IMG/VR virus record: IMGVR_UViG_3300042516_003674 | Location: 1-53,101 of that record | Length of the DNA: 53,101 nucleotides | Origin: a virus | Strand: one strand, 5' to 3' | Part shown: piece after piece, positions 1-53,101 of the stretch | Layout: every line of letters begins with the position of its first letter | Position numbering within the stretch: position 1 is the stretch's first letter | The notes under the pieces: generated by a model | The model's database searches: none | What the model was told of the DNA's origin: nothing | What the model saw: only the letters and a program-made list of their open reading frames with translations | Made by a program: the position numbers and the translations under genes

Positions 1-1
1 A

Positions 2-325
2 CTCTGCATTCATCCACAAACTCAACAGAGCGAGTATAATATCACTTCTTGGTTTGTTTCAAAAGCGATTAGACAGTTACGAAAAGATACTGAAGTTAAA
101 GCAATCATCTCTTACGCTGATAGTGATTTTCATACTGGCACAATCTATCGCGCTTGTAACTTTAAGTATTGTGGTCTTACAGATCCAAAAAAAGATTTCT
201 ACTATTCAGACGGCACCAAGCATTCACGCGGCAAAATAAAAGGTGCTGAGGGAGAATGGAAAGAACGCTCCCGCAAGCACCGTTATATAATGGTATTTGA
301 TAAGAATCTAAAAGTCTTATGGTGA
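2..325 (+). CDS. Mom-like DNA modification protein, 5'-truncated
   Basis: An open frame enters from the left edge and ends with TGA at 323-325, leaving about 107 C-terminal residues. The translation contains SYADSDFHTGTIYRACNFKYCG, followed by KDFYYSDG and a basic stretch with KHRYIMVFDK. This pattern is typical of the GNAT-like Mom family of phage Mu, which adds a carbamoylmethyl-type group to adenine in phage DNA and protects it from host restriction. The start codon and N-terminus lie outside the window. Its end overlaps the convergent gp53 gene by 9 bases. The assignment rests on motif recognition only; an unrelated GNAT-fold protein is the alternative. Confidence 0.72.
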   Translation, partial: LCIHPQTQQSEYNITSWFVSKAIRQLRKDTEVKAIISYADSDFHTGTIYRACNFKYCGLTDPKKDFYYSDGTKHSRGKIKGAEGEWKERSRKHRYIMVFDKNLKVLW

Positions 326-967
326 GGTATTTAAAGTATTTTCTGTTCTAATTAATTTGGTATTAATATACCTTGAAGATTTTTCATAATACATAATTGA
401 ACGAATATCGTCAATATATTGCTGTAAGTATTCTGGTTTCAATATATAAATCGTTCTTTTCTTATTATTTTTATCAATTTCATAATCATAATATGATATT
501 GATATTACTGGATTTAAAGTAATGAATGGATTATCTGGATTTATAATTGTAAAATCTTTATCTACTATTTTACCCGCAGGTAAAATTAATGTTCCATCTT
601 GGGTTCTAACTTCACCAGTTTGATAATATTTTGTCTCATACATTCCTTCTAGTCCGTATTTTTCTTCAACAAAATTATAGAGATCGCGATCTGATAGTGG
701 CCAAGAATCCCGAACATTTATAATGTTTGCAGAAAGTAGAACAACCCAATCTAAATCTGGAGATCCATATAATGTTTCTGCAATATTATCTGGTCTTTCT
801 CCATCTTTGATTTGATATTTATTGAATAATGTAAATACGTTTTGTAAGTCATCACGAAGTTTAACTCTACGAAAAAGATTCTTAACTCTCACATAATTGA
901 GAGAAGAATTTTTAGTTGGTAATTGAGATTGGTACTCAATATCTGGTAGTTCTCTAAAGTAACTCAT
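317..967 (-). CDS. 53: baseplate wedge protein gp53
   Basis: This 216-residue protein matches the T4 gp53 family, the last wedge subunit, which joins wedges around the hub into a baseplate. Recognisable features are the N-terminal YFRELPDIEYQS, the NKYQIKDGERPDNIAETLYGSPDLDWVVLL block (residues about 48-78) and WPLSDRDLYNFVEEKYG. The length is close to T4 gp53 (196 aa). It is the last gene of a four-gene minus-strand block (gp4, unknown, gp48, gp53), one base after gp48, and is read late from the minus-strand boxes near 2061 and 2930. Confidence 0.88.
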   Translation of the reverse strand: MSYFRELPDIEYQSQLPTKNSSLNYVRVKNLFRRVKLRDDLQNVFTLFNKYQIKDGERPDNIAETLYGSPDLDWVVLLSANIINVRDSWPLSDRDLYNFVEEKYGLEGMYETKYYQTGEVRTQDGTLILPAGKIVDKDFTIINPDNPFITLNPVISISYYDYEIDKNNKKRTIYILKPEYLQQYIDDIRSIMYYEKSSRYINTKLIRTENTLNTSP

Positions 968-968
968 T

Positions 969-2039
969 TTAATATCCTACTCCTGGACCAGCTTCTTCTG
1001 TATCATAATCCTCATTGTATATTGGACTTAGTTCATTAAAACTGAGAGTCATACTTGTATGAACTGGAGTTCCATCAGAATATGTTGAATAATTTCCCGA
1101 TGCGGTATAATTCAAACTAACATTAGTTAGGGCACAGGTTTTAAATGCATTTAAGAATGGGTGATCTGCGTTTCCACTTTTATATTTAATTTCAAATACA
1201 TCTGGAGCACTGATTAATAGTCCCGATCCAGGTCCACCAAAAGAACTTGTTTTTGGTGTCATAGCTTTTTTAAATTCTCTAATTATTTTTTTAACAACTT
1301 GACCTTCATAAGAGTCTCTTGGAGCAAACTCGAAGGTAAAATCAAATGTTCTTAACATTGGACCACTAAACAATAATTCTAAGTTTGGATTTACTACTGC
1401 TCCCGTTGTTCTTTTTAGTAACCCATTAACTGATACATTTCCACCTAAACTATTGATGATTTTTTTAGTTGCTGCTGAGATTGTTGCTTTTTGACCGTCA
1501 CCAGTTTGAATTGTTCCTATTGCACTATCATAGGCATCTTTCAATATACTTCCAATGTTTCCTGGATTTTCAATTAATCCTCCAACTGATTCAGCTCCTA
1601 ATGCAGATAAAGGATCTATTCTATCTGGTCCCCAATCTACAGAAATTCCGTCAACTAATTGTTTTGGTATTGGAAGGTGAATATATTTTACTGGATTTCT
1701 AATTGATCCAGATTCTTTATTTCTTATTGCCGATGTTGAGGTCCCAATTTTTAAAGTACCAGATTGTGCATTAAGACCTGGAGGTAAATACTTTACTATT
1801 TTAATTTCAAGCCAATCACTAGTATCTTCTAACTGTGCATATGGATATCTGAGTGGTGTGTTATCTGGGAGAGGTTTAGCAACACTTGCATTGCCATTGA
1901 CATATTCACTTAAGGGTTTAATGTTTGAAACATTTGAATATGAAATATTACCATTTGCAGGAGTAACATTATTGCTATTGCTACTGCTTAAATCTATACT
2001 ATTTTGAGCTAATGTGTACCCAAAAACTGGATCGGCCAT
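969..2039 (-). CDS. 48: baseplate tail-tube cap protein gp48
   Basis: This is a 356-residue protein of the gp48/gp54 type, which sits on top of the baseplate hub and primes tail-tube assembly. It has a long Ser/Asn-rich N-terminus (about residues 1-70). A LEIKIVKYLPPG segment and PNLELLFSGPMLRTFDFTFEFAPRDSYEGQVVKKIIREFK follow; this second block resembles the tube-like beta fold shared by tail-tube and cap proteins. The length matches T4 gp48 (364 aa). It lies between an unknown gene and gp53. gp54 is assigned to the divergent gene at 2932, so gp48 is the better label here, although the two families are related. Confidence 0.8.
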   Translation of the reverse strand: MADPVFGYTLAQNSIDLSSSNSNNVTPANGNISYSNVSNIKPLSEYVNGNASVAKPLPDNTPLRYPYAQLEDTSDWLEIKIVKYLPPGLNAQSGTLKIGTSTSAIRNKESGSIRNPVKYIHLPIPKQLVDGISVDWGPDRIDPLSALGAESVGGLIENPGNIGSILKDAYDSAIGTIQTGDGQKATISAATKKIINSLGGNVSVNGLLKRTTGAVVNPNLELLFSGPMLRTFDFTFEFAPRDSYEGQVVKKIIREFKKAMTPKTSSFGGPGSGLLISAPDVFEIKYKSGNADHPFLNAFKTCALTNVSLNYTASGNYSTYSDGTPVHTSMTLSFNELSPIYNEDYDTEEAGPGVGY

Positions 2040-2053
2040 TTATCTTTTTCTAA

Positions 2054-2449
2054 CTATTTATTTTTAATTTTTGCAAAAGGTAATGCTTGCAAATCTTTTA
2101 GTTCTGCTGGATAAACTATATGTAAAGATCCAACAATTTCTTCCCAGGTGTACTGCCTCACTTCACCCCAATGAAAATTAATTCCTCTAAATCCCCATTT
2201 GAATATATCAGTCACTGCAACAAATGGATGAGCATCATATTGTATATTTTCTGTTTTTGGTGAATATACAAAAACATAAAATCCACCAACATTTGGAACT
2301 AATTCTGTTTCATTAAGGACTTCAAGAACTTTTAACATTAAATCATCAGAATTTTCATTACCAATTAGTCTACTATGTATTTGACGTATTCTATTTCTTT
2401 TATTATCTGTATTTTTAGATCTTTGTTGACTTAGTGTTTTTCTTGGCAT
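2054..2449 (-). CDS. conserved phage protein of unknown function
   Basis: This is a 131-residue protein. The N-terminus is very basic (RKTLSQQRSKN...NKRNRIRQ). The rest is a compact domain with GFYVFVYSPKTENIQYDAHPF, then WGFRGINFHWGEVRQYTWEEI. The motif order of a VFVYxPKT strand, YDxxPF and GxNFHW suggests a small structured DNA- or virion-associated protein, but I do not recognise a named family. It lies 1 base after gp4 and 14 bases before gp48, so it is cotranscribed with head-completion and baseplate genes. A head/DNA-end role is only a guess from the neighbours. Confidence 0.7.
   Translation of the reverse strand: MPRKTLSQQRSKNTDNKRNRIRQIHSRLIGNENSDDLMLKVLEVLNETELVPNVGGFYVFVYSPKTENIQYDAHPFVAVTDIFKWGFRGINFHWGEVRQYTWEEIVGSLHIVYPAELKDLQALPFAKIKNK
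2055..2062 (-). promoter_or_regulatory. late promoter box upstream of gp48
   Basis: On the minus strand this reads AATAAATA, seven of eight bases of the T4 late consensus TATAAATA. It lies about 16 bases before the gp48 ATG and overlaps the 3' end of the upstream gene. It would give gp48-gp53 their own late start. Confidence 0.5.
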
Positions 2450-2450
2450 T

Positions 2451-2891
2451 TTAATACTTAATATTTAATTCATTTTCTGTAAGAATTTTAAATCCATACT
2501 GTCTATCTTTACACCATTCTCTTGCATATTCCCATTTTGATTGGTTTTTTGCATATTCCATTACTTCAGATATATATGCTTTCGTCTTTCTTTTTGGTTC
2601 TTTAGGTGGAGATAATTGTTTATATGGTTTTATTTCAACAAGATATTTTTGAATTGACCCATCAAACATTTGTTCTTTTACATAAAAATCTGGAAAATAA
2701 CGATGGGGTCGATTATCGAGTGGGGATTTGTACCATATAAAGATTTCTTCACTCGACCACTCTAAAATATGATCATTTAGGTCAAGATATTTCATATATT
2801 TTCTTTCCCACAAAGATCTCCAAACAACTTGTGTCGGATCTCCTTTATATTTTTGTGGGTTTTTTAATTTGTATTTTCCTTTATATGACAT
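2451..2891 (-). CDS. 4: head completion protein gp4 (nuclease-fold)
   Basis: This 146-residue protein matches T4 gp4/gp50 in length (150 aa) and motifs. It has VVWRSLWERKYMKYLDLN, a central WSSEEIFIWYKSP, then PHRYFPDFYVKE and YLVEIKPYKQ. The E...W / PDF / xVEIKP arrangement is that of PD-(D/E)xK nucleases related to TnsA-type endonucleases (D at FPDF, E and K at VEIKP). gp4 acts at the end of head filling, before tail joining. The start codon sits 1 base from the left edge of the divergent promoter region, with minus-strand late box TATTTAG at 2924-2930. Confidence 0.85.
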   Translation of the reverse strand: MSYKGKYKLKNPQKYKGDPTQVVWRSLWERKYMKYLDLNDHILEWSSEEIFIWYKSPLDNRPHRYFPDFYVKEQMFDGSIQKYLVEIKPYKQLSPPKEPKRKTKAYISEVMEYAKNQSKWEYAREWCKDRQYGFKILTENELNIKY

Positions 2892-2898
2892 CTAAATA
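2892..2898 (+). promoter_or_regulatory. late promoter box for gp54 operon
   Basis: This is CTAAATA, the cyanophage form of the T4 late -10 box (TATAAATA). It lies 33 bases before the GTG start of gp54, and no -35 element is needed for this promoter class. It forms a divergent pair with the box at 2924-2930. Confidence 0.65.
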
Positions 2899-2923
2899 AT
2901 TACATAATAAAACCTATTAAAGG

Positions 2924-2930
2924 TATTTAG
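2924..2930 (-). promoter_or_regulatory. late promoter box for gp4-gp53 operon
   Basis: The plus strand reads TATTTAG, so the minus strand reads CTAAATA, identical to the box at 2892-2898. It is 33 bases from the gp4 start, mirroring the spacing on the other side, so the two operons appear to fire symmetrically from one 39-base intergenic region. Confidence 0.65.
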
Positions 2931-2931
2931 A

Positions 2932-3681
2932 GTGCCTATAAAAAGACCAATATCCAGATTCAAAAAAACTCTTACTAATCTTGCACAAACATCTCATTAT
3001 CAAGTGATAATGGATGTTCCCTACCCTGTGAGAAGATATTTGCTTGAAAGAGGTATTGATCCTTTTTTTATAACTGAAAGTGTGGGTATATTGTGCTCTT
3101 CTGCTGCTTTACCAGGAAGTTCCTTTGCAACATCAGATATTGTCGGTAATTTTACTGGTGTTGTTGAAAAAATGGCACATACAAGGTCTTTTACTCAAAT
3201 AGATCTTGAATTTTATGTAGATAAGGAATATAAAGTTCTAAAATTTTTAGAACATTGGATGGAATTCATATCCAGTGGTTCTAATGTTAATCCCGGTAAA
3301 GATGGTTATTATTTTAGGATGAAATATCCAATTGAGTATAAAACAAATCGTACAAGAATTATAAAATTTGATAGAGATTATAAGTCTGAGATAGAATATA
3401 CTTTTTTTGGATTATTTCCATTATCTCTTAACAGTATTGGAGTTTCTTATGATTCTTCGGGAATTTTAAAAGCAGGTGCAACCTTTAGTTTTGATAGGTA
3501 TGTTTGTGGTCCAATAACAAACTTTGATTTCTTTAAAAATATTAATTTTAATAACATAATAAACAGAGACACTAATCAAAGAACTGTATATAGAACAGGA
3601 CAGTCTCTTGGAAATGAAAGCGGTGTAAGACCTGTATTAATTCAACCAGGAAATGTTAATCCTACTGTATTAGTCAGATAA
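2932..3681 (+). CDS. 54: baseplate-tail tube initiator gp54
   Basis: This is a 249-residue protein with tail-tube/baseplate character: VIMDVPYPVRRYLLERGI, GILCSSAALPGSSFATSDI, then MAHTRSFTQIDLEFYVDKEYKVLKFLEHWMEFI. The tube-fold pattern and its position next to gp26 and opposite gp48/gp53 fit gp54, which starts tail-tube polymerisation; T4 gp54 is longer (320 aa). I use the GTG at 2932, because no in-frame ATG lies upstream and AAAGG at 2919-2923 is suitably spaced. The C-terminus (about residues 205-249) is poor in recognisable motifs. Confidence 0.72.
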   Translation: MPIKRPISRFKKTLTNLAQTSHYQVIMDVPYPVRRYLLERGIDPFFITESVGILCSSAALPGSSFATSDIVGNFTGVVEKMAHTRSFTQIDLEFYVDKEYKVLKFLEHWMEFISSGSNVNPGKDGYYFRMKYPIEYKTNRTRIIKFDRDYKSEIEYTFFGLFPLSLNSIGVSYDSSGILKAGATFSFDRYVCGPITNFDFFKNINFNNIINRDTNQRTVYRTGQSLGNESGVRPVLIQPGNVNPTVLVR

Positions 3682-3684
3682 ATA
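3677..3684 (+). promoter_or_regulatory. late promoter box before gp26
   Basis: GATAAATA overlaps the stop codon of the previous gene and lies 25 bases before the gp26 ATG. It differs from T4 TATAAATA only at the first base. Confidence 0.5.
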
Positions 3685-3709
3685 ATTTTACTGAATTTTG
3701 TAGGATATT

Positions 3710-4429
3710 ATGCCTTTACCAAAAGTTTCTACCCCAACTTATGAGTTGGAAATACCGTCAACTGGAAAAAAAATTACATATAGACCTTTCTTAGTTAAGG
3801 AAGAAAAGGTTCTTATTATTGCTATGGAAAGTGAAGATCAAAAGCAAATAACCAATGCGGTTAAAAACGTAATATCTAATTGTATTGTAACTAAGGGTAT
3901 TAAAGTAGAAAATCTTGCAACTTTTGATATTGAATACTTGTTTTTAAATATTCGCGGAAAATCAGTTGGAGAAACTGTTGAAGTTCTTGTAACTTGTCCG
4001 GATGATGGGGAAACAAAAATTCCTATTGAAATTAATCTAGATGATATTAAAGTACAATCTCATAAGGATCATAGTAAAGACATTAAACTTGATGAAAATC
4101 TCATTTTGAGAATGAAATATCCATCTATGAATGAATTTATTAAGAATAATTTTAATAATGTAAATGGAGTTTCAATTGATGAGACATTTGATTTGATTTG
4201 CTCTTGTATAGAGCAAGTTTATTCTGAAGAAGAATCTTGGTCTGCATCTGATTGCAGTAAAAAAGAACTGATAGATTTTCTTGATCAATTGTCTCCTAAT
4301 CAATTTAAGAGTATTGAGAAGTTTTTTGAAACAATGCCAAAACTTTCCCATACTATTAAATTCATAAATCCAAAGACTAAAGTTGAAAATGAAGTTGTTT
4401 TAGAAGGGTTACCTGATTTTTTCGTGTAG
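3710..4429 (+). CDS. 26: baseplate hub assembly protein gp26
   Basis: This 239-residue protein belongs to the T4 gp26 family of baseplate hub assembly proteins (T4 gp26 is 208 aa). It opens with LPKVSTPTYELEIPSTGKKITYRPFLVKEEKVLIIAMES, the family's best conserved block, followed by NCI...FDIEYLFLNIRGKSVGE. A Shine-Dalgarno-like TAGGA at 3701-3705 precedes the ATG. Its last codons read GAT TTT TTC GTG TAG, which contain a -1 slippery heptamer, and the -1 frame continues without a stop into the 57-codon ORF downstream. A second, longer product ending at 4605 is therefore likely. Confidence 0.85.
   Translation: MPLPKVSTPTYELEIPSTGKKITYRPFLVKEEKVLIIAMESEDQKQITNAVKNVISNCIVTKGIKVENLATFDIEYLFLNIRGKSVGETVEVLVTCPDDGETKIPIEINLDDIKVQSHKDHSKDIKLDENLILRMKYPSMNEFIKNNFNNVNGVSIDETFDLICSCIEQVYSEEESWSASDCSKKELIDFLDQLSPNQFKSIEKFFETMPKLSHTIKFINPKTKVENEVVLEGLPDFFV
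4417..4423 (+). promoter_or_regulatory. programmed -1 frameshift slippery site
   Basis: T TTT TTC spans the third base of Asp, then Phe TTT and Phe TTC, two codons before the gp26 stop. This is a perfect X XXY YYZ heptamer in the right phase. A one-base slip back gives TTT TTT CGT GTA GCT ATG GCG, which runs directly into the frame of the ORF at 4432. Both tRNAs would re-pair on UUU, which is favourable. No strong downstream pseudoknot was identified by eye. Confidence 0.65.
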
Positions 4430-4431
4430 CT

Positions 4432-4605
4432 ATGGCGCATGAGGATCTTGCGTCATATTATAAGGTAAACTTTGCTCTGATTCAGCACCATAAATATAGT
4501 TTGACAGAGTTAGAAGATATGATTCCTTGGGAGAGGGAGGTTTATCTTTCTTTTCTCCAACAATTTATTGAAGAAGAAAACTTAAAAAATAAGGTAAATG
4601 GTTGA
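4432..4605 (+). CDS. 57-codon ORF, probable frameshift extension of gp26
   Basis: The ATG here starts 57 codons in the -1 frame relative to gp26, and stops at 4603-4605 inside the start of the next gene. Its sequence (FALIQHHKYSLTELEDMIPWEREVYLSFLQQFIEEE) looks like the C-terminal part of tail-assembly chaperones, where an aromatic-rich segment and PWERE/PFELE motif precede a helix. Such extensions are usually made by frameshifting, as in lambda G/GT. Free initiation at this ATG is possible, but no clear ribosome-binding site precedes it. The tape-measure-like gene follows immediately, the position expected for a tail chaperone. Confidence 0.75.
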   Translation: MAHEDLASYYKVNFALIQHHKYSLTELEDMIPWEREVYLSFLQQFIEEENLKNKVNG

Positions 4606-6343
4606 GATCTCATCACCACTATCCAGAGAAAATAGAATTCAGATATCCAGATCTAGTAATATTTCCGGATTAGTAGGAGATAGGGCTTCCATATTATCTC
4701 AAAATCCAGTAGGTTCTCCGAGAAATACTGGACCAGATCCAGAAACATTAAAAATATTAGAAGCGAATCAAAATTCTTTAAATATTGTATCTTCAGGAAT
4801 AGTTTCTTTAAGGCAAAGACTTGATATTCTTTCAAGTTCTTTGTCTTCTTTATCATCTATTATAAGTAATAATACTATACTTGAAAATTTTAGAGAAAAC
4901 CAAAGAGCTGATCAAGAAAGAAGGCTTGCTGAGCAAGCAATTAGAGATGAATCTGAAGCAGCAATAGAAAGAAAAATTCAATCTTCTATTGGAAAACCCG
5001 TTCAAAATATTGCACAGAATACGACATCAAAATTAAATTCTTTGATGGGTGCATTTTCCAAATTATTCCTTGGGTGGTTAGGATTTCAAGGAATATCTTC
5101 TATACAATCACAAATATTTGGAAATTCTAAAAAGTTATCTTTTGTTAAAGAATTAGTATCAAATAGTCTCAGTACTGTAAAAAATGTGCTCTTAGGGATA
5201 AGAGATGGATTTGAAAATATAACATCTAAACTAGTAAATATTACATCTAAAGTTTCCAAGGTAGTAACGGGTGGATTAATTGTAAATCCATTCAAAGCTT
5301 TATTTCCAGGTAAATCTGTCGCAGCAAAGGCAGGAGCAGAAGGAGCAGAGGCAGTAGCAAAGGCAGCAACATCTGCAGGGTCTGATGTAGCATCAAAAAC
5401 TGGAGCAGAAGCAGCAGAAGCATTAACGAAGGCAGGAACATCTGCAGGGTCTGATGTAGCATCAAAAACTGGAGCAGAAGCAGCAGAAGCAGTAACAAAA
5501 GGTGGATTGTTGAAATCTGGTGCTAAAAGACTTGTACCTCTTGCAAATATTCCAATAAGCGCATATTTTGCTCAAAAAAATTTGAAAGAAGGTGATATTC
5601 TCGGTGCTGGATTTGATGTTGGTGGGATGTTTCCTGGACTTTTAGGATGGGCTTCTTTAGGTGGTGGCGCTTTGTATGAAACTATGACCAAGGGTGGAAT
5701 AAAAGGTATTCCAAATATGTCGGATATATTTAAGAATCAATCGCAAAATTCTACACCTACTTCCAGTTCTTCAACATCTACGGATCAACAAATATCCAGT
5801 AATATAACTTCTTCACAAAATAGTTTGGTTGAATCATCAACTGAACAAATGCCAATAATTTCTCCAGAGCAGATATCTTTAGGATCAGAAAAAATTGCTG
5901 AGCAAGTTACTCCTAAGGCAAATCTTGCATTTAATTTTGGTGAACAAATAACTAATATTAATAATAAAGTATTTTCAACTTCTAATGATGAAAATCAAAA
6001 TCTTGCTATGTCTATGCCATCTATTTTAGGTATGAAAGAAGAATCTAAAATGGAAGACTCTAAGTATTCTGAATATTTAGAATCACCTAATGAAAAACCT
6101 AATATAGATTCTATTCAAAAATCATCACCTATTGTTGAAAATATTCCCAAAAAAGAACCTTCGATTGGACCTACTACAAAGTCTCAACCAAATATTATTG
6201 TTACTCCAATACCACAAAATCAACAAACTACACAAAGATCTTCGCCATCGTCAGGTCCTGCAAGTGATGTCCCAGCAATTCCATCATCTAATGCTGAGAA
6301 TTTTTATGCATTGTATTCAAAAGTACATTATAATATAGTATAA
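4598..6343 (+). CDS. tape-measure/hub-like structural protein 1
   Basis: This is a 581-residue protein with no named family that I can assign. Residues about 45-140 are predicted helical with heptad-like Leu/Ile/Ser runs and an ENQRADQERRLAEQAIRDESEAAIERK coiled coil. A hydrophobic KLFLGWLGFQGISSI segment follows (about 150-170). Next come tandem Ala/Glu repeats (about 237-300), a Gly-rich hydrophobic stretch (GAGFDVGGMFPGLLGWASLGGGALY) and a long Ser/Gln/Pro-rich tail. Location after gp26 and before the hub genes, plus the coiled-coil/hydrophobic layout, fits a T4 gp29-type tape measure or hub rod. Its size is near T4 gp29 (590 aa), but the match is by context. Confidence 0.6.
   Translation: MVEISSPLSRENRIQISRSSNISGLVGDRASILSQNPVGSPRNTGPDPETLKILEANQNSLNIVSSGIVSLRQRLDILSSSLSSLSSIISNNTILENFRENQRADQERRLAEQAIRDESEAAIERKIQSSIGKPVQNIAQNTTSKLNSLMGAFSKLFLGWLGFQGISSIQSQIFGNSKKLSFVKELVSNSLSTVKNVLLGIRDGFENITSKLVNITSKVSKVVTGGLIVNPFKALFPGKSVAAKAGAEGAEAVAKAATSAGSDVASKTGAEAAEALTKAGTSAGSDVASKTGAEAAEAVTKGGLLKSGAKRLVPLANIPISAYFAQKNLKEGDILGAGFDVGGMFPGLLGWASLGGGALYETMTKGGIKGIPNMSDIFKNQSQNSTPTSSSSTSTDQQISSNITSSQNSLVESSTEQMPIISPEQISLGSEKIAEQVTPKANLAFNFGEQITNINNKVFSTSNDENQNLAMSMPSILGMKEESKMEDSKYSEYLESPNEKPNIDSIQKSSPIVENIPKKEPSIGPTTKSQPNIIVTPIPQNQQTTQRSSPSSGPASDVPAIPSSNAENFYALYSKVHYNIV
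5310..5500 (+). repeat. 69-bp tandem repeat inside tape-measure-like gene
   Basis: A unit encoding GAEAAEALTKAGTSAGSDVASKT is repeated about 2.5 times with a 69-base period. A stretch starting at 5369 recurs, essentially unchanged for about 54 bases, at 5438. In a tape-measure-type gene an in-frame repeat of this kind would change protein length in 23-residue steps. Confidence 0.75.
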
Positions 6344-6345
6344 AA

Positions 6346-8349
6346 ATGGCAACAAAAAATTTACTTTACAAATCTCTCATAAATGTTAGGAATATTACTA
6401 AGGAAGTTTTTTCTTTAAGTAACGAAGCGAATAATTCAAATAAGTATGTCGCAAAAATTGGAAAAAATGTAAATCAGAATACGACTTTAAAGAGAAAATC
6501 TATAATATCAGATTCAGTGTTGTATAGAAGAAAAGTTGAGTCGGTAAGAAGAAAAAAACAAGAAGGAATTATAGAATTATCAAAAGTTGGATCTATATTT
6601 AAAGCTCCCGGTAAAGCGTTGGCTGATACTGGGCAAGGAATTTTAAGCAGAATTATGAATGTTGCTGGTACAGTTATGGCGGGTTGGTTAGTTTATAATT
6701 TACCAACAATTGCAGGAATGGCACAGGAGTTAACCGCTAGAGTGTTTAGATTGACACAAATATTGGGAACATTTTTACCAAATATTACATCGGGATTTTC
6801 TAGCTTTGGTGAACTAATAGGAGCCTATGCGCAAAATTTTGTAAGTCTTGATTTCAAAGATAGTAAGGGTAGAGTTGAAAAAGCTATGATAAATCTCCAG
6901 AATTCTTTTTCTGGAATGTCTACATCTTTTGATGAAGTTTTAATGTTAATCACCACACCATTGACAGAACCATTAGAAGGTCCGGGAGCACCTCCATTTA
7001 ATACTGATTACAGTAAACAGGGTCAAGGGGGAACTGCTTTACCTGACCAAAATAGTCCCGAAATGTATCGAATTGCTGCTGCATTGTCTACGGAAGGTAG
7101 TGGGGCACAATCATCCGCAGATATGATGCAAGTAGTTGTGAACAGAAAAGCAACGGGAAGATATGGTGCAACATATACAGATATTCTTGCAGCTCCTAGT
7201 CAATTTGCTGGAGTCAGTCAGGCAAGGAGTGCCTCTTCTTTTAAGAAAATTCAGACATTAAAAGATGCATCAAAATGGTCGGGTCAAAGTGAAAATACTC
7301 TTTTAGGAATCATTAAAAATATTCAAGATCCAACATTGCAAGCAAACGCGGCAAAACATGTTGGTGGTGCTTTAGAGTTTAGAGCTCAACCGGGATACTA
7401 TAAAAAATATGGACTAGTTCGTGGAGAAATGGGTCCAGATGGAAGATTTTACAATTCTGCTTGGCGTGGTGGTCCAGGAGATAATCAATTCCTCAAAGAT
7501 CCCAAAAAAGATCCTATTAGACCAGAGGGTCCAGCTTCTTTTAATTTACCTGAACCAATACAACCGCCATCATCAAAAACAACACCATCCCCAAGATCAG
7601 CACCTCCAGTAAATAATTTGGAATTAATTCCACAAACTGGGAAAGGAGGATTTGTTCAGGGTGGGTCCAGTGCTCCCGGAAACGAATTGACATATGCAAC
7701 TCACTTTCACGTAGATTTAAAAACTCCAAATTATACTGCAGAGGGACTGGCAAGAATTCGTGAAGTTGCTTTTCAGGCAGTAAAAGCTATGCAGGCAAGA
7801 GGATCATATGTAACTTTTGGAAATATACCTGGATATCCTGTTGCAAGTAAAAATGATTCTACGTTAAGATCTCAAATTTTACAAGAACAACAAGGGCATA
7901 GGTCTAGAAGTAGTCCCGGAATTGATCTTCAAGAACACAATTCCAATATCCAAAGAACATTTCCTTCCCAACCAGGATCTAAAACTAAGTTTCCTTTTGC
8001 TGTTGGTTCTGTTTACTGGAGAAAAGGATATGGAAGGGAGGCAGAAATTATTGGATCTGGTGGAGTTACTGTTTCTCACGGTGCTCCAGGATCATCTTCC
8101 AGTGAAATTCAATCTCCACCAAAGCCAGCCCCAGCACAAATACAAGCAAAACCAAGACCATCAATTTCCGACAGAATATCTAAACCTCAAGAAACTGAAT
8201 CTTACGTTGTTCCGTTTATATATCCTCAACAACAAGTGCAACAGGCAGCTCCTCCATCGATGTTTTTACAACAGCAAAGTTTTGGGGTTAATAGTTCGTT
8301 AAATAGTTTTATCGATAAAAAAATACTTTTAGATTTGGCTTATACCTAA
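6346..8349 (+). CDS. tail/hub protein with SleB-type cell wall hydrolase domain
   Basis: This 667-residue protein starts with a basic helical region and a hydrophobic GWLVYNLPTIAG segment (about residues 106-125) resembling the one in the preceding gene. Residues about 235-385 match SleB/CwlJ-type hydrolases: AAALSTEGSG with the probable catalytic Glu, a VVVNRK helix, YTDILAAPSQF and a Gly/Tyr-rich end. A third segment (about 445-590) has THFHVD and SPGIDLQEH, reminiscent of a metal-binding peptidase fold but not assigned. The rest is Pro/Gln-rich linker. It probably supplies the wall-cutting activity that T4 carries in the gp5 lysozyme. It ends in TAATG, coupled to the next gene. Confidence 0.72.
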   Translation: MATKNLLYKSLINVRNITKEVFSLSNEANNSNKYVAKIGKNVNQNTTLKRKSIISDSVLYRRKVESVRRKKQEGIIELSKVGSIFKAPGKALADTGQGILSRIMNVAGTVMAGWLVYNLPTIAGMAQELTARVFRLTQILGTFLPNITSGFSSFGELIGAYAQNFVSLDFKDSKGRVEKAMINLQNSFSGMSTSFDEVLMLITTPLTEPLEGPGAPPFNTDYSKQGQGGTALPDQNSPEMYRIAAALSTEGSGAQSSADMMQVVVNRKATGRYGATYTDILAAPSQFAGVSQARSASSFKKIQTLKDASKWSGQSENTLLGIIKNIQDPTLQANAAKHVGGALEFRAQPGYYKKYGLVRGEMGPDGRFYNSAWRGGPGDNQFLKDPKKDPIRPEGPASFNLPEPIQPPSSKTTPSPRSAPPVNNLELIPQTGKGGFVQGGSSAPGNELTYATHFHVDLKTPNYTAEGLARIREVAFQAVKAMQARGSYVTFGNIPGYPVASKNDSTLRSQILQEQQGHRSRSSPGIDLQEHNSNIQRTFPSQPGSKTKFPFAVGSVYWRKGYGREAEIIGSGGVTVSHGAPGSSSSEIQSPPKPAPAQIQAKPRPSISDRISKPQETESYVVPFIYPQQQVQQAAPPSMFLQQQSFGVNSSLNSFIDKKILLDLAYT

Positions 8350-9674
8350 TGTCAGTAAAAAAATCTATATACGAACAATTTTTTATAGAATCGGACGATA
8401 AATCAAAAACAGTTGATATTTCGCAAGGTGTTGTTTCGTTTGATTACTATGAAGATATTTTTTCACCTACAGTTACTGCCAAAGTAATGGTAGTTAATAC
8501 TGGAAATACCATTAAAGGTAAGGATGGAAAATTACAATCAATTTATAATGGATTGCCTTTAAGAGGTGGTGAGAGAGTTGCTATAAAAGTAGCAGGAAAT
8601 TCCCCAACAAATCCTGGACTTGATTTTGCAACAAATAGTAAAGATTCTTTATATGTTTCTAGTATTTCTAATTTAGTTAGCGAAACTCAGAGAGAAAGTT
8701 TTGTTCTAAATTTAGTTTCAAAAGAAGCATTGATTAATGAAACTACAAGAGTACCTAAAAAATTTTCTTCGAGTTCAACAATAGATTCTTCAGTTACTTC
8801 TATTTTAAAAAATTATTTGAAAACAGATAATATTGGAAAAATAGATAAAACTTCAAATAAGTATGGTTTTATAGGAAATTTAAGAAAACCATTTAGCATT
8901 TTAGTGTGGTTAGCATCAAAGGCAGTTCCAAGTATATCTGGTGATGGAACAGCAGGATTTTTATTTTATCAATCTAAAGATGGATTTCAGTTTAGATCTA
9001 TTGATAATTTGATTATGGAGAGTTCAAAAGCATCTTATACTTATACTGAGGTCAATCAATCAAATATTGAAAGAAATAATGATTTTAACATACTAAAGTA
9101 CAAAACAGTAAGAAATCAAAATCTTTTAGAAAAGTTGAGATTAGGTGCATATTCTAGCACTAGAGTTTTTTATAATCCATTAACTTTTGAATTTACTAGT
9201 CCAAGTAAAGGGTTGTTTAAACTAAGTGATTATTCTAGTAAATTAAAAAATCTAGGCGATGATTTAAGTCTTCCTAAAGTATTAGATTCCTCTAATAATA
9301 GAGGTGGATTAGGAAATATCCCAACAAGAATTTTTACACAAATACTAGATATTGGGACAGTTGAGAAGGATGTTTCCACTGATATAAATGCAGATCCATC
9401 GAAATATCAATCTCAATCTATTATGAGGTATAATACATTATTCACACAATCTTTAAGTGTAACTATACCATCGAATACTAATCTAAGAGCTGGTGATATT
9501 ATTGAATGCCAATTTCCAAAAATTTCATTTTCGAATAGTAAGGAATTTGATGATGACCAAAGTGGGCTATATATGATAAAAGAACTTTGCCATCATTTTG
9601 ACACTGAAGGTTCATATACTTCTATGGAACTTGTCAGAGATACTTTTGGAAAACATGGTAAAAATAATAAGTAG
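8349..9674 (+). CDS. 27: gp27-like baseplate hub protein
   Basis: This 441-residue protein has an N-terminal IYEQFFIESDDKSKTVDISQGVVSFDYYEDIFSPTVTAKVMVVNTG, typical of the hub domains that form the torus under the tail tube. It is rich in beta-strands and ends with GDIIECQFPKI...GLYMIKELCHHFDTEGSYTSMELVRDTFG, a layout shared by gp27/gpD-type hub proteins. T4 gp27 is 391 aa. The ATG overlaps the preceding stop (TAATG), and the gp5-like gene follows after 8 bases, the T4 order of gp27 next to gp5. The family-level call is good; the exact T4 name is by position. Confidence 0.72.
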   Translation: MSVKKSIYEQFFIESDDKSKTVDISQGVVSFDYYEDIFSPTVTAKVMVVNTGNTIKGKDGKLQSIYNGLPLRGGERVAIKVAGNSPTNPGLDFATNSKDSLYVSSISNLVSETQRESFVLNLVSKEALINETTRVPKKFSSSSTIDSSVTSILKNYLKTDNIGKIDKTSNKYGFIGNLRKPFSILVWLASKAVPSISGDGTAGFLFYQSKDGFQFRSIDNLIMESSKASYTYTEVNQSNIERNNDFNILKYKTVRNQNLLEKLRLGAYSSTRVFYNPLTFEFTSPSKGLFKLSDYSSKLKNLGDDLSLPKVLDSSNNRGGLGNIPTRIFTQILDIGTVEKDVSTDINADPSKYQSQSIMRYNTLFTQSLSVTIPSNTNLRAGDIIECQFPKISFSNSKEFDDDQSGLYMIKELCHHFDTEGSYTSMELVRDTFGKHGKNNK

Positions 9675-9682
9675 TAGGTTAT

Positions 9683-11800
9683 ATGCAAGAAGAATCTCTA
9701 ATAAAAAGTAATTTTGTTGGAAGAGATGGATTTAGATGGTGGATTGGACAAATACCACCAGAAAAATCTCATGGTGCTCAAATTGATGGTGGTGGTTGGG
9801 GAAATAGGTATAAGGTTCGTATAATGGGATATCATCCCCCAAGTCTTACAGATTTGCCAGATAAAGACTTGCCTTGGGCTCAAGTTCTCCTATCAACAAC
9901 TTCAGGAACTGGGGCAGGTAACTATGCTACTGATACAAAACTTTCTCCGGGAGATAGTGTATTTGGATTTTTTCTTGATGGTGATAATGCCCAAATACCA
10001 GTAATTATTGGTGCATTTGGAAGAACATCAAAAGTTTCTGTAAAAGATTATAAAAATCCATTTGTTCCATATACTGGATATACAAGTAAAGTTAAAAATG
10101 ATGGTAAAAATGTAGTAAAAGATCAAACGAATGAGCAAAATGCTAATTCCCAGAAATCTCCTAGACACGTTCCTAAACAATCTGCAAAAAAACTTGGGAA
10201 GGATGAGAGATCATATTTTACGGGAATTGGCGATGTCTTAATAGGTCCTACTGAAAATACTTCTAAAACAATTGATAAAATTGGCGCAGAGGTTACTAAT
10301 TTTTTAAATGCTGTTCAGAATGGATTATCAAAAGTTTCAACGTTAGTTAATATTGTAACTGATAAAATTCAATCAATTACAACTGGTCTTGTTGGAAGCA
10401 TGATATCTAGTGTTTATAATGCTTTAGCTCCATTGATTAATTCTGGATTAAAGGCATTATATCGTTTAGTTTATAATTTAGTTTTTGCGGCAACAAGATC
10501 TGATCCTATAGCACACTTGGCAGGAGTGGCGGCTCAAACTGCTATGGTTGGACCAATTAATAATATTCAACAACTTCTGCCATCATTGGCAAATAAAATA
10601 ATTGGTTCTTTAGGATCTGTTATTTCCAGCTTATTAAAATCTACTGCAAAAAACTCCAAAAAATTTAAAAGTTGTGCAAAAAATCAATTTAGTGGTTCTT
10701 TAGTCAATCATATTATTAAAAAAATTCAAACTGGAATGAGTTCAGTAATTGATGGAGCTCAAAAAGTTTTATCCTTAGTTGGTGGATTTGATCCAGCAAC
10801 TTTTCTTCGTAATAGTATTGAATCTATTTCTGGGATCGTTAGTAAAGTTAGTAAAGTCAATGACAGTCCTCTTGCCAGAGATTTTTCAGTAAAATCAAAT
10901 GAGTGGTTAGTCGGTAGAGGATCAAAAGATGCTCCAGGACCAGACTTTAAAGAAATTATGAAAAGTGTAAATGCTGATGATTTAATTGCAGCTTTTGGGG
11001 ATAAAAAACGAGATGCTGAGTCTGCAGCAAAAGAAATAGCATCTGCTTTTGATAATTTCTCAAAAAAATCAAAATCATCATCATCCAAGTGTTATACGGG
11101 AGAACCACTCTCTTGCAATCCACCTAAAGTTAAAATATTTGGTAGTAAAGGTAAAGGTGGAGAAGCAGTTCCAATTATGGGCGCAATAGTTGGAAAAGGA
11201 AAAAATAAAACAGGAAGTGTCATAGGAATTAAAATAACTAAGAAAGGAAAAAAATACGATTTTCCACCATTTATAGAAATATCAGATGATTGTGATCAAG
11301 GATATGGTGCAGTAGCTAGAGCAGTCATAACTGATGATGGAGAACTAGAATCAATTTATATGGTTTCTGAAGGTGAAAATTATCCAGTTGGTGAATTAGA
11401 TCCTTATTATGTTGATGATGTTGATGTTATAGAACCTGGTGAAGATTATACTTCAGAAGATTATGCTGTAGATCAATTTGAAAATAAGTATGAATTGGAA
11501 GTAAATAATGGGGAAATCATTAAAGTTACACCAATAAATATTATAACAGTAGTTGATCCATTAACTAATGTTACTCCACCTACACAACCAATAGGTACGT
11601 TTATACCTCCTTCTGGAATACAAACTTCAAAACAATTCCAAAAACTTATTAGGGTTGATGATATTCCAGAGTTGTCCATAGTTAGTGAAAATGGATTTGG
11701 TGCTATTTTAAGTCCAAGATTAGAAATAGTTCCAAAAGAAGTTGATGAATCTGGTAGACCTACCATATCTGTTGCCACACAAATAGATTGTATTGATTAA
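9683..11800 (+). CDS. 5: gp5-like hub protein with OB-fold, no lysozyme domain
   Basis: This is a 705-residue protein. Residues about 1-125 form a gp5/VgrG-like OB-fold: GFRWWIGQIPPEKSHG, WGNRYKVRIMGYHPP, LPWAQVLLSTTSGTGAG, SPGDSVFGFFLDGDNAQIPVIIGAFGRT. The middle (about 190-470) is long and helix-rich. There is no T4-type lysozyme motif, and the beta-helical needle is encoded by the next gene. The C-terminal region contains a GxxIGIKITKKGKKYDFPPFIEI / GAVARAVITDDGELESIYMVSEGENYP module, which also appears in the giant fibre proteins. It probably forms the hub with the gp27-like protein and carries the spike. Confidence 0.75.
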   Translation: MQEESLIKSNFVGRDGFRWWIGQIPPEKSHGAQIDGGGWGNRYKVRIMGYHPPSLTDLPDKDLPWAQVLLSTTSGTGAGNYATDTKLSPGDSVFGFFLDGDNAQIPVIIGAFGRTSKVSVKDYKNPFVPYTGYTSKVKNDGKNVVKDQTNEQNANSQKSPRHVPKQSAKKLGKDERSYFTGIGDVLIGPTENTSKTIDKIGAEVTNFLNAVQNGLSKVSTLVNIVTDKIQSITTGLVGSMISSVYNALAPLINSGLKALYRLVYNLVFAATRSDPIAHLAGVAAQTAMVGPINNIQQLLPSLANKIIGSLGSVISSLLKSTAKNSKKFKSCAKNQFSGSLVNHIIKKIQTGMSSVIDGAQKVLSLVGGFDPATFLRNSIESISGIVSKVSKVNDSPLARDFSVKSNEWLVGRGSKDAPGPDFKEIMKSVNADDLIAAFGDKKRDAESAAKEIASAFDNFSKKSKSSSSKCYTGEPLSCNPPKVKIFGSKGKGGEAVPIMGAIVGKGKNKTGSVIGIKITKKGKKYDFPPFIEISDDCDQGYGAVARAVITDDGELESIYMVSEGENYPVGELDPYYVDDVDVIEPGEDYTSEDYAVDQFENKYELEVNNGEIIKVTPINIITVVDPLTNVTPPTQPIGTFIPPSGIQTSKQFQKLIRVDDIPELSIVSENGFGAILSPRLEIVPKEVDESGRPTISVATQIDCID

Positions 11801-11801
11801 T

Positions 11802-12350
11802 ATGGCTCAAAGACCTTTTAAAAAGCAGAAATGGCAAAGGAGAAACATATGTAGTCTTGGGCCAAATTTTAGATATGATATATGTAATCCTCAAATGGGT
11901 CTTGATGGATTTGATGTATATAATTTTTATGGCGTTACTGATAAAAATGAAATTTCTTTAAGTGGTTTAAGTGCGGGTGGTTTATCTAAAATTTATGCTG
12001 ATGGATCTCTTGAAATTATTGCTGGGCAAAAGAATAAATCTACTGGTGTTGATATAGTTATTACTGGAAAAAATGGAGATGTTTGGATAACTGCTGAAAG
12101 AAATGGTGAAGTTCGCATAAGGGGAAAAAATATAATATTAGATGCAGATGAAAATTTAGAATTAAGTGCAGGCAAAGATATCAATATAAAAGCAAGTGCT
12201 GGTAGAATTTTACTAAAAGCAACTGAAGCTTCTGTTGATGCCCTTCTTGGAAATCTTCCACCATTACCAATGACTTTTGGTGGAATGTGTTTTGAAGGTA
12301 CCTACGTTGGTACTGATGTTTTAACCAGTACATTTACGGGTATTTTCTAA
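11802..12350 (+). CDS. central spike / beta-helix needle protein (gp5 C-terminal-like)
   Basis: This is a 182-residue protein starting at the ATG at 11802; an earlier in-frame TTG would lie within the previous gene. Residues about 60-145 show short alternating beta repeats: VDIVITGKNGDVWITAERNG, EVRIRGKNIILDADENLELSAG, KDINIKASAGRILLKA. This is the triple-stranded beta-helix style of membrane-piercing spikes such as T4 gp5C and P2 gpV. The C-terminus is Gly/Phe/Thr-rich and may form the tip. In T4 the needle is part of gp5; here it is split off, directly after the OB-fold hub gene. Confidence 0.75.
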   Translation: MAQRPFKKQKWQRRNICSLGPNFRYDICNPQMGLDGFDVYNFYGVTDKNEISLSGLSAGGLSKIYADGSLEIIAGQKNKSTGVDIVITGKNGDVWITAERNGEVRIRGKNIILDADENLELSAGKDINIKASAGRILLKATEASVDALLGNLPPLPMTFGGMCFEGTYVGTDVLTSTFTGIF

Positions 12351-12351
12351 G

Positions 12352-15300
12352 ATGTCGGGGAATACTAATTATCTAAGTCTACAACAACTTTTTAACGATC
12401 GAGCCACATTCTATGCTGGCATGATTGTTTATGGTGATATTGAATTAGAAAAAGCAATAGATCAATTAGTTGATACTTCTCAGAATTGGGAATTTGAAAA
12501 TCCGGTTTTAAAACTTGGATATATTGGAGTAGAATCCGATACTCGCAAATTTAAATTTGGTGATGGAGAAACTCCTTGGAATAATTTACCATACTCTGGT
12601 CTTCCCGATAATCAAGGAACTCAAGGTACTCAAGGATTTCAGGGAGTACAGGGTCAAGGTGAGCAGGGAACGCAAGGTGATCAAGGTATTCAGGGACCAT
12701 TAAGTAATTTTCAAGGCACTCAAGGTACACTAGGTCTTCAAGGTGATCAAGGTGTTCAAGGTACTCAAGGAACTCAAGGAAATTTAAGTAATTTTCAAGG
12801 AACTCAAGGTCTTCAAGGAGATCAAGGTACACAAGGAACTCAAGGAGATCAAGGTATTCAGGGTCTTCAGGGTCTTCAGGGTGCTGGAGATCAAGGAACT
12901 CAGGGTACTCAAGGTGATCAAGGTGTTCAAGGTTTAAGTAACCAAGGTACTCAAGGTGATCAGGGAACTCAAGGTACTCAGGGAGATCAAGGAACACAAG
13001 GTTTAAGTAATCAGGGTACTCAGGGTAGTCAAGGTGATCAAGGTGTTCAAGGTACTCAAGGAGATCAAGGAACTCAAGGTCTTCAAGGAGATCAAGGAAC
13101 TCAAGGAGATCAAGGAACTCAAGGTACTCAGGGAGATCAAGGAACACAAGGTTTAAGTAATCAAGGAACTCAAGGAACTCAAGGAGATCAGGGTGTCCAA
13201 GGAGATCAAGGTATTCAAGGAGATCAAGGAGTACAAGGTCTTCAAGGAGATCAAGGTATTCAAGGAGATCAAGGTACTCAGGGAACTCAAGGAGATCAGG
13301 GAGTTCAAGGTGATCAAGGTACTCAAGGCATTCAAGGTGAGCAAGGTGCTCAAGGTGTTCAGGGAGATCAAGGTATTCAAGGTCTCCAAGGAGATCAGGG
13401 TATCCAAGGAGATCAAGGTACTCAGGGAACTCAAGGGGAGCAAGGAGTACAAGGTCTTCAAGGAGATCAAGGTATTCAGGGTGATCAAGGTACTCAGGGT
13501 GATCAAGGTACTCAAGGACTAAGTAATCAGGGTACTCAGGGTAGTCAAGGTGATCAAGGTGTTCAAGGTACTCAGGGAGATCAGGGAGTACAAGGTACTC
13601 AAGGAGATCAAGGAACTCAAGGAGATCAAGGAACACAAGGTGATCAAGGTGTTCAAGGTCTTCAGGGTGATCAAGGAACTCAAGGAATTCAAGGTGATCA
13701 AGGAACACAAGGTGATCAAGGCGTACAAGGTCTCCAAGGTGATCAAGGAACTCAAGGAATTCAAGGTGATCAAGGAACACAAGGTGATCAAGGTGTTCAA
13801 GGTCTTCAGGGTGTTCAAGGTCTTCAGGGTGATCAAGGGACACAGGGAGATCAAGGAACACAAGGAACTCAAGGTTTAAGTAATCAAGGAACTCAAGGTA
13901 CTCAGGGAGATCAAGGAACTCAAGGTACTCAAGGAGATCAAGGTACTCAAGGTACTCAAGGAGATCAAGGAACTCAGGGTCTTCAAGGTGATCAGGGTAC
14001 TCAAGGTGATCAAGGAACTCAAGGTACTCAAGGGGATCAAGGTGTACAGGGTGTACAAGGAACTCAAGGTGATCAGGGTACTCAGGGAGATCAAGGTGTA
14101 CAAGGTCTGCAGGGTGATCAAGGTACTCAAGGAGATCAAGGTACTCAAGGAACTCAAGGTGATCAAGGTACTCAAGGTTTAAGCAATCAAGGAACTCAAG
14201 GTACTCAAGGAGATCAAGGTACTCAAGGAACTCAGGGAGATCAAGGAACACAAGGTACACAAGGTCTACAAGGTGATCAGGGTACTCAGGGAGATCAAGG
14301 AGTACAAGGTCTTCAAGGAGATCAAGGAGTACAAGGTCTGCAGGGTGATCAAGGTACTCAAGGTACCCAAGGACTTCAGGGAGATCAGGGAGTACAGGGT
14401 CTTCAAGGTGATCAGGGCACTCAAGGTGATCAGGGAGTTCAAGGTCTTCAGGGTACTCAGGGATTAAGTAATCAGGGTACCCAAGGTACCCAAGGAACTC
14501 AGGGAGATCAGGGAACTCAAGGAACTCAAGGTGAGCAAGGAGTTCAAGGTCTTCAAGGTGATCAAGGAGTTCAAGGTACTCAGGGGACTCAAGGAACTCA
14601 GGGCGATCAAGGTGTTCAAGGTCTCCAAGGAGATCAAGGGACTCAGGGGGATCAAGGAACTCAAGGTACCCAAGGAACTCAGGGTGTACAAGGTCTTCAG
14701 GGTGATCAAGGAGTTCAAGGTGATCAAGGAACTCAAGGAACTCAGGGTGTTCAAGGTCGTCAAGGTACTCAAGGTGATCAAGGTACTCAAGGTGATCAAG
14801 GAACTCAAGGTGATCAAGGAACTCAAGGTCTTCAAGGAACACAGGGAACTCAAGGAATTCAAGGAGATCAGGGGACTCAAGGAGCACAAGGTGATCAAGG
14901 TGTTCAGGGTCTTCAAGGCACTCAAGGAACTCAAGGTAGACAAGGAAATCAGGGCACTCAAGGAACACAAGGTGATCAAGGCGTCCAAGGTCTTCAGGGT
15001 GATCAAGGAACACAGGGTGATCAAGGAACTCAAGGAACTCAAGGTGATCAAGGTGTTCAGGGTCGTCAGGGAACTCAAGGATCTCAAGGTCTTCAAGGAT
15101 CTCAAGGAACTCAAGGTACTCAAGGAACTCAAGGTTTACAGGGATTACAAGGTATTCAAGGAAAACAAGGAGTTCAAGGTCTTCAAGGTACCCAAGGTAG
15201 TCAAGGTACTCAAGGATTCCAAGGATCTCAAGGGAGACAAGGAGTTCAAGGTCTTCAAGGAACTCAAGGTACTCAAAGCACTCAAGGTGCTCAAGGCGTG

Positions 15301-18300
15301 CAAGGAGATCAAGGCACTCAAGGAACTCAAGGGGATCAGGGTGTTCAGGGTCGTCAAGGGGTTCAAGGTAGACAAGGTGTTCAAGGACTTCAGGGTATTC
15401 AGGGTCTTCAAGGACTTCAGGGGAGACAGGGAACTCAAGGTGATCAAGGTGTTCAAGGTCTGCAGGGTGATCAAGGTGTTCAGGGAAGACAAGGAACTCA
15501 AGGACTTCAAGGTAATCAAGGACTTCAAGGAACTCAAGGAACTCAAGGAAGGCAAGGAACTCAAGGAGCACAATCTTCTCAAGGTGTTCAGGGTGATCAA
15601 GGGACACAGGGTGATCAAGGAACCCAAGGTGATCAAGGAACCCAAGGTCTTCAAGGTGATCAAGGAGTTCAAGGTACTCAGGGAACTCAAGGTTTACAGG
15701 GAGATCAAGGCACTCAAGGTCTTCAAGGAACTCAAGGAACACAGGGGGATCAAGGAACTCAAGGTCTTCAAGGTGATCAAGGGACACAGGGTGATCAAGG
15801 CACTCAAGGCACTCAAGGAGATCAGGGTGTACAAGGTCGCCAAGGAGTTCAGGGTAGACAAGGAACTCAAGGTACTCAAGGTACTCAAGGAACTCAAGGC
15901 AATCAGGGTCTTCAAGGTACTCAAGGCACTCAGGGAAGACAAGGAACGCAGGGATCGCAAGGATTCCAAGGAGTTCAGGGTAGACAAGGTACGCAAGGCA
16001 CTCAGGGTGTTCAGGGAAGACAAGGAACTCAAGGTACCCAAGGTGTTCAAGGACTTCAAGGTACTCAAGGACTTCAAGGTACTCAAGGACTTCAAGGTAA
16101 TCAGGGATTACAGGCAACACAAGGTACTCAAGGATCGCAAGGAGTTCAAGGAAGACAAGGAGTTCAAGGACTTCAAGGTGTTCAGGGTCTCCAAGGTGTT
16201 CAAGGAGATCAAGGTGTTCAAGGATTACAAGGTCTACAAGGATCTTCTTCTTTTGACATAGTAGATGATAATACTACAAATCAGCAGAGATATGTATTAT
16301 TCACCGAAGATCCAAATACAGTTGCGATTACTACAGAATTTACTTCTACAGAAAAACTAACTTATGTTCCTGCAACTGGATCTTTAGGAATTAATACTGA
16401 TATAGTAACTGATAATTTGACAGTAAAAGGATCAACTAGATCTACTGAATTTTATGGAGATGGAGTAAATCTTGTTGGTATTGTCACACAACTAGTTCCT
16501 GGAATTGGTATTGATCTAACAGCAACACAACCTACAGGAAAAGGCGTTGTAAAAATTGACGCATATCGTCCAATTGGAAAAACAATCTATGTTTCACAAA
16601 CTGGTGATGATAATAATACTGGATTGGCAGAAAATTATCCGAAGAGAACTATAAAAGCCGCAGCATCTGTCGCTCTATTTGGAGATACTATAAAAGTATT
16701 TCCTGGTGCATATATTGAAGAAAATCCAATTGTTCTTGCCAGAACAGTATCTTTAGAGGGCACAGAACTTAGAAATTGCGTTGTAACTCCAAAATATCCA
16801 GAAAAAGATCTATTCCATGTCAACAATGGATGTCATATTACTGATGCAAGTTTTATAGGACAAAATTCTACAAATGGTGCTGCTATAGTTGCTTTACAAC
16901 CATTAACTGGAGTAGCAACTGATAGATTCTTTGATGCTGCAAGAATGATTCGTTTCAATTTGGATTATATTGCCAAAGAATCTGTAGGATTCCTTACAAG
17001 CGGATTCAGTGGATTTGCAGGAAATCATAGAGAACAAGATGCTGCAAAACTAATTGACGCTAATTTAGAATATATTGCGGGCGAAGCAGTTGGATTCTTA
17101 ACGTCTCCATCGGGTTATAACTTTAGTCTTGGAATTAGTAGTTATACAAACTGCAGAGAAGATATTGTTAGTATTATGAGTGCAGTTTCATATGATTTAA
17201 AGGCAGGTAGTAATCGCAAGTCTATCGGTGCAGGATATTCGTACTTTAGTAGTTCTAATAGTTTAATTCACATTACAGGAGCTGGAGTTTCTGAGGCAAC
17301 TGTTGCTGCTCTGGATTATGCGGCAGGTATTGCGACATATGTGATTAACAATTTAACTCCACCAATATCATATCAAGGAATTGGAAACAGTGTATCTCAA
17401 GTTAAAAATCTTTCGGTTATACCAGTCGAAGGTGGTTGTATTGGTGTCGGAACAACAGTTAAACAACTAGTTGGAATTGTCACGAATATGATTGGAGCGG
17501 GGACAACTTTAAATGCTCCATTAGTTAGATATGGTGTTACTTTAGAAAGTGGTGATTGTGCAGATGATGTTAAAGATATTTGGAAATGTATTATTCATGA
17601 TATAACCAGAGGGGGTAATTCACGATCAGTTGATGCTGGAAAAGCATACTATGATGATAATTGGAATTTAAAATCAGGAATTCTGAAAAATCCACAAGAA
17701 GTACAGCAAACAATATCAACAATTGATTATTCTTTCAATATTGCTAGAGCAGTTATTAATAATTGCCTTTGGGGAGGTTATCCAGTCGGTTTAGGTACAA
17801 CCGTTATCAATGCTGTTTATGATTTTGAGACGGGAATAACTACAGTTACTGCAACTAATCACGGATTGACTAAAAATGATCCAGTTAAAGTTCAAGGTCT
17901 TACATATGCATGTACACCAGGATCTGCAGGGTATCCTGTTGGAGTTGTAACTGCTTCTTATGATAGAATCACTGGAATTTCCACAATCCAAACAACATCT
18001 TCTTTACCAATATTATCTGGAGATAGAGTTAGAATAGAAAATTTAGTCTTTGAATGTAATAGTGGAGGTGGACCATCTACGGCAAATTATCCATCAGGAA
18101 ATCTTGGATATGATTTTACTGTCCAAGATGTTTTAGATTCAACTACTTTTGTCGTAAATGTCGGAAAATCAACTTTAGATCATAGTTATAAGTATGGTGG
18201 AGAAATATCAAAACTATATACCCCAGTATTTGGAATTTCTACTGCATCTTACGATAATACTACTGGAATTGCAACAATTACTGCAGTTGGATTAGGAACT

Positions 18301-21300
18301 ACTGTTGGACCATCTTTCTATATTGAACCAGGTAAAAAAGTAAAATTAGATAATTTAGTTTGGGTATGTAATAGTGGAGGTGGACCATCTACAGCATATT
18401 ATCCATCAGGAAATCTTGGATATGATTTTGTAGTAATAGCAACAACTGAAAACAGATATATTGATGCTTCTAATTTAATTCAGAAAAATAGAATTGAAAT
18501 TATCGATAAATCACTTGCATCTATTGCAATAGCTCACTCCGATTTCTACTTCCCCAATGATGCACAGACTACAAGATTCTCTAGATTTAAGGATGCATAT
18601 CGCTTAATTCAGAAAAACAAAACTGAAATTATTGATACTGCTTGGAATGCTACATCCGCTGCATATCCAGCAATTTCTGCAACTCAAACAAAGTGCAAGA
18701 GAGATTTGGGATATTTTATTGATGCTGTTTCTACAGATATATTTACTGGAGGAAATTCTTACTCCATTGCATTTGTACAACAATACTTTAATAATGGAGC
18801 ACCAATTTCTAATGGATTAGTTGGCGAAGAAACAGAATCAGTTTATGCTTTTAATCAAGCAAGAAACTTGATGAAGCAGGCAATTACAAATCAACTAACT
18901 GTAAAAGATCTCACAGTAACTGTAGATCCTATTACGGGATCTAACACAAATATAAATTCTTGCGCTAATGTACAAAATGCATTAGATACTTTAACATCAA
19001 TTATTACAACAGTTATTACTAATGGATCGTTATCTTCAATTAATTCAATTAGAATTAATTCTGGAATATTTGTTTCAGGTGAGAACAAGTGCCGTAGGGA
19101 TATTGGATACATCGTCGATGCTTTAATTAAAGATGTCAGATACGGAACTAACAAATATATTCGTGAAGCAATTAGAGCATATTTTAATAAAGATGGATCT
19201 CCTATTTCCAATGGTTTAATAGGAGAAGAATCTGAAAGTGTAACAGCATTCAATTCAATTCGCGATTATGCTAAGAAAGCAATAACAAATCAATTAAATG
19301 TAAAGGATTTATCAATTAGTGTCGATCCTATTACTGGATTTAATACTGATCCAAGTTCTTGCGCCGATGTTCAAACAAATATTGATAATCTAATCTCTAT
19401 TTTAACAACCACAATAACTAATGGAAACCTAAGTGCATATCCAGATCTTTATGTATCCAATAAGGTTAAAATTAACGTTGGAGTATCCACTTTAAGTCAT
19501 GAGTATGTAACTGGAGGAACATTAACTTCTAATTATACTACTAATATTTTCCCAGATGGAACTTATAATTATATCTTCCCAGTTAAATCTGTCGTAGGAC
19601 CTAATACATTCGAGTTTGTTGGTGGTAAGACAGTTCTTCCACATACTTACGTTTCTGGAGGCACGGTTCAAAAATATACAAACTTCCAAAGTGGAATCAC
19701 TCAACTTAGAGATCTTTCAATACAACCAGATCCGAAGACTGGTTATAACGATGTAATTAGTTCTTGTACTGATGTTACTTCAGCTCTCAGATCTTGTGTT
19801 GGTGTTGTTACTTCAATAGTTGGACTTGGATCTACTGCATTTTCTGTGGTTGGGTTTAATACTTCTTATCCCGGTAATAGGGGAAGAGGATTTGAAAGTA
19901 TTGTTGGGGTAACAAGTGCAGTTTATGAAGAGACTTCTGGAAAAACGACGTTAAAGGCGCCAGGATTACCAATTAAGGTTGGAGATTTAATTGAGATTAG
20001 AGATCTAGTTTTCTCCTGCTCTTCAGGTGGACCAGCGTCTCAGCAAAAATTCCCATCAGGTTATTATGGATATGAATTCTATATTACTAAAATAAATTCT
20101 GACGAGTCTTTTGACATTTATACTGGAATATCTACTATTCCTCATACATATGTTTCTGGTGGATACATTATTAATAGATCTTTACCTATTACAGAATCAA
20201 AATATGATAATGTTACTGGCATAACAACAATACTTGCTCCCGGAATTTCGTTAAGAAAGGGTGATTTTGTATCATTACGTGATATGGAATTTACTTGCAC
20301 TAGTGGAGCTGGAACAACAAATATATTCCCATCAGGAAATAGGGGATATAGTTTTGAAGTTCTTTCTACCGAAAACGATAAATTTACGGTCAATGTTGGA
20401 AAATCGACAATTCCCCACACTTATGTAACTGGTGGTGTTGTAATCCCACCATATTCTAAAGGTGTTGGACCAATCACCCAAGGACCTTACATTAGAAATT
20501 GTACCAATTTTATTGGTGACAGTATCGGAATGAAAGTTGATGGATTTGCCGCAGAACCTGGCGATAAAGATGATATTGGTGTTACAGGAACAATGTCAGT
20601 TGACTCTTATACTCAATATAATCAGGGTGGCATTGGAGTTTCTGTTACTAACGGTGCATATTCTCAGTTAGTTTCTATCTTTACAATTTGCGATGATATT
20701 GGAATCTTTACAAAATCTGGTGGTCAATGTGATATCACAAACTCAAACGCATCATTCGGAAATTATGGATTAGTTTCTGATGGTGTTGGTGATAATAATT
20801 CTGGGTCAATCTATAGATATACTGCAGAAGTTGTAGATCCTGTTGAGTCTGAAACTTCTATAGTAACTGTTTCCGGAGTTGGTAATAATCGCCCATATGA
20901 TGGACAAGCAATTTATTTTGGAGAACTGTATTATTTCGTCAATACGATTAAAGTAATTGATGGTGGAAGTGGATACTCTGAGACTAATCCTCCAAATGTT
21001 ACTTTTGATTTTCCGGGAGGACCAAATGGAATTAGGGCAGAAGGTGCCGCAAATGTTGTAGATGGTAAAGTTGTTTCTATAGACATTATTAGCAGTGGTA
21101 CACAATATCAAGTTCCACCAAATATACAAATTGTCGGAGGTGGCGGATCTGGAGCAGTTGCTGTTCCAGTGATGTATCCAATATATTATGGAATTGAATC
21201 TGCATCACTACCAGTAAATGGTGTTTCAACAATTGTTTTAACGCAAAATGTAAACAATGACATTGGTGTTGGAACAACAGTTTATTTCTCCAGAATTAGT

Positions 21301-21576
21301 TTACAACTTGCAACATCAATTTCCTTGGAATGGGTTGGTTCTGGTACAAATATTAATACTGCAAAACCAGCATTAGGTGGAGTGACAATTCAAGAAAATG
21401 AGGTTGATAAGCGCAATGGTGGGCAAGTTGTATATACTAGCACTAATCAATCTGGTAACTTCCAAATTGGTGATGGAGTTGTAATTAATCAATTGACTGG
21501 TACAATTTCGGGAAGATCATTCAGTCAAAGTTTGTTAAATACAGTAACACCATTAATTATAGCACTAGGTAGATAA
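12352..21576 (+). CDS. giant collagen-like tail fibre/adsorption protein
   Basis: This 3074-residue protein has three parts. Residues about 1-85 contain YIGVESDTRKFKFGDGETPWNNLPY, the fibre N-terminal motif that resembles the Mtd-type head-attachment domain. Residues about 87-1296 are Gly-X-Gln triplets (X mostly T, D, V, L, R) with short LSN breaks and no proline. The C-terminal 1780 residues start with KTIYVSQTGDDNNTGLAENYPKRTIKAA, a pectate-lyase-like beta-helix opening. Duplicated helical SNGLxGEExESV...KKAITNQL modules and about five repeats of a GGGPSTA-YPSGNLGYDF beta module follow. It is very probably a long trimeric virion fibre. The frame is intact throughout, with no stop or frameshift. 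Confidence 0.85.
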   Translation: MSGNTNYLSLQQLFNDRATFYAGMIVYGDIELEKAIDQLVDTSQNWEFENPVLKLGYIGVESDTRKFKFGDGETPWNNLPYSGLPDNQGTQGTQGFQGVQGQGEQGTQGDQGIQGPLSNFQGTQGTLGLQGDQGVQGTQGTQGNLSNFQGTQGLQGDQGTQGTQGDQGIQGLQGLQGAGDQGTQGTQGDQGVQGLSNQGTQGDQGTQGTQGDQGTQGLSNQGTQGSQGDQGVQGTQGDQGTQGLQGDQGTQGDQGTQGTQGDQGTQGLSNQGTQGTQGDQGVQGDQGIQGDQGVQGLQGDQGIQGDQGTQGTQGDQGVQGDQGTQGIQGEQGAQGVQGDQGIQGLQGDQGIQGDQGTQGTQGEQGVQGLQGDQGIQGDQGTQGDQGTQGLSNQGTQGSQGDQGVQGTQGDQGVQGTQGDQGTQGDQGTQGDQGVQGLQGDQGTQGIQGDQGTQGDQGVQGLQGDQGTQGIQGDQGTQGDQGVQGLQGVQGLQGDQGTQGDQGTQGTQGLSNQGTQGTQGDQGTQGTQGDQGTQGTQGDQGTQGLQGDQGTQGDQGTQGTQGDQGVQGVQGTQGDQGTQGDQGVQGLQGDQGTQGDQGTQGTQGDQGTQGLSNQGTQGTQGDQGTQGTQGDQGTQGTQGLQGDQGTQGDQGVQGLQGDQGVQGLQGDQGTQGTQGLQGDQGVQGLQGDQGTQGDQGVQGLQGTQGLSNQGTQGTQGTQGDQGTQGTQGEQGVQGLQGDQGVQGTQGTQGTQGDQGVQGLQGDQGTQGDQGTQGTQGTQGVQGLQGDQGVQGDQGTQGTQGVQGRQGTQGDQGTQGDQGTQGDQGTQGLQGTQGTQGIQGDQGTQGAQGDQGVQGLQGTQGTQGRQGNQGTQGTQGDQGVQGLQGDQGTQGDQGTQGTQGDQGVQGRQGTQGSQGLQGSQGTQGTQGTQGLQGLQGIQGKQGVQGLQGTQGSQGTQGFQGSQGRQGVQGLQGTQGTQSTQGAQGVQGDQGTQGTQGDQGVQGRQGVQGRQGVQGLQGIQGLQGLQGRQGTQGDQGVQGLQGDQGVQGRQGTQGLQGNQGLQGTQGTQGRQGTQGAQSSQGVQGDQGTQGDQGTQGDQGTQGLQGDQGVQGTQGTQGLQGDQGTQGLQGTQGTQGDQGTQGLQGDQGTQGDQGTQGTQGDQGVQGRQGVQGRQGTQGTQGTQGTQGNQGLQGTQGTQGRQGTQGSQGFQGVQGRQGTQGTQGVQGRQGTQGTQGVQGLQGTQGLQGTQGLQGNQGLQATQGTQGSQGVQGRQGVQGLQGVQGLQGVQGDQGVQGLQGLQGSSSFDIVDDNTTNQQRYVLFTEDPNTVAITTEFTSTEKLTYVPATGSLGINTDIVTDNLTVKGSTRSTEFYGDGVNLVGIVTQLVPGIGIDLTATQPTGKGVVKIDAYRPIGKTIYVSQTGDDNNTGLAENYPKRTIKAAASVALFGDTIKVFPGAYIEENPIVLARTVSLEGTELRNCVVTPKYPEKDLFHVNNGCHITDASFIGQNSTNGAAIVALQPLTGVATDRFFDAARMIRFNLDYIAKESVGFLTSGFSGFAGNHREQDAAKLIDANLEYIAGEAVGFLTSPSGYNFSLGISSYTNCREDIVSIMSAVSYDLKAGSNRKSIGAGYSYFSSSNSLIHITGAGVSEATVAALDYAAGIATYVINNLTPPISYQGIGNSVSQVKNLSVIPVEGGCIGVGTTVKQLVGIVTNMIGAGTTLNAPLVRYGVTLESGDCADDVKDIWKCIIHDITRGGNSRSVDAGKAYYDDNWNLKSGILKNPQEVQQTISTIDYSFNIARAVINNCLWGGYPVGLGTTVINAVYDFETGITTVTATNHGLTKNDPVKVQGLTYACTPGSAGYPVGVVTASYDRITGISTIQTTSSLPILSGDRVRIENLVFECNSGGGPSTANYPSGNLGYDFTVQDVLDSTTFVVNVGKSTLDHSYKYGGEISKLYTPVFGISTASYDNTTGIATITAVGLGTTVGPSFYIEPGKKVKLDNLVWVCNSGGGPSTAYYPSGNLGYDFVVIATTENRYIDASNLIQKNRIEIIDKSLASIAIAHSDFYFPNDAQTTRFSRFKDAYRLIQKNKTEIIDTAWNATSAAYPAISATQTKCKRDLGYFIDAVSTDIFTGGNSYSIAFVQQYFNNGAPISNGLVGEETESVYAFNQARNLMKQAITNQLTVKDLTVTVDPITGSNTNINSCANVQNALDTLTSIITTVITNGSLSSINSIRINSGIFVSGENKCRRDIGYIVDALIKDVRYGTNKYIREAIRAYFNKDGSPISNGLIGEESESVTAFNSIRDYAKKAITNQLNVKDLSISVDPITGFNTDPSSCADVQTNIDNLISILTTTITNGNLSAYPDLYVSNKVKINVGVSTLSHEYVTGGTLTSNYTTNIFPDGTYNYIFPVKSVVGPNTFEFVGGKTVLPHTYVSGGTVQKYTNFQSGITQLRDLSIQPDPKTGYNDVISSCTDVTSALRSCVGVVTSIVGLGSTAFSVVGFNTSYPGNRGRGFESIVGVTSAVYEETSGKTTLKAPGLPIKVGDLIEIRDLVFSCSSGGPASQQKFPSGYYGYEFYITKINSDESFDIYTGISTIPHTYVSGGYIINRSLPITESKYDNVTGITTILAPGISLRKGDFVSLRDMEFTCTSGAGTTNIFPSGNRGYSFEVLSTENDKFTVNVGKSTIPHTYVTGGVVIPPYSKGVGPITQGPYIRNCTNFIGDSIGMKVDGFAAEPGDKDDIGVTGTMSVDSYTQYNQGGIGVSVTNGAYSQLVSIFTICDDIGIFTKSGGQCDITNSNASFGNYGLVSDGVGDNNSGSIYRYTAEVVDPVESETSIVTVSGVGNNRPYDGQAIYFGELYYFVNTIKVIDGGSGYSETNPPNVTFDFPGGPNGIRAEGAANVVDGKVVSIDIISSGTQYQVPPNIQIVGGGGSGAVAVPVMYPIYYGIESASLPVNGVSTIVLTQNVNNDIGVGTTVYFSRISLQLATSISLEWVGSGTNINTAKPALGGVTIQENEVDKRNGGQVVYTSTNQSGNFQIGDGVVINQLTGTISGRSFSQSLLNTVTPLIIALGR
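12611..16241 (+). repeat. Gly-X-Gln collagen-like repeat block 1
   Basis: This is about 3.6 kb of 9-base-periodic DNA (GGT-x-CAA) encoding about 400 triplets. Common units are GDQ, GTQ, GVQ, GLQ and, toward the end, GRQ. Gly-LSNQ-Gly breaks add two residues and occur about seven times; two further LSNF breaks lie near the start. Because GGT and CAA dominate, the other frames and the antisense strand also stay open, which explains the long shadow ORFs. Confidence 0.9.
17220..20460 (+). repeat. internal protein repeats in the giant fibre C-terminal region
   Basis: Two related blocks of about 140 residues (around 18660-19030 and 19080-19440) share CKRDLGYxVDA, SNGLxGEExESV, AITNQL and VDPITG. 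Several smaller modules carry PSTA-YPSGNLGYDF or a close variant followed by VGKSTLxHxY. A 24-base run near 18056 recurs almost unchanged near 18367. The pattern fits serial duplication of beta-domain units along a fibre. Confidence 0.7.
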
Positions 21577-21577
21577 T

Positions 21578-21931
21578 ATGGCAGCAATTGCACTTAATAA
21601 ATTTAAAACCATTCGTGTAGGAGTAACAACAAATTTAGTTGGAATTTATACCTGTCCGATTGGTGTTGCTTCTATTGTAATTCTCTGTCAAGCATCGAAT
21701 GTTTCTGCTTCAGGAACTTTTTCTAGAATAACTGCAGTTCATTCTAGGTCAACAGAGACGCCATCTGATTATAGATTTGCAAATGGAGTTAAAATCCCTC
21801 CAAATGATGGATTAAATCTAGTTTCAGATGGAAGACTAGCACTTGAGACTTCTGATGTTCTTAAATTTAGTGCAAGTTTAGATAATACTATTGAATTAAT
21901 TTTAAGTGTGTTAGAAACGGCAAAACAATAA
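21578..21931 (+). CDS. small beta-rich virion protein
   Basis: This 117-residue protein begins 1 base after the giant fibre gene. It has a strand-rich pattern (IRVGVTTNLVGIYTCPIGVASIVILCQASNVS) and ends with a LKFSASLDNTIELILSVLE strand pair. It looks like the small accessory structural proteins that accompany cyanophage fibres, perhaps a fibre cap or attachment piece. No named family is recognised. Confidence 0.7.
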   Translation: MAAIALNKFKTIRVGVTTNLVGIYTCPIGVASIVILCQASNVSASGTFSRITAVHSRSTETPSDYRFANGVKIPPNDGLNLVSDGRLALETSDVLKFSASLDNTIELILSVLETAKQ

Positions 21932-21932
21932 T

Positions 21933-23147
21933 ATGTCAAAATTTTTAAGTGGAAGAGTAAATTTAAAAGAATTTTCTGGATTAAGTAGTGATAGACATCT
22001 TTACTTAAGTTTGGATGAAGCTGAACCTAACTTGGGATTTCCCGGTGAAAAACCACTTGCAGTTTCTGAAGAGTATTACACTTTAGTTACTATTGCAAAT
22101 GGAACTACTTTTGATAGATATTGGACTATTGCGCCACCAACAGAATTTACTGGAGGTATTAGTATTTTTGATGAGGGAATTCTTGTAGGAACTGCTAATA
22201 GTGTAACTAAATTAAATTTTGTTGGTAGAGGTGTTACTGCTACTGCAGCAGGATCTATTTCGACCATAACTGTCGAAATGCCTATAGTTACAATCTCAGA
22301 TACTCCTCCAGTAAGTCCATTTAATGGTGATCTTTGGTGGAATAGTTCTATTGGGGATTTAAGAATTTGGTATCAAGATCCAGATTCTGCACAATGGGTA
22401 GATGCCAATGGCGGATCGGATAATCAGATAAATCCTTGGGTAATTAATCCTGGATTTACAGGAATTCATACTCTTGGTCTTGTTGGAATTGGAAAAACTG
22501 TAGGTGAATTTTATCTTGAAGTTGCTCCAGTTGGGTATTCTAACACATCAGTTGTTATTAATGGAGATTCTAAATTTAATGGAAATGCTGTAGTTGGTAT
22601 TTTAACAACGAATCAAAATCTCTTCATCGGCACCACAAAATCATTATACTTAGGAATTAGTACATTTTATGGTGGTTTAAGTCCTGGTTTAAGTGGCGGT
22701 ATTGACTTGTATTTTGGACCCAGCGGTATTGGAACTCCAGATGATAGAAAATATAGATTCGCATTGCAAAATGATAGAAATATAGTTTTGTATGATGGCA
22801 TAACTGCTATTTGGAACACCGGAACAAATATATCAGACGAAAAATTAAAAGATAATATTAGATCTACAAATATAAATTCTTTAACAATTTTAAATAATAT
22901 TAATGTTGTAGATTTTGAATGGAAACATAGTAGCGACTTGTATGATGGTGGATTAACTCATACTGGATTTATTGCACAAAATGTAGAAGATGAAATACCA
23001 GACGCCGTTAGAGAATTTTCTGGAATTAAACTGGTAGATAAGGAAGAAATGATTCCTGTTCTTTGGAAAGCACTGCAAGAAGCATTATATAAAATAGATA
23101 TTTTAGAATCTAGAATAACTGAACTGGAAATAAATACAAAGATATGA
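21933..23147 (+). CDS. tail fibre with C-terminal S74 self-cleaving chaperone
   Basis: This is a 404-residue protein. The N-terminal half is beta-rich, with FNGDLWWNSSIGDLRIWYQD (about residues 129-148), a carbohydrate/fibre-type motif. Around residue 300 begins NISDEKLKDNIRS, then VVDFEWKH and GFIAQNVEDEIPDAV, ending in the coiled coil ALYKIDILESRITELE. This is the peptidase S74 intramolecular chaperone, which trimerises the fibre and then cuts itself off at the Ser of the SD motif (the Ser/Asp pair is present). The cut would leave about 300 residues in the virion. Confidence 0.82.
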   Translation: MSKFLSGRVNLKEFSGLSSDRHLYLSLDEAEPNLGFPGEKPLAVSEEYYTLVTIANGTTFDRYWTIAPPTEFTGGISIFDEGILVGTANSVTKLNFVGRGVTATAAGSISTITVEMPIVTISDTPPVSPFNGDLWWNSSIGDLRIWYQDPDSAQWVDANGGSDNQINPWVINPGFTGIHTLGLVGIGKTVGEFYLEVAPVGYSNTSVVINGDSKFNGNAVVGILTTNQNLFIGTTKSLYLGISTFYGGLSPGLSGGIDLYFGPSGIGTPDDRKYRFALQNDRNIVLYDGITAIWNTGTNISDEKLKDNIRSTNINSLTILNNINVVDFEWKHSSDLYDGGLTHTGFIAQNVEDEIPDAVREFSGIKLVDKEEMIPVLWKALQEALYKIDILESRITELEINTKI

Positions 23148-23167
23148 GTAGTAATATATTTTAGGTA

Positions 23168-26100
23168 ATGGCAGCAATTAATTTTCCCAATAATCCATCT
23201 ATTAATGAAATATTTGAATATGAAAGAACCAAATGGATTTGGGATGGAGAAGCTTGGCGAAGATTGCCAGATCCTGGAATTCAAGGTTCTCAAGGTACAC
23301 AAGGTACTCAAGGATTAAGTAATCAAGGATTCCAAGGTACTCAAGGTCTTCAAGGTACTCAAGGCACTCAAGGTCTTCAAGGTGATCAAGGTACTCAAGG
23401 TTTATCTGGTGCATTTGCAGGTCAAGGTGTTCAGGGCACACAAGGCGCACAAGGCACACAAGGAGTTCAAGGTAAACAGGGAACTCAAGGATCCCAAGGT
23501 GTACAAGGTTTACAAGGTACTCAAAGTACTCAAGGTACTCAAGGAACTCAAGGTACTCAAGGTCTTCAAGGTCTTCAGGGAACTCAAGGAACTCAAGGAA
23601 CACAAGGTGTACAAGGATTACAGGGTAGACAAGGAACTCAAGGCACTCAAGGCACTCAAGGCACTCAGGGGGATCAAGGAACTCAAGGATTACAGGGAGA
23701 TCAAGGTACTCAGGGGGATCAAGGAACTCAAGGAACTCAAGGAACTCAAGGTTTAGGTGTTCAGGGAACTCAAGGTACTCAAGGGACTCAAGGGGATCAA
23801 GGAACTCAAGGATTACAGGGAGATCAAGGAACTCAAGGTACTCAAGGAGATCAAGGAACTCAAGGCACTCAAGGAGATCAAGGAACTCAAGGTACTCAAG
23901 GAGATCAAGGAACTCAAGGTCTTCAAGGTGATCAGGGTACTCAAGGAGATCAAGGAACTCAAGGAGATCAGGGGGTCCAAGGTTTACAAGGTGATCAAGG
24001 AACTCAAGGTATTCAAGGTAGGCAAGGAACTCAAGGGACTCAAGGAACACAAGGTCTTCAAGGTAGGCAAGGAACCCAAGGGAGTCAAGGCGGACAAGGA
24101 ATTCAAGGTAGACAAGGAACTCAAGGTCTTCAAGGTAGACAAGGAACTCAAGGTTTAAGTAATCAAGGAACTCAAGGTCTCCAAGGTGCTCAGGGTAGAC
24201 AAGGGTCCCAAGGTCTTCAAGGTAGACAAGGAACTCAAGGTTTAAGTAACCAAGGTACTCAAGGTACACAAGGGAATCAGGGATTACAAGGTGATCAAGG
24301 AACTCAAGGAACTCAAGGAACTCAAGGAACTCAAGGGGATCAAGGTATTCAGGGTGATCAGGGTGTTCAAGGTCTGCAAGGTAGACAAGGAACCCAAGGA
24401 TTTACTGGACAAGATGGATCAACGGGAAATCAAGGTCTTCAGGGAGATCAAGGAATTCAAGGTGATCAAGGAACTCAAGGTGATCAAGGTGTTCAGGGAA
24501 GACAAGGTACTCAAGGTGTTCAAGGTAGACAAGGAACTCAAGGAACTCAAGGAGATCAAGGAACTCAAGGAACTCAAGGTGATCAGGGTGTTCAGGGTGA
24601 TCAAGGTGTTCAAGGTTCTTTTGGTACAGGAGGAGATCAAGGTCCGCAAGGAACCCAAGGAGATCAAGGTACTCAAGGTGATCAGGGAACTCAAGGTACT
24701 CAATCCGATCAGGGCACTCAAGGTACTCAAGGTGATCAGGGAACTCAAGGTACTCAAGGAGATCAAGGAGTCCAAGGAGATCAAGGAGTTCAAGGCACTC
24801 AAGGAAGACAAGGAGCGCAGGGATTACAAGGAGTTCAAGGTAGACAAGGCACCCAAGGATCTCAAGGTTTACAGGGAAATTTAGGTACCCAAGGTACTCA
24901 GGGGGATCAAGGAACTCAAGGTCTTCAGGGGGACCAAGGAACTCAAGGAATTCAAGGTAGACAAGGATCTCAAGGTCTTCAAGGAACTCAAGGTACTCAA
25001 GGAATTCAAGGAAATCAGGGAGTTCAGGGTAGACAAGGAGTTCAAGGTAGACAAGGAACTCAAGGAAGTCAAGGAACTCAGGGTGATCAGGGTACTCAAG
25101 GCCTTCAAGGTTCTCAGGGTAGACAAGGAACTCAAGGTCTTCAGGGTACTCAAGGTGTTCAAGGAATTCAAGGACTTCAAGGTACTCAGGGTAGACAAGG
25201 AGTTCAAGGTCTTCAGGGTACTCAGGGAACTCAAGGATTTCAAGGTAGTCAAGGATCTCAAGGTAGACAAGGAACTCAAGGTCTTCAGGGTACTCAAGGT
25301 GCTCAAGGTCTTCAAGGTAGACAAGGAACTCAAGGTTTAAGTAACCAAGGAACTCAGGGTCTCCAAGGAACTCAAGGAACTCAAGGTTTTCAAGGATTAC
25401 AAGGAACTCAAGGTTTAAGTAATCAAGGAACTCAGGGTCTCCAAGGAACTCAAGGAACTCAGGGTAGACAAGGATCTCAGGGACTTCAGGGCACTCAAGG
25501 AACTCAAGGATTTCAAGGTACTCAGGGTCTTCAAGGGTCACAAGGTAGACAAGGATCCCAAGGTCTTCAAGGAACTCAGGGTACTCAAGGATTCCAAGGA
25601 ACTCAAGGTAGACAGGGATCTCAGGGTCTTCAGGGTAATCAAGGAACTCAAGGAACTCAAGGATTCCAAGGTAGTCAAGGATCTCAAGGTTTACAAGGGA
25701 CTCAAGGTGTTCAAGGTAGACAAGGTGGACAAGGATTACAAGGTACTCAAGGAGTTCAAGGAAGACAGGGAACTCAAGGAACTCAGGGTAGACAAGGAAC
25801 TCAAGGTTCTCAGGGATTTCAAGGTACTCAAGGAACTCAGGGTAGACAAGGAACTCAAGGTTCTCAGGGATTTCAGGGAGTTCAAGGTAGACAAGGAACT
25901 CAAGGTCTTCAAGGTACTCAGGGTAGACAAGGATCTCAGGGTCTTCAGGGCACTCAAGGATCTCAAGGGTTACAAGGTACTCAGGGACTTCAGGGTCTTC
26001 AAGGTAGACAAGGAACTCAAGGTTTAAGTAACCAAGGAACTCAGGGTCTCCAAGGAACTCAAGGAACTCAAGGTAGACAAGGATCCCAAGGTCTTCAGGG

Positions 26101-27847
26101 TAATCAAGGATTGCAAGGAACTCAGGGTCTTCAAGGTAGACAAGGGACTCAAGGAAATCAAGGATTAAGTAATCAAGGATCTCAGGGTCTTCAAGGTACT
26201 CAAGGTCTTCAAGGTAGACAAGGAACTCAAGGATTAAGTAATCAGGGAACTCAAGGAGCGCAAGGAGTTCAAGGTCTTCAAGGTAGACAAGGAACTCAAG
26301 GTTTAAGTAATCAGGGAACTCAAGGATTACAAGGGACACAAGGTCTTCAAGGTAGACAAGGAACTCAAGGTTTAAGTAATCAGGGAACTCAAGGATTACA
26401 AGGAGTTCAAGGTAGACAAGGAGTTCAAGGACTCCAAGGTTTAAGTAACCAAGGAACTCAAGGAGCGCAAGGAAGACAAGGAACTCAGGGTACTCAAGGT
26501 CTTCAAGGTAGACAAGGAACTCAAAGTACTCAAGGTACACAAGGAGTTCAAGGAAGACAAGGAACTCAAGGAACTCAAGGATTTCAAGGTTCTCAAGGAG
26601 TTCAAGGTAGACAGGGGGTTCAAGGAAGACAAGGGACTCAAGGAAATCAAGGATTACAAGGTCTTCAAGGAGTTCAAGGTAGACAAGGAACTCAAGGTGC
26701 TGGTAACCAAGGTACACAAGGACTTCAAGGTACACAAGGAATTCAAGGTAGACAAGGAACTCAAGGTTTAAGTAATCAAGGATCTCAAGGAGCGCAAGGA
26801 GTTCAAGGTAGACAAGGAACTCAGGGTCTTCAGGGTACTCAAGGTCTTCAAGGTAGACAAGGAACTCAAGGTAGACAAGGAACTCAGGGTCTTCAGGGAC
26901 TTCAAGGTAGAGATGGTTTATTTGCTGGACAAGGATCTCAAGGTCTTCAAGGATTACAAGGCACTCAAGGTGTTCAGGGTAGACAAGGAACTCAGGGTCC
27001 TCAAGGTAATCAAGGTACTCAAGGATTCCAAGGCACTCAAGGAACTCAAGGATCTCAAGGTCCTTTAAGTACTTTCCAAGGAACCCAAGGTAGACAAGGA
27101 GTTCAAGGACTTCAGGGTTTACAAGGTTCAGGGTCTCAAGGATCTCAAGGAAATCAAGGATTACAAGGTGTTCAAGGTAGACAAGGAATTCAAGGAGCTC
27201 AAGGTCCTTTAAGTACTTTCCAAGGAACTCAAGGTAGACAAGGAGTTCAAGGTAGACAAGGCACCCAAGGTACTCAAGGAAATTTAAGTAATAATCAAGG
27301 AACTCAAGGTGTACAAGGAACTCAAGCTCTTCAAGGAACTCAAGGTACTCAAGGAAGTTTAAGTAATAATCAGGGAACTCAGGGAACTCAGGGAACTCAA
27401 GGTCTTGGAGCACCTATAGGAACACTTCAAGCAGCTAATACAATAACTTTATCACCGTTATATCCAGTAATGGTAACGGCAACTGATACTTTAACCAATG
27501 CATGGGTTTCAACTACAAAACTATCTTTTAATTCACTTAGTGGACAAATTACTGCAGTAGATTTTAACTCAACTTCTGATCAAACATTAAAGACTAATAT
27601 TAAAAATATTACATCACCACTGTCAAAACTTCAACAATTAAATGGAGTATCTTTTGATTGGGTAGAAGATAATAGACCTTCATTGGGTGTAATTGCTCAA
27701 GAAGTTGAAAAGATATTCCCAGAGTTAGTTACTGAGTGTAATGATCACAAAACTGTTAGATATAATGGATTAATCGGAGTTCTTATTGAAGCAGTTAAAG
27801 AATTAACTAATAAAGTAGAAAAACTTGAAAAAAATGCAGATAAATAA
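23168..27847 (+). CDS. collagen-like fibre with S74 chaperone domain
   Basis: This is a 1559-residue protein. The first 37 residues carry INFPNNPSINEIFEYERTKWIWDGEAWRRL, a common short fibre N-terminus. Residues about 38-1415 are Gly-X-Gln triplets with LSNQ breaks, and GRQ and GTQ are especially frequent. A C-terminal S74 chaperone follows: STSDQTLKTNI (about residue 1467), GVSFDWVEDNRPSLGVIAQEVEKIFPELV, and the coiled coil LIEAVKELTNKVEKLEKN. It resembles the 3074-residue protein in its shaft but has a self-cleaving end. Nothing suggests a frameshift despite the repetitive DNA. Confidence 0.85.
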   Translation: MAAINFPNNPSINEIFEYERTKWIWDGEAWRRLPDPGIQGSQGTQGTQGLSNQGFQGTQGLQGTQGTQGLQGDQGTQGLSGAFAGQGVQGTQGAQGTQGVQGKQGTQGSQGVQGLQGTQSTQGTQGTQGTQGLQGLQGTQGTQGTQGVQGLQGRQGTQGTQGTQGTQGDQGTQGLQGDQGTQGDQGTQGTQGTQGLGVQGTQGTQGTQGDQGTQGLQGDQGTQGTQGDQGTQGTQGDQGTQGTQGDQGTQGLQGDQGTQGDQGTQGDQGVQGLQGDQGTQGIQGRQGTQGTQGTQGLQGRQGTQGSQGGQGIQGRQGTQGLQGRQGTQGLSNQGTQGLQGAQGRQGSQGLQGRQGTQGLSNQGTQGTQGNQGLQGDQGTQGTQGTQGTQGDQGIQGDQGVQGLQGRQGTQGFTGQDGSTGNQGLQGDQGIQGDQGTQGDQGVQGRQGTQGVQGRQGTQGTQGDQGTQGTQGDQGVQGDQGVQGSFGTGGDQGPQGTQGDQGTQGDQGTQGTQSDQGTQGTQGDQGTQGTQGDQGVQGDQGVQGTQGRQGAQGLQGVQGRQGTQGSQGLQGNLGTQGTQGDQGTQGLQGDQGTQGIQGRQGSQGLQGTQGTQGIQGNQGVQGRQGVQGRQGTQGSQGTQGDQGTQGLQGSQGRQGTQGLQGTQGVQGIQGLQGTQGRQGVQGLQGTQGTQGFQGSQGSQGRQGTQGLQGTQGAQGLQGRQGTQGLSNQGTQGLQGTQGTQGFQGLQGTQGLSNQGTQGLQGTQGTQGRQGSQGLQGTQGTQGFQGTQGLQGSQGRQGSQGLQGTQGTQGFQGTQGRQGSQGLQGNQGTQGTQGFQGSQGSQGLQGTQGVQGRQGGQGLQGTQGVQGRQGTQGTQGRQGTQGSQGFQGTQGTQGRQGTQGSQGFQGVQGRQGTQGLQGTQGRQGSQGLQGTQGSQGLQGTQGLQGLQGRQGTQGLSNQGTQGLQGTQGTQGRQGSQGLQGNQGLQGTQGLQGRQGTQGNQGLSNQGSQGLQGTQGLQGRQGTQGLSNQGTQGAQGVQGLQGRQGTQGLSNQGTQGLQGTQGLQGRQGTQGLSNQGTQGLQGVQGRQGVQGLQGLSNQGTQGAQGRQGTQGTQGLQGRQGTQSTQGTQGVQGRQGTQGTQGFQGSQGVQGRQGVQGRQGTQGNQGLQGLQGVQGRQGTQGAGNQGTQGLQGTQGIQGRQGTQGLSNQGSQGAQGVQGRQGTQGLQGTQGLQGRQGTQGRQGTQGLQGLQGRDGLFAGQGSQGLQGLQGTQGVQGRQGTQGPQGNQGTQGFQGTQGTQGSQGPLSTFQGTQGRQGVQGLQGLQGSGSQGSQGNQGLQGVQGRQGIQGAQGPLSTFQGTQGRQGVQGRQGTQGTQGNLSNNQGTQGVQGTQALQGTQGTQGSLSNNQGTQGTQGTQGLGAPIGTLQAANTITLSPLYPVMVTATDTLTNAWVSTTKLSFNSLSGQITAVDFNSTSDQTLKTNIKNITSPLSKLQQLNGVSFDWVEDNRPSLGVIAQEVEKIFPELVTECNDHKTVRYNGLIGVLIEAVKELTNKVEKLEKNADK
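23279..27410 (+). repeat. Gly-X-Gln collagen-like repeat block 2
   Basis: This is about 4.1 kb of GGT-x-CAA periodic DNA. Compared with block 1 it has many more GRQ triplets (Arg in X), few GDQ after the first third, and more regularly placed LSNQ breaks. A unit around GRQGTQGLSNQGTQG recurs many times between 24100 and 26800. Confidence 0.9.
27839..27846 (+). promoter_or_regulatory. late promoter box
   Basis: GATAAATA overlaps the stop codon of the collagen-like fibre gene and lies 31 bases before the ATG at 27878. It has one mismatch to the T4 late consensus. Confidence 0.5.
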
Positions 27848-27877
27848 AATTTGAATGTGAATAGAAATTTATAGCAA

Positions 27878-28261
27878 ATGGCGTTTCAAATTTCCGGTAG
27901 CACAATCATTGATAATAGTAGAGGATTTTTAAAATATTCAGATACCCTTTACACGTTTGGAAATACTGGAGCTGCTCCGGTTTTAGATTTGAATAATGGA
28001 AACTTTATTATTGCAACTTTAAACGCAAATGCAGTTTTTTCATTTACTAATATTAATTCAGGAGCTCATGCATTTACATTAGTTCTTACAAATGATGCTA
28101 CTGCAGGTAGAAGTACAACTTGGCCAGCATCGGTAAAATGGCCTGGAGGCATTACTCCCACTAGAACTACTGCAGCGAATAGAACCGATGTTTATACTTT
28201 CTTTACCACAAATTCCGGTACTAACTGGTATGGAAATATAGCACAATTTAATTACATATAA
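27878..28261 (+). CDS. small beta-sandwich-like structural protein
   Basis: This 127-residue, strand-rich protein has APVLDLNNGNFIIATLNANAVFSFTNINSGAHAFTLVLTND and ends TFFTTNSGTNWYGNIAQF. Similar short proteins with LDxxxGNxFxxxLxxNxTFTF patterns occur in phage fibre operons and may bind fibres or receptors. The gene ends 10 bases before a prolyl hydroxylase-like gene and is translated in the same operon. Confidence 0.7.
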   Translation: MAFQISGSTIIDNSRGFLKYSDTLYTFGNTGAAPVLDLNNGNFIIATLNANAVFSFTNINSGAHAFTLVLTNDATAGRSTTWPASVKWPGGITPTRTTAANRTDVYTFFTTNSGTNWYGNIAQFNYI

Positions 28262-28271
28262 TTTTTCTATT

Positions 28272-28868
28272 ATGAATATAACTTCACAATATACCAATTT
28301 TATTGGAATGTATCAGGATGTTTTTCCTGATGGATTTTGCAATCATTTAATTAATGAATTTGAAAGATTATTAGTTTCTGGGGCTTGTTCCAATAGACAA
28401 GATTCTGAAAATACTCCAAAGACTACTAAAGAAGATTACCATTATTTTTTAAATTTTAAATTTAATTCAATCACACGATTTAACGAAAAAGAGTCTGTTG
28501 GTATATTTTTAGAAGGATTACAGAAATGTTTTGATGAATATGTGAATGAATATGATATTTTAAAAGAAAGAACGTTAAGATCTACTGTTATTAAGATGCA
28601 GAAAACTGATCCAGGAGCTGGATATCATGTATGGCATTTTGAACAAGGTACAGATCATGATGCCGCTAGATGTTTAGTCTTTATTGCATATTTAAATGAT
28701 ATTGAAGATGCTGGAGAAACCGAGTTTTTATATCAGAGACTTCGAATTCCACCAAAAGAAAATTCAATGGTAATTTGGCCAGCTGGATTTACTCATACAC
28801 ATAGAGGAAATGTAGTTCATGGAAATAAATCTAAATACATAGTAACAGGGTGGTTTTATTTAGAGTAA
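28272..28868 (+). CDS. 2OG-Fe(II) oxygenase, prolyl 4-hydroxylase-like
   Basis: This 198-residue single-domain oxygenase has YHVWHFEQG, giving the H-x-E iron pair H122/E124 (Asp is more usual in this position). LVFIAYLND...GETEF is the double-stranded beta-helix core, and PAGFTHTHRGN carries the distal His. Lys in NKSKYIVTGWF is positioned to hold the 2-oxoglutarate carboxylate. The family uses O2 and 2-oxoglutarate to hydroxylate Pro or other residues. It sits 14 bases before the Gly-Asn-Pro-rich protein and just after two collagen-like fibres, so a virion substrate is plausible but inferred. Confidence 0.83.
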   Translation: MNITSQYTNFIGMYQDVFPDGFCNHLINEFERLLVSGACSNRQDSENTPKTTKEDYHYFLNFKFNSITRFNEKESVGIFLEGLQKCFDEYVNEYDILKERTLRSTVIKMQKTDPGAGYHVWHFEQGTDHDAARCLVFIAYLNDIEDAGETEFLYQRLRIPPKENSMVIWPAGFTHTHRGNVVHGNKSKYIVTGWFYLE

Positions 28869-28871
28869 AGA

Positions 28872-28878
28872 GTAAATA
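28872..28878 (+). promoter_or_regulatory. weak late promoter-like box
   Basis: GTAAATA lies 5 bases before the ATG at 28883, in the short gap after the hydroxylase gene. It differs from the CTAAATA box at the first base. The spacing is short, so this may be chance in A+T-rich DNA. Confidence 0.25.
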
Positions 28879-28882
28879 AAAC

Positions 28883-30115
28883 ATGACAGTCAACAACAGA
28901 AGATTCTTATCAGGAACACAAACTTTAGGATCATCCGTTACCTTTAATGCACCGGGTATTTGGGTTTCACCGCAGCGTTTGCAAACTGTTGATTTGACGG
29001 GGAGAGGAGGAACAGGTAATCCAGGTAATCCAGGTACTGCAGGGAACGGAGGAACTGGTGGATCGGGTGGTGCTGGTGGTAATCGTGGTAATGGAGGAAC
29101 TGGTGGCGGTGGTGGAACTGCAGGAAATGCTGGAAATACTTCTGGAGGCGGAGGAGGTGGTGGAGGTGGTGGCGGTGGTGCGTCGCCTGTCGCAGGCTTT
29201 CCAGGAGCTACTTTTTGTAATCCTGGAAATGCAGGTGGGCAAGGCGATCTTAATGGAGGAACACCTTCTGGAGCTGGTGGAAATAGAGGAAATCGTTTTT
29301 CTGCAGGAGATGTAGGAAGGGCAGGACGTGCCGGAAATTCTGGAACTGGAGCAACAGCTGGTAATGCAGGAAATCCAGGAAATGCACGCGGATTGGGTGG
29401 TGCAGGAAATCCAGGAAATCCAGGAAATACAGGAAGTCCCGGAAATCCCGGAAATACTGGTGGTGCTTCAAGTGCTTTAGGATTTACTTTTCCGGGAGGT
29501 GCTGGAGGAAACGGCGGGACTGGCAACTCCGGAAATCCGGGAAATGCTGGAAGTCCTGGAAATCCAGGAAATCCAGGTAATGCTGGTAATGCTGGAAATC
29601 CTGGAAATAATGGAACTGGAAATGCCGGAGGAAATAGTGGTGGTGGTGGTGGAGGTGGATCCGCCCCCGGAGCTGCTGGAACTCAGGGAAGTAGAGGAGG
29701 TCAAGGAACTCCAACACCTGCAGGTAATAATGCAAATCCTGGAAACAGAAACGCTACTCTTGGAGGAAGTGGCGCTGGTGGCAATGGTGGCAACTCTGGT
29801 AGTGGAGGAGGTGGAGGTAATGGAGGTGGTAATAATACACAAGGATCTTCTGGTGGTGGCGGCGGAGCTGGAGGAAGAAGTACTGCCGGTAATGCTGGTG
29901 CTGCTGGAAATCCAGGAAATCCAGGTACTGTTGGAAATTTTGGAAATACGGGAGCTTCAGGTAATCCAGGAACTTCAGGAACAGTTAATCCGGGAGGAGC
30001 TGGTAGTGTAGCCACTACCAGTAGTTATCCATCTGTCAGTATCAGTTTGTCAACTTCATATCCAATTACTGTACCGACTGGCGGATTTGTAACAATTTCA
30101 TGGAATACATTCTAA
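28883..30115 (+). CDS. Gly-rich (Gly-Asn-Pro) fibre/adhesin-like protein
   Basis: This is a 410-residue protein. The first 35 residues (SGTQTLGSSVTFNAPGIWVSPQRLQTVDLTGRGG) are a beta N-cap like those of phage glycine-rich domains. Residues about 36-375 are almost all Gly with Asn, Ser, Ala, Thr and Pro, including about fifteen N-P-G units (GNPGNPG, GNPGNTGSPG). A short hydrophobic beta end follows (VSISLSTSYPITVPTGGFVTISW). Such sequences form polyglycine-II or collagen-like bundles in phage adhesins. The only abundant Gly-X-Pro sites in the fibre region are here, right after the hydroxylase gene. Confidence 0.75.
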   Translation: MTVNNRRFLSGTQTLGSSVTFNAPGIWVSPQRLQTVDLTGRGGTGNPGNPGTAGNGGTGGSGGAGGNRGNGGTGGGGGTAGNAGNTSGGGGGGGGGGGGASPVAGFPGATFCNPGNAGGQGDLNGGTPSGAGGNRGNRFSAGDVGRAGRAGNSGTGATAGNAGNPGNARGLGGAGNPGNPGNTGSPGNPGNTGGASSALGFTFPGGAGGNGGTGNSGNPGNAGSPGNPGNPGNAGNAGNPGNNGTGNAGGNSGGGGGGGSAPGAAGTQGSRGGQGTPTPAGNNANPGNRNATLGGSGAGGNGGNSGSGGGGGNGGGNNTQGSSGGGGGAGGRSTAGNAGAAGNPGNPGTVGNFGNTGASGNPGTSGTVNPGGAGSVATTSSYPSVSISLSTSYPITVPTGGFVTISWNTF

Positions 30116-30466
30116 ATGGATCTAAATATTGCTTTTTTAGACAAAAATAATTTTGTAATAAATTGTCAAAATATTTCGGAAGAATATTTTAATATGGAAT
30201 ATTTTGAAAATAGTGAAGAGTACAAAAAACCAGATTGTATTATACAATATGATTCTCCCGATACAATATGTAAAAATACGGCTGCAATTGGGTACATATT
30301 AGATGAAATTTTATGCGCATTTATTCCTCCTTGCCCAGATCCAACGTATCAATTAGACCAAAAAACTTTTGAATGGAAACCAAATCCAAATATTCCATAT
30401 GATTTACACAATGATGGAAAATTATGTATGTACAATCCAGATACAAATGATTGGACACCAATATAA
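30116..30466 (+). CDS. small fibre-associated protein of unknown function
   Basis: This 116-residue protein starts immediately after the Gly-rich gene. The N-terminus has IAFLDKNNFVINCQNI; the C-terminus has CPDPTYQLDQKTFEWKPNPNIPYD and YNPDTNDWTPI. Repeated xxLDxxxxxWxPxP and YNPDTNDW motifs occur in many phage tail-fibre cap or assembly proteins. Function is not recognised beyond that. It is rich in Cys (five) for its size. Confidence 0.7.
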   Translation: MDLNIAFLDKNNFVINCQNISEEYFNMEYFENSEEYKKPDCIIQYDSPDTICKNTAAIGYILDEILCAFIPPCPDPTYQLDQKTFEWKPNPNIPYDLHNDGKLCMYNPDTNDWTPI

Positions 30467-30490
30467 GTTTTAATTAAAACAACACAACTA

Positions 30491-30496
30491 TATAAT
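30491..30496 (+). promoter_or_regulatory. possible -10 box before 30530 gene
   Basis: TATAAT sits in the 63-base gap between 30466 and 30530, with no good -35 at 17 bases upstream (TTTTAA). A 14-base palindrome, GTTTTAATTAAAAC, immediately follows the preceding stop. The call is weak. Confidence 0.3.
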
Positions 30497-30529
30497 AACA
30501 ACGTTTACATTTATTTTTTTGAATGTATT

Positions 30530-30949
30530 ATGGCACAAAAGAAAATATCTCAAATTAAAAAAGAAATTGATAAAATAAATGAAGAAAATGAGCTGGCTAG
30601 TCTTAGACAGACACAGACTAGAGCAAGATCATTTACTATAGGTAGTTCTACTGGAGGTGTTATTGAAATAGCTATGCGTGGTGATCATTCAAATCTTTGG
30701 TACGCAGCTAATCCTGTAGAAGTAGTTGAGTTTATTTATCAATTTGCAGCATCTGCTGGTATAGAAGTCGCTATTAGACCTAGAAATGACTTTGCATCTT
30801 GGAGAGGTTGGGATTCTCCTGTGCCCGGAGAAACTCATTGGCTAGGAACAGCTCCTTGGCAATTATCTGATGAGCAAAAACAAAAAATATTTGTCGCAAA
30901 AGAAAACGACATTAAAGTATTAGAAAGTGGAGAAGAAAATGTTGAATGA
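30530..30949 (+). CDS. hypothetical protein with N-terminal coiled coil
   Basis: This is a 139-residue protein. KISQIKKEIDKINEENELASLRQ is a probable short coiled coil, followed by a compact domain with GGVIEIAMRGDHSNLWYAANPVEVVEFIYQFAASAG and DFASWRGWD. It is translated with the next gene (its stop overlaps that start region). No family was recognised. Confidence 0.7.
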   Translation: MAQKKISQIKKEIDKINEENELASLRQTQTRARSFTIGSSTGGVIEIAMRGDHSNLWYAANPVEVVEFIYQFAASAGIEVAIRPRNDFASWRGWDSPVPGETHWLGTAPWQLSDEQKQKIFVAKENDIKVLESGEENVE

Positions 30950-31475
30950 TCATTATATCTTAGTAGATAAAAAAGAAAATAAAATAATAGGTAGAATTGA
31001 AAAACGTCCAGAAAATTGGCAAAATATTATGGGACTTTCAAATTATTCAGATGAAGAAATTTATGATTTGAAATGGGCAGGACATGAAAATATTGGATTC
31101 ATTAAGTTTACACCTATAAATTTAATTAATTATGATTGCCCATCTGATACTTTTATGTTAAATCAAACTAAATCGAAAGAAATAGTTTCGGAAAAATTAA
31201 AAGAACTTAAATATAAATCAATTAATTATAAAAATTCAACCATAAAGTCTGATAAAGATTCTTTTAATACTTTATTTTCAATTAAAGATAAAGAATATGT
31301 AAGTTATAAATGTGAAAATGGGCACTTCAAATTTACATCTACCGAATTAAATGAAATATTCGATATAATGAGCTCTCAGATACAAAAATATTTTGATTAT
31401 GAAATGGAAATACATAATAGTATAAATGAATGTACTTCATTATTAGAAATATCTAAATTAGATTATGCCATATGA
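30939..31475 (+). CDS. hypothetical protein, fibre-assembly-like
   Basis: This is a 178-residue protein from ATG 30939; the purine-rich GTGGAGAAG just before it is a good ribosome-binding site and favours this start over the GTG at 30927. It opens YILVDKKENKIIGRIEKRPENWQNIMGLSNYSDEEI, a pattern common in short phage tail-fibre assembly-type proteins. The second half is charged and helical. It overlaps the preceding gene by 11 bases and the next oxygenase gene by 11 bases, so it is translationally coupled to both. Confidence 0.72.
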   Translation: MLNDHYILVDKKENKIIGRIEKRPENWQNIMGLSNYSDEEIYDLKWAGHENIGFIKFTPINLINYDCPSDTFMLNQTKSKEIVSEKLKELKYKSINYKNSTIKSDKDSFNTLFSIKDKEYVSYKCENGHFKFTSTELNEIFDIMSSQIQKYFDYEMEIHNSINECTSLLEISKLDYAI

Positions 31476-32124
31476 TTATCTACGATCACAAAATAATTTT
31501 TGTGATCTTTTCGACAAAGATCCTGTAAAAAATTCACATTCGGATTATTGGTATTTAAATTCTCATAGATATGAAGATTATACTTGGAATACTGAGGTCT
31601 TTTCCTGTGATGAAATAAAAAGAATTAAAGTTTTAGGACAAAGATTAAGACCAAAAAGAGCCATTACTGGTGGAGATCAAAATAATTTATTAGATCATCG
31701 TAGATCTTTTGTTTCTTGGATTCCATCCAACAATGAAACTTTTTGGATTTATAGAAAATTAACTGACTTAATCAAACAAAATAATGAAGAATTTTTTAAG
31801 TTTGATTTGGACAAAATTGAAAGACTGCAATTCACATATTATGACTCTGCTGAACAAGGTTGTTATAAAACCCACAAAGACCCATTAATTTGGGATACTC
31901 CACACAATAGAAAATTAAGTTTGGTTTTACAACTTTCAGATCCAGATGAATATGAAGGTGGACAATTATTAATATATCAGAATTCAAAAGAACCGATATT
32001 AATACCTAGGCAAAAAGGTATGATCGTAATGTTTCCTTCATATACTTTACATGAAGTAACTCCAGTAACTAAAGGGGAAAGATATTCTTTAGTTGCTTGG
32101 GTTCATGGTCCACCATTCAGATGA
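31465..32124 (+). CDS. 2OG-Fe(II) oxygenase, PKHD-type hydroxylase-like
   Basis: This is a 219-residue protein. It has HKD at H137/D139 (YKTHKDPLIW), SLVLQLSDPDEYEGGQLLIYQ as the jelly-roll core, FPSYTLHEVTPVTKGERYSLVAWVHG with distal H196 and the 2-oxoglutarate-binding R206. This is the full HxD...H...R set of PKHD-type hydroxylases, which act on proline-containing proteins in other systems. It overlaps the preceding gene, and the next oxygenase follows after 7 bases. Confidence 0.88.
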   Translation: MPYDYLRSQNNFCDLFDKDPVKNSHSDYWYLNSHRYEDYTWNTEVFSCDEIKRIKVLGQRLRPKRAITGGDQNNLLDHRRSFVSWIPSNNETFWIYRKLTDLIKQNNEEFFKFDLDKIERLQFTYYDSAEQGCYKTHKDPLIWDTPHNRKLSLVLQLSDPDEYEGGQLLIYQNSKEPILIPRQKGMIVMFPSYTLHEVTPVTKGERYSLVAWVHGPPFR

Positions 32125-32131
32125 AATTATT

Positions 32132-32710
32132 ATGAATTTTAATAAAGATGGATATTATGTGATCAGAAATTTTTTGGAAGATAATTTTGTAAATTTTATA
32201 CAATCTTATTTTTTTACAAGAATTAATGCTGGTCAAGCTACATTAGGAGACGATCAAGCTCCAAATTGTTTTTACTTTTATAGTGACCCGTTGATAGAAA
32301 CTATTTTAGGATCTTCTGTTGAGTCATTGGGTAAGATTATTGGTAAAAATATTTTACCGACATATAGTTATACTAGACTCTATGGTGAGGGGGATGAATT
32401 ATTGATTCACAGAGATAGAGCTTCTTGTGAAATTTCTGCCACTATATCTCTTGGTTTACCAGAAAATGAAAAAATTAATTCAATTTATTTTAGTAAAAAT
32501 GAAGATAAAAGTGATTTTATTGAGATATCTTTAAATCCCGGAGATCTTTGTATCTATCGGGGGTGTGATTTATACCATTGGAGAGAACCATTTACTCAAA
32601 AATGGTATTTACAGGCATTTTTACATTATGTGGATGCTGATGGACCTTACAAAAATTTAATTTATGATGGAAGGGCAGCACTGGGGATTTCGGGAAGACC
32701 TACCCCTTGA
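32132..32710 (+). CDS. 2OG-Fe(II) oxygenase family protein
   Basis: This is 192 residues from ATG 32132; a longer in-frame version would overlap the previous gene. The motifs are LLIHRDRASCEIS (H93/D95), LNPGDLCIYRGCDLYHWREPF (distal H149) and YLQAFLHYVDADG. It is clearly paralogous to the first half of the 378-residue protein at 46606: both share VVRNF/VIRNF, PTYxYxRxY, GCDxxHW and FLHYV. Its stop overlaps the -35 of the next promoter, so it ends this transcription unit. Confidence 0.82.
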   Translation: MNFNKDGYYVIRNFLEDNFVNFIQSYFFTRINAGQATLGDDQAPNCFYFYSDPLIETILGSSVESLGKIIGKNILPTYSYTRLYGEGDELLIHRDRASCEISATISLGLPENEKINSIYFSKNEDKSDFIEISLNPGDLCIYRGCDLYHWREPFTQKWYLQAFLHYVDADGPYKNLIYDGRAALGISGRPTP

Positions 32711-32735
32711 CATCCCACCCAAGACCCCCTATAAT
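32707..32735 (+). promoter_or_regulatory. consensus sigma70 promoter within inverted repeat
   Basis: TTGACA (32707-32712), 17 bases, then TATAAT (32730-32735): a perfect host-type consensus promoter, which suggests early expression by host polymerase. The -35 overlaps the stop of the oxygenase gene. CCCCC at 32725-32729 and GGGGG at 32738-32742 flank the -10 so that it lies in the loop of a potential hairpin. Confidence 0.88.
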
Positions 32736-32761
32736 ATGGGGGTAATCAAGAAAACCACCGA

Positions 32762-32971
32762 ATGAGCATCGCACAAGAATGTGTAGAAGGCATCGTAATT
32801 GACCTTTGTACTCGCACTTTCCTTCTTTTGAGTGATCAAGGTAGTGAGCGTTTAGTAGAGTGTGATACGGTTGAAGAATTTATGAACGTGCTGGAAGTTG
32901 TAACCAGCAATCTTAATCCAGATCAAATCGAATATGCAGATCTTGCAATCTATGGAAACACTAACGATTGA
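32762..32971 (+). CDS. small hypothetical early protein
   Basis: This 69-residue acidic protein (IDLCTRTFLLLSDQGSERLVECDTVEEFMNVLEVV) lies directly behind a consensus sigma70 promoter. It ends inside the start of the antitoxin-like gene, so the two form a coupled early pair. Whether it is functionally linked to the antitoxin is unknown; it does not look like a known toxin family. Confidence 0.65.
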   Translation: MSIAQECVEGIVIDLCTRTFLLLSDQGSERLVECDTVEEFMNVLEVVTSNLNPDQIEYADLAIYGNTND

Positions 32972-33134
32972 ACAATTACAGGAAAACTTTGAGGAATATC
33001 TTGATAAGGTTGAGGCAGGTCAGTCTTTTCTTATCAAGAGTGAATATGGTAACGCCATTCTAATTCCTTATGAAGAATACAAAGAAGTTGACGACCTGAT
33101 ACGAATACACACGGATCACGAAGAAGGTTGTTGA
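32952..33134 (+). CDS. Phd/YefM-like antitoxin
   Basis: This is 60 residues from ATG 32952. METLTIEQLQENFEEYLDKVEAGQSFLIKSEYGNAILIPYEEYKEVDDLIRI matches the Phd/YefM DNA-binding fold: a strand, a helix (LQENFEEYLDKVEAGQ), a hairpin (FLIKSEYGNAILIP) and the YEEY motif. In toxin-antitoxin pairs this domain binds the operator, while a C-terminal tail neutralises the toxin; here the tail is short and no RelE/Doc-like toxin lies beside it. It may neutralise a host toxin or act as a repressor. The next promoter's -35 overlaps its stop. Confidence 0.75.
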   Translation: METLTIEQLQENFEEYLDKVEAGQSFLIKSEYGNAILIPYEEYKEVDDLIRIHTDHEEGC

Positions 33135-33159
33135 CAAAGCGTTCCAGATCCGCTATAAT
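33131..33159 (+). promoter_or_regulatory. consensus sigma70 promoter for tRNA region
   Basis: TTGACA (33131-33136), 17 bases, TATAAT (33154-33159). The 7-base arms CCAGATC (33144-33150) and GATCTGG (33161-33167) flank the -10, so it sits in a hairpin loop, as at 32730. The start site would be near 33166, just before the tRNA-like sequence. Confidence 0.85.
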
Positions 33160-33174
33160 TGATCTGGGTTTTAC

Positions 33175-33262
33175 GCCAGTCAGAACAGGTGTTCAGAGTC
33201 GCCTTATAAGCGATTTGCCCCAGATTAGGGCCTTTGGGAGGGTTCGATACCCTCGGCTGGTA
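33175..33262 (+). tRNA. class II tRNA-like sequence, anticodon loop reads CTTATAA
   Basis: The 88-base fold has an acceptor stem (GCCAGTC with GGCTGGT, two wobble pairs), an anticodon stem GTCGC/GCGAT with seven-base loop giving anticodon TAT, a 23-base variable region containing stem GCCC/GGGC, and a perfect T arm (GAGGG TTCGATA CCCTC). The D arm is poor: base 8 is A rather than T, and the best stem (GAAC/GTTC) closes only a 4-base loop. A long variable arm with anticodon TAT is unusual, since class II tRNAs are normally Leu, Ser or Tyr. It could be functional, degenerate or mis-folded by eye. No CCA is encoded. Confidence 0.5.
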
Positions 33263-33264
33263 TA

Positions 33265-33283
33265 ACTCTAACTACATTAGAGT
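33265..33283 (+). other. hairpin between the tRNA genes
   Basis: ACTCTAA, 5-base loop CTACA, TTAGAGT: a perfect 7-bp stem just after the first tRNA-like sequence. It may serve as a processing signal, as there is no U-tract after it. Confidence 0.5.
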
Positions 33284-33320
33284 ATAAACAAAAATGTAGA
33301 GTGACCTAATTTCTATTAAC

Positions 33321-33393
33321 GCTCCTTTAGCAATCTGGTGAATGCAGCGAACTCATAATTCGCCTGAGGCGTGTTCGATCCACGCAAGGAGCA
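33321..33393 (+). tRNA. tRNA with anticodon CAT (Met or lysidine-Ile)
   Basis: This is a 73-base clean cloverleaf: acceptor GCTCCTT/AAGGAGC, T8, D stem GCA/TGC with GG in the loop, anticodon stem GCGAA/TTCGC with loop CTCATAA, T arm GCGTG TTCGATC CACGC, discriminator A. The 3' CCA is not encoded. CAT anticodons read AUG (Met) or, when C34 is modified to lysidine, AUA (Ile). The A+T-rich phage would gain from an AUA reader, but the sequence does not decide. Confidence 0.9.
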
Positions 33394-33396
33394 TAA

Positions 33397-33404
33397 AATA
33401 AATA
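33397..33404 (+). promoter_or_regulatory. late promoter box after tRNA
   Basis: AATAAATA lies 21 bases before the ATG at 33426, directly after the tRNA. It marks the return to late transcription. Confidence 0.5.
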
Positions 33405-33425
33405 TAAAGATATAAGGAATTTCTT

Positions 33426-33731
33426 ATGTCTTACAGAATCACTAATTCATATTGCTGGTATAATAATGGCAGTATGATAGTGAAAATGTATTTCATAAAT
33501 GAAGTTCCATTCACTTTTGATGAATTACCTGATGGTCATTTGTATGATCTAGATTTGTGTAGATTAGCAGATCAGTCACGTACTTTTGAACCAGAAGACT
33601 TATATAGAAGTTCTTTTTATCTGATTGATGAAGAAGTTCATCCATGTTTATTTCCTATTGAATTAGAAAATCCAGAAGATATGCCAGATGAAATTGAATA
33701 TCAATATGATGAAGAGGACTTAGAGAACTAA
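33426..33731 (+). CDS. acidic hypothetical protein
   Basis: This 101-residue protein is strongly acidic at its C-terminus (EDMPDEIEYQYDEEDLEN). The N-terminal half is beta-like (YRITNSYCWYNNGSMIVKMYFINEVPFTFDELPDG). No family is recognised. It sits alone between late boxes at 33397 and 33728, and its stop overlaps the next one. Confidence 0.65.
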   Translation: MSYRITNSYCWYNNGSMIVKMYFINEVPFTFDELPDGHLYDLDLCRLADQSRTFEPEDLYRSSFYLIDEEVHPCLFPIELENPEDMPDEIEYQYDEEDLEN

Positions 33732-33734
33732 ATA
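33728..33734 (+). promoter_or_regulatory. late promoter box for 1975-residue fibre gene
   Basis: CTAAATA overlaps the preceding stop and lies 33 bases before the ATG at 33767. This is the same spacing seen for the boxes at 2892 and 2930. Confidence 0.65.
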
Positions 33735-33766
33735 AAACATAGAAATATTCTAGGTAATATAGTCCG

Positions 33767-36700
33767 ATGCCTCTTAATAAGCTGGAGAATTTTATTAAGA
33801 ATACAGAAGGTCGTATTCTTTATGTCAATCCAAATGACCTTGATGCCACTGATAGTATTGAAAATCAAGGTAACTCATTAACGAAACCATTTAAAACTGT
33901 ACAAAGAGCCCTTATTGAAAGTGCTAGATTTTCATATTTGAGAGGTAACGATAACGATATAACTGAAAAAACCACTATTTTATTATTTCCAGGTGAACAC
34001 GTTATAGACAATCGTCCAGGATATGGAATTAGAGAAGTAAATTCAGCAGCAAGAGCAGTTTCTCCTGCTGGGGTAGAATCTGAGGCAATAGCAGAATTTG
34101 ATTTGAACTTAAATTCAAACTTTGATATTACTCAATCAAATAATGTTTTATATAAGTTTAACAGTATATATGGTGGAGTAGTAGTTCCTAGAGGAACTTC
34201 TATTGTAGGTCTAGATTTAAGAAAAACAAAAATAAGACCAAAATACGTTCCAAATCCAACAGATCCTAACGTAAAAAATACTGCTATTTTTAGGATTACA
34301 GGTGCCTGCTATTTTTGGCAACTATCTATTTTTGATGGAAATGAAATAGAAACTGTATATACAGATCCAGTTGATTTCTCCATCAATAACCAGTCAAAAC
34401 CAACATTTTCTCACCACAAGTTAACTTGTTTTGAATACGCTGATGGTGTAAATATTCCTTCACAGTTTGACTACACCGATTTAGATATGTATTATTATAA
34501 GCTTACAAGAGCTTATAATAATGCTTCGGGTAGAAATATTGACCAGAAGTATCCAGATGAACCTGGTGGATTAGCGAAGCAAAGACCAGAATGGGAAATT
34601 GTTGGTGCTTTTGCTACAGACCCTATCAATATTAGTTCTATATTCTCTGGAGATGGAGCAACTCCTGGATCTATCGTAACCGTAACGACGGCAGTTGCTC
34701 ATAACTTAACCGCAGGAACTCCTATTAAAATTCGTGGAGTAAATGTGAATGATTATAATATTTCGACTAAAGTTCAAAATGTATTAAGTGATAATACATT
34801 CACTTATCTTTTACCTTTTGTTAGAGATAATCTTGCAGCAGGATCCGCAGCAGGTTTAAGTGCATCTTCAGCGACTGTAACTATTGAAACTGATACAGTT
34901 TCTGGAGCATCTCCTTACATTTTCAATATTTCATTGAGATCTATATGGGGAATGAATGGAATGCATGCAGATGGATCTATTGCATCTGGATTCCGTTCTA
35001 TGGTTGTTGCCCAATTTACGGGAGTTTCTCTTCAGAAAGATGATAGAGCATTTGTAAAATATAATCCTCAAAGTAGAACTTACGATGGAATTAATATTTC
35101 CAAGGTAACTGGATCTAAACTAGCTTCTGAATCTGCATCAACTAATGTATCAACAGTTTATCACCTTGACTCTGGAGCAATTTATAGAAAAGGATGGCAG
35201 CCAGTACACATTAAAATTAGTAATGATTCATTTATTCAGGTGGTCTCTGTATTTGCTATCGGATTTCATAAACACTTTGAATCAAGATCTGGTGGTGATG
35301 GAAGTATCACCAACTCAAACTCAAACTTTGGACAACATTCATTAGGATGTGACGGATTTAAGAAGGAATCTTTTGATAAGGATGATAAGGCATATATAAC
35401 TTCCATAATTACCCCAAGATCAATTGTAACTGAAGAGAGTGACATTGATTGGATTTCTCTTGATGTTAATAAGACAAAAACAGTAGGTATTTCTAGTCAC
35501 CTATATCTATTTGGATTTGATAAACAGGATGATATTCCTCCAGTTATTACTCAAGGATATCGAATTGGTTCTAGAGTTTTAGATAAACTCTATATTGATG
35601 TGGATATAGATGAAAATACAGTAAATACTTATTCAGCTTCAATTTTGATGGTTGATAGTATCAACTCGAATGTTGCTTTAGGGGTAGATAGTTCTGAAAA
35701 ATCTTACTTAGCTTCTGCACCAAATACACAATCAATTATTAATATTGGTGATAATAATATTCAGAATGGAGAAAAAATAAGAATTATTAGTGAAACTGGA
35801 GATCTTCCAGAAAATATTACAAATAATAGAATTTATTATGCAATTACAAGTAGTGCAAACGCGACTAGATCTGATGGAATTTCGTTGTCATCTCAGCAGA
35901 TCCAAATAGCATCTTCAAAGACAAATGCTGATACTGCAACTCCACAATATCTTAGAATCTATGGTGGAATTCAATTAAAAGTTAAAAGTTTAGTTTCTGA
36001 TAAGAACGCAGGACAAATTGGTTCACCAATTCAATGGGATTCTTCAAACTCAAATTGGTATGTTCACGTAAATACTAGTAATGAAATTTTTAATGCGCTG
36101 AACACTTTAAGTTCAGAAATTTTAACTGAAAGAACTGATGTATCTTATCTCAAGCGTTATGAAGATAATCGCAGTTTAGATGAAAAAATTTATAAAGTTC
36201 GTGTAGTCATTCCTAAAGAACTTGAAAATGCAAGAGATCCTAGTGATGGATTTATTATTCAAGAATCTAGTACAACAGGAGCTAGAAATAATTCAGACTT
36301 TAGTCTTACTTCAATTACTAATTCAGACTACCTTTATAATAGAAATTCTAGATTTATTAGTAAGTGTTCCTATGATAGTATATCTAAAATAATCACAGTT
36401 ATTACCGATCTTCCGCACAATCTGAGAGTTGGAAATCAAGTTGTTATTAAAAATGTAACTAGTTCAACTAATACTGGTGCAGTTTTAAATCGTGGATATA
36501 ATGGTGTTTTTGTAGTTGATTCTGTCATTGACGATAAGACATTCACATATTCATCTACGGATATTTTCGAAATTGTTCATTCTCCAGGAACTTTCCAAAA
36601 TAATACAAACATTAGAAATATTTCTTTACCAAGATTTGAGAGAAATGATGTTAAGGGTAATTTTATTATATACAGAAAGGAAGTTATAAATCAATACATT

Positions 36701-39694
36701 TATAATGTCCAAGATGGTGTTTATTATCTTTATGTTATTAATGCTTCTAATCAAATTGAGAGTGAATTTACTGATCAATATTATACTCAAAATATAGTCG
36801 ATTTATATCCACAACTTGATAGAGACAACAAAAATGATAACCCATCAGCAGCATCATCATATGCTAAGAGAAGTCCTCTGGGTGATGTTGTAACTAGTGA
36901 TCTCAAAAAGAGTATAACAAAAGAGACTATTGATAAGTTCTATAAACAATTTACAATCTCGCCAAGTATTACTAATGTAAACTCTTCTTCAACGTCGGCA
37001 ACACTGACGTTTGATAGAGAACATGGGTTAGGAGGAGTAATTATAGGAACTTTAAGCGGAGGAAGTGGACATACTGCAGGAACATATTATAATGTTAAAT
37101 TGTATAATGACAGTTTCTTAGGAACTTGGGATGGTGCTACAGCAAAAGTTGTTGTTGGTGCTGGAGGAAATGTAACTTCTGCAGAAATAATTTCTGGTGG
37201 ATCTGCATATACTAATGGCGAAACTCTTTATTTTGATAGCACTGTTATTGGTGGATCTCCAAGTTCATCATATACAATTACAACTGCAGGTATTTCTACT
37301 GCTGTAGGAAATACAATTCAATTAACTGGAATTGGTACAGTTACTGATGGATTTTATAGAATTACAGGATTACCTTCAAAAAATCAAATTTCGATTGCAA
37401 AAACTGCAGGAGATCAAACTCCAGTTGTTGGACAGTACTTTATTAATTCTAACATATCTATTAATGTTTCGGCAAATTCTTATGATTCCAATACAGGAAT
37501 CACAACATTCACTTGTTTCTCAAGACACGGATTAGTTTCGGGAAATCAATTTAGAGTTTTAGATGCATCTGATAATAATCTAGGCGATTATATTGTACTT
37601 ACTTCATCTTCTATAACTGAATTCACCGCTAAAACTTCTGGACTTGGAGGGACGCCGAGATATATTTTAAAACATTCATTATCAGCAAACGAAGCTATTT
37701 CTGATGATACTGGAGAGAATCTTGCCTCAAGAGGTTCTTTCATATATGAAAATGAATGTATGGAGTTGTTGACAGATATTCAAAGTGATTCTACATTCCC
37801 AGTAAGGTTAATTAACTCAGGAATTGGAACCACAAGAAGATTCTCACTTGGATCTTACATTCAGATTGATAATGAAATTATGAGAATTACTTCCAGCACA
37901 TTAAGTGGTGCAAGTAATAATCAAATCACGGTAATTCGTGGTTCTATGGGAACTCTCAAAGAGAATCATTCTAATGGATCTCTAATTCGTAAGATTAAAC
38001 TAATTCCAATTGAATTCCGCAGACCATCTATTCTACGTGCTTCTGGGCATACATTTGAATATCTGGGTTATGGTCCAGGAAACTATTCAACTGGTTTACC
38101 ACAACTTCAAGTTAGAACACTCACAGAAAGGGAAGATTTCTTATCACAATCTCAAGAAACTTCTGGTGGAAGTGTAATTTATACTGGAATGAATAGTGAT
38201 GGAGATTTCTTTATTGGTAACACAAAGTATTCTGCATCAAGTGGTCAACAAACTACTTTTGATATTCCAGTTCCAACAATTACTGGACAAGATCCGTCGA
38301 GATTGAGTGTTGTTTATGATGAAGTTATCGTAAAGGAAAGACTTCTTGTTGAAGGTGGAAATTCAGGAACTATCTTATCTCAATTTGACGGCCCAGTTAC
38401 ATTTAATGGTGCTGTTACATTTAACACTGATTTAACTATTTCTGGAAGATTAAGAGTCACTAATAAAACACAATCTACATCATCTGCAACAGGTGCGATA
38501 ATAGTTTCTGGTGGAATTGGTGTTAACAAAAACTTAAATGTTAACGGTAATATTACTGGAAATAATTTAATTACTGCTGGAGTTGGAATTGTTCCAGATG
38601 ATTCAAAAGGAGCATATATTGGAACTTCTTCTTTACCATTTAGTGACGCTTATATTGGCAATATCAAGATCGGAGTTACAGATGATCAGACAATTGATAC
38701 ATCTTCAGGTAATTTAGTTTTAAATTCTGCAGTTGGTAGTAACGTTGCAATTAACACTACTACAACTCTTTCTGGTAATTTGACACTCACAGGAAATAAC
38801 GTAGTTCCTGGACCAGATAGTGGAACTTTAACCGCAAACTATCTTGCTGTTCCAAACATTACTCCCATTGGAAGTATTGTAATGTGGGCAGGAACGGCGG
38901 ACAATCTTCCATCTTCTCCTGGTATTATCCAATGGGGTATATGTAATGGTCAAGAATTGAATACTTATACTTATAGTTCATTACACGCAATTATTTCAAA
39001 TACTTACGGTGGAACTGCATATCAGGCAGGAGTTACTGACCAACCTGCAGCAACAACTACATTTAGAGTTCCTGATCTGACAAATCAATTTGTTATTGCT
39101 TCTAGTGGAAATGGAGGAACAAACGTAACTGGATCACTGACTAGATCTGGTGGAAATAAAGATAGTTCAGTGATATCCCACTTCCACACATTAAGTGGAG
39201 ATGGTGGTCACATACACAGTATAACTATAGATCAGAGTGGTTCTTTATCTTTGTCTGGAAGTGCTTCTGGAGGAAATCATAATCATACCGGAACAGCAAA
39301 TGCTGCCAATGCACCACACTCACATACTATCACAATCAACCCAGCAGGAAGTCATAATCACACATATTTTAGAACTGATACTAATAACGGTCCTTCACAA
39401 CCAGGTGATGCAAGAAATAATAGAGGAGGAAGTCCATTTAATACTGGAAATGAAGGAGTTCATTCACACCCCGCATCTTCTTCAACAGAAAATGCTCCAC
39501 ATACGCATCCAGTATCAGTGTCTGGTGGACCTCACTCTCACACTGTTGATGTTTCTGGAGGACAACACTCTCATACAGGATCAGTCACTGGAGTTGGTGG
39601 TCACACTCATAATGTTGATTCTAACGGAGTTTCTGGAACTAATCTCAATTTACCTCCATATTTTGCATTATTCTACATTATGAGATTAGTATAA
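33767..39694 (+). CDS. giant structural fibre protein with tail-collar domain and His-rich tip
   Basis: This is a 1975-residue protein. The N-terminus (GRILYVNPNDLDATDS...SLTKPFKTVQRALIESARFSYLRG) opens a pectate-lyase-type beta-helix. The middle has many beta modules, including GGSGHTAGTYYNVKL and GGSAYTNGETLYF. Residues about 1700-1780 (TPIGSIVMWAGT...GWGICNGQ-like, YSSLHAIISNTYGG, FRVPDLTNQFVIA) are a phage tail-collar domain as in T4 gp12. The end is rich in HxH (HNHT, HSHTI, HTHP, HSHT), like metal-binding fibre tips of T4 gp37 and gp12. It is probably a baseplate-attached short or side fibre that binds the host. Confidence 0.82.
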   Translation: MPLNKLENFIKNTEGRILYVNPNDLDATDSIENQGNSLTKPFKTVQRALIESARFSYLRGNDNDITEKTTILLFPGEHVIDNRPGYGIREVNSAARAVSPAGVESEAIAEFDLNLNSNFDITQSNNVLYKFNSIYGGVVVPRGTSIVGLDLRKTKIRPKYVPNPTDPNVKNTAIFRITGACYFWQLSIFDGNEIETVYTDPVDFSINNQSKPTFSHHKLTCFEYADGVNIPSQFDYTDLDMYYYKLTRAYNNASGRNIDQKYPDEPGGLAKQRPEWEIVGAFATDPINISSIFSGDGATPGSIVTVTTAVAHNLTAGTPIKIRGVNVNDYNISTKVQNVLSDNTFTYLLPFVRDNLAAGSAAGLSASSATVTIETDTVSGASPYIFNISLRSIWGMNGMHADGSIASGFRSMVVAQFTGVSLQKDDRAFVKYNPQSRTYDGINISKVTGSKLASESASTNVSTVYHLDSGAIYRKGWQPVHIKISNDSFIQVVSVFAIGFHKHFESRSGGDGSITNSNSNFGQHSLGCDGFKKESFDKDDKAYITSIITPRSIVTEESDIDWISLDVNKTKTVGISSHLYLFGFDKQDDIPPVITQGYRIGSRVLDKLYIDVDIDENTVNTYSASILMVDSINSNVALGVDSSEKSYLASAPNTQSIINIGDNNIQNGEKIRIISETGDLPENITNNRIYYAITSSANATRSDGISLSSQQIQIASSKTNADTATPQYLRIYGGIQLKVKSLVSDKNAGQIGSPIQWDSSNSNWYVHVNTSNEIFNALNTLSSEILTERTDVSYLKRYEDNRSLDEKIYKVRVVIPKELENARDPSDGFIIQESSTTGARNNSDFSLTSITNSDYLYNRNSRFISKCSYDSISKIITVITDLPHNLRVGNQVVIKNVTSSTNTGAVLNRGYNGVFVVDSVIDDKTFTYSSTDIFEIVHSPGTFQNNTNIRNISLPRFERNDVKGNFIIYRKEVINQYIYNVQDGVYYLYVINASNQIESEFTDQYYTQNIVDLYPQLDRDNKNDNPSAASSYAKRSPLGDVVTSDLKKSITKETIDKFYKQFTISPSITNVNSSSTSATLTFDREHGLGGVIIGTLSGGSGHTAGTYYNVKLYNDSFLGTWDGATAKVVVGAGGNVTSAEIISGGSAYTNGETLYFDSTVIGGSPSSSYTITTAGISTAVGNTIQLTGIGTVTDGFYRITGLPSKNQISIAKTAGDQTPVVGQYFINSNISINVSANSYDSNTGITTFTCFSRHGLVSGNQFRVLDASDNNLGDYIVLTSSSITEFTAKTSGLGGTPRYILKHSLSANEAISDDTGENLASRGSFIYENECMELLTDIQSDSTFPVRLINSGIGTTRRFSLGSYIQIDNEIMRITSSTLSGASNNQITVIRGSMGTLKENHSNGSLIRKIKLIPIEFRRPSILRASGHTFEYLGYGPGNYSTGLPQLQVRTLTEREDFLSQSQETSGGSVIYTGMNSDGDFFIGNTKYSASSGQQTTFDIPVPTITGQDPSRLSVVYDEVIVKERLLVEGGNSGTILSQFDGPVTFNGAVTFNTDLTISGRLRVTNKTQSTSSATGAIIVSGGIGVNKNLNVNGNITGNNLITAGVGIVPDDSKGAYIGTSSLPFSDAYIGNIKIGVTDDQTIDTSSGNLVLNSAVGSNVAINTTTTLSGNLTLTGNNVVPGPDSGTLTANYLAVPNITPIGSIVMWAGTADNLPSSPGIIQWGICNGQELNTYTYSSLHAIISNTYGGTAYQAGVTDQPAATTTFRVPDLTNQFVIASSGNGGTNVTGSLTRSGGNKDSSVISHFHTLSGDGGHIHSITIDQSGSLSLSGSASGGNHNHTGTANAANAPHSHTITINPAGSHNHTYFRTDTNNGPSQPGDARNNRGGSPFNTGNEGVHSHPASSSTENAPHTHPVSVSGGPHSHTVDVSGGQHSHTGSVTGVGGHTHNVDSNGVSGTNLNLPPYFALFYIMRLV

Positions 39695-39703
39695 TCTTTA
39701 TAA

Positions 39704-39711
39704 AATAAATA
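39704..39711 (+). promoter_or_regulatory. late promoter box
   Basis: AATAAATA lies 19 bases before the ATG at 39731, in the short gap after the collar-domain gene. Confidence 0.5.
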
Positions 39712-39730
39712 ACTATAAAATCATTTTAAG

Positions 39731-41677
39731 ATGGCAAGTTATAGAAGGTCATTTAATTTTAGAAATGGTGTTCAGGTAGATGATGATAATTTTATAGTAA
39801 ATCCCAATGGATTGGTTGGAATAGGAACATCTGTTCCAACCGAATTTTTAGATGTTAGGGGAAATGCTTTCATTTCTGGAACTCTTACCGTTAATAGTTT
39901 TTCAGGAACCAACTTACAAAATGAAAAGGGCACATTTCAAACTCTTAATGTAGGAATAACATCAATTACTTCTGGTATTATAACAGCAACAACTGGTGTT
40001 GTAACTTACTATGGTGATGGTGCAAACCTTCTTAATTTGCCAACATCACAGTGGATTGACACTGATGTTGGTTTAGGATTTACTAGTATCTATTCTCAAG
40101 GTAATGTAGGTGTTGCAACAAACGATCCTAGATTTGCCTTACAAATTGGCGGAATTAATAATATTTTTTCTTTCGCAGATGGTGTTGGATTTGATAGAAA
40201 AGGTAACATTTTAACTCCTACTGGATTTGTAACAGCAAGAAGTTTTGTAGGATACGGATCAGATTTAACATTATTAAGCGCATCCAATATATCGTCAGGG
40301 ACATTAAATAATTCCAGACTTCCATCAGTAATAAACGTATCTGGGTCCATAACAGCACCAACTTTTGTTGGAAATTTATCGGGAATAGCAAACACTGCAA
40401 ATTCAGTTACTCAAACTTCAAATATAACTGTTAATTCTATTAATAGTACATTTGCAAATGTATCTATTTCTACAGTTACTTCACTGCTATATTCTGCACA
40501 AAGAATTGGAATTGGAACAACAAATCCATCATCTGATTTACATTTAAGAAAAAATGGATCAACAACTATTCAAATAACTAGTGATGGGTCTAATCCATCT
40601 AAATTAATTTTTGGGAGAAGTGTATCTCCTACTGGAAATAATGGATTATTACAATACGGAAACTCAGATCTTTCATATCCATCTAGTACACAATTTTCTG
40701 TAGATTTAATTAATAATGCTGTAGGTAATATGAATTATTACCTACATTTTGGAAGTCCCGGAATTGATACTGGATCTTTTAATTGGTTATATGGACAGTC
40801 TTTAGTTAATTTAATGTCCTTAACATATAATGGAAGATTAGGCCTTGGAATAACAAATCCATCAAATACGTTACACATTGTTGGAACTTCTACAGTCACT
40901 GGAGATTCTTATTTTGGTGGTAATGTTTACCTATCTGGATCAATTTCTCCATCTACACTTTCTGTAGTAAATAATTCAATATTCAATGGTAGAGTTGGAA
41001 TAAATACGTTAAATCCAGTTTATTCTTTCCAAATTGGTAGAGAACCAATTTATGCTGATGGTGGAATAGGAATAAGTTCTAGAGGAGATGTATACACTGC
41101 GGGTGTTATAACTGCAACTAGATTTGCAGGAGACGGTTCATCATTAACAAATTTAAATCCTGCAAGCATAACTTCCGGATCATTAAGTGGTTCATATAAT
41201 ATTAACACAACAGGGGTTGTAACTGCAACTAGATTTGCAGGAAATGGTTCAACACTGACAAATTTAAATATTGAAAATATAAATTCAGGAACTTTTGATG
41301 GTGCTTATAGTATCAACAGTTCTGGTATTATAACTGCAACTAGATTTTCTGGAGATGGATCTACTTTAACAAGTTTAAATCCTTCAAATATATCAAATGG
41401 CACTATTCAAGGTTCTCAAGATATCAACACAGCAGGTGTTGTAACTGCAACTAGATTTTCTGGAGATGGATCTACTTTAACAAGTTTAAATCCTGCAAAT
41501 ATATCAAATGGCACTATTCAAGGATCAGTGTCATATAACAGTAGCGGAATAGTAACTGCTATGGGAGGATTTACAAGTGATGTCGGAGGTCCTGCTGTAG
41601 AAATATCTGTATCCAATGGAAAAATAGTTTTTAATGTTACTGGAGTTGGAATTGCAGAATTAACCTTGATACCTTGA
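39731..41677 (+). CDS. beta-repeat tail fibre protein
   Basis: This is a 648-residue protein. The N-terminus (SYRRSFNFRNGVQVDDDNFIVNPNGLVGIGTSVP) has the VGIGTxxP pattern typical of cyanophage fibre proteins. NxxxGIGTTNPSSDLHL-type repeats follow. Four tandem copies of a GVVTATRFxGDGSTLTxLNPxNISxG unit (about residues 455-610) lie near the end, with almost identical DNA in the last two (from about 41332 and 41442). The last late gene of the fibre block, its stop is inside the -35 box of the next promoter. Confidence 0.75.
   Translation: MASYRRSFNFRNGVQVDDDNFIVNPNGLVGIGTSVPTEFLDVRGNAFISGTLTVNSFSGTNLQNEKGTFQTLNVGITSITSGIITATTGVVTYYGDGANLLNLPTSQWIDTDVGLGFTSIYSQGNVGVATNDPRFALQIGGINNIFSFADGVGFDRKGNILTPTGFVTARSFVGYGSDLTLLSASNISSGTLNNSRLPSVINVSGSITAPTFVGNLSGIANTANSVTQTSNITVNSINSTFANVSISTVTSLLYSAQRIGIGTTNPSSDLHLRKNGSTTIQITSDGSNPSKLIFGRSVSPTGNNGLLQYGNSDLSYPSSTQFSVDLINNAVGNMNYYLHFGSPGIDTGSFNWLYGQSLVNLMSLTYNGRLGLGITNPSNTLHIVGTSTVTGDSYFGGNVYLSGSISPSTLSVVNNSIFNGRVGINTLNPVYSFQIGREPIYADGGIGISSRGDVYTAGVITATRFAGDGSSLTNLNPASITSGSLSGSYNINTTGVVTATRFAGNGSTLTNLNIENINSGTFDGAYSINSSGIITATRFSGDGSTLTSLNPSNISNGTIQGSQDINTAGVVTATRFSGDGSTLTSLNPANISNGTIQGSVSYNSSGIVTAMGGFTSDVGGPAVEISVSNGKIVFNVTGVGIAELTLIP
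41150..41525 (+). repeat. tandem repeats in fibre C-terminus
   Basis: Four copies of a unit of about 35 codons run in tandem. The last two share long near-identical stretches, which suggests recent duplication. Repeat number could vary between relatives by slippage or recombination. Confidence 0.7.
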
Positions 41678-41702
41678 CATAACTCTCAAATATCAGTAGA
41701 AT
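41674..41702 (+). promoter_or_regulatory. sigma70-type promoter at end of fibre gene
   Basis: TTGACA (41674-41679), 17 bases, TAGAAT (41697-41702). The -35 overlaps the fibre gene stop. Start would be near 41709, only about 45 bases before a strong terminator, so it should make a very short transcript. Confidence 0.75.
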
Positions 41703-41708
41703 ATGCTT

Positions 41709-41779
41709 TGTGAGCGTTGAAGATAATAATATAAACAATTTAAGAATTACTAAGAGATCTCGTCGAGATCTCTTTTTTT
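41709..41779 (+). ncRNA. candidate small RNA of about 70 nucleotides
   Basis: A good promoter (41674-41702) and a strong intrinsic terminator (41752-41779) bracket a segment of about 70 bases with no ORF longer than a few codons. The 5' part is A+T-rich and single-stranded in appearance. It could be a trans-acting sRNA or a leader used for attenuation. No similarity to a known cyanophage RNA was recognised. Confidence 0.5.
41752..41779 (+). terminator. intrinsic terminator
   Basis: This is a 10-bp perfect stem (AAGAGATCTC / GAGATCTCTT) with a 3-base loop GTC, followed by TTTTTA. It separates the fibre/sRNA unit from the ParB-like gene. Confidence 0.88.
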
Positions 41780-41808
41780 ATGAAAACTATTTCTAATGAG
41801 TTAAGGGC

Positions 41809-41837
41809 TTGACAACTCCCTTTCAATGCCCTATGAT
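41809..41837 (+). promoter_or_regulatory. sigma70-type promoter for ParB-like gene
   Basis: TTGACA (41809-41814), 17 bases, TATGAT (41832-41837). AGGGC (41804-41808) and GCCCT (41828-41832) could pair around the -35, echoing the inverted repeats at the 32.7 and 33.1 kb promoters. Start would be near 41844, 23 bases before the ATG. Confidence 0.78.
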
Positions 41838-41866
41838 ATGATCACTGACTTACTCAGTTTATTACT

Positions 41867-42766
41867 ATGAAAACTTCTATGCAAACGGACGTTTTTAGCG
41901 TCCTTCCATTTAATCCAAAAAGTGATGAATATCGTTGCTTTATTGTGGATCTTACGCCAGAGATGGCACAGCACATTCTTGATTATTATAACAAAGACAA
42001 TCGTAAGGTTTCTAAATCTCAAGTAAACAAGATTTATCGTAGTATTGAAAATGATAACTGGTTGCTTGATGGGCAACCTATGACCTTTAATACTGACGGA
42101 AATCTTACTGAATTCCAACACCGTCTTCACGCAATTGCAAAATGCCAGAAGGATCGCATTTTTCAAGTTGTTGTAGTTACTGGTGTTGATACTGATACTT
42201 TTTCAAAGACTGCAACTAACAAGGCACGGAAACCGATTGACGAGATCCAGCGCAAGTATTCCAAAGCGCATATGGATGAGGTTTCTATCTTGGGAGATAT
42301 TCTCAAGCGTCGTCGTGGAGAACGTCTTGTGATGCAGAATGCTATTTCTACCTACGAGAATTGGGTAAAGAACATTAAAAACTCAATTGATATTGGTGGA
42401 GATTATGAAAACTTCTTGGATAAGTTTTCTCTTCAACGTAAGACTGTTCGCGCTTATATTACTCTTTGTGAGCGTTATGGTTATCTTGAAGAATGTAAAA
42501 CTCTTCTTGAACTTCTAGACAATGAACTTGATGAAGACTCCAACGATAACTCTACTCTTTCTGGTCAATTCCTCTCTTTCTGGAATAAAAATGCAGTTGA
42601 TTTGAGTAATGAAAAGAGAATGGATTTTCTTTATGCTATGCTCTGTGTTGCTACCGACAAAATTATTCTGCGTGAGGATGGAATGATTTCATTTGATGCA
42701 GTTCCTTCTGATCTGGAACATTATGAAATGGAAAAGAAAGGAGTTTATCGTAAGTTTCTTGCCTGA
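41867..42766 (+). CDS. ParB/Srx-like domain protein
   Basis: This is a 299-residue protein. Residues about 25-125 carry LTPEMAQHILDYYNKDNRKVSKSQVNKIYRSIENDNWLLDGQPMTFNTDGNLTEFQHRLHAIAKC then VVTGVDTDTF and ARKPIDEIQRKYS. This matches the ParB-like fold found in many phage proteins, where a G/FQHRL motif and a final R-x-x-D mark the site. The remainder is helical and of unknown role. Phage members of this family are thought to bind nucleotides or DNA, but the substrate is not known. Behind its own early-type promoter, it is followed by a UUCG terminator. Confidence 0.7.
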   Translation: MKTSMQTDVFSVLPFNPKSDEYRCFIVDLTPEMAQHILDYYNKDNRKVSKSQVNKIYRSIENDNWLLDGQPMTFNTDGNLTEFQHRLHAIAKCQKDRIFQVVVVTGVDTDTFSKTATNKARKPIDEIQRKYSKAHMDEVSILGDILKRRRGERLVMQNAISTYENWVKNIKNSIDIGGDYENFLDKFSLQRKTVRAYITLCERYGYLEECKTLLELLDNELDEDSNDNSTLSGQFLSFWNKNAVDLSNEKRMDFLYAMLCVATDKIILREDGMISFDAVPSDLEHYEMEKKGVYRKFLA

Positions 42767-42813
42767 TCCACTTTGAGAACTGGCACAAGGGGGCTTCGGT
42801 CCCCTTGTTTTTT
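42764..42813 (+). terminator. terminator-promoter element 1: terminator with UUCG loop
   Basis: It starts at the stop codon (TGATCCACTTT), carries AACTGGCACAAGG (42778-42790) and forms a 10-bp stem (42785-42794 with 42799-42808) capped by TTCG, followed by TTTTTT. The same TGATCCACTTT and AACTGGCACAAGG occur at 47969-47995. Confidence 0.88.
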
Positions 42814-42817
42814 GCTG

Positions 42818-42823
42818 TATAAT
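42818..42823 (+). promoter_or_regulatory. -10 box for helicase gene
   Basis: TATAAT lies 10 bases after the terminator stem. At 17 bases upstream the -35 position is TTCGGT, inside the hairpin loop, a poor match. The start would be near 42830, shortly before the ATG at 42846. Confidence 0.65.
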
Positions 42824-42845
42824 AACTGTATTGAAACGCAGAACG

Positions 42846-44072
42846 ATGATCCAACTTCGCCCCCATCAACAGCGTGCTCTGGATGCCCTCGCCAAGCATT
42901 CCAAGGGTCAGGTGATTATCCCGACTGGTGGAGGCAAGACCAACGTTGCTATCTTTGATGCTTTGCGTGAGTTTCAATCTGATGCTCCTAAGACGATTGT
43001 AGTGGTTGCTCCCCGCATTCTGCTTGCTGAGCAACTGTCTTCCGAGTTTCTTGAGTTTATCACCACTGCTGCTGTTCTGCACGTTCACAGCGGTGAGACT
43101 CATCACCAGAGCACCACCAAACCTTCTGAGATTTATAACTGGTCTCGCCGTGCCTACAAGCACCAACTGATCTTCACTACCTACAACTCCCTGCAGCGCC
43201 TGCAGCAGGCAGATCTTCACGTTGATACTATTTACTTCGATGAGGCACACAACTCTGTTCAGCGCCATTTCTTCCCTGCCACCGAGCATTTCTCTGCTAA
43301 TGCTGACCGCTGCTATTTCTTCACTGCTACTCCTAAGCATTCTGCTACTATTTCCAAACCAGGTATGAATGATGCTTCGGTTTACGGTAACGTAATTTGC
43401 AACGTTCCTGCTCCTGAACTGGTGGAGGGTGGTTTCATCGTTCCTCCTAAGGTTGTGGTGCAGCAGTTTGAGATGCTCTCTAAGGGTCAGATCGTTGCTG
43501 ATGTTGACTGTGAGAATCTGATTCAGACCATCGATGCTCAGGAGGTTTCTAAGGTTCTGATTTGCTCTAAGGCAACCAAACAGATCGTTTCCTTGGTTTC
43601 TCAGACTGATTTCTGCAAGCAACTGGAGGATCGTGGTTTCTCTTGGATGTATATCACTTCCAAGACTGGTGCTATCATCGACGGTCAGAAGGTTAACCGT
43701 GAGGTGTTCTTTGATACCCTGAGTGCTTGGGGTAAGGATGACTCTAAGAAGTTTGTGGTTCTACACCACAGCATTCTGTCCGAAGGCATTAACGTGTCTG
43801 GTCTGGAGGCAGTGCTGTTTATGCGGTCTATGGACTACATCGGCATCTCCCAGACCATCGGGCGGGTGATCCGTCTCCACAAGGACGATGCAGAGGGTCT
43901 CAGCAGCGGCAGGATCGCCCCTGGTGCCCTTGGAGACTACACCAAGTCCTTTGGACTGGTCTGCATCCCTGTGTACTCTTCTGTGGGCATCAGCACCGCT
44001 AAGAAGGTGCAGGCGGTGGTGGACATCGTTTTTAATCAAGGTCAACCTGCAATCAGCGTTGTCAAACGCTGA
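42846..44072 (+). CDS. superfamily 2 DEAH-box helicase
   Basis: This is a 408-residue helicase core. LRPHQQRALDAL is a Q-like motif, and IIPTGGGKT (residues 25-32) is Walker A. VVAPRILLAEQ is motif Ia, IYFDEAH motif II, FFTATP motif III, HHSILSEGINV motif V and QTIGRVIRLH motif VI. It lacks the extra N-terminal domain of T4 UvsW. Start is ATG 42846; a TTG at 42831 would coincide with the likely transcription start. The gene is clearly richer in G+C than its neighbours, especially from 43800 on. It may act in DNA or RNA remodelling during early infection. Confidence 0.85.
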   Translation: MIQLRPHQQRALDALAKHSKGQVIIPTGGGKTNVAIFDALREFQSDAPKTIVVVAPRILLAEQLSSEFLEFITTAAVLHVHSGETHHQSTTKPSEIYNWSRRAYKHQLIFTTYNSLQRLQQADLHVDTIYFDEAHNSVQRHFFPATEHFSANADRCYFFTATPKHSATISKPGMNDASVYGNVICNVPAPELVEGGFIVPPKVVVQQFEMLSKGQIVADVDCENLIQTIDAQEVSKVLICSKATKQIVSLVSQTDFCKQLEDRGFSWMYITSKTGAIIDGQKVNREVFFDTLSAWGKDDSKKFVVLHHSILSEGINVSGLEAVLFMRSMDYIGISQTIGRVIRLHKDDAEGLSSGRIAPGALGDYTKSFGLVCIPVYSSVGISTAKKVQAVVDIVFNQGQPAISVVKR

Positions 44073-44109
44073 TTTTTCTGCTAAACTACCCAAACACAAG
44101 GAGATTCCA

Positions 44110-44253
44110 ATGAAGTACGTTGTTCAACTTTATGTTGGCGGAAAACTCTTCAATGAAGAAGTACAGGCAACTAATCCAAAAGATGCTCGCGAGACTGCTC
44201 TTGCTCGCAATCCAAAAGCAAAAGTAGTCGGAGTAAATGTTTCATTCAAATGA
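44110..44253 (+). CDS. 47-residue hypothetical protein
   Basis: MKYVVQLYVGGKLFNEEV...DARETALARNPKAKVVGVNVSF reads like a small alpha/beta protein. AAGGAG at 44098-44103 sets the ATG at 44110 as the start. Its stop is inside ATGA shared with the next gene. Confidence 0.72.
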   Translation: MKYVVQLYVGGKLFNEEVQATNPKDARETALARNPKAKVVGVNVSFK

Positions 44254-44477
44254 TTAATAATTACGGTTTATTGGATCCAGTCCCATCAGATCCTTCTGGA
44301 TATGTCACTAAAGATGGTATGTGGGCTGCTGTGCCCTGCGGAAAAAAATTTGTAATTATTCATAATGGATATCAAGTTCATACTGCAAACAGTTATAAGA
44401 CTGCAAGATCTTATATCGAAAAAGAAATAAAAGCACTCAAAAAACAAAAGTCTGGCCCATTGGATAAATTTATATGA
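44250..44477 (+). CDS. 75-residue hypothetical protein
   Basis: It has YGLLDPVPSDPSGYVTKDGMWAAVPCGKKFVIIHNGYQVHTANSYKTARSYIEKEIKALKKQ, a beta hairpin plus a basic helix. It is coupled by ATGA to the genes on either side. No family is recognised. Confidence 0.65.
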   Translation: MINNYGLLDPVPSDPSGYVTKDGMWAAVPCGKKFVIIHNGYQVHTANSYKTARSYIEKEIKALKKQKSGPLDKFI

Positions 44478-44677
44478 ACATTTTTACCCAAACATCTGAT
44501 GCTCCTTATGATAGACATGACTATGAAATTGTCTTAAAAAATGGTAAAAATCTAATTTTTAACAATTGGGAGGACGCTCATAGGTATTGGTGGGAAAAAC
44601 GTCAGATTCCAGATTTTTTGGATCTTATAAACGTGAAAGACAAGAAAGTTGTGAGATCGAAAGGATTTGCTCAATAA
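44474..44677 (+). CDS. 67-residue hypothetical protein
   Basis: It contains YDRHDYEIVLKNGKNLIFNNWEDAHRYWWEKRQIPDFLDLI, a short beta-alpha unit rich in aromatic residues. It is coupled by ATGA to the preceding gene. A late-type box and terminator follow. Confidence 0.62.
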   Translation: MNIFTQTSDAPYDRHDYEIVLKNGKNLIFNNWEDAHRYWWEKRQIPDFLDLINVKDKKVVRSKGFAQ

Positions 44678-44680
44678 ATA
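44673..44680 (+). promoter_or_regulatory. late promoter-like box
   Basis: AATAAATA overlaps the preceding stop. It lies 22 bases before the next small ORF and directly before the terminator at 44693, so its use is uncertain. Confidence 0.35.
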
Positions 44681-44692
44681 ATTAAACAACTT

Positions 44693-44718
44693 AAGAGTCC
44701 TATGGGTGCTCTTTTTTT
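44693..44718 (+). terminator. probable intrinsic terminator
   Basis: AAGAGTCC pairs with GGGTGCTCTT through a small bulge, followed by a run of seven T. It overlaps the start of the small ORF at 44702, so read-through or a downstream start would be needed to express that ORF. Confidence 0.6.
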
Positions 44719-44866
44719 GACTACTGTCTTATCCTGTAGTCAAGTATTAAGTATAGCAAATCGCTTAGTAAATATTAATTTACTTTCGAGTAAACAAAAA
44801 ACAGAAATTTTATTTGAACTTCGTAAAGTAGTTCCTTCCTGTCCTTTAATTATAAAATCAAAATGA
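44702..44866 (+). CDS. 54-residue small protein with hydrophobic N-terminus
   Basis: MGALFLTTVLSCSQVLSIANRL, then QKTEILFELRKVVPSCPLIIKSK. The first 12 residues are hydrophobic and end in LSC, a possible (poor) lipobox. The second half has a conserved-looking ELRKVVPSCPL segment. Its stop overlaps the next start (ATGA), which supports translation. An 8-bp inverted repeat (TTGACTAC ... GTAGTCAA, 44717-44743) lies inside. Confidence 0.6.
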   Translation: MGALFLTTVLSCSQVLSIANRLVNINLLSSKQKTEILFELRKVVPSCPLIIKSK

Positions 44867-45057
44867 GAGACCAAAATCCAGTTCCTGATGGTGAGTCAAA
44901 GGAAGAAAAATGGAATCGAGGACTTGATCTTTTTATAGAATCAGTACATAAACCCGATGCGGAACTTCGTCAGTGTGCTCATAATCAAAAGTGTTTTAAC
45001 GAACTCATGGCAGTTAGGGAGACCGTGCTAGAGTATCTTAAAACTATAAGAAAATGA
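44863..45057 (+). CDS. 64-residue hypothetical protein
   Basis: It is mostly helical and acidic (GESKEEKWNRGLDLFIESVHKPDAELRQCAHNQKCFNELMAVRETVLEYLKTI), with two close Cys. It is coupled by ATGA on both sides. Confidence 0.65.
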   Translation: MRDQNPVPDGESKEEKWNRGLDLFIESVHKPDAELRQCAHNQKCFNELMAVRETVLEYLKTIRK

Positions 45058-45296
45058 GCACATATTATATTTACTTTGTTATATTTTTTTGTATTGCTTA
45101 CTTGATTATTACCGATCAATCAGTAGCAAGGGGGTTTTATATGCTAACCCAACTTGTGCAAATACAATATGAAAAAGTTAAATGGTGGATTATTCATAAC
45201 CCAGCAAATCCAATTGTTCGTTACTTTATGTGGCGGAATTCTATCAGACTTGCAAAAGAACTGATGGATGAACTTGCACAAAAAGATAAAGAGTGA
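45054..45296 (+). CDS. 80-residue membrane protein
   Basis: It has an N-terminal transmembrane helix YYIYFVIFFCIAYLIIT, followed by an aromatic/basic stretch (YEKVKWWIIHNPANPIVRYFMWRN) that may lie on the membrane surface, and a charged helix at the end. Coupled by ATGA to the preceding gene. It could affect the host envelope, but no family is known. Confidence 0.68.
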   Translation: MSTYYIYFVIFFCIAYLIITDQSVARGFYMLTQLVQIQYEKVKWWIIHNPANPIVRYFMWRNSIRLAKELMDELAQKDKE

Positions 45297-45327
45297 TAAA
45301 ATAGAAATGTGATTGAGGATTAACTCT

Positions 45328-45552
45328 ATGTCTAGGACTTATCGCAATCTTGAGGGTATGAACCGTTGTGCTCTTCGCAAACCCAAGACCGCAAACGAAC
45401 GAAAAACTCTTATTGGTCTTCTACAAGACAATTATGCTGAAGAGTATGAAATCTCTGGGTTAAATCATCTTCATCATCGCCTTTCAAACTGCCCAACTGC
45501 AAATTATGATAAGGTAATAAGTGGTTATTATGAACAGGATTATAAAATCTAA
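45328..45552 (+). CDS. 74-residue hypothetical protein
   Basis: This begins with ATG 45328, with GAGG about 9 bases upstream. It has RTYRNLEGMNRCALRKPKTANERKTLIGLLQDNYAEEYEISGLNHLHHRL, a basic start and a helical body. Its stop overlaps the CTAAATA box. Confidence 0.65.
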   Translation: MSRTYRNLEGMNRCALRKPKTANERKTLIGLLQDNYAEEYEISGLNHLHHRLSNCPTANYDKVISGYYEQDYKI

Positions 45553-45555
45553 ATA
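45549..45555 (+). promoter_or_regulatory. late promoter box
   Basis: CTAAATA overlaps the previous stop and is 22 bases before the ATG at 45577. It would drive the small genes and the two oxygenases that follow. Confidence 0.58.
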
Positions 45556-45576
45556 ACACTATATCTAGTAATACAT

Positions 45577-45888
45577 ATGCTCTCCACCCAATATCGTCTT
45601 CGTCTTGAATTTATTTGCAGTAGAATTGAAAATCATGAAGAGGTAAAATTAGAAGATATGATATGGGCGGAGAAGTTAGCAAAAGCAAATCGATCTGCTG
45701 CCACTATGCTACGTCAGGCCCGTAGAAAAGCAGCAAATCCAAATATGACAGAAGATAGTATGGATGGTTTCCTAAATGCTCTTGATTTAGGATATCCAGA
45801 TCCTACACAACACCGTACTAGATTTGATAGTGTTGATGATATTATTGATTTCTTTCATAATGATGATGATGGAATGAGACGTGACTGA
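45577..45888 (+). CDS. 103-residue hypothetical protein
   Basis: This helix-rich protein (YRLRLEFICSRIENHEEVKLEDMIWAEKLAKANRSAATMLRQARRKAANP) has an acidic tail (FDSVDDIIDFFHNDDDG). It resembles small conserved cyanophage proteins of unknown function. It is translationally coupled (TGATG) to a tiny membrane ORF. Confidence 0.7.
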   Translation: MLSTQYRLRLEFICSRIENHEEVKLEDMIWAEKLAKANRSAATMLRQARRKAANPNMTEDSMDGFLNALDLGYPDPTQHRTRFDSVDDIIDFFHNDDDGMRRD

Positions 45889-45989
45889 TGGACTTTATAC
45901 AATTTGTATCGCACGAACTTTATTTGTTTGTTGCTTTTATGTGTGGTTTATTGTTGGGATATATAACTGGAAAGAGAGATTCAGAATGA
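45888..45989 (+). CDS. 33-residue single-pass membrane peptide
   Basis: MDFIQFVSHELYLFVAFMCGLLLGYITGKRDSE: one clear transmembrane helix (LYLFVAFMCGLLLGYI) and a basic/acidic tail. The start overlaps the upstream stop as TGATG. Small size limits confidence, but the overlap and clean helix argue for a real gene. Confidence 0.55.
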   Translation: MDFIQFVSHELYLFVAFMCGLLLGYITGKRDSE

Positions 45990-45998
45990 TTCGTGAAT

Positions 45999-46598
45999 AT
46001 GTCAAATATCTATAATTTCCCATCTCAGTTTGTTTATTGGGAAAAAATTGAAAAACATAATGAAATAAAAAAAAATATTTTACCTTCTATTTTAGAGCAC
46101 TCTAGTAACTTATACAAATCATATTCTGAAGAGGATATAGGATATTGTGAAAAGTTTAAATGTAGAACTAGTTATTTCTTAAGAGGTGAAGATGACACCT
46201 TTTTATTTGATCTTCTCAGTGTATATGACTATTTAAATTTAATTGTTTGGAATAGTGTAGATAATTTGCTTAGTAATGAAAAATTAAATATCCAACAATT
46301 TCCAAGAACATCAAAAATATCTAAAATCTGGTACAATGTATATTCTCCTGGTGGGCATCATGATATGCATACTCATGGATTTCACGAAGGATTTTCGGGG
46401 ATATATATTTTAGATTTAAGTGAAAAAAATACAACAAAATTTTTCACACCTGGAAATAAATTTTTCGAAAAAACTCTATACCTAGATAATGCTGAAGAAG
46501 GAACAGTAATATTATTTCCCAATAATTTAATTCATTCTGTAGGTTGTTGTCTAAAAAATAGAGTTACTATATCCTTTAATATTAATAGTAGTTTTTAG
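45999..46598 (+). CDS. 2OG-Fe(II) oxygenase-like protein (TIGR02466 type)
   Basis: This is 199 residues from ATG 45999 (a GTG at 45993 is in frame). It has IWYNVYSPGGHHDMHTHGFHEGFSGIYILDL with H124-x-H126, EEGTVILFPNNLIHSVGCCLKNRVTISFNINS with distal H179 and R188. The pattern of H-x-H, FSGIYIL, GTVILFPxxLxHxV and RxTISFN is that of the family of putative oxygenases whose second ligand is His. The substrate is unknown. It is followed after 7 bases by the double-domain oxygenase. Confidence 0.75.
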   Translation: MSNIYNFPSQFVYWEKIEKHNEIKKNILPSILEHSSNLYKSYSEEDIGYCEKFKCRTSYFLRGEDDTFLFDLLSVYDYLNLIVWNSVDNLLSNEKLNIQQFPRTSKISKIWYNVYSPGGHHDMHTHGFHEGFSGIYILDLSEKNTTKFFTPGNKFFEKTLYLDNAEEGTVILFPNNLIHSVGCCLKNRVTISFNINSSF

Positions 46599-46605
46599 AT
46601 TTTTT

Positions 46606-47742
46606 ATGATACAAGAATTAGTTGATAATAATTTTCTAGTAGTTAGAAATTTTATTAGTGCTGAAAGATCTAAAAAACTTTCTGAAGAATTTAAAAAATA
46701 TTGCGAAGATAATAATATTTCAGATGATTCTCAAATTCCAAATACTCCAGCTCAGTATAATTATAAATCATTTTTAGAATTACTTTGTGAGAAAACTCCA
46801 GAAATTTCTAAAGTTATTAAAGAAACTGTAGTACCAACATACTGTTATGCTAGAGTTTATAAGAATGGTGACATATTAACAAAGCATACAGACAGAGATG
46901 CTTGTGATATTTCTTTAACTGTACATTTGGATGGTGATGAAGAATGGACAATTTATGTGCAATCCCCAGATAAAAAGGAAATTCCAGTCAATCTAAAATG
47001 TGGAGATGCTCTTGTATATCTTGGATGTGATGCTCCACACTGGAGGAATGCCTTTGATGGATCTTTTTACTCACAAGTATTTTTACATTATGTTAGAAGC
47101 AGAGGTGAAAGATCTTATGCTTATTTTGATAAAGTAAAGAGTAATACTGATACAAATAGTCAAATAAAGTTATCATCTAAATTAGAATCTTTTATACAAA
47201 TTTATGAAAATGTGATACCAGAAGATCTGTGCGACTCTATCATTAATCAATATCAGAATGACAATGGTTGGGAAGATTCTAGGGTTGGTGGAGGTATTGA
47301 TAGTAAAGTAAATAAAAAGGTTAGAAACTGCCAAATAATGTCAATTTCATCACAGAATACGATTTCTAAAAATCATCTCATACGTAAAGAACTTGACGAT
47401 AAAGTTTTTGAAGTTGCATCATTTATAATTAACGATTTAAAAACTAAATTTGAAACAATCACCATCAATCAAGATAGTGGTTATGATCTTTTAAAATATA
47501 CGACTGGTGGATTTTATACCCAACATACGGATTCATTTACCGATAATCCAAGGGCAATTTCCTGTTCATTAATTTTAAATGATGATTATGAAGGTGGTGA
47601 ATTTGGTTTCTTTGATAGAGAAGTTGTGTATAAACTTAAAAAGGGATCTGCCATTACGTTTCCTTCTAATTTCTTATATCCTCACGAAATAATGCCAGTA
47701 ACTTCTGGAACTCGGTATTCTATCATTACTTGGTTCGTTTAA
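46606..47742 (+). CDS. two-domain 2OG-Fe(II) oxygenase
   Basis: This is a 378-residue protein with two complete catalytic domains. Domain 1 (about 1-170) has KHTDRDACDIS (H94/D96), LGCDAPHWRNAF (H145) and VFLHYVRS. It matches the single-domain protein at 32132. Domain 2 (about 195-378) has FYTQHTDSF (H307/D309), SCSLILNDDYEGGEFGF, FPSNFLYPHEIMPVTSGTRYSIITWF with H360 and R370, a prolyl hydroxylase-like set. A linker of about 25 residues joins them. The fusion may channel one product to the next reaction or hydroxylate two targets. Confidence 0.85.
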   Translation: MIQELVDNNFLVVRNFISAERSKKLSEEFKKYCEDNNISDDSQIPNTPAQYNYKSFLELLCEKTPEISKVIKETVVPTYCYARVYKNGDILTKHTDRDACDISLTVHLDGDEEWTIYVQSPDKKEIPVNLKCGDALVYLGCDAPHWRNAFDGSFYSQVFLHYVRSRGERSYAYFDKVKSNTDTNSQIKLSSKLESFIQIYENVIPEDLCDSIINQYQNDNGWEDSRVGGGIDSKVNKKVRNCQIMSISSQNTISKNHLIRKELDDKVFEVASFIINDLKTKFETITINQDSGYDLLKYTTGGFYTQHTDSFTDNPRAISCSLILNDDYEGGEFGFFDREVVYKLKKGSAITFPSNFLYPHEIMPVTSGTRYSIITWFV

Positions 47743-47748
47743 TAAATA
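47741..47748 (+). promoter_or_regulatory. late promoter box
   Basis: AATAAATA overlaps the stop of the double oxygenase and lies 17 bases before the ATG at 47765. Confidence 0.5.
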
Positions 47749-47764
47749 ACTAAAAAGTTTTAAG

Positions 47765-47971
47765 ATGAAGACCTTTCAGGAATTTCAAGAACAAATGTTG
47801 TCCGCTGTTGATAAAAAAGAAATTAGAGTAGCAGGTCTTAAGGCAGCAGCAAGGCAAACTGTTAGAGATAAGGCCTGGCAAAGAAGGCACGTAGCTCACG
47901 AAATTGAAACAAGAAACTCTAGAGAAGATAGAGAAAGAATAAGTCACGAAAGAAATGCTCAACCTGCATGA
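47765..47971 (+). CDS. 68-residue basic hypothetical protein
   Basis: MKTFQEFQEQMLSAVDKKEIRVAGLKAAARQTVRDKAWQRRHVAHEIETRNSREDRERISHERNA is helical and highly charged. MKTFxxFxEQ starts are common on small T4-type virion or capsid-core peptides. Element 2 starts at its stop codon. Confidence 0.62.
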   Translation: MKTFQEFQEQMLSAVDKKEIRVAGLKAAARQTVRDKAWQRRHVAHEIETRNSREDRERISHERNAQPA

Positions 47972-48028
47972 TCCACTTTAAAAACTGGCACAAGGCACCT
48001 TGACTTTCGGGTTGAGGTGCTTTATAGT
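47969..48028 (+). promoter_or_regulatory. terminator-promoter element 2
   Basis: It begins at the stop codon TGA, then TCCACTTTAAA and AACTGGCACAAGG (47983-47995). The hairpin GCACCTTGAC/GTTGAGGTGC (47995-48020, loop TTTCGG) is followed by TTTAT. TTGACT (48000-48005) and TATAGT (48023-48028) are exactly 17 bases apart, so the -35 is inside the stem. The downstream gene begins at 48051. Confidence 0.75.
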
Positions 48029-48050
48029 ATAAGCATCAAAACACTTCATT

Positions 48051-48671
48051 ATGTCTTACGAAGCAAAGATTACTCTTAAGTATGATTCCACTTGGGATCG
48101 CAAAGGTGGTATCTACGATGATGAGATCCTTCCAGAGGAGCATATCACCTTTGAGTGTCCTGTAGATGATCTCAACAGCATTCAACTCTTCCAATTCTTT
48201 GCGAAGTTTTGTTATGCTATGGGACATAATGAGGCAGGTATTGCGAAAGGTGCTTGCTACCTTGCGTTCAACGAAATGCGAAGCACCAAAGATATGCGTA
48301 AGACTGCAGATGATTATGACCTCAAACTGATTGAGGATTATAATGACAAACTCTTAGAAATTGAAAAGTTGGATAAAGAAATCCGTGACCTGAAAGCAAA
48401 ACTTTCCCGTATTGAGAATCCTGATAATCCTAACTACACAGAGGAAGAAATGGATGCGATGACTAATGATGTTGCAGATGCCCTTGTGAGTAAACTTCAA
48501 GGTGCTTATACCGTCTGTAAGGATTGTGGTACTAAGTATGGCGAGTATTCTGTTGGGTGTTCTTCTGTTTGGGAAGGTAAGTGTGATGTGTGTGAAGAAA
48601 CAAAACCTGTGACTGAAGCAAGGGATTATGGGTATTTGAACAAAGGTATTGAGTTGCTATTGAAGAAATGA
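48051..48671 (+). CDS. zinc-ribbon-containing hypothetical protein
   Basis: This is a 206-residue protein. The middle is a coiled coil (about 90-130: YDLKLIEDYNDKLLEIEKLDKEIRDLKAKLSRIE). The C-terminus has VCKDCGTKYGEYSVGCSSVWEGKCDVCEETK, two CxxC pairs that could bind Zn. The N-terminal third (ITLKYDSTWDRKGGIYDDEI...FECPVDDLNSIQLFQFF) is beta-like. A DNA- or protein-binding role is possible but unknown. Confidence 0.72.
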   Translation: MSYEAKITLKYDSTWDRKGGIYDDEILPEEHITFECPVDDLNSIQLFQFFAKFCYAMGHNEAGIAKGACYLAFNEMRSTKDMRKTADDYDLKLIEDYNDKLLEIEKLDKEIRDLKAKLSRIENPDNPNYTEEEMDAMTNDVADALVSKLQGAYTVCKDCGTKYGEYSVGCSSVWEGKCDVCEETKPVTEARDYGYLNKGIELLLKK

Positions 48672-48859
48672 AACCAAACACGTATGTAATCTTAGAAAGA
48701 GCAGTAGAAGAAGGGACCCGACTTGGTTATCGTCGTGCTTTCAAACACGTTGAAAATCCAAGTGAAGAAGCAATCGTAGAAGCAATCGTAGATGCTGTAA
48801 TGTTGACTGTGAGTGAGGTATTTGTGTTTAGTGATAAAACTGGAGAGAGTTATGAGTAG
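48668..48859 (+). CDS. 63-residue hypothetical protein
   Basis: MKPNTYVILERAVEEGTRLGYRRAFKHVENPSEEAIVEAIVDAVMLTVSEVFVF: one helical domain with conserved-looking GYRRAFKHV. Coupled by ATGA to the zinc-ribbon gene and overlapping the next. Confidence 0.65.
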   Translation: MKPNTYVILERAVEEGTRLGYRRAFKHVENPSEEAIVEAIVDAVMLTVSEVFVFSDKTGESYE

Positions 48860-49055
48860 AGCAAAAGAGTTTATGAGTTTCGTATGGGAACAACGAAACA
48901 ATCAGGGTGCTGATACAGAAGAGAAGTTAGTTGCTGCTATTCTTTCACTTGCTGCTGAATATGTAAGATTTTACACAGCACAAAACGATCTGATCGTATT
49001 GGACAAACAAGACCTTCTCCAACTCGCAGAGGAAATTAAAAGTGAAACTGTTTGA
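48852..49055 (+). CDS. 67-residue hypothetical protein
   Basis: MSRAKEFMSFVWEQRNNQGADTEEKLVAAILSLAAEYVRFYTAQNDLIVLDKQDLLQLAEEI is helical, with start ATG 48852 in the end of the previous gene. It resembles the later small proteins at 51913 and 52128 in ending with a LxxLxEE(L/I) helix. Confidence 0.6.
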   Translation: MSRAKEFMSFVWEQRNNQGADTEEKLVAAILSLAAEYVRFYTAQNDLIVLDKQDLLQLAEEIKSETV

Positions 49056-49302
49056 TTACTACATTAAAGAAGATTTTGGAACTGATTATATCTTTACCCT
49101 ACTTAAAGGTAAAGAAAGGTCTTTTATTCAGGTAGAAGTTTCTTGGAATGAATATCCTGCATTTCCATATCTTCAAATCGCATTTGGAAACAATCGTTTG
49201 ATTGATATTCTCTTCTGGTGTTGGAAGTTTGGTTTTGCTTTTGAGTTGCTTGGATTTACTTGGGGATCTTGGAATAGGGATTTTAATGAAACCACTACCT
49301 GA
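49042..49302 (+). CDS. 86-residue aromatic-rich hypothetical protein
   Basis: GTG start, with GAGG about 9 bases upstream. It has DYYIKEDFGTDYIFTLLKGKERSFIQVEVSWNEYPAFPYLQIAFGNNRLIDILFWCWKFGFAFELLGFTWGSWNRD. The strand pattern and aromatic-rich C-terminus recall the protein at 51455, which may be a distant paralogue. No function is known. Confidence 0.62.
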   Translation: MKLFDYYIKEDFGTDYIFTLLKGKERSFIQVEVSWNEYPAFPYLQIAFGNNRLIDILFWCWKFGFAFELLGFTWGSWNRDFNETTT

Positions 49303-49441
49303 CAAAAGAGAACTGGATATTATGTGGACGGTTGCCACAAGTACCAGTATTGAAACTGGCACAAGACCTCACTATGGGTTTGCAAAGATGCTGTATGATG
49401 AACTCAACGACATCAAACCACCAGTAGGACTTGGAAAATGA
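49286..49441 (+). CDS. 51-residue hypothetical protein
   Basis: MKPLPDKRELDIMWTVATSTSIETGTRPHYGFAKMLYDELNDIKPPVGLG. Start ATG 49286, 17 bases inside the previous gene. Its DNA includes AACTGGCACAAG (49354-49365), the motif of the terminator-promoter elements. Confidence 0.6.
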   Translation: MKPLPDKRELDIMWTVATSTSIETGTRPHYGFAKMLYDELNDIKPPVGLGK

Positions 49442-49692
49442 GATTTCGTAATATAGAGTTCCGTTGGAGTAAATGTAACAACAAGTATGAACTCGTCAAG
49501 TGGTATCCTCAAACTCACGGTGAAACTTGTTGTGTAGTTGCTTTCTTTGATAAAGACAAAGAGGGTTACGATATGAGAACCATCGGTGATCGGTTCTTTG
49601 AGGATAAAGATGCTTGGGTTGTTGGTAAGTATGGTCTGGAGTTTCTAAATGCTATCTTTGATATAGAAAAACACGAGGAAGATGCAATTTGA
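49438..49692 (+). CDS. 84-residue hypothetical protein
   Basis: MRFRNIEFRWSKCNNKYELVKWYPQTHGETCCVVAFFDKDKEGYDMRTIGDRFFEDKDAWVVGKYGLEFLNAIF: beta-rich N-terminal half, then a helix. Coupled by ATGA. No family is recognised. Confidence 0.65.
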   Translation: MRFRNIEFRWSKCNNKYELVKWYPQTHGETCCVVAFFDKDKEGYDMRTIGDRFFEDKDAWVVGKYGLEFLNAIFDIEKHEEDAI

Positions 49693-49963
49693 ATTCAACT
49701 TTGTAAAACCAGGAGTCTTTGATTTACCAGAAACCGACTGGTGGGGATTTGACCCAAATGACCACATTGAAATACAACCACATTGGACATTAGCACATCT
49801 GGCAGTAGAAATGGAATTGTTTCCATCCGTAGGACAAGCAAGGAAGAATGGGTGGGATGGACCTATTCCAGAAGGATTTACAGAGAAGACGAAGATTGGA
49901 AAGATGAAAAAGTCCATGTTTATTCACAACCCACCTGCTGAGTTTTTTGAAATAAACAATTAA
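49682..49963 (+). CDS. 93-residue hypothetical protein
   Basis: MQFEFNFVKPGVFDLPETDWWGFDPNDHIEIQPHWTLAHLAVEMELFPSVGQARKNGWDGPIPEGFTEKTKIGKMKKSMFIHNPPAEF. The segment from LFPSVGQARKNGWDG on looks like a helix-turn with a Gly-rich basic loop, as seen in small nucleic-acid-related proteins. It overlaps the previous gene by 11 bases. Confidence 0.65.
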   Translation: MQFEFNFVKPGVFDLPETDWWGFDPNDHIEIQPHWTLAHLAVEMELFPSVGQARKNGWDGPIPEGFTEKTKIGKMKKSMFIHNPPAEFFEINN

Positions 49964-49974
49964 AGAATGTTAGA

Positions 49975-50472
49975 ATGATTGAATTAATTTCACAACCTTA
50001 TTATGGTTTCACCTATCCTATTCTTAGTGATGGTATAGTAACCGCATTCATTCATAAGTCTTGCGAACCGAAAGCATTTATTAAAAGTATGCTTTCCTTT
50101 ACAGAAAATCTAATTGGTGTTGATTTTAGACTTGTAAGAAAAGGAAAAAATGCAGAACTTAAGTTTTTTGAAATTCCACTAATTGCAAATGAACCGACTT
50201 ATGTTGGACTTGCTGTTCCTTATGTTTCCACTATTGGTAATGTCTGGGACATTTTTGTAAAAACAAATCCAGTATCATCAAAACAGTGGATTTATCTTCA
50301 CGAGTTCGGTCACTTTCTTGGAATGGAACATCCATTTGATGATAATGATAATGATGTATGGTATGGTGAATCTACAAATGATACTGTAATGTCCTATAAC
50401 TATCAACCAAGTTCCTATTGGTGGTTCAGGCAAGCAGATATTGATACTATTACTGGTATGTGGGTCAGTTGA
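49975..50472 (+). CDS. metzincin-type zinc metalloprotease
   Basis: This is a 165-residue single-domain protease. WIYLHEFGHFLGMEHPFDD carries the complete HExxHxxGxxH signature (H109, E110, H113, G116, H119), and DTVMSYN provides the Met-turn (M139). No signal peptide or pro-region is visible, so it would act in the host cytoplasm or in the virion. The metzincin fold is clear, but the subfamily (M10/M12-like) cannot be fixed. The gene sits in a run of small accessory genes, and element 3 begins right at its stop codon. Confidence 0.85.
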   Translation: MIELISQPYYGFTYPILSDGIVTAFIHKSCEPKAFIKSMLSFTENLIGVDFRLVRKGKNAELKFFEIPLIANEPTYVGLAVPYVSTIGNVWDIFVKTNPVSSKQWIYLHEFGHFLGMEHPFDDNDNDVWYGESTNDTVMSYNYQPSSYWWFRQADIDTITGMWVS

Positions 50473-50520
50473 GAAACTGGCACAAGGGGTCTTCACGGAG
50501 ACCCTTTTTTGGTTTATAAT
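50470..50520 (+). promoter_or_regulatory. terminator-promoter element 3
   Basis: From the stop TGA: AACTGGCACAAGG (50475-50487), then a hairpin with GGGTCT (50487-50492) and AGACCC (50499-50504), extended by A/T pairs to 50484-50507, followed by a T-run. TATAAT is at 50515-50520. At 17 bases upstream the -35 position is TTCACG in the loop, a partial match. The leader TATAATGACTTCATA then AAACCGATG is nearly identical to that of element 4. Confidence 0.75.
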
Positions 50521-50541
50521 GACTTCATAGACAACAAACCG

Positions 50542-50778
50542 ATGACCTACGACCAACTCTACGATCATATCGTCAACTACATTTCTCTGCCTTATCCTGT
50601 TATTACTGGTGAGATTACCAACTGGACAGGAAAACCTCTTGAACACGATAAGAAACGTGCTTGTCTAATTCTTGGTGCTTTTATGGAGTTTATCCTTGAT
50701 TGTAATGATGCTGGTATTGATGTAAGGACTCTTGATATGACTGGTTTTGTAAATGAAAAACTTGATGAACTGAAATGA
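50542..50778 (+). CDS. 78-residue hypothetical protein
   Basis: From ATG 50542; the earlier in-frame TTG is inside the promoter. MTYDQLYDHIVNYISLPYPVITGEITNWTGKPLEHDKKRACLILGAFMEFILDCNDAGIDVRTLDMTGFVNEKLDEL: a helical domain with no recognised family. First gene of the element-3 unit, coupled by ATGA to the next. Confidence 0.65.
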   Translation: MTYDQLYDHIVNYISLPYPVITGEITNWTGKPLEHDKKRACLILGAFMEFILDCNDAGIDVRTLDMTGFVNEKLDELK

Positions 50779-51125
50779 CCGACCTTTCCAACTTTTCTTA
50801 CAAGCAAATACAAGAACTTGAAAAGCAAATTGAAGAACAGAAAAGGTTGATTCAAGAACGCAAAGAGTTTTTGAGTCAAACAAAAGACTGTGCGGTTGGA
50901 TATAAGGTGACTTTCTGTGTGAAGTTTAATCCTTTTGTTCACGAACACGATGAACTGAATAGTGTGGAGGAGTTTGGTGATTGGTTGGTAAATGATAATG
51001 CAAGACAAATTATTGAATACTTTGAACTTAAAACTCCTGCTGAAGATATAAGTGGTTTTGATATTACAGAAATGACCGATAAAGACAAGGAAGAATGGAA
51101 GTATTTTTGGGAGAATGAAGAATGA
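50775..51125 (+). CDS. 116-residue coiled-coil hypothetical protein
   Basis: The first 45 residues form a coiled coil (YKQIQELEKQIEEQKRLIQERKEFLSQ). The second half is acidic and beta-alpha (VTFCVKFNPFVHEHDELNSVEEFGDWLVNDNARQIIEYFELK). Coupled by ATGA at both ends. Confidence 0.65.
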   Translation: MTDLSNFSYKQIQELEKQIEEQKRLIQERKEFLSQTKDCAVGYKVTFCVKFNPFVHEHDELNSVEEFGDWLVNDNARQIIEYFELKTPAEDISGFDITEMTDKDKEEWKYFWENEE

Positions 51126-51298
51126 ACTACCTCTGCCTTGTTGATGGTGTTGTAGAATACGGAAGCACAGACCTCAACGACTTCAACCATTATCGTATGG
51201 TGTATTACGAAGACCACAAAGATGCTGAAAATGTAGAGTATCTTGTGCTGACCGATGAGGCATACGACGAAATGTTCCCTTGTGAGGATGAAGAATGA
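51122..51298 (+). CDS. 58-residue acidic hypothetical protein
   Basis: MNYLCLVDGVVEYGSTDLNDFNHYRMVYYEDHKDAENVEYLVLTDEAYDEMFPCEDEE. ATGA overlap on both sides. Very acidic with a beta-rich start. No family known. Confidence 0.62.
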   Translation: MNYLCLVDGVVEYGSTDLNDFNHYRMVYYEDHKDAENVEYLVLTDEAYDEMFPCEDEE

Positions 51299-51462
51299 CT
51301 GACCTCAAACGATATAAAATCACTATTACTGTCACTACAAGAAATAGTGCTTTTGACACAAGAATTGGAGACCCTATTTGGCATCTCCTTGATATTGAAA
51401 ATGGAGAAAAACTTGATAGTGTTTCTCTACCTGTTGAATTACCTTTGATTAATTATGACTAA
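51295..51462 (+). CDS. 55-residue hypothetical protein
   Basis: MTDLKRYKITITVTTRNSAFDTRIGDPIWHLLDIENGEKLDSVSLPVELPLINYD: a likely beta sheet. It starts in the preceding stop (ATGA) and ends inside the next ATG region (ATGACTAA). Confidence 0.62.
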   Translation: MTDLKRYKITITVTTRNSAFDTRIGDPIWHLLDIENGEKLDSVSLPVELPLINYD

Positions 51463-51718
51463 ACTCTTTCAATACGATAAAAAAGTTTGGGAAGGTGGTG
51501 AAACTTCACGCACTTGGCAGTTTGGTATCTTCAAAAATCATTCACTCTTGTGGGTGAATTATGAAAATCCCAGTAGTCAAGTTTGGATGTCTGGTGGGCT
51601 TCATATCTCATTCTCATTCTTTGGTTCTTCTCTGTTTGGTGTAGATTTTGAGACCAATAGTTGGTCTTTTTCATTTAACTTTTTTACTGAATACTTTGAG
51701 GGGTGGGATGATGACTGA
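51455..51718 (+). CDS. 87-residue aromatic-rich hypothetical protein
   Basis: MTKLFQYDKKVWEGGETSRTWQFGIFKNHSLLWVNYENPSSQVWMSGGLHISFSFFGSSLFGVDFETNSWSFSFNFFTEYFEGWDDD: a beta-strand-rich protein with an unusual number of Phe and Trp. It is comparable in layout to the protein at 49042. Overlaps both neighbours. Confidence 0.64.
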   Translation: MTKLFQYDKKVWEGGETSRTWQFGIFKNHSLLWVNYENPSSQVWMSGGLHISFSFFGSSLFGVDFETNSWSFSFNFFTEYFEGWDDD

Positions 51719-51926
51719 TCAACAAATCCTTGAACTTGTAAGATTTCACTTTCAAGAGGGTGGATTGAGAGACGATGGTAGTTGTTCTGAATATTTCGGA
51801 ACTCCTGAAAATTTTATTGAGTTTGCCCAAGTAATTTATGAAATGGGTAGTGAAAATGGTTGGGAAAGTCACCAAGAAAGTGTATCACTGAACTCCTCTT
51901 ATCCTACTGATTATGACTATGACTGA
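51711..51926 (+). CDS. 71-residue acidic hypothetical protein
   Basis: MTDQQILELVRFHFQEGGLRDDGSCSEYFGTPENFIEFAQVIYEMGSENGWESHQESVS. Start at 51711 or the adjacent ATG 51708; the purine-rich GAGGGGTGGG just upstream serves as ribosome-binding site. Overlaps the previous stop. Confidence 0.62.
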   Translation: MTDQQILELVRFHFQEGGLRDDGSCSEYFGTPENFIEFAQVIYEMGSENGWESHQESVSLNSSYPTDYDYD

Positions 51927-52131
51927 CGCAGCATACAAAGTTTGGGAAGCATTCAAAGCAGAATTGATTGTAGAACCCACCGATGATATGAAAGAAGCAC
52001 TTGCTACTGCTATCCGTGAGATTGCTAATCAATATCAATATTATCAGTGTTGTAAAGATGAAGGTGTAGAAGATATGGTAGTTGATGCTCAAAAACTTTA
52101 TGAACTTTCTTATGATGTGGAGGCACTATGA
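51913..52131 (+). CDS. 72-residue helical hypothetical protein, paralogue A
   Basis: MTMTDAAYKVWEAFKAELIVEPTDDMKEALATAIREIANQYQYYQCCKDEGVEDMVVDAQKLYELSYDVEAL. It shares a layout with the next protein (A-x-K-V/I-xEAY/F, ALREI/TI-NQ, LYEL/LLEL...EAL). The start may be 51919, since the first two codons are ATGACT repeats. Confidence 0.62.
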   Translation: MTMTDAAYKVWEAFKAELIVEPTDDMKEALATAIREIANQYQYYQCCKDEGVEDMVVDAQKLYELSYDVEAL

Positions 52132-52304
52132 CTGAAAGAGCAAAAAAGATTATGGAAGCATACGAAGCAGAGGATACTTACAACTTTCCAAAAGATGGAG
52201 TTGTTGCTGCTCTCCGTGAAACTATCAACCAACTCCAACAAAGCCCTGGTGTGATTATGTGTGCTGATCTGTTAGAATTGTGTGAGGAACTGGAGGCACT
52301 CTAA
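52128..52304 (+). CDS. 58-residue helical hypothetical protein, paralogue B
   Basis: MTERAKKIMEAYEAEDTYNFPKDGVVAALRETINQLQQSPGVIMCADLLELCEELEAL. It is coupled to paralogue A by an ATGA overlap and to the next gene by TAATG. Related to A by its spacing and motifs, so probably a tandem duplication. Confidence 0.62.
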   Translation: MTERAKKIMEAYEAEDTYNFPKDGVVAALRETINQLQQSPGVIMCADLLELCEELEAL

Positions 52305-52456
52305 TGACTGAAAACAAACAACTCACAGAATATCTCAAAGAAGTTCTTAATCCTCCTGATAATGTAGAACTCTCTGTTTATGATGAAGATAATAATGAAA
52401 AGGATTTGTCTAATGGTATTGTAAATGTATGGATAGAGGAGATTAAAAATGACTGA
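52304..52456 (+). CDS. 50-residue acidic hypothetical protein
   Basis: MTENKQLTEYLKEVLNPPDNVELSVYDEDNNEKDLSNGIVNVWIEEIKND. It starts in the TAATG overlap and ends inside the start of the next gene. No family known. Confidence 0.58.
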   Translation: MTENKQLTEYLKEVLNPPDNVELSVYDEDNNEKDLSNGIVNVWIEEIKND

Positions 52457-52721
52457 CTTTCAACCAAAACCACAAACACCAGAGCAAGTAGATGAAGGTC
52501 TGCGTAATGCTTTTATACAAGCAAAGCAAGAGGGTGTATTCAATGATTCTATGAAAATCAATCTACCAAAACACTCCAACTGGACTTGCTATATGTTTGG
52601 CAATCGTCCAGATGCTAATTTTGGTATTTCTTATGTTCCATCAGAAGGACGAGTGCCTAATCGTTTTGTGAGGTTTATGATGCGGATTTGTTTTGATTGT
52701 ATGTGGGTGGAGGGGAAATGA
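52449..52721 (+). CDS. 90-residue hypothetical protein
   Basis: MTDFQPKPQTPEQVDEGLRNAFIQAKQEGVFNDSMKINLPKHSNWTCYMFGNRPDANFGISYVPSEGRVPNRFVRFMMRICFDCMWVEG. A conserved-looking SMKINLPKHSNWTCYMFGN core and a C-terminal segment shaped like an amphipathic or membrane-surface helix (RFVRFMMRICFDCMW). No function is assigned. Confidence 0.64.
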   Translation: MTDFQPKPQTPEQVDEGLRNAFIQAKQEGVFNDSMKINLPKHSNWTCYMFGNRPDANFGISYVPSEGRVPNRFVRFMMRICFDCMWVEGK

Positions 52722-52825
52722 CCTACGCATCTTATCGTTGTCCTAAATGTGGAGCACAGATAGGATATATTGGAAGGTTCTTTCAGTTTCTTCGTATTCC
52801 ATTACATCGGTGTAAGGACACTTGA
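52718..52825 (+). CDS. 35-residue zinc-knuckle-like peptide
   Basis: MTYASYRCPKCGAQIGYIGRFFQFLRIPLHRCKDT: CPKC and HRC give a potential Zn site, with a hydrophobic/aromatic middle. ATGA overlap with the preceding gene supports translation; element 4 starts at its stop. Confidence 0.52.
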   Translation: MTYASYRCPKCGAQIGYIGRFFQFLRIPLHRCKDT

Positions 52826-52873
52826 AGAACTGTCACAGGAGCATCCCACAGGTGCTCCTTTTGGTTGTATAAT
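52823..52873 (+). promoter_or_regulatory. terminator-promoter element 4
   Basis: From the stop TGA: AACTGTCACAGG (52828-52839, a one-mismatch and one-deletion version of the motif), then hairpin AGGAGCA/TGCTCCT (52837-52859) with TTTT, then TATAAT (52868-52873). The -35 position reads CCCACA, poor. The leader matches element 3: TATAATGACTTCATA, then AAACCGATG. Confidence 0.72.
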
Positions 52874-52895
52874 GACTTCATAAGCAACCAAACCG

Positions 52896-53101
52896 ATGGA
52901 CTACGAAACTGAAATCATCAACGGACACACAGCAGTTGTCCGTCATTTTTTCAAACCACACGAAATCAAAGTTGGTTCCCGTTGGATTGGTTCTTCTGGT
53001 AGTATTGTTGTGGTTGAGGGCATCAATCAGTATGGTTCTACTGGCACTTGGTATGAGGTTGTTTATTCTTGGGAAGAGAATGGTGTGAAGAAAACACACG
53101 A
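52896..53101 (+). CDS. hypothetical protein, 3'-truncated by window edge
   Basis: From ATG 52896 an open frame continues off the end (about 68 residues seen): MDYETEIINGHTAVVRHFFKPHEIKVGSRWIGSSGSIVVVEGINQYGSTGTWYEVVYSWEENG. It looks beta-rich, similar in kind to the small early proteins upstream. The real length is not visible. Confidence 0.65.
   Translation, partial: MDYETEIINGHTAVVRHFFKPHEIKVGSRWIGSSGSIVVVEGINQYGSTGTWYEVVYSWEENGVKKTH

Follow-up and report, generated by a model that had tools for sequence, protein, structure and literature searches.

A probable programmed -1 frameshift joins gp26 to the gp51 domain in a T4-like, cyanophage-like virus

Downstream of gp26 in this virus lies a 57-codon ORF of the type annotated as gene 51, and the question is whether it is a gene of its own or the end of a longer gp26 made by frameshifting. 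The window is the whole stretch of viral DNA that was analysed, 53,101 nucleotides, and the features of the locus are listed in Table 1. By direct reading, the 3' end of gp26 (4415-4429) is GAT TTT TTC GTG TAG. The heptamer T_TTT_TTC is in phase with gp26, and one sense codon (GTG) separates it from the TAG. After a -1 slip both tRNA-Phe can re-pair (TTT TTC to TTT TTT), the second one through a G-U wobble. From there the -1 frame encodes FF RVA MAHEDLASYYK..., joins the 57-codon ORF (4432-4605) with no stop in between and runs to the stop codon at 4603-4605. The predicted gp26-gp51 fusion consists of gp26 residues 1-238 plus 60 residues, 298 residues in total, and DFFRVAMAHEDL would be its diagnostic fusion peptide. 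The original prediction had named both the heptamer just 5' of the gp26 stop and the -1 frame open into the ORF at 4432, and both are confirmed by direct reading, the heptamer at 4417-4423 and in phase.

Table 1. Features of the gp26-gp51 locus (window coordinates)
Feature	Position	Strand	Evidence
Tail tube / tube-initiator protein, lambda V-like position	2932..3681	+	PF23849 Phage_TTP_2 E=2e-16; phrog_45 E=8.9e-35
gp26, predicted short chaperone form (TAC-N, lambda G-like), 239 aa	3710..4429	+	PF12322, phrog_150, AF2 model
GAAGGG, SD-like purine motif, possible stimulator	4403..4408	+	8 nt upstream of heptamer; codon-choice enrichment
Slippery heptamer T_TTT_TTC	4417..4423	+	Direct reading; T_TTT_TTC or T_TTT_TTT in 174/174 relatives
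-1 frame extension, 60 aa after FF, gp51/TAC-C domain	4423..4605	+	phrog_634, phrog_150 C-terminus, open frame
gp26 stop TAG, used by non-shifting ribosomes	4427..4429	+	Direct reading
Stem-loop 5 nt 3' of heptamer, likely 3' stimulator	4429..4459 (arms 4429-4439, 4449-4459)	+	Covariation
581-aa ORF overlapping extension end, candidate tape-measure protein	4598..6343	+	Position only

Conservation of the site was surveyed at two depths. A gp26 search of IMG/VR supplied 80 loci, which together with the window make up the 81 close loci; they were picked by gp26 peptides upstream of the heptamer, not by the heptamer itself. Further scans added 107 loci, and the wider set comprises 174 readable non-T4 loci down to about 30% identity. 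The T4 gp51 query yielded 10 loci and the nt-1 gp26 query two; a scan with a 207E48-like gp26 query yielded none. The pattern xxT TTT TTC NNN stop is present in 81/81 close loci; in each, as far as the contig extends, no stop interrupts the -1 frame on the way into the gp51 domain. The wider set has T_TTT_TTC in 160/174 loci and T_TTT_TTT in 14/174, at a distance of 0-8 codons from the stop. The extension is open in all complete relatives, with a length of 57-73 aa. Alignment of this junction in relatives had been proposed as a check, and the heptamer class and the open -1 frame are kept in 174/174. A chance origin of the heptamer is excluded by this conservation across relatives. The programmed -1 frameshift of the original prediction is thus well supported by conservation of heptamer and frame, and on sequence grounds a frameshift at the gp26 end is near certain.

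The closest named phages are P-SSM2 and P-SSM5, with about 76% DNA identity over 881 bp. Among named isolates, the heptamer is found in S-PM2, P-SSM2, Vibrio nt-1, D486, Stenotrophomonas Mendera and Cronobacter LPCS28, and likewise in Aeromonas 65, OLIVR6, IG49, pf16, phiM12, Mosig and S-CREM2; phiM9 has the variant T_TTT_TTG. The distance from heptamer to stop is about 8 codons, rather than 0-1, at some loci (L137, L163, L182, L183, L185, L197 and L086; pelagiphage Mosig is among them), and the 0-frame and -1-frame peptides overlap for longer. The slippery heptamer is missing from the gp26 homologues of two Ackermannviridae-like Vibrio phages, K448 and 207E48, which read CTTTTC/CTTTTT instead. 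There the downstream ORF overlaps the stop as TAATG (K448, positions 2160-2176 of L096; 207E48, positions 2714-2730 of L099). These two phages may have swapped frameshifting for stop-restart.

Translation through the slip site bears on how the gp51 domain is reached. In the -1 frame FF is followed by Arg in 80/81 close loci and then by Val, Ile or Leu in 81/81, while the 0-frame residue at the same place varies (Ala, Gly, Val, Glu, Ser). A nearly constant Arg against a variable 0-frame residue indicates selection on the -1 frame already upstream of any ATG. This does not fit well with a separate gene 51 that starts from its own ATG at 4432 by stop-restart, 2 nt past the gp26 stop. Such a gene is annotated in P-SSM2, S-PM2 and others, its own frame is the -1 frame, and an ATG occupies this place in 71/81 close loci. 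However, the first -1-frame ATGs, found in 79 close loci (71 at the usual place and eight three codons later), are preceded by an SD-like motif in 0/79, and the ATG at 4432 is buried within the stem-loop. The codons before it are conserved in the -1 frame and not in frame 0, and the invariant heptamer is left unexplained. Moreover, in 35 of 136 distinct loci (about a quarter) none of the nine codons that follow FF is ATG, GTG or TTG, and these start-less loci keep the conserved residues in those nine codons, e.g. ALSHDSLENYYKTNF. Given the start-less loci, the missing SD-like motif and the conserved -1 residues, separate initiation cannot be the general route to the gp51 domain. We consider a separate gene very unlikely, and some separate initiation could coexist with frameshifting. 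What cyanophage records list as 'gp51' is most likely no independent gene; it would be the frameshifted C-terminal part of gp26, and hundreds of annotations would have to be changed to a joined coding sequence. In Cronobacter phage LPCS28 (positions 2220-2387 of L094) and Aeromonas phage 65 (positions 2702-2869 of L095), the conserved extension is unannotated and has no start codon near its beginning.

The T run could also act at the level of transcription, with slippage producing mixed mRNAs instead of ribosomal frameshifting. A T6 tract is present, with T7 in the 14 loci that have T_TTT_TTT, but its length stays at six, with no lengthening of the run, in the other 160 of 174. Slippage on a run of six T is expected to be rare. 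The X_XXY_YYZ pattern is in ribosomal phase, and in close relatives it has a stem-loop at the usual spacing. We consider slippage very unlikely.

Codon use at the heptamer is constrained beyond the protein sequence. Its two Phe columns are the only Phe columns of gp26 with a fully fixed codon (TTT in 81/81, then TTC in 81/81), while the gene background for Phe codons is 76% TTT. The codon before this pair ends in T in 81/81 despite encoding five amino acids, and it is the sole xxT-fixed column across differing residues in gp26. The naive joint probability of the fixed codons is about 1e-80; it ignores relatedness, so only the contrast with other gp26 columns is usable. A protein requirement for Phe-Phe with the heptamer arising by chance in an AT-rich gene can practically be dismissed. 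In its favour, both Phe residues are conserved in the protein (invariant columns F237/F238) and Phe is mostly encoded by TTT. Against it, all other gp26 Phe columns lack an invariant codon, the second codon is always TTC where the background share of TTC is 24%, and the T ending of the preceding codon is kept across five amino acids.

Programmed frameshifting at the heptamer may be helped by elements on both sides. In the window's clade the downstream stem has 11 bp and pairs alignment columns 13-23 with 33-43. Of the stem cells, 93.4% are paired; the rows were mostly chosen by stem formation, which inflates this percentage and not the type of covariation. Among distinct rows, pair 21-35 is U-A in 29, G-C in 14 and A-U in 8. 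None of 500 shuffles reached as high a covariation score, and the signal is lost when the partner is shifted by 1-3 columns. The covarying base in column 35 falls on the second position of a codon (Glu/Ala/Val), which means that pairing and protein sequence change together. RNAalifold recovers the stem unaided, and the P-SSM2 stem-loop stands out clearly from shuffles (z -2.69). As a single sequence, the window's downstream 80 nt fold no more strongly than shuffled ones (z -0.35), and the case for the stem-loop is therefore made by covariation and not by folding energy. Farther from the window's clade the element is weak or missing. A search of Rfam at the site gave no family and one chance match.

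Upstream, a conserved Glu-Gly pair is encoded as GAGGGN or GAAGGG more commonly than expected in the 81 close loci. The Glu codon is GAG in 67/81 against a background of 30%, the highest among 22 Glu columns, and the Gly codon is GGG in 28%, the highest among 5 Gly columns. GAA co-occurs with GGG (Fisher p=2e-5, a value that ignores relatedness). SD-like motifs upstream of a slip site stimulate frameshifting in dnaX, and a similar role for this codon bias is a suggestion. We hold it tentatively, at somewhat less than even odds, that frameshifting in the window's clade has a two-sided stimulatory signal, the upstream SD-like motif and the covarying 11-bp stem-loop that hides the gp51 start, and that other T4-like clades use the heptamer alone. 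If the heptamer suffices for shifting in those clades, the signal would have been retuned from lineage to lineage of one chaperone, and the short:long ratio perhaps with it. The covarying stem-loop is a directly testable stimulator, and the cultured phage P-SSM2 carries the same element. We found no published description of the stem-loop, the SD-like enrichment or the start-codon analysis, with the 2022 work on T4-like frameshifting discussed below represented by papers that cite it.

We propose that most ribosomes would stop at 4427 and yield the 239-aa short chaperone gp26. A minority would slip -1 on T_TTT_TTC with tRNA-Phe in both the P and A sites, probably aided by the downstream stem-loop and perhaps by the upstream GAAGGG. 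These shifted ribosomes would read 60 more codons and yield a minor 298-aa gp26-gp51 fusion. In a chaperone pair like lambda G/GT, the gp26 domain would coat the tape-measure protein and the extension would recruit tail-tube subunits. We give this reading as a whole, a -1 frameshift that yields gp26 and a minor fusion as a G/GT-like chaperone pair for the tape-measure protein, a probability of about 0.92. The occurrence of the shift, its efficiency and the chaperone activity are what we infer from sequence comparison. The G/GT-like role claimed by the original prediction finds good support in homology to T4 gp26/gp51 and in gene order, from which the chaperone function is predicted.

gp26 matches PF12322 (T4_baseplate) with E=2.5e-74 and phrog_150 (baseplate hub) with E=8.3e-82. 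The 57-codon ORF matches positions 60-113 of phrog_634 'baseplate hub assembly catalyst' (gp51) with E=3.9e-25. A second match, to the C-terminal end of phrog_150, shows that some phages have gp26 and gp51 as one protein. The 581-aa ORF has no match in Pfam or PHROG, and its position is that of the tape-measure-like gene in phiM12. It contains a 69-bp in-frame tandem repeat (window 5333-5499, 2.4 copies, 91% match); in a candidate tape-measure protein such repeats would alter the length of the tail. The next ORF (window 6346-8349, 667 aa) weakly matches both the PF07486 cell-wall hydrolase (E=0.0028) and endolysin PHROGs; it is a candidate virion-borne lysin.

The AF2 model of the window's gp26 has a pLDDT of 85.9, and a T4-like gp51 model, folded as a natural long form, 92.8. 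Fold searches of the PDB with these two models returned nothing significant. The top match of gp26 is the HK97 tail assembly chaperone 2OB9 (E=2.0, prob 0.51, 62 columns, 3.0 Å), so a relation between these folds, as judged from the model, is suggestive only. The phrog_11820 tail assembly chaperone matches the locus weakly (E=0.042). A PDB sequence search returned no relatives and NCBIfam nothing. Among BFVD viral models, the long form (model m35afdff67748) matches gp26/gp51 proteins and, weakly, the 'tape measure chaperone' of Citrobacter phage Moon. Proteins of Campylobacter phages CP220, F379 and F361 have the same predicted fold as the long form in BFVD.

T4 itself carries the two forms differently. 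T4 gp26 (208 aa) and gp51 (249 aa) both belong to PF12322 (E 8.8e-64 and 3.9e-52), and residues 147-246 of gp51 correspond to phrog_634 positions 2-103, with the extension at the C-terminus. T4 gp51 therefore resembles the cyanophage long form, a PF12322 domain with the same extension. Because gp26 and gp51 share PF12322 and gp51 has the extension, T4 encodes the short and long forms as two separate, divergent genes, and a frameshift is not needed. No heptamer was found near the end of T4-type gp51. The original prediction remarked that T4 is not listed among frameshifting phages; this holds for the frameshift itself, but not for the chaperone pair, which T4 has as gp26 and gp51. In a maximum-likelihood tree T4-type 26 and 51 group together (98/96), apart from all single-gene phages. 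This tree is unrooted, with long branches and unsettled bootstrap, and lends moderate support to one 26/51 duplication in the T4 branch. A T4 review describes gp26 and gp51 as hub assembly chaperones, gp51 being required and absent from the virion (PMC3004832). Cyanophage gp51 matches the C-terminal fifth only of T4 gp51 (PMC3037559). The place of T4 gp26/gp51 in the hub has been disputed, and the chaperone reading favours a role for the two in tail assembly.

The locus resembles lambda G/GT in that a predicted -1 slip close to the 3' end of the short ORF, downstream of a tail-tube gene and upstream of a gene that by position is a candidate tape-measure gene, would produce a minor C-terminally extended form. 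The lambda heptamer is G_GGA_AAG, whereas here it is T_TTT_TTC, and no sequence or fold match reached significance. Frameshifting is reportedly conserved, it appears, in several T4-like groups, and T4 is said to use genes 26 and 51. As represented in later papers, such systems were described earlier (Vladimirov, Gautam & Davidson, Virology 2022), so the present locus is an instance of it and a further well-supported example. What makes the locus of interest is its clade-specific stem-loop and how widely the site was surveyed, rather than the phenomenon itself. The PRFect paper (PMC10885494) cites the 2022 work for T4-like phages that have a short gene and a fused long gene with no frameshifting, and the Adele paper (PMC12846349) cites it for poly-T slippery sites in the TAC-N genes of T4-like phages. 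As far as these citations describe it, that system involves the same genes 26 and 51, with the same contrast between a frameshift and the separate genes of T4. A conserved -1 frameshift at a T-rich GTTTTT at the TAC-N end is also present in the Vandenendeviridae / Andersonviridae locus (phage Adele, PMC12846349), although these are other phage families than that of the window's virus.
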